DNA of 32,053 bases from Flavobacteriales bacterium (GTDB lineage: Bacteria > Bacteroidota > Bacteroidia > Flavobacteriales_D > Sanyastnellaceae), in NCBI GenBank assembly GCA_020437755.1, contig JAGQVX010000027.1, positions 1 through 32,053 of the forward strand. Direction: 5' to 3'. This document shows positions 1 through 32,053 of the stretch, one piece after another. The position numbers and the translations under genes are program-made. Numbering within the stretch: position 1 is the stretch's first letter; each line of letters opens with the position of its first letter. The notes under the pieces were generated by a model. It did no database searches. It was not told the DNA's origin and saw only the letters and a program-made list of their open reading frames with translations.

Positions 1-2
1 GC

Positions 3-1445
3 TCCTATGACCCTTGCTCAGTAAACGAAGTCTTGGTAAGCTGGTGCAACTACGATGAAATACTGGAAGAGTGGATCCCCGGAATTCACGTCACTCCCGA
101 CTTTGGAGGCAGTTGCTTGTCGTGGCTTTTGGTTCTGACCAATACATCCGACACGAACGAACAGTATTTCTATCAGGCCAGTTCCTTCGACGAATTTGGA
201 GATGGCATCACCGTGATACTGGAAGACATCTTGCTAAACGATTGCACGGTTTGGGACCTGGAAATTCAAACAACCGGATTTTTGGAGAACTACACTATTA
301 TAGCGTCCGAATGCGGCGCTGTGATTGGTTGTACCGATAGTGAGGCGCTCAATTTCAACGCCTTGGCGATATGCGATGATGGATCCTGCACCTATGCTCC
401 CTGCAACGCAGAAATGCTAAGTGATTGGATCTGTGAATACGACACGGAACTCAATGAGATCACCCAAGGATTTGAAATAGAGCTGACCTGGAATGGGGTA
501 TGCTCATTTACCGATTTACACATCGTAAGCGCAGGAGGTACTGTTGACGAATGGATCGACCTCAGTGTTGTAGAAATAGAATCCGGAGTGCCGTGGTTGT
601 TGGAATTTGAAGCGCCCGTGGCATCTCAATACAGTCTTTCAGCGTACACTGCGGGATTGTCGGCGGTGAGTCTGGTTGAAGTTACCTTGTGTATAGCAGG
701 CTGTACCGATCCGGAAGCTGAAAACTATGATGCATCTGCGTTGTTTGACGACGGCTCATGTGAATATGCAGCCTGCATTCTAAACGAAGTAACCTTTACG
801 TTGTTCCTCCAATATTTCGCAGATGAATTGGGTTGGAACCTGCTCGATAGCGAGAATCAATGGATGGCGGGGGGATCGGGTTATTCCGATAATTCAACCT
901 GGTCCGACATCTGGTGTCTCGAAGATGGATGCTACACTCTGGAATTGTCCGATAGCTTCAACGATGGCTGGAATGGGTCCTACTATATTATTCAGGATTC
1001 AGATGGACAAGTTATTCGCACAGGTTCCATCGAAACCGGAGGAACCGACCTGGATGTGATCAGCTTGAATGCTGATTGTCCGGCAGATGGCTGCACAGAT
1101 CCTGCAGCAATCAATTACGCGCCATTCGCTACCATCGAAGATGGAAGCTGCCAGTACTCCACTTCCGAGCCGCTTCCTGAAGGAGAAGATGGGGAAATTG
1201 AGATCAGCTATAATGCAGGCGTCTCCGCTGAGCTGGAGGTGCTTCTTGGTGGACTCGAACAAGGAATTGTTTACCAGGCGCAGATTTATAATTCACAGGG
1301 AAACCTGATGTCGGAACAGCACTTTACGGCTGAAACGGCAACGGGAAGCCTTTCTCTTGATACATCCCGACTGGCCGCAGGGGTGTATTACTTTGTCATT
1401 CACACCGACCATCAGCTATCCGCCCGACAGTTTATCAAGCTTTAA
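3..1445 (+). CDS. Secreted Cys-rich repeat protein with T9SS sorting domain (3' part)
   Basis: The reading frame is open from the first bases of the window, so the true start lies upstream; a TTG at 33 is not needed as a start. The visible 480 residues hold three copies of a short cysteine motif of the form GCTDxxAxNY...DGSCxY, at about nt 327-395, 699-770 and 1089-1157. They alternate with about 100-residue beta-rich segments. One of these (about nt 931-1000) carries a DSFNDGW sequence, a module common in secreted proteins of this phylum. The last 75 residues look like a type A T9SS sorting domain ending in LAAGVYYFVI...FIKL. The protein is therefore probably exported across the outer membrane and attached or released there. 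No catalytic domain is visible, so the function is unknown; adhesion or a binding role is possible because the catalytic part, if any, would lie upstream. Confidence 0.85.
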   Translation, partial: SYDPCSVNEVLVSWCNYDEILEEWIPGIHVTPDFGGSCLSWLLVLTNTSDTNEQYFYQASSFDEFGDGITVILEDILLNDCTVWDLEIQTTGFLENYTIIASECGAVIGCTDSEALNFNALAICDDGSCTYAPCNAEMLSDWICEYDTELNEITQGFEIELTWNGVCSFTDLHIVSAGGTVDEWIDLSVVEIESGVPWLLEFEAPVASQYSLSAYTAGLSAVSLVEVTLCIAGCTDPEAENYDASALFDDGSCEYAACILNEVTFTLFLQYFADELGWNLLDSENQWMAGGSGYSDNSTWSDIWCLEDGCYTLELSDSFNDGWNGSYYIIQDSDGQVIRTGSIETGGTDLDVISLNADCPADGCTDPAAINYAPFATIEDGSCQYSTSEPLPEGEDGEIEISYNAGVSAELEVLLGGLEQGIVYQAQIYNSQGNLMSEQHFTAETATGSLSLDTSRLAAGVYYFVIHTDHQLSARQFIKL

Positions 1446-1454
1446 GAATGTACA

Positions 1455-1477
1455 GTGGTCTATTTTAATAGCCCCAC
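1455..1477. terminator. Bidirectional hairpin between convergent genes
   Basis: The 37-nt gap between the T9SS gene and the convergent glycosyltransferase gene holds an inverted repeat: GTGG, T, CTATT, a TT loop, AATAG, CC, CCAC. The upper stem is A/T-rich and there is no long T-run on either strand, so this is a plausible but not textbook terminator serving both genes. Confidence 0.5.
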
Positions 1478-1482
1478 TTCCG

Positions 1483-2430
1483 TCAAAGTTCTTCTTTGAT
1501 TTTGTACTTATTACGAGAGGGATTATTGGCCGAAACCAACTCTCCAACGAAGCCTGCCAGAAACAACTGCGTACCCAACACCATGGTCGTGAGGGCAATA
1601 TAAAATCCCGATTGATCGGCGATGTTTTTTGCGGGTATGTCCATCCATAAACAATACAGCTTACTGCCTCCAATCCATAGAAACAGCAGCAACCCGAGGA
1701 AAAACATCAACGTGCCCAAAGTCCCGAACAAGTGCATGGGCTTTTTGCCAAATTTGGAAATGAAGGTAATGGTCAGCAAATCCAGAAACCCATTCACAAA
1801 TCGCTCCAGACCAAACTTGGTCGTTCCATACTTCCTGGCCTGGTGGATAACGGTCTTCTCCCCGATCTTACTGAACCCTTCACGTTTTGCGATCACCGGA
1901 ATATAGCGATGCATCTCTCCATACACCTCTATGCTCTTGACCACATCAACTCGATATGCTTTCAGTCCGCAGTTAAAATCATGCAGGTAGATCCCCGTCA
2001 TTTTTCGCGTGGCCCAGTTATACAACTTGGTGGGAATGGTTTTCGAAAGGGGGTCATAACGCTTCTTTTTCCAACCCGATACCAAATCGAACCCCATTTT
2101 GGTAATCATCTGGTACAGTTCCGGAATCTCATCGGGTGAATCCTGCAAATCAGCATCCATGGTAATAACCACTTCACCTTCGCATACCTGAAAACCGGAA
2201 TGCAAAGCAGCCGATTTACCGTAATTCCGACGAAAGCGAATGGCTTTGATGTTGTCGTGAGCTGCCTTCAAGCCTTTGATCACCTTCCACGATCCGTCAT
2301 TACTGCCGTCATCGATAAACACCACTTCATAACTGTAGCTGTTGCGGGTACATACCTCATGAATCCATGCATGCAATTCAGGCAGGGACTCCTCTTCATT
2401 GAGGAGTGGTATAACAATGGATATATCCAT
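1483..2430 (-). CDS. Family 2 glycosyltransferase, dolichol/undecaprenyl-phosphate type
   Basis: The 315-residue protein begins with the GT-A fold signature of family 2 (IVIPLLNEEESLPEL), then DDGSNDG and the MDADLQDSPDEIPEL motif, whose aspartates bind the nucleotide-sugar metal. Two hydrophobic segments near the C-terminus (about residues 233-258 and 279-301) anchor it in the inner membrane. This matches the DPM1/GtrB/ArnC-like group, which moves a sugar from a nucleotide donor to a polyprenyl phosphate; sugar and final glycan cannot be told from sequence. It starts with ATG 5 nt after the stop of the DUF4199 gene, so the two are probably co-transcribed and perhaps translationally coupled. 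The stop faces the T9SS gene across a hairpin. Confidence 0.9.
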   Translation of the reverse strand: MDISIVIPLLNEEESLPELHAWIHEVCTRNSYSYEVVFIDDGSNDGSWKVIKGLKAAHDNIKAIRFRRNYGKSAALHSGFQVCEGEVVITMDADLQDSPDEIPELYQMITKMGFDLVSGWKKKRYDPLSKTIPTKLYNWATRKMTGIYLHDFNCGLKAYRVDVVKSIEVYGEMHRYIPVIAKREGFSKIGEKTVIHQARKYGTTKFGLERFVNGFLDLLTITFISKFGKKPMHLFGTLGTLMFFLGLLLFLWIGGSKLYCLWMDIPAKNIADQSGFYIALTTMVLGTQLFLAGFVGELVSANNPSRNKYKIKEEL

Positions 2431-2435
2431 TCGGG

Positions 2436-2969
2436 TCAGGCGTCAAGAACGTTGTTGGTTTGTTCCTTTTTACGAATGATCAGTGCCACTATGATCGAGA
2501 AAACAGCCGAAATCAACGATCCAATTAAAACACCAAGTAGCATGCTGCCTGGTTCATACTGTTCTTTCGTTCGATTATACGTTTCTTCAAGCGCCTTGTC
2601 CATTTCTTCACCGGACAGTCCGAAACGCGTCATCATGGCTTCCTGATTCTCAACAGCAGCCTCGGCCAATCGCTCTCCGAAACCCGGATCATACAGTCCG
2701 TACATGATGAAATTCACGGCTGTGCTCACAAGAATGGATCCCACACAGATCAGAAATACAGTAAGGAAAGCTTCCTTCAAATTAAAGGACTCTTGCTCCT
2801 TCTTAATGCGCACCGCAGCTATAATGGGCAGAGCAATCATGAGGACAATCATGATCAACCCCATCGTCATGGACGCCAGCAAAGTGTAATCAATAAAGTA
2901 AAGAAGAATGGAAATCAAACTGATTATCAAACCAATAACGATTCCTGATGTAAATGCTTTTTTTAACAC
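2436..2969 (-). CDS. DUF4199 family membrane protein
   Basis: About 177 residues with four predicted membrane helices: two near the N-terminus, one in the middle (FLTVFLICVGSILVSTAV) and one near the C-terminus (LLGVLIGSLISAVFSIIV). Between the last two is an acidic, soluble loop of about 60 residues. This layout and the sequence fit DUF4199, a family of unknown function found in Bacteroidota and often next to a family 2 glycosyltransferase, as here. The frame is open to a TTG at 3008, but a -7 element TATCTTTG lies at 2992-2999 inside that extension, so the GTG at 2969, which gives a sensible N-terminus (LKKAFTSG), is the better start. It is the first gene of a two-gene operon. Confidence 0.8.
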   Translation of the reverse strand: MLKKAFTSGIVIGLIISLISILLYFIDYTLLASMTMGLIMIVLMIALPIIAAVRIKKEQESFNLKEAFLTVFLICVGSILVSTAVNFIMYGLYDPGFGERLAEAAVENQEAMMTRFGLSGEEMDKALEETYNRTKEQYEPGSMLLGVLIGSLISAVFSIIVALIIRKKEQTNNVLDA

Positions 2970-2991
2970 AGCAATGATTTTGAGATTGGAG

Positions 2992-2999
2992 CAAAGATA
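2992..2999 (-). promoter_or_regulatory. -7 element of DUF4199-glycosyltransferase operon
   Basis: TATCTTTG on the minus strand matches the Bacteroidota -7 consensus TAnnTTTG. It lies 22 nt before the GTG at 2969 and decides that start over the upstream TTG at 3008. No convincing TTG was found at the -33 distance. Confidence 0.6.
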
Positions 3000-3012
3000 A
3001 ACGTTCAATTGG

Positions 3013-3044
3013 TTGGTAAAAACCCATTTATCAACTTACCTTTG
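3013..3044 (+). promoter_or_regulatory. Promoter of the SRP RNA gene
   Basis: TTG at 3013-3015, a 21-nt spacer and TACCTTTG at 3037-3044 match the Bacteroidota sigma-A promoter. The expected start of transcription, about 6 nt after the -7 box, falls on the first base of the SRP RNA stem at 3050. It is divergent from the DUF4199 promoter, leaving only about 40 nt between the two -7 boxes. Confidence 0.75.
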
Positions 3045-3049
3045 CCGCC

Positions 3050-3145
3050 GGGCAAGTCTCATACGATCAGCTCCTGTTTAATCCCCCAGGGTCGGAAGGC
3101 AGCAAGGGTATACGGTTGTAGCGGTGCGATGTGAGTAGCTTGCCC
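3050..3145 (+). ncRNA. ffs: Signal recognition particle RNA, small bacterial (4.5S) type
   Basis: The segment has the conserved SRP apical region (GGTCGGAAGGCAGCAAGGGT, about nt 3090-3110), the Ffh-binding loop. The 5' end GGGCAAG (3050-3056) pairs with the 3' end CTTGCCC (3139-3145), and the next stretch CTCA pairs with TGAG, giving the expected long hairpin of about 96 nt without an Alu domain. With Ffh it directs ribosomes making membrane and exported proteins to the inner membrane. A run ATTTTTTA follows directly at 3146, so the closing stem probably doubles as terminator. A typical promoter stands just upstream. Confidence 0.92.
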
Positions 3146-3162
3146 ATTTTTTATGCCTTTTT

Positions 3163-3179
3163 TTTGGCACAAGGCCAAA
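3163..3179. repeat. TTTGGC/GCCAAA dyad after the SRP gene
   Basis: A perfect 6-bp inverted repeat, TTTGGC, ACAAG, GCCAAA. Fifteen bases of it (3166-3180) recur exactly at 24409-24423 in front of priA, and related dyads lie in other gaps of the window. It could be part of the SRP terminator region, an operator, or one copy of a short intergenic repeat. Confidence 0.4.
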
Positions 3180-3181
3180 TG

Positions 3182-3338
3182 ATCAATTGCCCCACTCCCC
3201 CCATACTACGGCAGCTCACTTTCATTTTCCTTCTTACATTTCTTTCTGACAAAACATTCAACAACGCCTGAAAAAAGCGGCTGCGCAGATTGCCGGGAAT
3301 CGCTGTCCACCGAATTCGTTTCATAGGTTCGTTTACCC
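3182..3338. other. Gap between SRP RNA and accC, no gene seen
   Basis: A minus-strand frame covers much of this stretch, but it begins at a non-ATG codon near 3351, overlaps the accC -7 box, has no recognisable domain and runs into the SRP RNA terminator; it is not taken as a gene. Nothing else was recognised here. Confidence 0.5.
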
Positions 3339-3346
3339 TATTTTTG
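3339..3346 (+). promoter_or_regulatory. -7 element of accC
   Basis: TATTTTTG matches TAnnTTTG and ends 14 nt before the accC ATG at 3361, so the 5' leader would be under 10 nt. The -33 region is not clear (TTCG rather than TTG). Confidence 0.5.
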
Positions 3347-3360
3347 CCCAAATCTCAGAC

Positions 3361-4839
3361 ATGAAGAAGATACTGGTAGCCAACAGAGGCGAAATCGCCT
3401 TACGCGTAATGCGCACTGCCCGGGAGATGGGGATCTCAACTGTAGCCATCTATTCCGAAGCCGACCGCGACGCACCGTTCGTGCGCTTCGCAGACGAAGC
3501 CGTATGTGTTGGACCTCCTCCTTCCAATGAGTCGTACCTGTTGGGAGACAAAATCATTTCGATATGCAAAGAACTCCAGGTGGATGGTATCCACCCGGGA
3601 TATGGGTTCTTGTCTGAGAATGCTACATTCGCTGAAAAAGCCGAACAAGCGGGAATCCGCTTCATTGGGCCAAAACCCCACGCCATCCGAGTAATGGGAA
3701 GCAAGCTGGAAGCTAAAGCAGCGGTAAAAAATTACAATATCCCGATGGTTCCGGGAACGGATGAAGCCATCACCGATGTTGAAGCTGCAGTGGAAACGGC
3801 CGAACAAATCGGCTTCCCTGTGTTGATCAAGGCCAGCGCCGGAGGTGGTGGAAAAGGAATGCGCATTGTCCATCAAAAATCGGAGTTCGTTGAACAAATG
3901 AAACGTGCTATTTCTGAGGCGGAGTCGGCCTTTGGGGATGGTTCGGTTTTTATTGAAAAATTCGTTGGATCGCCCCGACACATTGAAATTCAAGTGCTGG
4001 CCGACACGCATGGCAACTGTGTTCACCTTTTCGAACGTGATTGTTCCATTCAACGTCGACACCAAAAAGTTGTTGAAGAAGCTCCATCTGCCGTGCTCAC
4101 ACCGGAAATTCGACAGGCTATGGGGCAAAGCGCCATCGATGTAGCCCGAGCTTGCGACTATGTGGGAGCGGGAACAGTTGAATTTCTGGTTGATGAGCAG
4201 CTCAATTACTACTTTCTCGAAATGAATACCCGACTTCAGGTAGAACATCCTGTCACAGAAATGATCTCCGGAGTGGATCTTGTACGCGAACAAATCAATA
4301 TAGCACGGGGTGAACGTTTATCCTTTAACCAGGATGATCTCAAAATTCACGGTCATGCCCTCGAGGTACGCGTTTACGCCGAAGACCCTGAAAACAATTT
4401 CTTGCCGGATATAGGCACCCTCCACCGCTACGAGCGACCACAAGGCCCGGGAATTCGCGTTGACGATGGATTCGATGAGGGAATGACGATCCCAATTTAC
4501 TACGATCCTATGATCAGCAAGCTGATCGTCCTCGCAGGTACTCGGGATCAGGCCATTGAGCGCATGACCAACGCCATAGACCACTACCGGATCAATGGCA
4601 TCAAAACCACCTTGCCTTTTTGTCGCTTTGCCATCAACCACGAAGCGTTCCGTTCGGGCAAATTTGATACCCGTTTTGTAGGACTCTATTTCGACGGAAA
4701 ATTACCTGAAACTGAGGACCATTCCGAGCTTGCGGCCATTGTGGCGGCTATGAAAAACGGTGAAAAACAGGTTGAATCGACTTCCTCAACATCAGGAAGT
4801 GAACGTTCGCGCTGGAAAACGGTCCGAAGTCTTTCCTAG
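3361..4839 (+). CDS. accC: Biotin carboxylase subunit of an acyl-CoA carboxylase
   Basis: This ATP-grasp enzyme carboxylates biotin on its carrier protein using ATP and bicarbonate, the first half-reaction of acetyl-CoA (or propionyl-CoA) carboxylase. The N-terminal domain starts KKILVANRGEIALRV. The glycine-rich ATP loop is SAGGGGKGMR (about residues 159-168), and the motif NTRLQVEHPVTE (R291, Q293, E295) holds the catalytic arginine and metal ligand. The conserved RRHQK and YYDPMISKLI segments are present. The protein has 492 residues against about 449 for E. coli AccC. The extra tail of roughly 45 residues is polar, Ser/Thr-rich and has no biotin attachment (MKM) motif. No biotin carrier or carboxyltransferase gene lies nearby, so the partner, and hence acetyl- versus propionyl-CoA specificity, cannot be read from context. 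Confidence 0.93.
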   Translation: MKKILVANRGEIALRVMRTAREMGISTVAIYSEADRDAPFVRFADEAVCVGPPPSNESYLLGDKIISICKELQVDGIHPGYGFLSENATFAEKAEQAGIRFIGPKPHAIRVMGSKLEAKAAVKNYNIPMVPGTDEAITDVEAAVETAEQIGFPVLIKASAGGGGKGMRIVHQKSEFVEQMKRAISEAESAFGDGSVFIEKFVGSPRHIEIQVLADTHGNCVHLFERDCSIQRRHQKVVEEAPSAVLTPEIRQAMGQSAIDVARACDYVGAGTVEFLVDEQLNYYFLEMNTRLQVEHPVTEMISGVDLVREQINIARGERLSFNQDDLKIHGHALEVRVYAEDPENNFLPDIGTLHRYERPQGPGIRVDDGFDEGMTIPIYYDPMISKLIVLAGTRDQAIERMTNAIDHYRINGIKTTLPFCRFAINHEAFRSGKFDTRFVGLYFDGKLPETEDHSELAAIVAAMKNGEKQVESTSSTSGSERSRWKTVRSLS

Positions 4840-4948
4840 CCCTATTCCACCGTCAGAAACGGAGCGTTGTTGATTGACAATGTGTATCTTCACAAAAGTT
4901 GGCGAAACCAGAATACGATTTACACGTATAATTCGTTCACCAATCGCA

Positions 4949-5575
4949 ATGCGAAAAGTAGGAAGCATCATACTGCTTACGCTGGGTTCCCTTTTGGCGA
5001 ATGCCCAGACTGAAAAAGACTACGTGGTATGTGACGCCGTGATTGAAAATGGCGATACTATACCCGTGGTGTACCTCGATAATGCCGTAATTTCTGAGTC
5101 CCCCCGCTGGAATAAAAAGTTTCAAAAACGCTACAATCGTCTGCTGCCCAAGGTGGTTAAAGTGTACCCATATGCTGAAGCGGCCGGACAACTTATGCGT
5201 CAATACGAAGCCGAAATGATGGCGATTGAGTCGGAAAAAGAGCGCAAGAAATTTTTAAAGCAAGCCGAAAAGGAGCTCATGGCGCAATTCGAAGGAGAAC
5301 TTACCCAAATGACCATTAGCGAAGGCATGATCCTGATTAAGTTGATTGACCGTCAAACGGGCGACACCAGCTTTGAATTGATACAGGAACTAAAAGGTAA
5401 TTTCTCAGCTTTTATGTGGCAGTCATTGGCACGGTTGTTTGGACACAACCTCAAAAATCAGTACGATGGTGAGGGTGATGACCTGCTCATCGAAGAAATT
5501 GTACGTCGGATCGAAAACGGCGAAATACACGTGGAACACAAAGAAGTTAATCTCGCCGGTCCGATTTTGAAATAG
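4949..5575 (+). CDS. DUF4294 protein, exported
   Basis: The frame is open from 4874, but the ATG at 4949 starts a clean signal peptide (MRKVGSIILLTLGSLLANA, cut before QTEK), so it is chosen. The mature protein of about 190 residues begins with a short strand-rich part (GDTIPVVYLDNAVI). An alpha-helical, highly charged core follows, including SEKERKKFLKQAEKELMAQF and ISEGMILIKLIDRQTGDTSFELI. The core and the motif FSAFMWQSLARLFG match DUF4294, a Bacteroidota family of unknown function. It is probably periplasmic. It lies 109 nt downstream of accC on the same strand; no firm promoter was found in that gap, so co-transcription with accC is possible. Confidence 0.8.
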   Translation: MRKVGSIILLTLGSLLANAQTEKDYVVCDAVIENGDTIPVVYLDNAVISESPRWNKKFQKRYNRLLPKVVKVYPYAEAAGQLMRQYEAEMMAIESEKERKKFLKQAEKELMAQFEGELTQMTISEGMILIKLIDRQTGDTSFELIQELKGNFSAFMWQSLARLFGHNLKNQYDGEGDDLLIEEIVRRIENGEIHVEHKEVNLAGPILK

Positions 5576-5624
5576 CCGCTTTTTCCCAATTTTCCCATCA
5601 CTATACATTCCTTGAAATGGCCTG

Positions 5625-5654
5625 TGAACCACTAGGTTCAAATTGCTATTTTAG
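5625..5654 (+). promoter_or_regulatory. Palindrome and -7-like box before the cyclase gene
   Basis: A perfect 16-bp dyad, TGAACC, ACTA, GGTTCA (5625-5640), is followed after 6 nt by TATTTTAG (5647-5654), one base from the TAnnTTTG consensus. The GTG start follows 6 nt later. The dyad occupies the stretch between the expected -33 and -7 elements, where a repressor or activator dimer would act. Confidence 0.4.
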
Positions 5655-5660
5655 CCATCG

Positions 5661-8600
5661 GTGCACCGTTTCACAACCATATGTTTGCTGATCCTTTTGG
5701 GAGGATTGCCGGAAGTCTATGCCCAGGACTTTTTTGAGCATGCGCCCTCCGTGGCCCTCACAGCCGATACCCTCCCTTGCCCGGATTGGGAAATAACCCC
5801 AACGCCCGGTTTCGTACGAAAGGCCGATCGCAAATGGAACATTCAGAACCTCGGCCAGGATCAGAATTTACAGGCACTTGACGTGTTTAGTATGGCGCAA
5901 GACCCCTTCGGTCGAATTTGGATTGGCGGACAGGGTGGACAGCTTATTTGCTTTGACGGAAAACACCTCAAAAGTGTGATCATCCCCAACTTTGAAGCCA
6001 AGATAGAAAGTCTGTTTTTCACTCAAAATGGCGACCTGTGGATTGGAGGATGGGGAACCGGTGTCATGAAATACGATGGACGTCGATTCGTGCACTACGC
6101 GCTTACCAACCTGGTTCCACAGCAGGAAACAGCCCTGGTTTGGAGCATTTATGAAGACAGTCAGAGCCGCATCTGGATTGGGACCAATAATGCAGGCGCT
6201 TTCCTCATTGACGGAGATACCGCCTATCCCCTGGCCGATCATTTGCCGAATGGCTTTCAGCACGTTACCTGCTTTCTCGAGCTACCCGATGGCACGATCT
6301 GGATTGGTGATTCCTCGATGGGGATCGCACAGTTCAATGGAAACAAGTTTACCACACATCCCGCCTATGAAGGCAATCCGGGTTCAGTACGCTGCATGGC
6401 GCTCATGGATGATCATACCGTTTGGGCAGGGTTTCGTACAGTTTTGGAATTGGATGTACCATCCGGCAAATGGCAAACCGTTGAATCGCTGGAAGGACTG
6501 GGGGTATGGGGAATCGAACGCATTCGCGACCTGACCTACGTGGCCACCAACCGCAATGGAATCGTGGTAATGGATGGAACCCGGATCAAACAACAACTTG
6601 ATGTCTCTGCGGGCATGTCGGGCGATCGGATTATCACCCTGATGCAGGATCGTGATCAAAATGTTTGGTACGGCACATTTGGCGAAGGAATTGGCAAATT
6701 GGGAAATCAGACTTTTCGAAATTTAAGCAGTGCCAATGGACTTCAAAACGACAAAGCCTGGAGTCTGGAATGGTTCCACAACGACCTTTTGATTGGTTAT
6801 TCGGGAGGTGGAGTGGACGCACTTCACCGCGATGGCACCGTTTCAACTATTTCGCTGCCCCATGGAAACACTGCGGATATACACGACATGCTGGCCTCGG
6901 ACAACACCTTGTGGATTGCCGCAAGTGATCATGGTCTGTACCGCTTCGATGGAGCATCGATGACCACCCTTACCCGAACAAGCTCTGAAAACGCGCGCAA
7001 TCACATATACAGTCTGGCCTCCTCCCCAACAGGCACCATCGTCGCCGGAGGATTAGGCGGCTTGAACTATGTCAAGGGAGATTCATTGCTTCCTATACCC
7101 CTTCCCGGACTCGAAAAACCCCACATTTGGGAAGTGGTTTTTGATTCAAAAGGAACCTTGTGGGCCGCAACCGGTAGCCACGGCATCTTTGCCATCCCTG
7201 ATTTCGACCCTACCAAACCGCCAAGAACGCTGATTTTTGATCAGTCCAATGGAAATGTCAGTAACGACATTTTTGCCCTGGCCATTTCCGGACCAACCTT
7301 GTTCATCGGTTCGACGCATCATGGAATCGTGGCTCTGAACAGCTCGGGGTTGCTGGACTACCTGCAAGGGGGTTCCAAGCCCGAGATATCTCGAATTTCA
7401 ACTGAGGATGGTTTGCCGTCCAACGATATTCGCGCGTTGAAACGAGTGGGAAATGACTTGTGGGCAGGCACGATGCTGGGCATCGCACGGATTGAAAACG
7501 TGGACGGTCCCTCACCCCATGCCGTAATTGTATATGATGAAGATGCCGGCATGATTACTACAGGTATAACCATGAACAATGCTGTGCTCGGCCCTGAAGA
7601 TGAGTTGTGGTGGTGTACCTCTGGTTATATCAGTGCCTATGAGCCCCAATCCGACCACCGAGACGGAACGGCTCCGCATGTCGTAGTCGATAAGATCCTG
7701 CTTCACGACGAATGGATCAACCACAGTTCGGCAGACAGCATGGGGTTCATACAGGAGGAGCACTATTTCACCTCATTGTTTCCCAATTACCGTGCGTTCA
7801 AGGGGTTCACGCCATGGACCTCCATTCCGTCCGATATGCATTTGTCGTATGACGAAAACGACTTAACCTTCGAATTCAATGTCCTGGACTGGACCAAGGA
7901 GGAATCCGTAGCATTCCGCACCCGGCTCGTGGGAAAGGACGACAAATGGGCGCGTTGGCGGTATCCCAGTCAGGGCGCGGAACAGCGAATTGCATTTAAT
8001 TTCTTGCCTCCCGGCGAATACACGTTTCAGGTTCAGGGCAGAAATGCGGAAGGGTTGATCAGCGAACCGGTGGAGATTCATTTCCGAATCAGTCCGCCTT
8101 TTTGGAAGACCAATGGGTTCATTATTGGCGTTATCCTCCTGACACTGGCGTTGGTGTACAGCGTTTTCCGCTACAGGTTGAAACGCCTGGAAAAGGAAAA
8201 CGTCAAACTCGAGAATACTGTTTTGAAGCGGACCGAACAATTGCGCGCCGCCAAGAAAAAATCCGACGACCTGTTGCTGAACATTCTACCTGCTTCCACC
8301 GCCGAGGAATTGAAAGAAAAGGGATCGGCAAAAGCGAGAAACTACCCGTCTGCTTCGGTTTTGTTTTCGGACTTTAAAGGCTTTACCCAGCTTACGGAAA
8401 TCACCGATGCGCCAGTGCTTGTGGAAAGTCTGCACGAGTTTTTCAGGGCATTTGACAAGGCATCCGCCAAATGGGGAATCGAAAAAATAAAGACAATCGG
8501 TGATGCGTACATGTGCGCCTCCGGCATTCCCGAAAGCGACCCGGAGCATGCCATAAAACTGGCCTCATTCGGTCTGGAGATGCTCGAAATAACACGCGAT

Positions 8601-8894
8601 ATCAATGCCGGGCGCCAACAGCGAGGTTTACCTCCATGGCCCATTCGGATTGGTATTCATTCCGGTCCGTTGATTGCCGGTGTGGTGGGGGAGAAAAAAT
8701 TCGCCTATGATATTTGGGGAGACACTGTCAACACGGCAGCGCGGATGGAAAGTAGTGGAGAAGCAGGCAAACTCAATATTTCTCAGGGCACCTACGAACT
8801 TATCCGCTCGAAATTCTCATGCACGGCGCGCGGGAAAATATCGGCCAAGAATAAGGGTGAAATGGAAATGTACTTCGTTGACGGGAAGTTGTGA
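5661..8894 (+). CDS. Membrane adenylate cyclase with periplasmic propeller sensor
   Basis: A 1077-residue protein. The signal peptide (MHRFTTICLLILLGGLPEVYA) is followed by many two-component-regulator propeller repeats with motifs such as GRIWIG, GDLWIGG and LWAGT (about residues 75-640). A Y_Y_Y-type beta domain spans about 725-810. One membrane helix (about 815-838) leads to a coiled-coil linker (RLKRLEKENVKLENTVLKR) and a class III cyclase domain (about 890-1077). Catalytic residues are complete: metal aspartates D904 (FSDFKGFT) and D948 (KTIGDAYM), purine-selecting K944 and D1017 (YDIWG), and N1024/R1028. The K/D pair indicates ATP, so the product should be cAMP. The propeller would sense an outside ligand; this sensor type usually drives a histidine kinase. 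The GTG at 5661 is chosen because an in-frame TAG lies at 5652-5654 and the signal peptide begins at once. Confidence 0.9.
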   Translation: MHRFTTICLLILLGGLPEVYAQDFFEHAPSVALTADTLPCPDWEITPTPGFVRKADRKWNIQNLGQDQNLQALDVFSMAQDPFGRIWIGGQGGQLICFDGKHLKSVIIPNFEAKIESLFFTQNGDLWIGGWGTGVMKYDGRRFVHYALTNLVPQQETALVWSIYEDSQSRIWIGTNNAGAFLIDGDTAYPLADHLPNGFQHVTCFLELPDGTIWIGDSSMGIAQFNGNKFTTHPAYEGNPGSVRCMALMDDHTVWAGFRTVLELDVPSGKWQTVESLEGLGVWGIERIRDLTYVATNRNGIVVMDGTRIKQQLDVSAGMSGDRIITLMQDRDQNVWYGTFGEGIGKLGNQTFRNLSSANGLQNDKAWSLEWFHNDLLIGYSGGGVDALHRDGTVSTISLPHGNTADIHDMLASDNTLWIAASDHGLYRFDGASMTTLTRTSSENARNHIYSLASSPTGTIVAGGLGGLNYVKGDSLLPIPLPGLEKPHIWEVVFDSKGTLWAATGSHGIFAIPDFDPTKPPRTLIFDQSNGNVSNDIFALAISGPTLFIGSTHHGIVALNSSGLLDYLQGGSKPEISRISTEDGLPSNDIRALKRVGNDLWAGTMLGIARIENVDGPSPHAVIVYDEDAGMITTGITMNNAVLGPEDELWWCTSGYISAYEPQSDHRDGTAPHVVVDKILLHDEWINHSSADSMGFIQEEHYFTSLFPNYRAFKGFTPWTSIPSDMHLSYDENDLTFEFNVLDWTKEESVAFRTRLVGKDDKWARWRYPSQGAEQRIAFNFLPPGEYTFQVQGRNAEGLISEPVEIHFRISPPFWKTNGFIIGVILLTLALVYSVFRYRLKRLEKENVKLENTVLKRTEQLRAAKKKSDDLLLNILPASTAEELKEKGSAKARNYPSASVLFSDFKGFTQLTEITDAPVLVESLHEFFRAFDKASAKWGIEKIKTIGDAYMCASGIPESDPEHAIKLASFGLEMLEITRDINAGRQQRGLPPWPIRIGIHSGPLIAGVVGEKKFAYDIWGDTVNTAARMESSGEAGKLNISQGTYELIRSKFSCTARGKISAKNKGEMEMYFVDGKL

Positions 8895-8913
8895 TTCCAT
8901 CTGAATCCGACGA

Positions 8914-9594
8914 TCACATGCTACGCAATGCTGCAATACTTGAATCGAGTAAAAACGAACCTTCCAACTGCTTCTTGTGCTGCTCAAAGTCGCGAGTTTG
9001 TTCACGCAGTGCACGTACCACCTGAAGTTTGCGATCTTCGAGTTCAAAGTAAGTGAGCAGCTGAACCAGCTGTTCTACCCTTAAATCCATTTGGCCGGAG
9101 GCCTGATTGATAAACTTCAGACGATCCGACTCAAAATATGCATCTTCGAGCTGTTCGATAAGTGCCCGGAATTCCTGACTTTCCGTCGGTGGCGACGTCG
9201 TGAGGCTGTCTGCAGGTGAAGCGAGCGAATCGAGCGGCACATCAACCTCAACGTCTAGTTCATTGTTTTCCGGTGCAAGTGCCGTGGCCGCTACCTCCAA
9301 AAGCACCAACTGTCCCCGCAGCATACGCAAATCAAAAGTGGTGCTGAAATCCGAACGCAAGTTAAGGGTCTGCTCAAGTGACGACCTCAACGAATCTTCA
9401 GCCATAATCGTAATTCGAACCTCATTGCGTCGGGTGTCATAGGTCACAAAGTGCACGGCCGAATCGCTCAATTCATGGCCATCTACAATCGCCGTAAACA
9501 GCAAAGAATCGGACGACGAAATTTCCAATTGGCTCATTTGCGCATGCAAAACAGAGCTCAGGAAAAGAAGGATTATGGCGCAGAAAAGTCTCAT
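8914..9594 (-). CDS. DUF4476 protein, exported
   Basis: ATG at 9594 gives a signal peptide (MRLFCAIILLFLSSVLHA, cut before QMSQ); a TTG at 9606 overlaps the -7 box and is not used. After a beta-rich N-terminal half there is an acidic, proline/serine linker (about residues 115-140). The C-terminal helical domain of about 85 residues (FRALIEQLEDAYFESDRLKF...SFLLDSSIAAL) fits DUF4476, a domain of unknown function in Bacteroidota. The mature protein is probably periplasmic or surface-exposed. It is convergent with the cyclase gene, the two stops being only 19 nt apart, and lies about 100 nt downstream of the flippase with a promoter of its own. Confidence 0.75.
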   Translation of the reverse strand: MRLFCAIILLFLSSVLHAQMSQLEISSSDSLLFTAIVDGHELSDSAVHFVTYDTRRNEVRITIMAEDSLRSSLEQTLNLRSDFSTTFDLRMLRGQLVLLEVAATALAPENNELDVEVDVPLDSLASPADSLTTSPPTESQEFRALIEQLEDAYFESDRLKFINQASGQMDLRVEQLVQLLTYFELEDRKLQVVRALREQTRDFEQHKKQLEGSFLLDSSIAALRSM

Positions 9595-9603
9595 TTGGGG
9601 GCA

Positions 9604-9611
9604 CAAATTTA
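9604..9611 (-). promoter_or_regulatory. -7 element of the DUF4476 gene
   Basis: TAAATTTG on the minus strand is a perfect match to TAnnTTTG and ends 9 nt before the ATG at 9594, implying an extremely short or absent 5' leader. Confidence 0.6.
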
Positions 9612-9674
9612 ACAGCCTGAATGAAAAGATCGTGCCAATAGCGCGTGGAATCTCATTTTACATTCAGGATCTCC

Positions 9675-9688
9675 GGCATTCGCCAAAT
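9675..9688. repeat. Short dyad between flippase and DUF4476 genes
   Basis: GGCATTCGCCAAAT is the exact reverse complement of the 14-base core at 21264-21277. It lies in the gap directly after the flippase stop. Confidence 0.35.
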
Positions 9689-9694
9689 AGCGAA

Positions 9695-11224
9695 TCACTT
9701 GTTGAGCTTTTTATGGATTTGTCTCAGAATTGGCGCTTTCGGAAACCGGGCCGACAGGGTTTTGAGCACATTGTCGTTTCCTTTACCAAACACCCACGGC
9801 ATGCGCACGGCAATAAACAAGACAGCCAACAAGTTGACCGCAACACCGATGGTAAGGTTCAGAAAGAAATGCAGGTTCATATAGTTCAGCACCCACACGG
9901 CCAACAGGGAAGCCAGCATTACTACCAACCCTAAAATCAACCCGGGCACGAGCTTGGAAATCATAGCACCCGCAGGAGTGTTGATGAGTCGTAAACTCAG
10001 AGCGGTCATTATGCCAAACTGAAGCGCGATGGCTACAACGATTCCCCAGGCCACCCCTACCAGTCCGTAGGAAAGTCCAAAATACGTCCCCACACACACC
10101 AGAATCAGAAATACAAATTTGATGAGGCTGGCCCGGTACACTGCCTTGAGCGCGCGCACCACGGCATCACTCAGTTTTATAAGCGACCGTATGGCAACGC
10201 CAATGAACAGGACACGCACTACAGGAACAGCCGGGAGGTACTGTTCACCAAGAAAAATCAACACGATTTCCTGGGTAAAGAACACCATGAACACACAAGC
10301 CGGTATGATGAGCAAACCAATAAGGTACGTGCCTCCGAGAAATGCCTTCTGTAGTTTGGATTGTTGATCCTGAATCATGGACAAACCACTGAACATGACG
10401 CTGTCGCTCAGTTTACCCAAAACCGTGATCGGCAGACTCATCAGCCATACTGATCGGTCGTAAATACCTGTTGCCCCCATACGATCCTGTGGCATTACAT
10501 CGGTACCCGGATTGTAGAATTTCCCAACGATGAGCGTATCTGCCTTGGTAGCCGCGTAGTTGAACATATTGAACAACGTGCTGCCCGCGCCATAGTTCAT
10601 CATTCCCTTCACATCATTCCACGACCACTTCAGTCCAATCTTCACCGGATTCTGAATCCAGAACGCGACCGTCATAATAGCATTTTGAGCCAGCAGCGCC
10701 ACCACATATGCCCACACCTTATACCCCATCAAGGCCAGGGTGATTCCAATGACAATGTTGCCAATGGTCATGGCTATCAGAGATGCAATGAACAGTTTTT
10801 TAAACTGCATTTTTTTGATAATCAGCGACTTCGGAACAATCGACAAGGCGGATATCAGAAAACTCAGGCCTATCACCTGCAATACCGGAGTGAGTGCATC
10901 ATCGTTCCAGAACTTACCCGCCAACGGAGCTGCCATGTAGAGCGCCAGGGTAAAGCCAACGCCAAGGAGAACCGAAATGAAAAAGGCACCGTTCAGTTGA
11001 GATTCGCTGAGGTCCTTGTGTTGAATAATCGCCGGACCGATACCGATTTGGGAGAATATTTCGATGAAACCCACGAGTGCCAGGGCAATGCCCATTATCC
11101 CCATATCATCTGTGCTAAGCTGGCGAACCATCACGGTAATGAAAATCAGCTGCAAGCCAATTTGCGTCAGTACATTCACCGATTGCCAGCCCAGACTTGA
11201 TATGAAGGTTTTCTTGTCGCTCAA
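9695..11224 (-). CDS. Polysaccharide flippase (Wzx/MOP superfamily)
   Basis: An integral membrane protein of about 509 residues with roughly 12-14 hydrophobic helices spread over its length. The N-terminal region (SLGWQSVNVLTQIGLQLIFI...VRQLSTDDMGIMGIALALVGF) is typical of lipopolysaccharide/teichuronic-type O-antigen exporters, which flip lipid-linked glycans across the inner membrane. The frame is open to 11317, but the extra N-terminus is implausible. The TTG at 11224 (SDKKTFISS...) follows a TACTTTGC sequence (11231-11238) that resembles a -7 box, and no ATG or GTG lies before the first helix. The glycan carried is unknown; the only other glycan gene here is the glycosyltransferase at 1483-2430, far away and not in the same operon. 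Confidence 0.88.
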   Translation of the reverse strand: MSDKKTFISSLGWQSVNVLTQIGLQLIFITVMVRQLSTDDMGIMGIALALVGFIEIFSQIGIGPAIIQHKDLSESQLNGAFFISVLLGVGFTLALYMAAPLAGKFWNDDALTPVLQVIGLSFLISALSIVPKSLIIKKMQFKKLFIASLIAMTIGNIVIGITLALMGYKVWAYVVALLAQNAIMTVAFWIQNPVKIGLKWSWNDVKGMMNYGAGSTLFNMFNYAATKADTLIVGKFYNPGTDVMPQDRMGATGIYDRSVWLMSLPITVLGKLSDSVMFSGLSMIQDQQSKLQKAFLGGTYLIGLLIIPACVFMVFFTQEIVLIFLGEQYLPAVPVVRVLFIGVAIRSLIKLSDAVVRALKAVYRASLIKFVFLILVCVGTYFGLSYGLVGVAWGIVVAIALQFGIMTALSLRLINTPAGAMISKLVPGLILGLVVMLASLLAVWVLNYMNLHFFLNLTIGVAVNLLAVLFIAVRMPWVFGKGNDNVLKTLSARFPKAPILRQIHKKLNK

Positions 11225-11485
11225 CGTGTAGCAAAGTACCGAAATTACAATTCTACAAAGCGGCGCAAACAGAATTCGCCACCACTTTTCAACCAATGCG
11301 CGGTGACAGAAAAACAATTGAACTTAGAACCCACCAAATCCCGAGTTGCGTCGCTTGGAACAGGTCGTGCGAGTGCCTGAAACACAGGCAATAGACTACC
11401 ATTTGTTACACTTAACCATTTCGTGACCTTCCACACCCTTTAACCCAAATAAATTCCGCAATTTTGCCCCCACAAAACACAAACT

Positions 11486-12562
11486 ATGTCGGTTAAAATC
11501 CACAATTTTTCAGCAGGTCCCTGCATCCTTCCACAGGAAGTTCTGCAGCAGGCATCACAGGCAGTTATCGAATTTGGCAATATGGGCTTGTCGCTCATTG
11601 AGATTTCACATCGCAGCAAAGAATTTGTTGCCGTGATGGAAGAAGCACGGAGTTTGGTGAAAGAACTGCTGAATGTGCCCGACAATTATAGCGTGTTGTT
11701 TTTGCAAGGGGGCGCCTCTTTGGGCTTCCTGACTGCAGCCTACAACTTCATGCCCGAAGGAGGCAAAGCTGCGTATTTCAACACAGGAACCTGGGCAAAG
11801 GGTGCAATTGCAGAAGCCAAGCTCCTGGGCACTGTTGATGTAGTTGCCGATAGTTCATCGACCAACTTTGACCACATCCCGACCGACTATACCATTCCCT
11901 CGGATGTGGACTATGTGCATTATACTTCGAACAACACCATTTTTGGCACCCAGTTCAAGAACGCACCGGTTACGGACAAGCCGCTTATTTGCGACATGAG
12001 TTCAGATATTTTCAGCAAGCGCATCAACGTGAGCGACTATGCTATGATCTATGCCGGAGCGCAAAAGAATATGGGTCCGGCGGGAACGGTTTTATACATC
12101 GTAAACAACGACCTCCTCAAGCGCGTTGACCGCGTGACGCCAAAATACCTGAAGCTGGAAAATCACATTGCGAAGGATTCCATGTTGAACACCCCGCCGG
12201 TATTTGCCGTTTACACTTCGATGCTCACACTTCGCTGGCTTAAAAAGCTCGGCGGTGTAGAGGCCATTGAGAAGATCAACAACGCCAAGGCGGCCGCGAT
12301 CTACGCTGAAATTGACAACAACCCGCTATTCGAAGGTCATGCTCGTCCGGACAGCCGTTCGGTAATGAATGCCACCTTCCGTCTCAAGGATGAATCGTTG
12401 GCCGAAGCATTTGATGCCTGTTGGAAAGCAGCCGGAATCAGTGGAATTAAAGGACATCGTTCGGTAGGAGGTTACCGGGCCAGTATGTACAATGCGCTGC
12501 CACTGGAAAGTGTGGAAGCATTGGTGCAAGTAATGCGTGAATTTGCCGCCTCACAGGCGTAA
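11486..12562 (+). CDS. serC: Phosphoserine aminotransferase
   Basis: A PLP enzyme of 358 residues that converts 3-phosphohydroxypyruvate and glutamate to phosphoserine and 2-oxoglutarate, step two of serine synthesis. It starts with the family signature NFSAGPCILP and contains SHRSKEF, LFLQGGAS and the PLP-lysine motif YAGAQKNMGPAG, with K194 as the Schiff-base lysine. Length and motifs match SerC closely. It is the first gene of an operon: serA follows 18 nt after its stop. The 260-nt upstream gap holds a weak -7-like CAATTTTG at 11459-11466 and no other gene. Confidence 0.96.
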   Translation: MSVKIHNFSAGPCILPQEVLQQASQAVIEFGNMGLSLIEISHRSKEFVAVMEEARSLVKELLNVPDNYSVLFLQGGASLGFLTAAYNFMPEGGKAAYFNTGTWAKGAIAEAKLLGTVDVVADSSSTNFDHIPTDYTIPSDVDYVHYTSNNTIFGTQFKNAPVTDKPLICDMSSDIFSKRINVSDYAMIYAGAQKNMGPAGTVLYIVNNDLLKRVDRVTPKYLKLENHIAKDSMLNTPPVFAVYTSMLTLRWLKKLGGVEAIEKINNAKAAAIYAEIDNNPLFEGHARPDSRSVMNATFRLKDESLAEAFDACWKAAGISGIKGHRSVGGYRASMYNALPLESVEALVQVMREFAASQA

Positions 12563-12580
12563 CCATATCAAGACTCAGTT

Positions 12581-13546
12581 ATGAAAGTTTTAGCAAACGA
12601 CGGCATCAGCAAAGCCGGAATTGCCCGACTCGAACAAGCGGGATTTATAGTAGACACGAACAAAATCGAACCGGAGAACCTGATTGAAGGATTCAATGCG
12701 GGTGGATATTGCGGCATTCTTGTACGCTCTGCCACCCAGGTGCGCAAGGAAATGATCGATGCTTGTCCGGGTATGAAGTTCATTGGCCGTGGAGGTGTAG
12801 GTATGGACAATATTGATGTGGACTACGCTCGCAGTCAGGGAATTGATGTCTTTAACACCCCTGCCGCTTCATCGCAAAGTGTAGCTGAATTGGTAATGGG
12901 ACACTTCTTCTCCATCGCTCGTGGTTTGCACGATGCTAATCGACGCATGGGTGATGCCGACGGAGCCGGGTTTGGAGCCTTGAAAAAGAAATTTGGAAAG
13001 GGAGTAGAATTGCGAGGCAAGAAGCTCGGAATTATCGGATTTGGAAGGATTGGACGCAGCACGGCCTCCTATGCGCTAGGCTGCGGAATGGATGTTTGTG
13101 CATATGATCTGCACCCCAGTGATGAGCCGGTTGAAGTATGCGTAGCCGGACAAACACTTGAAATCAACATTCCTTTCGTGGACATGGCTGAATTGATCCG
13201 TACATGCGACTGTATCTCGATACATGTTCCTAAGCAAAAAGATGGCTCTGCCGTGCTTGGCGCCGCCGAAATGGCTTCCATGAAAGATGGGGTGTTGCTG
13301 GTGAACGCCGCTCGTGGTGGTGTGATCGACGAGGCTGCGCTCCTCAGTGCACTGGAAGGAGGGAAAGTAGCTTATGCTGCACTAGATGTCTTTGACAATG
13401 AGCCTACCCCCAACAAAGCATTGCTCACACACGACCGCATTTCGGTAAGTCCGCACATTGGTGCCGCCACTGGAGAGGCGCAGGATCGCATCGGCACGGA
13501 ACTCGCTGAGAACATTATTCGCGTGATGGGCGTTAATGTGAGCTGA
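12581..13546 (+). CDS. serA: D-3-phosphoglycerate dehydrogenase, short form
   Basis: This enzyme catalyses NAD-dependent oxidation of 3-phosphoglycerate, step one of serine synthesis, producing the substrate of the adjacent SerC. The 321-residue protein is a D-2-hydroxyacid dehydrogenase with the nucleotide-binding motif IIGFGRIGRS (GxGxxG near 150-155). The catalytic set is R245 (AARGGVIDE), E274 (FDNEP) and H292 (SPHIGAAT). It ends right after the catalytic core: the ACT domain that gives serine feedback inhibition in E. coli SerA is absent. A phosphoserine phosphatase (serB) is not in the window. Its stop overlaps the next start by one base (TGATG), a sign of translational coupling. Confidence 0.94.
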   Translation: MKVLANDGISKAGIARLEQAGFIVDTNKIEPENLIEGFNAGGYCGILVRSATQVRKEMIDACPGMKFIGRGGVGMDNIDVDYARSQGIDVFNTPAASSQSVAELVMGHFFSIARGLHDANRRMGDADGAGFGALKKKFGKGVELRGKKLGIIGFGRIGRSTASYALGCGMDVCAYDLHPSDEPVEVCVAGQTLEINIPFVDMAELIRTCDCISIHVPKQKDGSAVLGAAEMASMKDGVLLVNAARGGVIDEAALLSALEGGKVAYAALDVFDNEPTPNKALLTHDRISVSPHIGAATGEAQDRIGTELAENIIRVMGVNVS

Positions 13547-14775
13547 TGGCCCATATCCGACCATTCCGGGCCGTAAGGCCTCCGAGAGATAAGGTAGGTC
13601 TGGTAGGGTCCCGATCGTACCTCACGTACAGCGAGCCTGAATTGGAAGCGCGTCTGAATTACAACCCCTATTCCTTCCTGCATGTCATTAAACCTGAATT
13701 GCACGAAGGCCAGCGAAAATCACTCACCACGGGAGAGCGCTTTCGCCTGGTGAAAGAAGGGTATCGGTACTTCCGGCAAATTGGCATTTTCACGCGCGAC
13801 GAGCGCGACAATTTTTATGTGTACCGGCAAACCAAAGGTGCACGATCGTACACCGGGATCATCGCCGGAGTTTCGGTGAAGGATTATGAAACCGGTCACG
13901 TTAAAATTCACGAGCAAACCATCACTTCTCGTGAAGCTCTATTTGAGCAGTACCTGCGCGCCACGGGGTTTAACGCCGAACCTGTTTTACTGGCCTATCC
14001 CGATCGCCCCGCGATTACGCAATTGGTTAATCGTACCGTTCAGCAACGCGCGGAGTACGAATTTACCACTACCGATATGGTCATGCATGAGATGTGGATG
14101 CTCGATGACGACGAAACGGCAGCCTTGATTTCCGAGGAGATGGCCGCTGTGAAAGACGTCTACATTGCCGATGGACACCATCGCTGTGCGTCTTCAGCAT
14201 TGCTGGCCCGCCATCTGCGACCTGAACACGGTCCGTGGGAATACTTTATGGCCATGTTGCTTCCCGAAAGCGAGTTGGAAATTTTCGACTACAACCGTTT
14301 GGTGACATCCCTCAACGGCATGACTTCGGATGAATTTGTGGAGAAATTGAAGCGATCATTTGACATCCGTCAAATGGAGCACTTGCACCGACCTACGCAT
14401 CGGGGGAATATATCGATGTACTTGAAAGGCACCTGGTATTCGCTTGAGGTTAAACCCGAACTGGTGGAAGACACTGTTGTGGGAAGGCTTGATGCATCAG
14501 TGCTTACAGACAGGGTGTTGTCTCCTCTCCTCGACATTCATGACCTGAAAACCGATGAACGCATTTCCTTCCTGGATGGCACCAAGGGGTTACACACCCT
14601 GGCCGACGCAGTGGACAGTGGCATGTTTGCCGTGGCATTTGCATTGCATCCGGTGAGCATTGAACAATTGAAGGAAGTTGCCGATACCGGCAATATCATG
14701 CCTCCCAAAACTACCTGGATAGAACCCAAACTCAGGAGTGGAGTGCTGATCTATGAATTTGACGAAAACGGATGA
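13546..14775 (+). CDS. DUF1015 family protein
   Basis: A soluble protein of 409 residues starting with the DUF1015 signature IRPFRAVRPP followed by YNPYSFLHVIKPE. It contains the conserved DGHHR motif (YIADGHHRCASS) in the middle. The biochemical function is unknown; the family is often found beside serA and serC, as here, pointing to a role linked to serine or phosphoserine metabolism. The ATG shares its A with the serA stop and its own stop overlaps the next start by four bases (ATGA), so expression is tied to both neighbours. Confidence 0.9.
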   Translation: MAHIRPFRAVRPPRDKVGLVGSRSYLTYSEPELEARLNYNPYSFLHVIKPELHEGQRKSLTTGERFRLVKEGYRYFRQIGIFTRDERDNFYVYRQTKGARSYTGIIAGVSVKDYETGHVKIHEQTITSREALFEQYLRATGFNAEPVLLAYPDRPAITQLVNRTVQQRAEYEFTTTDMVMHEMWMLDDDETAALISEEMAAVKDVYIADGHHRCASSALLARHLRPEHGPWEYFMAMLLPESELEIFDYNRLVTSLNGMTSDEFVEKLKRSFDIRQMEHLHRPTHRGNISMYLKGTWYSLEVKPELVEDTVVGRLDASVLTDRVLSPLLDIHDLKTDERISFLDGTKGLHTLADAVDSGMFAVAFALHPVSIEQLKEVADTGNIMPPKTTWIEPKLRSGVLIYEFDENG

Positions 14776-15446
14776 TTATGAGTACGATACAGCACAATTT
14801 GGAATATATAAAAGCCCAATTGCCCAATGGAGTAACCCTTGTTGCCGTATCCAAAACCAAGCCGGTAGAATTGATTCAGGAAGCTTACGATGCCGGTCAG
14901 CGCATTTTTGGCGAAAACAGGGTTCAAGAAATGTGCGACAAGCACGCATTGTTGCCTGCTGATATTCAATGGCATATGATCGGTCACCTTCAAACCAACA
15001 AGGTGAAGTACATGGCATCATTCGTAACAATGGTGCACGGCATAGACAGTTTAAAGCTTCTTGCGGAAGTGGACAAGCAAGCCTCGAAATGCGACCGCAA
15101 GATTGATTGTTTGCTCCAGTTTCATATAGCCACGGAAGAAACCAAGTTCGGCCTGGATTTAGAGGAAGCCCGTGAATTATTGAATAGTGAGGCATACCTC
15201 CAAATGCACAATGTGCGCATCCGTGGTGTTATGGGTATGGCCACATTTACCGACAAAGTAGATCAAGTAAAGCACGAATTCAAATCGCTCCGAACGATTT
15301 TTGAGACCCTCAGGGACGAGTTTTTTGAAGACAGGCCCGATTTTGATACCCTGTCTATGGGAATGAGTGGCGACTATTTATTGGCGGTGGAAGAAGGCAG
15401 TACCTTAGTGCGAATCGGTAGTTCTATATTTGGTTCAAGGCTGTAA
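14772..15446 (+). CDS. YggS-type PLP homeostasis protein (PLPBP)
   Basis: A single-domain alanine-racemase-fold protein that binds PLP and helps keep free PLP and amino/keto acid pools balanced; it has no known catalytic activity. The PLP lysine is K28 in VAVSKTKP. Other family motifs are FGENRVQE, WHMIGHLQTNK, GVMGMAT, SMGMSGDY and the terminal VRIGSSIFG. Length (224) is normal. The ATG at 14772 overlaps the DUF1015 stop (ATGA); an ATG two codons later is an alternative. As SerC in the same operon is a PLP enzyme, the cofactor link makes sense. It is the last gene of the operon; a new promoter follows at once. Confidence 0.93.
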   Translation: MIMSTIQHNLEYIKAQLPNGVTLVAVSKTKPVELIQEAYDAGQRIFGENRVQEMCDKHALLPADIQWHMIGHLQTNKVKYMASFVTMVHGIDSLKLLAEVDKQASKCDRKIDCLLQFHIATEETKFGLDLEEARELLNSEAYLQMHNVRIRGVMGMATFTDKVDQVKHEFKSLRTIFETLRDEFFEDRPDFDTLSMGMSGDYLLAVEEGSTLVRIGSSIFGSRL

Positions 15447-15458
15447 TAAACTGCATTG

Positions 15459-15466
15459 TAACTTTG
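15459..15466 (+). promoter_or_regulatory. -7 element of the DUF5686 gene
   Basis: TAACTTTG matches TAnnTTTG, 70 nt before the ATG at 15537. This separates the DUF5686 gene from the serine operon. No well-placed -33 TTG was seen. Confidence 0.5.
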
Positions 15467-15536
15467 TTGAATTCCCAATCGTCCTGATGACGAACAATTG
15501 CAATTCTTCGGGGTTGTAAGAGACGAAACCCAGACC

Positions 15537-18107
15537 ATGCCAAGACTGATCCGCATACTCACCATGCTATCTCTTTCCCTTTGGGGAGTGCAGTCTTTCG
15601 GGCAATATATTCAGGGTAAAATCACGGATGAAAACAAGAAATATTTGGCGTATGCCAGCATATACGTCAAAAACTCGACAAAAGGAGTCTCAGCCGACCA
15701 GCGCGGATTCTACTTCATGGAATTGCCTGCCGGAACGTACACTATAGTTTTCAGCTTCATAGGCTACACCAATCAGGAATACGAGGTGGTGATTAGCAGC
15801 GGGAAACCCGTGAAGCTCGACGTACAGATGTTTCCTGAAACCAGCACCTTATATGCTGCCGAGGTTGTAGCCGATACGCGCGACCGAGGAGAGGAAATCA
15901 TGAAAAACGTACGCGACAAGCGCAAATACTATTTCGATCGGGTTGGGGAATATGCGTGCGAAACGTACATGAAAACATCCCTGGAAAAGGAATTGATGCG
16001 ACCGTCGAAAAAAGATACCATTCATGAGGAGGGCGACACCACAGAAGTTGTGAAACGTGGCATCAACGGGCACTTCAAGCGTGAAAAACTGAACCTCATC
16101 GAAACGGTGAGCACCACTTATTTTCGATCTCCCGGAAGGTATAAAGAAGTGGTATCAGCGCATCATGACTACGCCGAACGTCCGGGAAGCGGCGAGCCCG
16201 GAAGGTCGATTCACATGGGATCGGGTATGGATGATTTTGGGTCTAAGAACATTGCTCCGGTCTCTCATGCAAGCGACAATCCGTACATCTTGTTTGAAGA
16301 TTTCTCCAAGGCCGATTTGAACTTTTATCAAAACCTCATTGAATTCTCCGCTGTCAGTCAAAAGCCCCTGCTCTCCCCTATTGCCCTCAATAGCGGACTG
16401 AGTTACCGATTTGACTATAAAGGATCATTTATCGAGGACAACCGCAGGATTTACGAAATTGACGTGACACCGCTTTTCAAGTCGGGCGCTTTGTTTGAAG
16501 GGAAAATCTTCGTGGAAGACAGCACATGGGCACTGGTAACGGTAGACCTTCAAATCAACCGAGATGTATTGTTGTACTGCAATGAATTCAGGGTAATTCA
16601 AAACTACTCGCATTACGAAAATGACCAACTGGTACCGATAAGGCGGGAACTCACGTACACCATCAAAGATGGTAAGTATGATATCTTGGGCAACACACGC
16701 GTTGAACACCACAACTACGACTTCCATCCCGAGATAGAACGCGGATTTTTCAATGCCGAAGTCAAGCAATACACTGATGATGCATTCGACAAAGATTCAG
16801 CGTATTAGGCAGAACGCCGCCCCATTGTGCTCAAGGAAAATGAGTTGAAGTTTATCACCGAAAGCGATAGCATTTCCGCCTACTACGCCAGTGATGAGTA
16901 TTATGCAAAAGTGGATTCGGCATTCAACCGTCTCGATTGGTGGACTCCATTAATTGGCTACGGCCGCAAGAACAGCAAGCGAGGCACCGAGTTTTATCTG
17001 GAAGGAGTTTTAAGTCAGATTAACCCTGTTGGAATAGGCGGCTATCGGCACCGGCTCCCCGGGTATTTCAACAAGAAATTTGACAACGACTTTCTCCTGG
17101 AAAGTGAAGGTTTTGTGGATTATGGATTTCGCAACAAGGACGTGAAGGGAAAGGCAGGTATCGGGCTGACCTATGTACCGGAAAAGTTTGTCAGAACTTT
17201 TATACGTGCCGGTGAGTATTACGATCGCATCAACAACTACGCTTCTATCGAACAAACCTTCAGTCGGTCGAATTTTGCCCGAACCCGAATGATGAGCATT
17301 GCCCAACGCATGGAAATCGTGAACGGTTTGTTTGCCGAACTCTCCTTTGAATACTCGAAGCAATCGCCCATAACCGATATACAACTGGCGCCATGGTCCG
17401 ACGACTTGTTTGGCGGTTTGAACACTCCAGTTGAATTTGAACCCTATGTGAAAAGCGAGTTGCGACTGGACGTGAAGTATCGCATTGGTCAGAAGTATGT
17501 CAAACGCGGAAGAGAGAAGATTATATTGGGTACCGATTACCCTGAAATCAATCTGGTATACCGCAAGGGAATTCCCGGATTATTCAACAGTGAAGTGAAC
17601 TTTGACTACTTTGAAATCAGTGCCAAGGACCATTGGGAGATCGGTCAGTTTGGTTACTCCAAGTGGCAACTTTCATTTGGTACTTTCCTGAATAAAAACA
17701 ACTTACGTGTGCTGGAATGGAAGTACTTCCGGGGATCCGACCGGTACTATTTTTCAGATCCTGTAAGTTCGTTCCAATTGTTGGGACCAACAATGAGCAC
17801 TCCCAACGAATACCTCAGTGCCAATTATGTGCACCATTTTGAGGGCGCTATTCTGGGAAAAATCCCGGTGGTACGGTGGTTGAAATTGGGATTGGCAGGA
17901 GGTGCCGGAGCCTTATCCATTCCCGATAATGGGTTCTACCACTTTGAAGCCTACGCCGGACTCGAACGCAATATTCGGATCAAAAAGCAGCTTTTTCGAG
18001 TAGGTGTTTACGCCGTTACCTCTGACAATACCCTGGAAAGCACTAACTACAACTGGAAGTTTGGGCTTAATTTCTACAACACCTTCACCAAGAAGTGGGA
18101 ATACTGA
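15537..18107 (+). pseudogene. DUF5686 outer-membrane protein gene split by an in-frame TAG
   Basis: Two open stretches, 15537-16808 and 16809-18107, lie in the same frame, separated only by TAG at 16806-16808. Read through, they give about 855 residues. In order these are a signal peptide (MPRLIRILTMLSLSLWGVQS, cut near FGQ), a carboxypeptidase-like regulatory beta domain (IQGKITDENKKYLAYASIYV, about 25-110), a DUF5686 middle part, and a C-terminal beta-barrel of DUF5686 type ending in an aromatic strand (NFYNTFTKKWEY). The break is at DSAY-stop-AERRPIVL. The family has a tryptophan-containing junction before its RP-x-L motif here, so TGG to TAG by one base is the simplest explanation. No other frame damage is seen. 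A TTG at 15498 is not used. The function of the family is unknown; an outer-membrane location is inferred. It may be a very recent pseudogene or a sequencing error. Confidence 0.8.
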
Positions 18108-18111
18108 TTTC

Positions 18112-18141
18112 TTGAAGCCTGACCGGATTCTCCTATATTTG
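18112..18141 (+). promoter_or_regulatory. Promoter of the secreted hydrolase gene
   Basis: TTG at 18112-18114, a 19-nt spacer and TATATTTG at 18134-18141 form a near-ideal Bacteroidota promoter. It begins 5 nt after the stop of the DUF5686 frame and ends 17 nt before the ATG at 18159. Confidence 0.75.
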
Positions 18142-18158
18142 AGAGAAATCCTCCTGCC

Positions 18159-20663
18159 ATGAAACAACTTTTGTCTGCCTGGATTGTGCTGATCCCCTTT
18201 CTCGGATTCACCCAAACCGAACTCGAACTTGTGGGTTACGCCACAGCAAATGCTCCCTGGTTTGCCTATCATCAGTCTCACCATGCGGCTGAGCCCATTG
18301 CCATAGGGATTGATCCTCAACAATGGCCCGTGGATGGAAGTTCGGCTCAGGTATACATCACCGCCGATCAGTCGGCAGAGGAATGGGCTCTAGATGGGAC
18401 GCTAACTGATGTTCGAGGATCCGCGCAGTCGGTATTATTTTCGGGAGTGGACATCACAGACATGACCTTTATCCTCGACAATACCTCTGCATTGGAATCT
18501 ACAACAGGTATTCGCCCGGGAAGGGCTTACGACGTGGTACTCGATATGAATGCCAACGGCATGCTCGATTCCGGAGACTACATTGACGGATTGAACAGCA
18601 GTGGGTTTTATGTGCTTGGGAATCTTTTCAACGACGGTCCATACGATGTTGACACGGCCTACTACTCATCCTCTTTCTGGCACACTTTCCGAGTCTATTA
18701 TCCGGCAAATATTTCCGAATTAGAAGCTCAGCCCCTCGTCGTAATTTCACACGGCTGGACCCACAATTACTGGTACTATGATTACCTGGGCTATCACCTT
18801 GCCTCCTACGGATATGTGGTCATGTCACACCGCAACGATGTGGGCAACGGAGGGGCTGCGGCTACCGAAACTGCCAGTCAGACTGCTCTGGAAAACATCG
18901 ATGAATTTTGGGGGCATCTGGACACCATTGCCGACGGGGCGTTGGTGGACAAAGTCAACAAGAGCCTGATCGTACATACCGGACATAGTACCGGAGGAGA
19001 ATGCGTAGTGCGCGCATACAAGAGACTGTATGATGGAGACTATGAAAGTCCGTTTATAACGCACGAAAACATTGTGCTTGTGAGCAGTCTGGCTCCCGTA
19101 GCTTTTTTATCGGCCGAAGACACCCATCCCGAAGGCTGCAATTACCATCAGTTCCTTTGTGGAGCCGACACCGATGTGTCGGGTAATGCATACGACGGTT
19201 ATGTGCAGCCTTTCTCGATTTATGAGCGTGGATACGGCAACAAGCAAGTGACTTATATCCACGGAGCAGGCCATGAAGACTTGCACGACGAACCCGGCAA
19301 TCCACTGGCGTCCGGTCCTGACCTTATTGGAAAGGAAGCCACGCATACGATTGTAAAACCCTATTTCTTAGCCTTGTGTGAGTTGTACACACGCAACAAC
19401 CTGGCGATGAAGGAATACTTTACCCGCAATCGAAACGCTTTTCGACCCATTAACATCTCTGACACGTTGAACATCAGTGGCGAGTATCGGGATGCTGAAG
19501 ATCAGAACATCGTCGTAGACCATTTTGAGACCTTTCCCGACGAACACATCAGTAGCAGCGAAGCTTCAGTGAACTGGGACTTTGACGAGTACCATGAAAT
19601 TCTGATGCAGGACATTGATGAGTCCTTTGAATGGACCGGAGATAACTGGGCCAATGGACTTACCCGTGCACGCTTCGATGATCATCCTCATGCCGTGGCC
19701 TTTGAATGGGACCAGGAATCCACGCTCGAATTCGGCATCAGTCCGGAAATCGACGACTGGTCGAATCAGGACTACCTGAGTTTCCGGTGTGCTCAGATCA
19801 CAAGACACCCGTTCAACATGGAGCAGGAAGGATTGAGTTTTCGAATAAGTGTAGAAGACGCCATGGAACATACCGCAAGCGTCCATTCGGCCAATTACGG
19901 TCTGGTGCAGCCCCCCTACCCACGAGGGGGAGGCGGCTATATGACCTTATGTCTGGATTCAGGCACCTACACCATTGAATTAGCCGGATCGAACTGGGAG
20001 AGTGAGATGAGCTTTTCCATTCCGGGTTACATTGAAAATGCGGGAGCAGGAACCTACGAACTCGTTATTGGTGCCGGCGACCCCTGCACGGAGATTGAAG
20101 TATTGATGTATGACTCCTGGGGCGATGGATGGGACAGTGGCACGATTCAATTTTTTGACAGCACCAGCGCGCTCATTGCCGAAGGCACGATGAATGATGG
20201 CAGTGTTCCCGACATTGGAGAAGGCTGGCAAAACGAGTTCTACATATTCCGAATCCCCTTATCCGACTTCCAGCTTTCCAATCCTGATCTGAATTGGAAT
20301 GCCATGCTCGACCTGAAATTTGAATTTGGAATAGACGGCTACAGTCCTCAAGGAGCCATGGTTCTGGACAATATTGAGCTGACCCATGCCGGACTGAGCT
20401 TTGTGGCGTCGGTTCCTGACTACGCTGCTCCTTATTCTTTCGCGCTATACCCCAACCCGAACAGAGGAGACTTTCGAATTGTTCCCGAAGGATACGGTGT
20501 GTGGAATGTACAGATTTACGATATGAGCGGACGGGTTGTATGCGCACAACAGGCGATTGCAGGCTCCTGGACATACACTGGCCCCGAACTTCAGAGCGGA
20601 CTGTACATTGTGCAGGTCACCGAAAAGGGCAAGATGAGTGCTGTGCGCATGGTGGTAGAGTAA
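18159..20663 (+). CDS. Secreted alpha/beta hydrolase with T9SS sorting domain
   Basis: An 834-residue protein. A signal peptide (MKQLLSAWIVLIPFLGFTQ) is followed by an N-terminal beta-rich domain (about 20-170) that was not recognised. Next comes an alpha/beta hydrolase domain (about 180-400). Its nucleophile elbow is GHSTGG (S277), the likely acid is D337 (CGADTD) and the histidine H372 (GAGHEDLH); VISHGWTHNYWYY would form the oxyanion hole. The elbow and arrangement resemble cutinase/PET-hydrolase-like or lipase-type esterases, but the substrate is unknown. Residues about 440-755 are beta-rich and include a DSWGDGWDSG module like that in the first protein of the window. The final 75 residues (YPNPNRGDFRI...SGLYIVQV) are a type A T9SS sorting domain. 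The ATG is fixed by the signal peptide and the promoter. Confidence 0.88.
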   Translation: MKQLLSAWIVLIPFLGFTQTELELVGYATANAPWFAYHQSHHAAEPIAIGIDPQQWPVDGSSAQVYITADQSAEEWALDGTLTDVRGSAQSVLFSGVDITDMTFILDNTSALESTTGIRPGRAYDVVLDMNANGMLDSGDYIDGLNSSGFYVLGNLFNDGPYDVDTAYYSSSFWHTFRVYYPANISELEAQPLVVISHGWTHNYWYYDYLGYHLASYGYVVMSHRNDVGNGGAAATETASQTALENIDEFWGHLDTIADGALVDKVNKSLIVHTGHSTGGECVVRAYKRLYDGDYESPFITHENIVLVSSLAPVAFLSAEDTHPEGCNYHQFLCGADTDVSGNAYDGYVQPFSIYERGYGNKQVTYIHGAGHEDLHDEPGNPLASGPDLIGKEATHTIVKPYFLALCELYTRNNLAMKEYFTRNRNAFRPINISDTLNISGEYRDAEDQNIVVDHFETFPDEHISSSEASVNWDFDEYHEILMQDIDESFEWTGDNWANGLTRARFDDHPHAVAFEWDQESTLEFGISPEIDDWSNQDYLSFRCAQITRHPFNMEQEGLSFRISVEDAMEHTASVHSANYGLVQPPYPRGGGGYMTLCLDSGTYTIELAGSNWESEMSFSIPGYIENAGAGTYELVIGAGDPCTEIEVLMYDSWGDGWDSGTIQFFDSTSALIAEGTMNDGSVPDIGEGWQNEFYIFRIPLSDFQLSNPDLNWNAMLDLKFEFGIDGYSPQGAMVLDNIELTHAGLSFVASVPDYAAPYSFALYPNPNRGDFRIVPEGYGVWNVQIYDMSGRVVCAQQAIAGSWTYTGPELQSGLYIVQVTEKGKMSAVRMVVE

Positions 20664-20672
20664 CCCCTTTAC

Positions 20673-20698
20673 ATCGTACAGAACATTTCGTACCTTTC
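20673..20698 (+). promoter_or_regulatory. marR promoter with candidate operator
   Basis: TACCTTTC at 20691-20698 is one base from TAnnTTTG and ends 4 nt before the ATG, so the mRNA may be leaderless. Just upstream, 20673-20686 reads ATCGTACAGAACAT, which recurs with one change (C to T) at 21190-21203 in the dps promoter. Here it lies between the -33 and -7 positions, where bound repressor would block polymerase. Confidence 0.5.
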
Positions 20699-20702
20699 GG
20701 TT

Positions 20703-21125
20703 ATGAACACGCTCGAATTATACGGACTGATTCGCCGATTGAACCGAATTGCTGATCTGGACTCCCGGAAATTGGTAACGCGAAGCGGTCTGAGTATTCC
20801 GCAGTGGCTGGCGTTGGACTTTCTGTCAAAACAATCCGATTGCATTTGCACCCAACTTGAACTGAGGAAGGCATTAAATCTAAACTCTTCGACCGTTACC
20901 GGTATCGTTTCGCGTCTGGAAAGCAAAGGGGCTGTTGTTAAGCTACCTGTAACCGGAGACAAGCGCAATGTTCGACTAGCTCTCACACAACTCGGGCTTG
21001 ACAAGATATCGCGGGAACAACTCAGCGACTGGTCGGAACTGGAGAACCGACTTGGATCCATGACTTTGGAGCAAAAAACCGACTTTCAGCAAAAACTAAT
21101 CGAAATTGTACATTTTCTTGAGTAA
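20703..21125 (+). CDS. MarR-family transcriptional regulator
   Basis: A 140-residue winged-helix protein with typical MarR layout: N-terminal dimer helix (LYGLIRRLNRIADL), helix-turn-helix (LRKALNLNSSTVTGIVSRLESKGAV), wing with the conserved DKRNVRLALT, and a C-terminal dimer helix. Two cysteines, C47 and C49 (DCIC), stand just before the helix-turn-helix, a position from which oxidation or metal binding could change DNA binding. MarR proteins usually repress themselves and a neighbouring gene. The next gene encodes Dps, and a nearly identical 14-bp sequence is present in both promoters. The inducer is unknown; a redox signal is an inference from the cysteines and from Dps. Confidence 0.9.
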   Translation: MNTLELYGLIRRLNRIADLDSRKLVTRSGLSIPQWLALDFLSKQSDCICTQLELRKALNLNSSTVTGIVSRLESKGAVVKLPVTGDKRNVRLALTQLGLDKISREQLSDWSELENRLGSMTLEQKTDFQQKLIEIVHFLE

Positions 21126-21157
21126 AGAATCCCTTTTTGCTCCATTTAGGCCAGTTT

Positions 21158-21217
21158 TTGGCAGTTTAATCTACTTATTGTATATTTGTATCGTATAGAA
21201 CATGAATTCACATGTTC
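21158..21217 (+). promoter_or_regulatory. dps promoter with shared motif and palindrome
   Basis: TTG at 21158-21160, a 20-nt spacer and TATATTTG at 21181-21188 form a strong Bacteroidota promoter. Right after it, 21190-21203 reads ATCGTATAGAACAT, the motif also found before marR. Overlapping its 3' end is a perfect dyad, GAACATG, 6 nt, CATGTTC (21198-21217). Both lie around the expected transcription start, a usual place for a repressor. Confidence 0.6.
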
Positions 21218-21262
21218 AGGAACTGGTTTCACCCTTATCTTTCAGTTCCTCCTTCGAAATCA

Positions 21263-21278
21263 CATTTGGCGAATGCCA
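21263..21278. repeat. CATTTGGC-GAAT-GCCA short dyad, copy in dps leader
   Basis: Sixteen bases in the dps leader that match 15 of 16 bases of the sequence at 21874-21889 just after the dps stop. A 14-base core also occurs, inverted, at 9675-9688. TGGC and GCCA can pair across four bases. Confidence 0.4.
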
Positions 21279-21351
21279 CTTTACACACCGTGCGCCCTGC
21301 ACGTTGATGATGATTTTGAGCACCTCATTATTAACCCCTAAAAACACATTT

Positions 21352-21849
21352 ATGACACTAGCAGTTGAAAAGAAAAGAAACCACAAAAAACTCGGCTTCG
21401 ACCATATTGAAGCCGCCGAGATGATCGTAAAACTCGATCAGTTGCTCATCAACTTGGATAGCTTCAATAAAAAATTGCAGCAGTTTCACTGGACCGTAAT
21501 TGGGCCCGACTTTTTCGAGTTGCATGACGCATTCGAGTCGCTATACAAGAAAACCGATGAACACATTGATGAGGTGGCCGAACGCATTCGCGTTTTTGGA
21601 CACTACCCCACTTCCGATTTTAGCAATCCCAATCGCACATCCAGCATACTAATACCCGAAAAGGGACTGAGTTCGGAATTCATGATGCGGGAAGTGGTGC
21701 AGGACATTGAAACTTTACTGGGATTCCTGATTGAAGTGGCCAATGCTGCCTCCAATAATGGCGATGTTGGAACCGTGACGCTCATGGGGAATTATCTACT
21801 TTTTTACGAAAAAATGCACTGGCAGTATCGCTCATGGTTGCGAAAGTAA
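21352..21849 (+). CDS. dps: Dps-type ferritin-like DNA-protecting protein
   Basis: A four-helix protein of 165 residues that oxidises Fe(II) with peroxide, stores iron in a 12-mer shell, and may bind DNA. The four ferroxidase ligands are all present with standard spacing: H46 (QQFHW), H58 (ELHD), D73 and E77 (DEVAER). The usual ends of the family (GTVTLMGNYLLFYEKMHWQYRSW) are also seen. ATG 21352 is preferred because homology begins here and the preceding bases are A-rich, as usual for starts in this phylum. The frame stays open to ATG 21202, which lies 13 nt after the -7 box and would add 50 residues of unusual sequence. It is downstream of marR but has its own promoter. Confidence 0.9.
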   Translation: MTLAVEKKRNHKKLGFDHIEAAEMIVKLDQLLINLDSFNKKLQQFHWTVIGPDFFELHDAFESLYKKTDEHIDEVAERIRVFGHYPTSDFSNPNRTSSILIPEKGLSSEFMMREVVQDIETLLGFLIEVANAASNNGDVGTVTLMGNYLLFYEKMHWQYRSWLRK

Positions 21850-21873
21850 GAGCACGGAAGTTGGCAGTAAATC

Positions 21874-21889
21874 CATTTGGCGCATGCCA
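21874..21889. repeat. CATTTGGC-GCAT-GCCA short dyad after dps
   Basis: It lies in the 59-nt convergent gap between dps and priA and is nearly identical to the copy at 21263-21278. It might help end transcription, although the stem is short and no T-run follows. Confidence 0.4.
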
Positions 21890-21908
21890 TAATACATGCC
21901 GAAAACTC

Positions 21909-24383
21909 CTACATAGGATCCACATCCACGACGGCCCGCATGCTTTTAAAATCGGGTTGGGCTGAGAGCAAATCAATTTGTTGCTGAAGAATACCTTTGA
22001 CCGCCTTAGCCGACGCATCCCGCTCCACTTTGATCATGATATTGCGCAAATGCCAGTTGTTAATACGCGACACGTAAGGCACTTCCGGGCCCATGACGCG
22101 CTCGCCCAATTTTGACTTGAGTGCCGTGATTAATTCAATTGCTCCGGCATCCGCCAAATGACGATCCTTGTGCTTTAGCGTGATTCGAATGAGCCGATAG
22201 TACGGCGGGTACCAAAAATTGCGACGCTCGAGATTCTCTTGTTCGAACAAGCCCGTGTAGTCGTTCTCCATAACCCGTTGGATGACCCAATGGTCGGGCG
22301 TGTATGTTTGAATAACCACGAGCCCCCTTTTGTTCCGTCTACCTGCCCTACCCGCAACTTGAGTCATGAGTTGAAACGACCGTTCCATACTGCGGAAATC
22401 AGGAAAATTGATCATTTGATCGGCATTCAGGATACCCACGAGCCCCACATTATCGAAATCCAGTCCTTTGGTCACCATTTGCGTACCAACGAGAATATCG
22501 ATTTCACCCACTTCAAAATCGCTAATAATGCGCTGATAAGCGTGCTTGCTGCGTGTGGTATCGAGGTCCATACGTCGCACAACAGCTTTGGGGAAAAGGA
22601 TCTCCATTTCCTCCTCAATTTTCTCCGTGCCGAACCCCACCATCTTGATATCAGACGAGCCGCAGGCCGGACAAGTTGTGGGAGGATTTTGTGAGAAGCC
22701 GCAGTAATGGCATTTGAGCTGGTGGCTGTGCTTGTGGTAGGTAAGGTTCACATCGCATCGCTTGCACTCAGGAATGTAGGTACACATATTACACCTCCAC
22801 AATGGCGCGTATCCACGTCGGTTTTGGAAGAGAATGATCTGCTCTCCAGCTTCAAGAGCATTCTCGATTTTCGTAGCGAGGAACGAAGTGAAATTCCCCT
22901 TCATGGTTTTGTGCTTGAGCTCGTGGCGGATGTCGGCGCACTGAATCTCGGGCATGCGGATCCCGCCATATCGCTTGTGCAGCTCTACCAGTCCGTAGTG
23001 ACCTTCCTTTGCATTCCAGTAGGACTCAACCGAAGGCGTGGCGGACCCCAGCAATACCTTAGCACGATGCATCCTGGCGAGAACCAATCCCATATCTCTG
23101 CCGTTGTAGCGCGGAGCCGGATCGTACTGTTTGAACGAAGACTCATGTTCTTCATCCACAATCACCAACTGCAGCTTTGAAAACGGTAAAAACACCGCAG
23201 ACCGGGCTCCCAGAACCACATCGAATCGTCCGGAACTGCGGTCTTGAACCTGATTCCATATTTCAACCCGCTCATTTTGATTGAACCGCGAATGATACAC
23301 CCCAATACGCGGACCGAAGTACTTGCTCAGACGATTGATGATTTGTGTCGTTAGCGCGATTTCCGGAAGCAGGTAGAGTACTTGTCCGCCAGCATCGAGT
23401 ACTTCCTGAATCAGGTGAATGTACACCTCTGTTTTTCCCGAACCTGTTACGCCATGAAGCAGCGCCACATCTTTTTCCTGCCATATTTGCCGAATGGCCT
23501 GAAGCGCATCATTTTGAGACTCACTTAGAGCGGCCGGACCTAAATCTGCAGCATCATACTGCTCAATGCGGCCAATTTCCTTTTCAATGATGTCGAAAAC
23601 CCCGCGTTCCACCAATTTTTGAGTCATGGAACTCTGCGCCCCAACGGCTTTTTGCAAGACCACCTTCCCTATTTCCCTATCGCTTGACAATACGTTGCCG
23701 GTGTGGTGGAAGAAGGCCATGAGCATCTCCAATTGCTTTGGCGCGCGCTTTTCGAGTGTGTCAAACATCTCCTGAAGACGATCATCGTCGCACATTTCAG
23801 GAGTAAGTCGGAGGAACTCTTCAACGCGTGGTTTGTACCGTTGAAGCAAATCCTCTTCGGTAAACAACACGCGCTTCTCAATGAGCTTCTTGACCACGGG
23901 CATGACCGTTTTTTGATCGAGAATCTCACTTACCTCCTTCAACGTAAGCACCTCCTGCAATTGCAAGGCCTGAGCAACCAAAAACTCCTTGTCGCTGAGC
24001 GTGCTGTCGTTGCGGTCCCAGTCTTCATTGAGTACCAGCTTGGTTTCACTGGCAAGCTTCAGACTGGAAGGCAAGGCAGCGTTCATTACTTCGCCGAGCG
24101 TGCACATGTAGTATCCGGCCATCCAGTCCCACAGACTGAACTGAAACGAATTTACGACCGGGGTTTCGTCGAGAATCCCTTCGAGAAATTTAGCGGGATA
24201 CTCGGGAAGGTTTTCGTGAACGTTGCGCACAATTGCTGTATACAACTTAGCTTTTCCCAGTTGCACAATCACGCGTACACCCGGAATAACGTAGTCATTC
24301 AACTCAAAGGGAACACGATACGTGAGCATTTTGGGAAGCGCCAGCGGTAATATCACATCGGCAAAAAGTGTGCGTCGCTCCAT
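21909..24383 (-). CDS. priA: Primosomal protein N', replication restart helicase
   Basis: PriA recognises stalled or D-loop forks and reloads the replisome. The 824-residue protein has an N-terminal 3'-DNA-binding domain (ADVILPLALPKMLTYRVP), Walker A GVTGSGKTEVY (K317) and a DEEH box at 410-413. An eight-cysteine zinc-binding region follows (CNMC...CKRC...CHYC...CPAC), then helicase motifs (GTQMVTKGLDFDNV, QVAGRAGRR). It is longer than E. coli PriA (732), as is normal for Bacteroidota. The ATG at 24383 is supported by a perfect -7 box only 4 nt upstream. It is convergent with dps, with 59 nt between the stops. Confidence 0.95.
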   Translation of the reverse strand: MERRTLFADVILPLALPKMLTYRVPFELNDYVIPGVRVIVQLGKAKLYTAIVRNVHENLPEYPAKFLEGILDETPVVNSFQFSLWDWMAGYYMCTLGEVMNAALPSSLKLASETKLVLNEDWDRNDSTLSDKEFLVAQALQLQEVLTLKEVSEILDQKTVMPVVKKLIEKRVLFTEEDLLQRYKPRVEEFLRLTPEMCDDDRLQEMFDTLEKRAPKQLEMLMAFFHHTGNVLSSDREIGKVVLQKAVGAQSSMTQKLVERGVFDIIEKEIGRIEQYDAADLGPAALSESQNDALQAIRQIWQEKDVALLHGVTGSGKTEVYIHLIQEVLDAGGQVLYLLPEIALTTQIINRLSKYFGPRIGVYHSRFNQNERVEIWNQVQDRSSGRFDVVLGARSAVFLPFSKLQLVIVDEEHESSFKQYDPAPRYNGRDMGLVLARMHRAKVLLGSATPSVESYWNAKEGHYGLVELHKRYGGIRMPEIQCADIRHELKHKTMKGNFTSFLATKIENALEAGEQIILFQNRRGYAPLWRCNMCTYIPECKRCDVNLTYHKHSHQLKCHYCGFSQNPPTTCPACGSSDIKMVGFGTEKIEEEMEILFPKAVVRRMDLDTTRSKHAYQRIISDFEVGEIDILVGTQMVTKGLDFDNVGLVGILNADQMINFPDFRSMERSFQLMTQVAGRAGRRNKRGLVVIQTYTPDHWVIQRVMENDYTGLFEQENLERRNFWYPPYYRLIRITLKHKDRHLADAGAIELITALKSKLGERVMGPEVPYVSRINNWHLRNIMIKVERDASAKAVKGILQQQIDLLSAQPDFKSMRAVVDVDPM

Positions 24384-24387
24384 GGGG

Positions 24388-24412
24388 CAAACTTATGGCT
24401 TTTGAGCGGGCA
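24388..24412 (-). promoter_or_regulatory. priA promoter, probably leaderless
   Basis: On the minus strand TAAGTTTG (24388-24395) matches TAnnTTTG exactly and ends 4 nt before the priA ATG; a TTG lies 17 nt further upstream. The -33 region overlaps a copy of the 15-base sequence also found after the SRP gene, and a CGGGCA/TGCCCG dyad (24407-24412 and 24435-24440) spans it. Confidence 0.6.
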
Positions 24413-24423
24413 CAAGGCCAAAT
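24409..24423. repeat. 15-base repeat shared with the SRP downstream region
   Basis: GGCACAAGGCCAAAT is identical to 3166-3180. It sits in the 86-nt gap between the metalloprotease stop and the priA start, overlapping the priA -33 region. Confidence 0.4.
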
Positions 24424-24469
24424 ATTTTTTCACCTGCCCGTAGGAAAATCTCAAATTTCGCAAAGCTGA

Positions 24470-27400
24470 TCAGTTGCCACAGATGGTTCCAAAAGACCCC
24501 AGAAAGCCGAGCAATTCCTGTGTATCCACCTCGTCATCACCATTGGTGTCGAGCAAGCATTGACTGGTACAGCCGATATTTCCGAGCAGCACCAGCAGGT
24601 CAACGGAATTTACCACGCCGTCGAAGTTGTAGTCACCCTGACACGTGGTTTCGGTTTGGGAAATCTGTCCGTCGCAATTGACATCCAGTCCGTCACCTTG
24701 TCCAGGAGCATTGGGGTAAACATCCGCATTAAAATCGTCACAATCTCCACCCTGAGATACAAAACCGGGCGATTGAACACAATCCTGAATAATGGTGATG
24801 TCATCGCCATAGCCATCTTGATCCTGGTCGAAGTACCACATGGACGGCTCCGCGGCATTTACACTCAAAATCTCGCTACTCCATGCGCACCCATTGTCAT
24901 CGAAAATCTCAACAATAAAATCCATGGCACATACATCCATATGGTACGCTCCGGTATCGAGCCAGATGCCCTCTGTGTCTGCCAGTCCGGTGATGTAATA
25001 CTGTTGTATCGTGCCACCGGTGGGATAAATATCAATGATACCGGTACATTCGCCATCACATGCTGCATCAGTAACAAGGATGGTAGCATCGAGCGGGTCG
25101 GGAGAATCAATCTCCAAAAACAAGGTATCCTGATTACAGCCCAAGTCATCGTTGAAGGTGATGTAATGTGATCCGGCACTCAGCGAATCGATGAGCACTT
25201 CGGAATTGGGTTGCTGACCATCTACGGACCAGGAGATGGAACCAAATCCCCCCACAGTGGACAAATTCACCGTGGCATTATCCAGACCGTGACACGTAGG
25301 CATTTGGATTTCTGTGGTCGCGCTAATAGGCAGGGCTTCGATGATCTGAATATTTTCCGAAACCGCACAGGAATCATTCAGAATGGCCATAATCTCGTGT
25401 GCTCCCGGATCGACAGCCTCAAAAAACGGACTAGCCGAGGCTTCACCGTCAAGCGAGAACCAGAGGTCGGGATCCATGGAGTTGGTAGTAAGCTCGACTT
25501 GGGCCTGATTGCCTTCGCACAATGCCGCTGGAGCGCTAACCTGGGTAATGGCCAGGACGGTCACCTTAAACTCGGTTCGCTCACTCAGGCATCCATCCTG
25601 TGACAATTCAGCATAGAACGATGTGGTTTCTTCCAGCGGACCGGTATTCCAGGTAGCGCCGGTGCCGAGAAATTCGCCCTCTGAATCTTCATCATACCAA
25701 CTTATGGTGAACAATGTGGGAGCGGTTTCAATAGTCAATTCCTGACCTTCACACACCGTATAGTGAGGTTCCTCAATGGTCCAGAACTGATTGGCATGAA
25801 CACCATCGTCGGCCACGAAGCAAACCTCATTATTAAAGGTGAAAAAATCGGTAGGCCATGAACTGGTGCTCAGGTTGATATCAGCCAGGGGATATGTGGT
25901 CTCAGGAGTACCTTCACTACGCCAAATTTCAAGGTTATTCACCCCAATTGAAGCGCGGAAATACATGTGGTCATTCTCACACCAGATCTCATCCACCCCT
26001 CCATATCCTTCCTGAGTGAAATCATAAGCCACCTGAAGCGTGTTGGACATTGGATTATACCGGAATAAATCGGGATGTGTACCAGTGAGTGGTGAGGCTC
26101 CGAAATACACTTTTCCTCCACATAAGGTAAAAGACACCGGCTGTGAGTTGCCCGACGGATTGATATCCTCAATCATCAAAGTTCCTTCGGCGGTCCCGTC
26201 TGACACCCACGGTTCATATCCATTCAGCCCATCATTGGCCGAAAAGTAAAGTTTGTTTCCCAACGCCACCGCATTGGCAATATTGGCACTGCCCGACGGA
26301 TTGATTTCTGTAACCAGAGAGGCATTGCCCTCTGCATCGGTCTTCCACAATTCACTGCCATTGACACCGTCATCGGCAATAAAATAAACGTGAGAACCTA
26401 TTGCCGCGAGGATACTCGCTCCGGAACCATTCGCCGGATTGACATCCACAAGCGGATAGGTGCCCGTTTCAGTACCATCGGTTCGCCACAATTCGGAATT
26501 GCCGGGTGTATCCTGTGCCGTGAAAATCAGCAAACTGCCCAGTTGGGTGAATCTGAAATCTGTGTAGCCACTGGTTGAGGGGAGATCGGTAATTTTCTGC
26601 GTGCCGGCCGAGGACCCGTCGGTATACCAGAGCTCGGTATAGCTTCCCTCGTGACTCATGGCAAAAACAGCACCTCCATTGAAAGGCGTCATGCGGTAGT
26701 TGCTAAAGGCGTAGTCGGCTTCATCAAAATACATGATTTCGGCCGTTCCTTCCGGGGTTCCGTCACTCACCCACAAGGCCGATCCACTGTTCCAATCATT
26801 AAGGCCCAGGATCAGTTGGTCGTTGAGGGAAATCATATCGGTTATCGTTGTTCCACCGTCCAGGTTGAGTGCAGCTATTTGGTATTCACCAAATGGCTCA
26901 CTTCCGAAGGCCCACAATTCGTTATTTCCCAAAACGACATACACCAATGTATCGGTTGGAATAATATGCTGGTACCACACGAAGCCCCCGACTCCTCCAT
27001 CTCCGCCCTGTCCGCCTGAGCTCGTGAAGGCAGTGGTACGAACCGCCGTTGATGCCAAAACACCCACTGCAGGAATAACATCTACTGTTACCTTTACCTT
27101 ATCGGTTTCACAACCGTCAAGCATACTTACGTAGTAACTGGTGGTTTCCTCCAGGTATTCCGTGGTAAATGAGGAACCAATATCCATAGGTTCGTCGTCG
27201 TTCGCATGTTCATACCACAGCACATCTCCAGTAGGATTGGTGACCACAAGAGTTGCCGATTCTTCCCGGCAAACGGATACGTTGCTTGTTAGAGGTAAAG
27301 GCAGCAAACAACAGTTGAATTCGTATCCCACTGCAACATCATGCATTCGCTCGCATTGCATGGGCGAAAAATGATCGGGGCAATGTGAATAGGTATATGA

Positions 27401-28078
27401 CATCAGGTTGTGCGTATTGGGGGTGTAAAAATCCCCGTTGGCGTCGGTGAGGGTGCCTGTGTACACGCACGATGAATTGATATAGTTCAGCAAGTTCGGG
27501 TCGGCCGGGGTATCGCAAAAATGGTCACCCGCAGTTTCACAATTACTCCCATCAACCAATTCATTGGTGGTGCCGTTGTTGGTGTACCCATGCGTATGCG
27601 GAAGTCCCAGAGCATGACCAACTTCATGCGCCAATATTTCATCAAAAGGACGGTTGCAATTGGGGTTGATGGTTATGTTGGGACCGTAGCCATAGTTCAC
27701 ACCACACCCATTGTAGGAGGTGGCCACGTTGACGTTTAGAACGTTGTTGATGGTGCTATAACCGTCGCCATTTTCGTAGTAAAACACCTCTTCACTGCAC
27801 ATTTCCAGCACAATATCTGCCGCAGCGTACCAGCTATTGCATTCAGCAATGGCATTGGTAATAGCGGTAGTGGAAAGCACCGGATTACCGCCATACGTTT
27901 CTACGTGAAAAGCAATGGGAACATACACCACATCGTCGCGGTTGGGATTGGCTTGTCCGCGGTGTTCCAATTGATCGAAATAGGCCTTATGAGACAGATT
28001 GAATTCTGTTTCGCACTGACTCCACCCACCCATCGCGAAGGCAAGCGTAAAAAATATGAGGCCCAGTCTTCGAATCAA
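24470..28078 (-). CDS. Large secreted M43-type metalloprotease, multidomain
   Basis: About 1202 residues. The N-terminal signal peptide reads IRRLGLIFFTLAFAMGGWSQ. The peptidase domain (about 50-265) has the zinc motif HEVGHALGLPH (H151, E152, H155, H161) and a later Met-turn (NLMSYT), as in the pappalysin/cytophagalysin family M43. Then come an Ig-like region and six repeats of about 50 residues with LWxTDGTxxGT motifs (about 385-745), which could form a propeller. A second Ig-like segment, two SprB-like repeats (about 925-1060), a metal-binding DCDD...NCDG motif (about 1110-1137) and a dockerin-like pair of calcium loops (DYNFDGVVN, DTNGDDEVD) at the end complete it. Unlike the other secreted proteins here, no type A T9SS sorting domain is visible. 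Start: TTG 28078 gives the signal peptide directly and follows a -7 box; a TTG at 28144 lies upstream of that box. Confidence 0.87.
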   Translation of the reverse strand: MIRRLGLIFFTLAFAMGGWSQCETEFNLSHKAYFDQLEHRGQANPNRDDVVYVPIAFHVETYGGNPVLSTTAITNAIAECNSWYAAADIVLEMCSEEVFYYENGDGYSTINNVLNVNVATSYNGCGVNYGYGPNITINPNCNRPFDEILAHEVGHALGLPHTHGYTNNGTTNELVDGSNCETAGDHFCDTPADPNLLNYINSSCVYTGTLTDANGDFYTPNTHNLMSYTYSHCPDHFSPMQCERMHDVAVGYEFNCCLLPLPLTSNVSVCREESATLVVTNPTGDVLWYEHANDDEPMDIGSSFTTEYLEETTSYYVSMLDGCETDKVKVTVDVIPAVGVLASTAVRTTAFTSSGGQGGDGGVGGFVWYQHIIPTDTLVYVVLGNNELWAFGSEPFGEYQIAALNLDGGTTITDMISLNDQLILGLNDWNSGSALWVSDGTPEGTAEIMYFDEADYAFSNYRMTPFNGGAVFAMSHEGSYTELWYTDGSSAGTQKITDLPSTSGYTDFRFTQLGSLLIFTAQDTPGNSELWRTDGTETGTYPLVDVNPANGSGASILAAIGSHVYFIADDGVNGSELWKTDAEGNASLVTEINPSGSANIANAVALGNKLYFSANDGLNGYEPWVSDGTAEGTLMIEDINPSGNSQPVSFTLCGGKVYFGASPLTGTHPDLFRYNPMSNTLQVAYDFTQEGYGGVDEIWCENDHMYFRASIGVNNLEIWRSEGTPETTYPLADINLSTSSWPTDFFTFNNEVCFVADDGVHANQFWTIEEPHYTVCEGQELTIETAPTLFTISWYDEDSEGEFLGTGATWNTGPLEETTSFYAELSQDGCLSERTEFKVTVLAITQVSAPAALCEGNQAQVELTTNSMDPDLWFSLDGEASASPFFEAVDPGAHEIMAILNDSCAVSENIQIIEALPISATTEIQMPTCHGLDNATVNLSTVGGFGSISWSVDGQQPNSEVLIDSLSAGSHYITFNDDLGCNQDTLFLEIDSPDPLDATILVTDAACDGECTGIIDIYPTGGTIQQYYITGLADTEGIWLDTGAYHMDVCAMDFIVEIFDDNGCAWSSEILSVNAAEPSMWYFDQDQDGYGDDITIIQDCVQSPGFVSQGGDCDDFNADVYPNAPGQGDGLDVNCDGQISQTETTCQGDYNFDGVVNSVDLLVLLGNIGCTSQCLLDTNGDDEVDTQELLGFLGSFGTICGN

Positions 28079-28097
28079 TTGCCTGAATTTGAACTGG

Positions 28098-28105
28098 TAA
28101 AGATA
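28098..28105 (-). promoter_or_regulatory. -7-like element of the metalloprotease gene
   Basis: TATCTTTA on the minus strand differs from TAnnTTTG by one base and ends 19 nt before the TTG at 28078. It supports that start over the TTG at 28144. No clear -33 element was seen. Confidence 0.4.
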
Positions 28106-28187
28106 GCCAATTGCCCGCACAACTCCCTGTACGAACGAATCCAATTGGTCTTGTTGCAGCCTGGAAATTCAGGAGATTCCAACGTAA

Positions 28188-28262
28188 GGCCATTCGGCAA
28201 ATGGCAAATGCGTGTCATGCACTCCAGGCATATACCGCCCGGTTAACATTTGCCGGATGGCA
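28188..28262. repeat. Imperfect inverted repeat between the two giant genes
   Basis: GCCATTCGGCAAATG at 28189-28203 faces CATTTGCCGGATGGC at 28247-28261; 14 of 15 bases can pair, with a 43-nt loop. Each arm itself resembles the CATTTGGC...GCCA dyads found elsewhere in the window but with G and C exchanged in both halves of the stem (TTTGCC...GGC). It lies downstream of the HYR-like gene terminator and upstream of the metalloprotease promoter. Confidence 0.5.
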
Positions 28263-28306
28263 TACTTGTATCATCAACGTACCGGGAAGATCCCAAACGG
28301 ACCTCC

Positions 28307-28336
28307 AAAAAAAAAGTCGCCCTTTCGAGCGACTTT
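28307..28336 (-). terminator. Rho-independent terminator of the HYR-like gene
   Basis: On the minus strand an 8-bp stem, AAAGTCGC pairing with GCGACTTT (28329-28336 and 28313-28320), has an 8-nt loop and is followed by an unbroken T-run (A-run 28307-28315 on the plus strand). It begins 24 nt after the TAG stop of the giant gene. This is the clearest intrinsic terminator in the window. Confidence 0.88.
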
Positions 28337-28359
28337 CCCATTTTTCATTCACTAGATTA

Positions 28360-31300
28360 CTATCGGTTAACGACAATCTTTTGCGTCTTCATTCCCGACA
28401 TTGAACTCAATGTGGCAATGTAGATACCGCTATGCAGCGACTCGGCGTCCAGAACGATGTCGTATGGAATTCCATTGGTGACATTTCCGCTGAACAACGT
28501 CTTGATTTGGTTGCCGTATGCATCGGTAAGTGTGAGCGTGAGGTAATTGCGCGTGTTGGACATGAACTTGATCACAACCACATCATCAGAAGGGTTAGGA
28601 CCTACGAATGTGAAGTCGAAATCCACGTCTTCAGCGAGCATCATCGAAACAACGTCGCCAGGCACGTAGTTGATTCCGTCGAGGTCTTCGAAAGTGATGA
28701 GTTGTGACGCACAAGTCATGTTGCCTGAGCAATCTTCGGCACACCAGGTGCGCTCGATCCAGTAATCGGGGCAGCACTCCAGATCAAACGCGAAATCACC
28801 GGCACCATTCACTTCAATAGGCTCTCCGCCGTCAACTACCAGACTACCTTCGTAGAAGAACCAACCGCCTCCGCCATAGTTGGCGTTTACGTTGTTGGCT
28901 GCAATTCCAACCTGGAATCCATAGTAGTAGTTGGAAGGAGCGTGTGACATGGTAATGCTCGATCCGGCATAATCTCCAAATCCAGCCAATGACGCGTCTG
29001 AAGACATGACATAGTACCACCAATCCAGGTAGTTGTCACCGGCGAGGTTCCAATCATCTTTGTATGAGGTTGGGAAATCCTGAGTTGACCAGTTGTCCCA
29101 ATCCATTCCATTCTCCAACCAGATATCCACGTCGAAACCGGCGTTAGGGTTAGTATAGCTCACTACCTGTCCGGTAATATGCGCAGAGCCATCGGGATAG
29201 CTCAGGAAGTCGCCCAAGGTGAAGTGATAATACATATCTATATCGCCCTCCTGTGGTTGGAACAGCATACCCCAATCATAGGTGTAGAAATCGCTCTCAG
29301 GATTCACAATGTGGCAGTCCTGATCTGCTTCAGGATCGGGAAGGTCACCAAAGAATTCTTCGGTGTACATTACTTCTACATCATCGCAGTTATCGGTAGC
29401 GGTAACCTCCGGAGCTGCAGGCACTTCATCCTGGCAGTCCAAAACGAGATTGTCAGGAACATCAAACAGCACCGGTGCGGTTTGGTCATAAACGGAGATG
29501 CTGTAGCTCATCGTGGCCTGATTGCCACATTCATCAGTAGCAGTGCAGGTTACAATGGCCGAGTAGTTTCCACAATCATCTTCGCTGAGGTAATTCGTAG
29601 TGCAAACCACAACCACCTCGCCGCAATTGTCGGAAGCGGTAGGGGTAATCACCGGAACTTCATCGGCGCATTCAACCGATATGTCATCGATCATCGAATC
29701 CCAAACAGGTGCCTGGTCATCGTAGTAATTCACAACAGACTGCGCCGTTGAAGCATTGCCGCATTCGTCGGTGGCGGTCCAGGTAGTAATCACTGCGTAA
29801 GACTGAGGGCAATCGCCTTCTTCAGTAGTCATACTGCTGGTAATCGTAACCATGCCGCAGTTGTCTGTTGCCTCGGCCATAACGTCTTCCGCAATACCAT
29901 CGCAACTCACATACTGCATGTCAGGCACGTAGGTAAATTCAGGTGCCGTTGTATCATCGTATACCGCTTCAAACGAAGCAGAGCTTGCGTTTCCACAATT
30001 GTCCGTAGCGGTCCAGGTGTACACATCCGTCCAACTTTGCGGACAATCGCCCGGGATCGTTTCCATGACCATGGTGACAACAGGCATTTCGTCGCAGTTG
30101 TCGGAAACCATAATTTCCGGAAGTTGAACCTCCTGATCACATTCATAGTCAGCTCCGTATGAAGACAGCTCGATTATCGGTGCTGTAATATCAACTACTG
30201 TAATGGTCCAGTTGACTGTGGTTTCGTTTCCACACGCGTCGGTTGCCGTACAGATGTGGTTGACCATATAGCCGCAATCCAGGTTGGTAATATTCTCCGA
30301 ACACATTACTTCCAGCTCATCATCACAGTTGTCACTGAATGACGCCGTTTCTTGCGGAAGTGGCAGGTCACATTCGATAGTAGCATCTGCAGGGACATAG
30401 TCGGCTGTTGGAGCTATTTCGTCGGTGAGCATGATGATTTGCTGTGCATAGGAAGCGTTGCCACATTCATCGGTAGCCGTATAGTCACGGATTATGGATC
30501 CCATACAACCTCCTGACACCATAGTATCTTCGAAGGTGATGGTCACCTCTCCACAATTGTCGGTAGCTGTAACATAGATTCCCATATAATCATCGCATGG
30601 ACGATCAATGGCAATTTCATACGGATCAAATACCGGAGCCGTGGTATCCTGTACATGGATGGTTTGGCACATGGTACTTGAATTATCACAATCATCGGTA
30701 GCGGTCCAGCATCGGATGATGTCGTATTGCTGAGGACATTCACCTTGTTCTACTTCTTCGCTGTATTCAATTATGAAATCCGAACAGTTGTCGGTTGCCG
30801 TAGCATCTTCGTAGATGATTTCCTGGTCACATTCGTATGTAGCATCAGCTGGAACATATGTAAACACAGGGGCATCGGTATCTATCACGGTTATCACTTG
30901 CTGTGCACATGTTTGATTGCCGCAGTCATCTGAAGCACACCACGTGTGAATGATTTGCCAGCCACATGCAAGGTCAACCATTTCTTCGCTGTGTTCAACT
31001 TCTACCAATTCATCGCAATTGTCCGAAGCAGTAACCACCGCTAATACTTGATCATCATTACAATTCACGGTCTCGTCTTGAGGAACGCCTGCAAGCACAG
31101 GAGCGGTAGTGTCAACTACGGCGATGATTTGAACATCGCTTGCAGTATTTCCACACGCATCGGTTGCAGAGTATGTGCGCGTAATGGTGTATTCCTGAGG
31201 GCAATCACCTTCGGTAATCACGTCATTGTATACCACTTCAACAGTTGAACAATTGTCTTCTACTGTGTAGTCTGCACCCGGAACTTCTTCATCACATTCA

Positions 31301-32052
31301 ATGGTCATATCCGGACCAGCAACCAGGATTGGAGCCGTAGTATCCACAACGGTAATCATTTGCTCGTCGCTGGTTGTATTTCCACAGGCATCGGTAGCAG
31401 TGTAGGTGCGGGTGAGTACATATTCAGCCGGGCAGCTACCTTGAAGAACTTCCTCGGTTACCTCCACGGTTACTTCCGAACAGTTATCTCCGGTTTCATA
31501 GCAAGGTGCCGGTACTTCTTCGTCGCATTCCATGATAACATCGTCACACACTTCCAACCATGGAGCAGTAGTATCTTGAACAGTGATTACCTGGTAATCA
31601 ACCGATACATTACCACATGCATCTGTTGCAGTGTAGGTGCGAGTCATTACATATTCTGCAGGACAGTCACCTTGCTCTGTTTGTGCGGTTACTACCACTT
31701 CCACTTCTGAGCAGTTGTCTGATACGGTATAATCTGGTGCCGGTACTGGCTGATCACACTCGATGGTTACATCATCAGCTGCTGCCAATACTGGTGCGGT
31801 GGTGTCTACCACAGTGATCACCTGAGTATCGGTTGATACGTTGCCGCATGCATCTGTTGCTGTATACGTGCGTGTCATTACGTATTCTGCAGGACATTCT
31901 CCATCAACAACTACTGCTGATACCTCTACTACCGGATTCTCATCGCAGTTGTCAGATACTGTGTAGTCTGGTGCTGGTACTTCCATATCACACTCGATAG
32001 TCATATCGGCTGCTGCCTCCAATACCGGTGCGGTGGTGTCTACTACATATAC
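28360..32052 (-). CDS. Giant HYR-like repeat protein with T9SS sorting domain (3' part)
   Basis: The frame is open to the edge of the window, so the N-terminus is missing; TTG at 32022 is not a real start. The visible 1230 residues hold about twelve tandem units of roughly 75 residues. Each has the pattern DTTAPVL, IECD, SDNC, a CP/CG pair, TATDACGN and ITVVD, typical of HYR-like Ig-fold repeats of secreted Bacteroidota proteins. Each unit carries conserved cysteines, probably disulfide-bonded, and many acidic residues. The last unit is interrupted by about 190 residues of different sequence (nt about 28776-29350), after which its second half resumes (YWIERTWCAEDCSGN). The end is a type A T9SS sorting domain (GPNPSDDVVVIKF...SGIYIATL). 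No catalytic motif is seen. A structural or adhesive surface role is likely; the product is exported through T9SS. A strong terminator follows the TAG stop. Confidence 0.9.
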   Translation of the reverse strand, partial: VYVVDTTAPVLEAAADMTIECDMEVPAPDYTVSDNCDENPVVEVSAVVVDGECPAEYVMTRTYTATDACGNVSTDTQVITVVDTTAPVLAAADDVTIECDQPVPAPDYTVSDNCSEVEVVVTAQTEQGDCPAEYVMTRTYTATDACGNVSVDYQVITVQDTTAPWLEVCDDVIMECDEEVPAPCYETGDNCSEVTVEVTEEVLQGSCPAEYVLTRTYTATDACGNTTSDEQMITVVDTTAPILVAGPDMTIECDEEVPGADYTVEDNCSTVEVVYNDVITEGDCPQEYTITRTYSATDACGNTASDVQIIAVVDTTAPVLAGVPQDETVNCNDDQVLAVVTASDNCDELVEVEHSEEMVDLACGWQIIHTWCASDDCGNQTCAQQVITVIDTDAPVFTYVPADATYECDQEIIYEDATATDNCSDFIIEYSEEVEQGECPQQYDIIRCWTATDDCDNSSTMCQTIHVQDTTAPVFDPYEIAIDRPCDDYMGIYVTATDNCGEVTITFEDTMVSGGCMGSIIRDYTATDECGNASYAQQIIMLTDEIAPTADYVPADATIECDLPLPQETASFSDNCDDELEVMCSENITNLDCGYMVNHICTATDACGNETTVNWTITVVDITAPIIELSSYGADYECDQEVQLPEIMVSDNCDEMPVVTMVMETIPGDCPQSWTDVYTWTATDNCGNASSASFEAVYDDTTAPEFTYVPDMQYVSCDGIAEDVMAEATDNCGMVTITSSMTTEEGDCPQSYAVITTWTATDECGNASTAQSVVNYYDDQAPVWDSMIDDISVECADEVPVITPTASDNCGEVVVVCTTNYLSEDDCGNYSAIVTCTATDECGNQATMSYSISVYDQTAPVLFDVPDNLVLDCQDEVPAAPEVTATDNCDDVEVMYTEEFFGDLPDPEADQDCHIVNPESDFYTYDWGMLFQPQEGDIDMYYHFTLGDFLSYPDGSAHITGQVVSYTNPNAGFDVDIWLENGMDWDNWSTQDFPTSYKDDWNLAGDNYLDWWYYVMSSDASLAGFGDYAGSSITMSHAPSNYYYGFQVGIAANNVNANYGGGGWFFYEGSLVVDGGEPIEVNGAGDFAFDLECCPDYWIERTWCAEDCSGNMTCASQLITFEDLDGINYVPGDVVSMMLAEDVDFDFTFVGPNPSDDVVVIKFMSNTRNYLTLTLTDAYGNQIKTLFSGNVTNGIPYDIVLDAESLHSGIYIATLSSMSGMKTQKIVVNR
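29351..32052 (-). repeat. Tandem array of about 12 HYR-like coding repeats
   Basis: Units of about 225-235 nt follow each other without spacers and are marked by recurring codons for TDACGN and DTTAP. The units nearest the window edge (about 31100-32052) are alike even at the DNA level: the stretch coding for CPAEYVMTRTYTATDACGN is almost unchanged in three of them. Units nearer the gene's 3' end have diverged strongly. The array continues past the window. Confidence 0.85.
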
Positions 32053-32053
32053 G

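Follow-up and report, generated by a model that had tools for sequence, protein, structure and literature searches.

Positions 20673-21217 of the window (the whole stretch of DNA that was analysed, 32,053 nucleotides) raise the question of whether a MarR-type regulator controls both its own gene and the neighbouring dps gene, and by what signal such control would be relieved. This interval takes in the whole marR gene as well as two short motifs, which a first-pass annotation had proposed as the shared sites of a redox or iron circuit. The two motifs, ATCGTACAGAACAT (20673-20686) and ATCGTATAGAACAT (21190-21203), were confirmed in the sequence and differ by a single base in 14.

The marR and dps genes and their promoters

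The features of the locus, all on the forward strand, were as follows.

20668..20671, + strand: TTTA, a -33-like element of the marR promoter read in the sequence, a weak consensus match with a 19-nt spacer to the -7-like element
20672..20685, + strand: predicted marR operator CATCGTACAGAACA in the quasi-palindrome register (20673-20686 being the motif as annotated before), seen in the sequence and kept upstream of marR in the genomes G247, G831 and G891
20691..20698, + strand: -7-like element TACCTTTC of marR, from the sequence and the TAnnTTTG rule (PMC9723704)
20703..21125, + strand: marR, 140-aa MarR-family regulator (PF01047, 42.5 bits, cut-off 24.6)
21157..21160, + strand: TTTG, a -33-like element of the dps promoter read in the sequence, 20 nt ahead of the -7 box
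21181..21188, + strand: perfect -7 box TATATTTG of the dps promoter, from the sequence and conserved in the intergenic alignment
21189..21202, + strand: predicted dps operator TATCGTATAGAACA, lying over the predicted start at ~21193, from the sequence, the relatives and the intergenic alignment
21193..21351, + strand: predicted untranslated dps leader, deduced from the promoter position and the Dps start
21352..21849, + strand: dps, 165-aa ferritin-like DNA-protection protein (PF00210, 56.3 bits, cut-off 24.5)

The MarR winged helix-turn-helix domain was recognised by PF01047 (E 6.1e-11) and PF12802 (E 1.4e-09), both over cut-off. None of the named MarR equivalogs of NCBIfam exceeded its curated cut-off, the best being HpaR at 33.5 bits against 121.2, and the OhrR model gave 26.6 bits against a cut-off of 200. 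The Dps protein matched PF00210 with an E value of 4.3e-15 and the ferroxidase signature FHW...LH..FE..Y....D..AER was read in its sequence; no Dps equivalog of NCBIfam was above its cut-off.

In Flavobacterium psychrophilum the element TAnnTTTG covers -12 to -5 (PMC9723704), and by this rule the marR start was predicted at ~20703, about at its ATG, so that the marR mRNA may be leaderless. The same rule puts the dps start at ~21193, inside the dps copy of the motif, which begins directly after the -7 box. Both placements made in the first-pass annotation were borne out: one copy is flanked by the -33 and -7 elements of marR and the other is at the expected transcription start of dps. The marR copy was the poorest palindrome match among the operators compared.

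An ATG at 21202, inside the motif, was considered as the Dps coding start and dropped by comparison with relatives, which makes 21352 most likely the start. The frame 21202-21351 is open from this operator ATG through to dps, which would make Dps 50 residues longer, an extension without support from relatives. Positions 21198-21217 hold a perfect 7-bp inverted repeat (GAACATG/CATGTTC, 6-nt loop) starting within the dps operator, which could fold into a hairpin at the mRNA 5' end or serve as a further half-site; an Rfam search of the region gave no match. A second, distant dps gene is present in the window genome (G000:C222:25310-25762, - strand, 28% identity). Elsewhere in the window, two neighbouring ORFs sharing a frame (15498-16808 and 16827-18107) match the DUF5686 profile at 89-263 and 272-669, and with successive parts of the profile found in two same-frame ORFs, one gene has apparently been split by an in-frame stop.

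Recurrence and specificity of the motif

A 13/14 match was reached in 4 of 1500 dinucleotide shuffles of both intergenic stretches (39 and 226 nt), or ~0.003 per promoter pair, and the analytic chance value was 0.0018; the earlier estimate of ~0.001 for one promoter pair agrees with both. Since a window holds many promoter pairs, across which the chance rises to a few percent, the match by itself was suggestive and not decisive. The window genome (3.78 Mb, 303 contigs) contained no further site at 0-1 mismatch to the 14-mer, and 46 sites at two mismatches compared with 28 for a reversed control pattern. Coincidence is nevertheless an explanation to which we give almost no weight, as it is already contradicted by sequence conservation, the motif recurring at equivalent promoter positions of three other marR-dps loci and of two more marR loci.

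Relatives were sought by genome searches (1,789 overlapping genome look-ups in total), in which close relatives of the window MarR were few. Most relatives in the window's own family were without this MarR, and a contig scan with the MarR protein returned one distant proteobacterial protein only. Three other loci, all belonging to a different family of the window's order, had marR followed by a same-direction transcript with dps, bringing the known marR-dps pairs to four, two of them within one genus. The gene orders of the three were as follows.

G247: marR, 94-aa ORF, dps
G831: marR, RRM protein, dps
G891: marR, RRM protein, PRC-barrel protein, 93-aa ORF, dps

The sequences upstream of marR in G247, G831 and G891 were GGTTGTACAGAACA, TGTTTTACAGAACA and TGTCGTATAAAACA, and those in the next promoter, directly after TATATTTG, were TGTTGTGTACAACA, TGTTGTATAGAACA and TGTTGTGTAGAACA. 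Conservation beside orthologous marR-dps pairs, the check named in the first-pass annotation, was thus found at both promoters in all three of the other pairs. G1032 has no dps pair; its marR precedes two small genes of unknown function, whose promoter carries the 14-mer inverted, TGTTCTATACGACA, with its start in the final two bases of the -7 box. In G071, which belongs to another family of the class, TGTTGTATCGAACA occupies the corresponding place of the promoter, before a gene assigned as a BCCT-type transporter from reading its sequence. The operator consensus from all loci was the quasi-palindrome TGTYGTRYAGAACA.

An alignment of six downstream promoters contained one well-conserved block, made up of the -7 box and the operator. 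This combined pattern, scanned at up to 3 mismatches, matched the marR-adjacent promoter in the window genome (G000), G247, G831 and G891 along with one 3-mismatch site in G247, and was absent elsewhere in the window genome; its reversed control gave 0 or 1 match per genome and strand. The bare operator at one mismatch was overall no commoner than its control, and among 30 loci examined a TAnnTTTG box directly adjoining it was found only at marR-adjacent loci. The 26 dps upstream regions for which no such marR was found reached 11/14 motif matches at best. No strong site was located near the second MarR copy that G831 and G891 each have. The palindrome TTTTCTATAGAAAA near paralogous MarRs was rejected as their operator because in G831 it falls inside the reading frame of the next gene, the sites at other paralogs being judged equivalent by likeness only.

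The five operator-bearing MarRs of the order grouped together to the same side of one branch (support 78/98; 0 of 500 shuffles). A caveat is that the smaller tree, without far outgroups, was chosen after the first, since the mixture-model tree that included them was unresolved. The window MarR formed a long branch, and the four marR-linked Dps proteins were not united in the Dps tree.

Several neighbouring genes also recurred. Small proteins of 93-101 aa encoded beside marR (L029 964-1248, - strand; L103 4158-4439, - strand; L105 5385-5672 and 5676-5981, + strand) look alike and possibly make up an unnamed family; two that were scanned had no match in Pfam. In G891 and G831 the operator is followed first by a gene for an 88-aa protein with a single RRM (L103 5293-5559, - strand; L104 4669-4935, + strand), and an MscS-like gene is located near marR in the same two genomes.

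Putative repression and its relief

The sites are positioned on core promoter elements, are conserved and are linked to marR. The predicted operator is dyad-symmetric and overlaps the core promoter, as seen in its sequence, position and conservation, and this arrangement fits steric repression by a MarR dimer. Such a dimer would bind the quasi-palindromic operator; at the marR promoter, binding between the -33 and -7 elements would block RNA polymerase and give negative autoregulation, while at the dps promoter, where the operator adjoins the -7 box and lies over the start, binding would block initiation. A ligand or stress signal would free the dimer, and MarR and Dps would then be made together. 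We infer that MarR is the binder and the repressor and that a stress signal provides the relief. In our estimation the probability is about 0.8 that marR and dps form a self-regulating cassette of this kind, in which a MarR dimer represses both promoters until a signal relieves it. That distant relatives keep the arrangement makes a self-regulating stress switch very probably real, and the shared operator, autoregulation and control of dps proposed earlier gain support, as putative binding, from conservation at the marR-dps pairs. Membership of the MarR family and a local autoregulated repressor are of a known kind; judged from sequence, the marR-dps system is a well-supported prediction and its redox trigger is unsupported.

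It is very unlikely that the motif is instead the site of another regulator governing both genes. While dps is under OxyR in Bacteroides fragilis (PMC6158253), the motif tracks marR rather than dps, being missing from dps promoters that have no such marR and present at MarR loci that have no dps (G1032 and G071). Thiol-based MarR regulators exist, and the only cysteines of the window MarR, C47 and C49, form the CxC pair to which relief by oxidation or metal had been attributed. Relatives do have cysteines near this loop (C44 and C49 in G891 and G831, and C44 in G247, which also has C28 and C93); however, the pair was in none of the relatives examined and G1032 keeps the operator with a MarR free of cysteine. 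OhrR-type proteins have a reactive cysteine near the N terminus, which is absent from the window MarR. A CxC redox switch was ruled out as a shared feature by this comparison, and a thiol or metal switch sensing through C47 and C49 is improbable. The iron circuit has as its sole basis that Dps is a ferritin-like protein.

Further genes that relatives place under the operator (RRM, PRC-barrel, small unknown proteins and one BCCT-type transporter) suggest a broader stress cassette. Related MarRs adjoin SSS or BCCT-type transporter genes, the G071 operator stands before a BCCT-type gene and the MscS-like genes near marR in G831 and G891 are of the same tenor. CosR and EctR1, MarR-type repressors of osmolyte genes, are relieved by salinity (PMC7876524). 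Given these transporter neighbours and this precedent, a signal of osmotic or general stress is no less plausible than a redox one. It is still a doubtful proposal that the window MarR acts as CosR and EctR1 do, as no osmolyte gene was seen next to the window marR and inferring a signal from neighbour genes is weak.

For the self-regulating cassette, a wider reading can be offered tentatively, at slightly below even odds. These proteins may be an undescribed Bacteroidota MarR group with its own operator abutting the -7 box, governing a patchily inherited stress cassette in which the targets (dps, RRM, PRC-barrel, small proteins of the unnamed family and perhaps an osmolyte transporter) are swapped between species and the regulator and promoter-operator unit are kept. 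The locus also illustrates how a promoter unit, made up of -7 box and operator, is retained while the regulated genes change. Because the regulator, the operator and the target are all recognisable in the sequence of four species, spread over two families, a specific circuit is directly testable.

Comparison with known systems

In a search mainly of freely accessible papers, none was found that describes a MarR regulator of dps in Bacteroidota, and little was found on dps control in Bacteroidota outside Bacteroides. The OxyR-dps system of Bacteroides fragilis is likewise transcriptional control of dps in this phylum, although OxyR is a LysR-type peroxide sensor whereas the candidate regulator here is MarR-type and adjacent. 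BmoR of the same species (PMC6158253), likened by description, is also MarR-type with an inverted repeat in its target promoter, but the repeat there includes TTTCC, thiol/disulfide genes are its targets, and in that species OxyR controls dps. CosR and EctR1 (PMC7876524), compared by description and not by sequence, are likewise MarR-type and repress stress genes, in some cases BCCT transporters, a target that the G071 relative may share, and they differ from the window system in their osmolyte targets. The autoregulated MarR-family repressors MarR, OhrR and EstR are alike in family, gene arrangement, a dyad operator on the core promoter and presumed autoregulation, while the system described here has dps as its target, another operator sequence and a host from another phylum.
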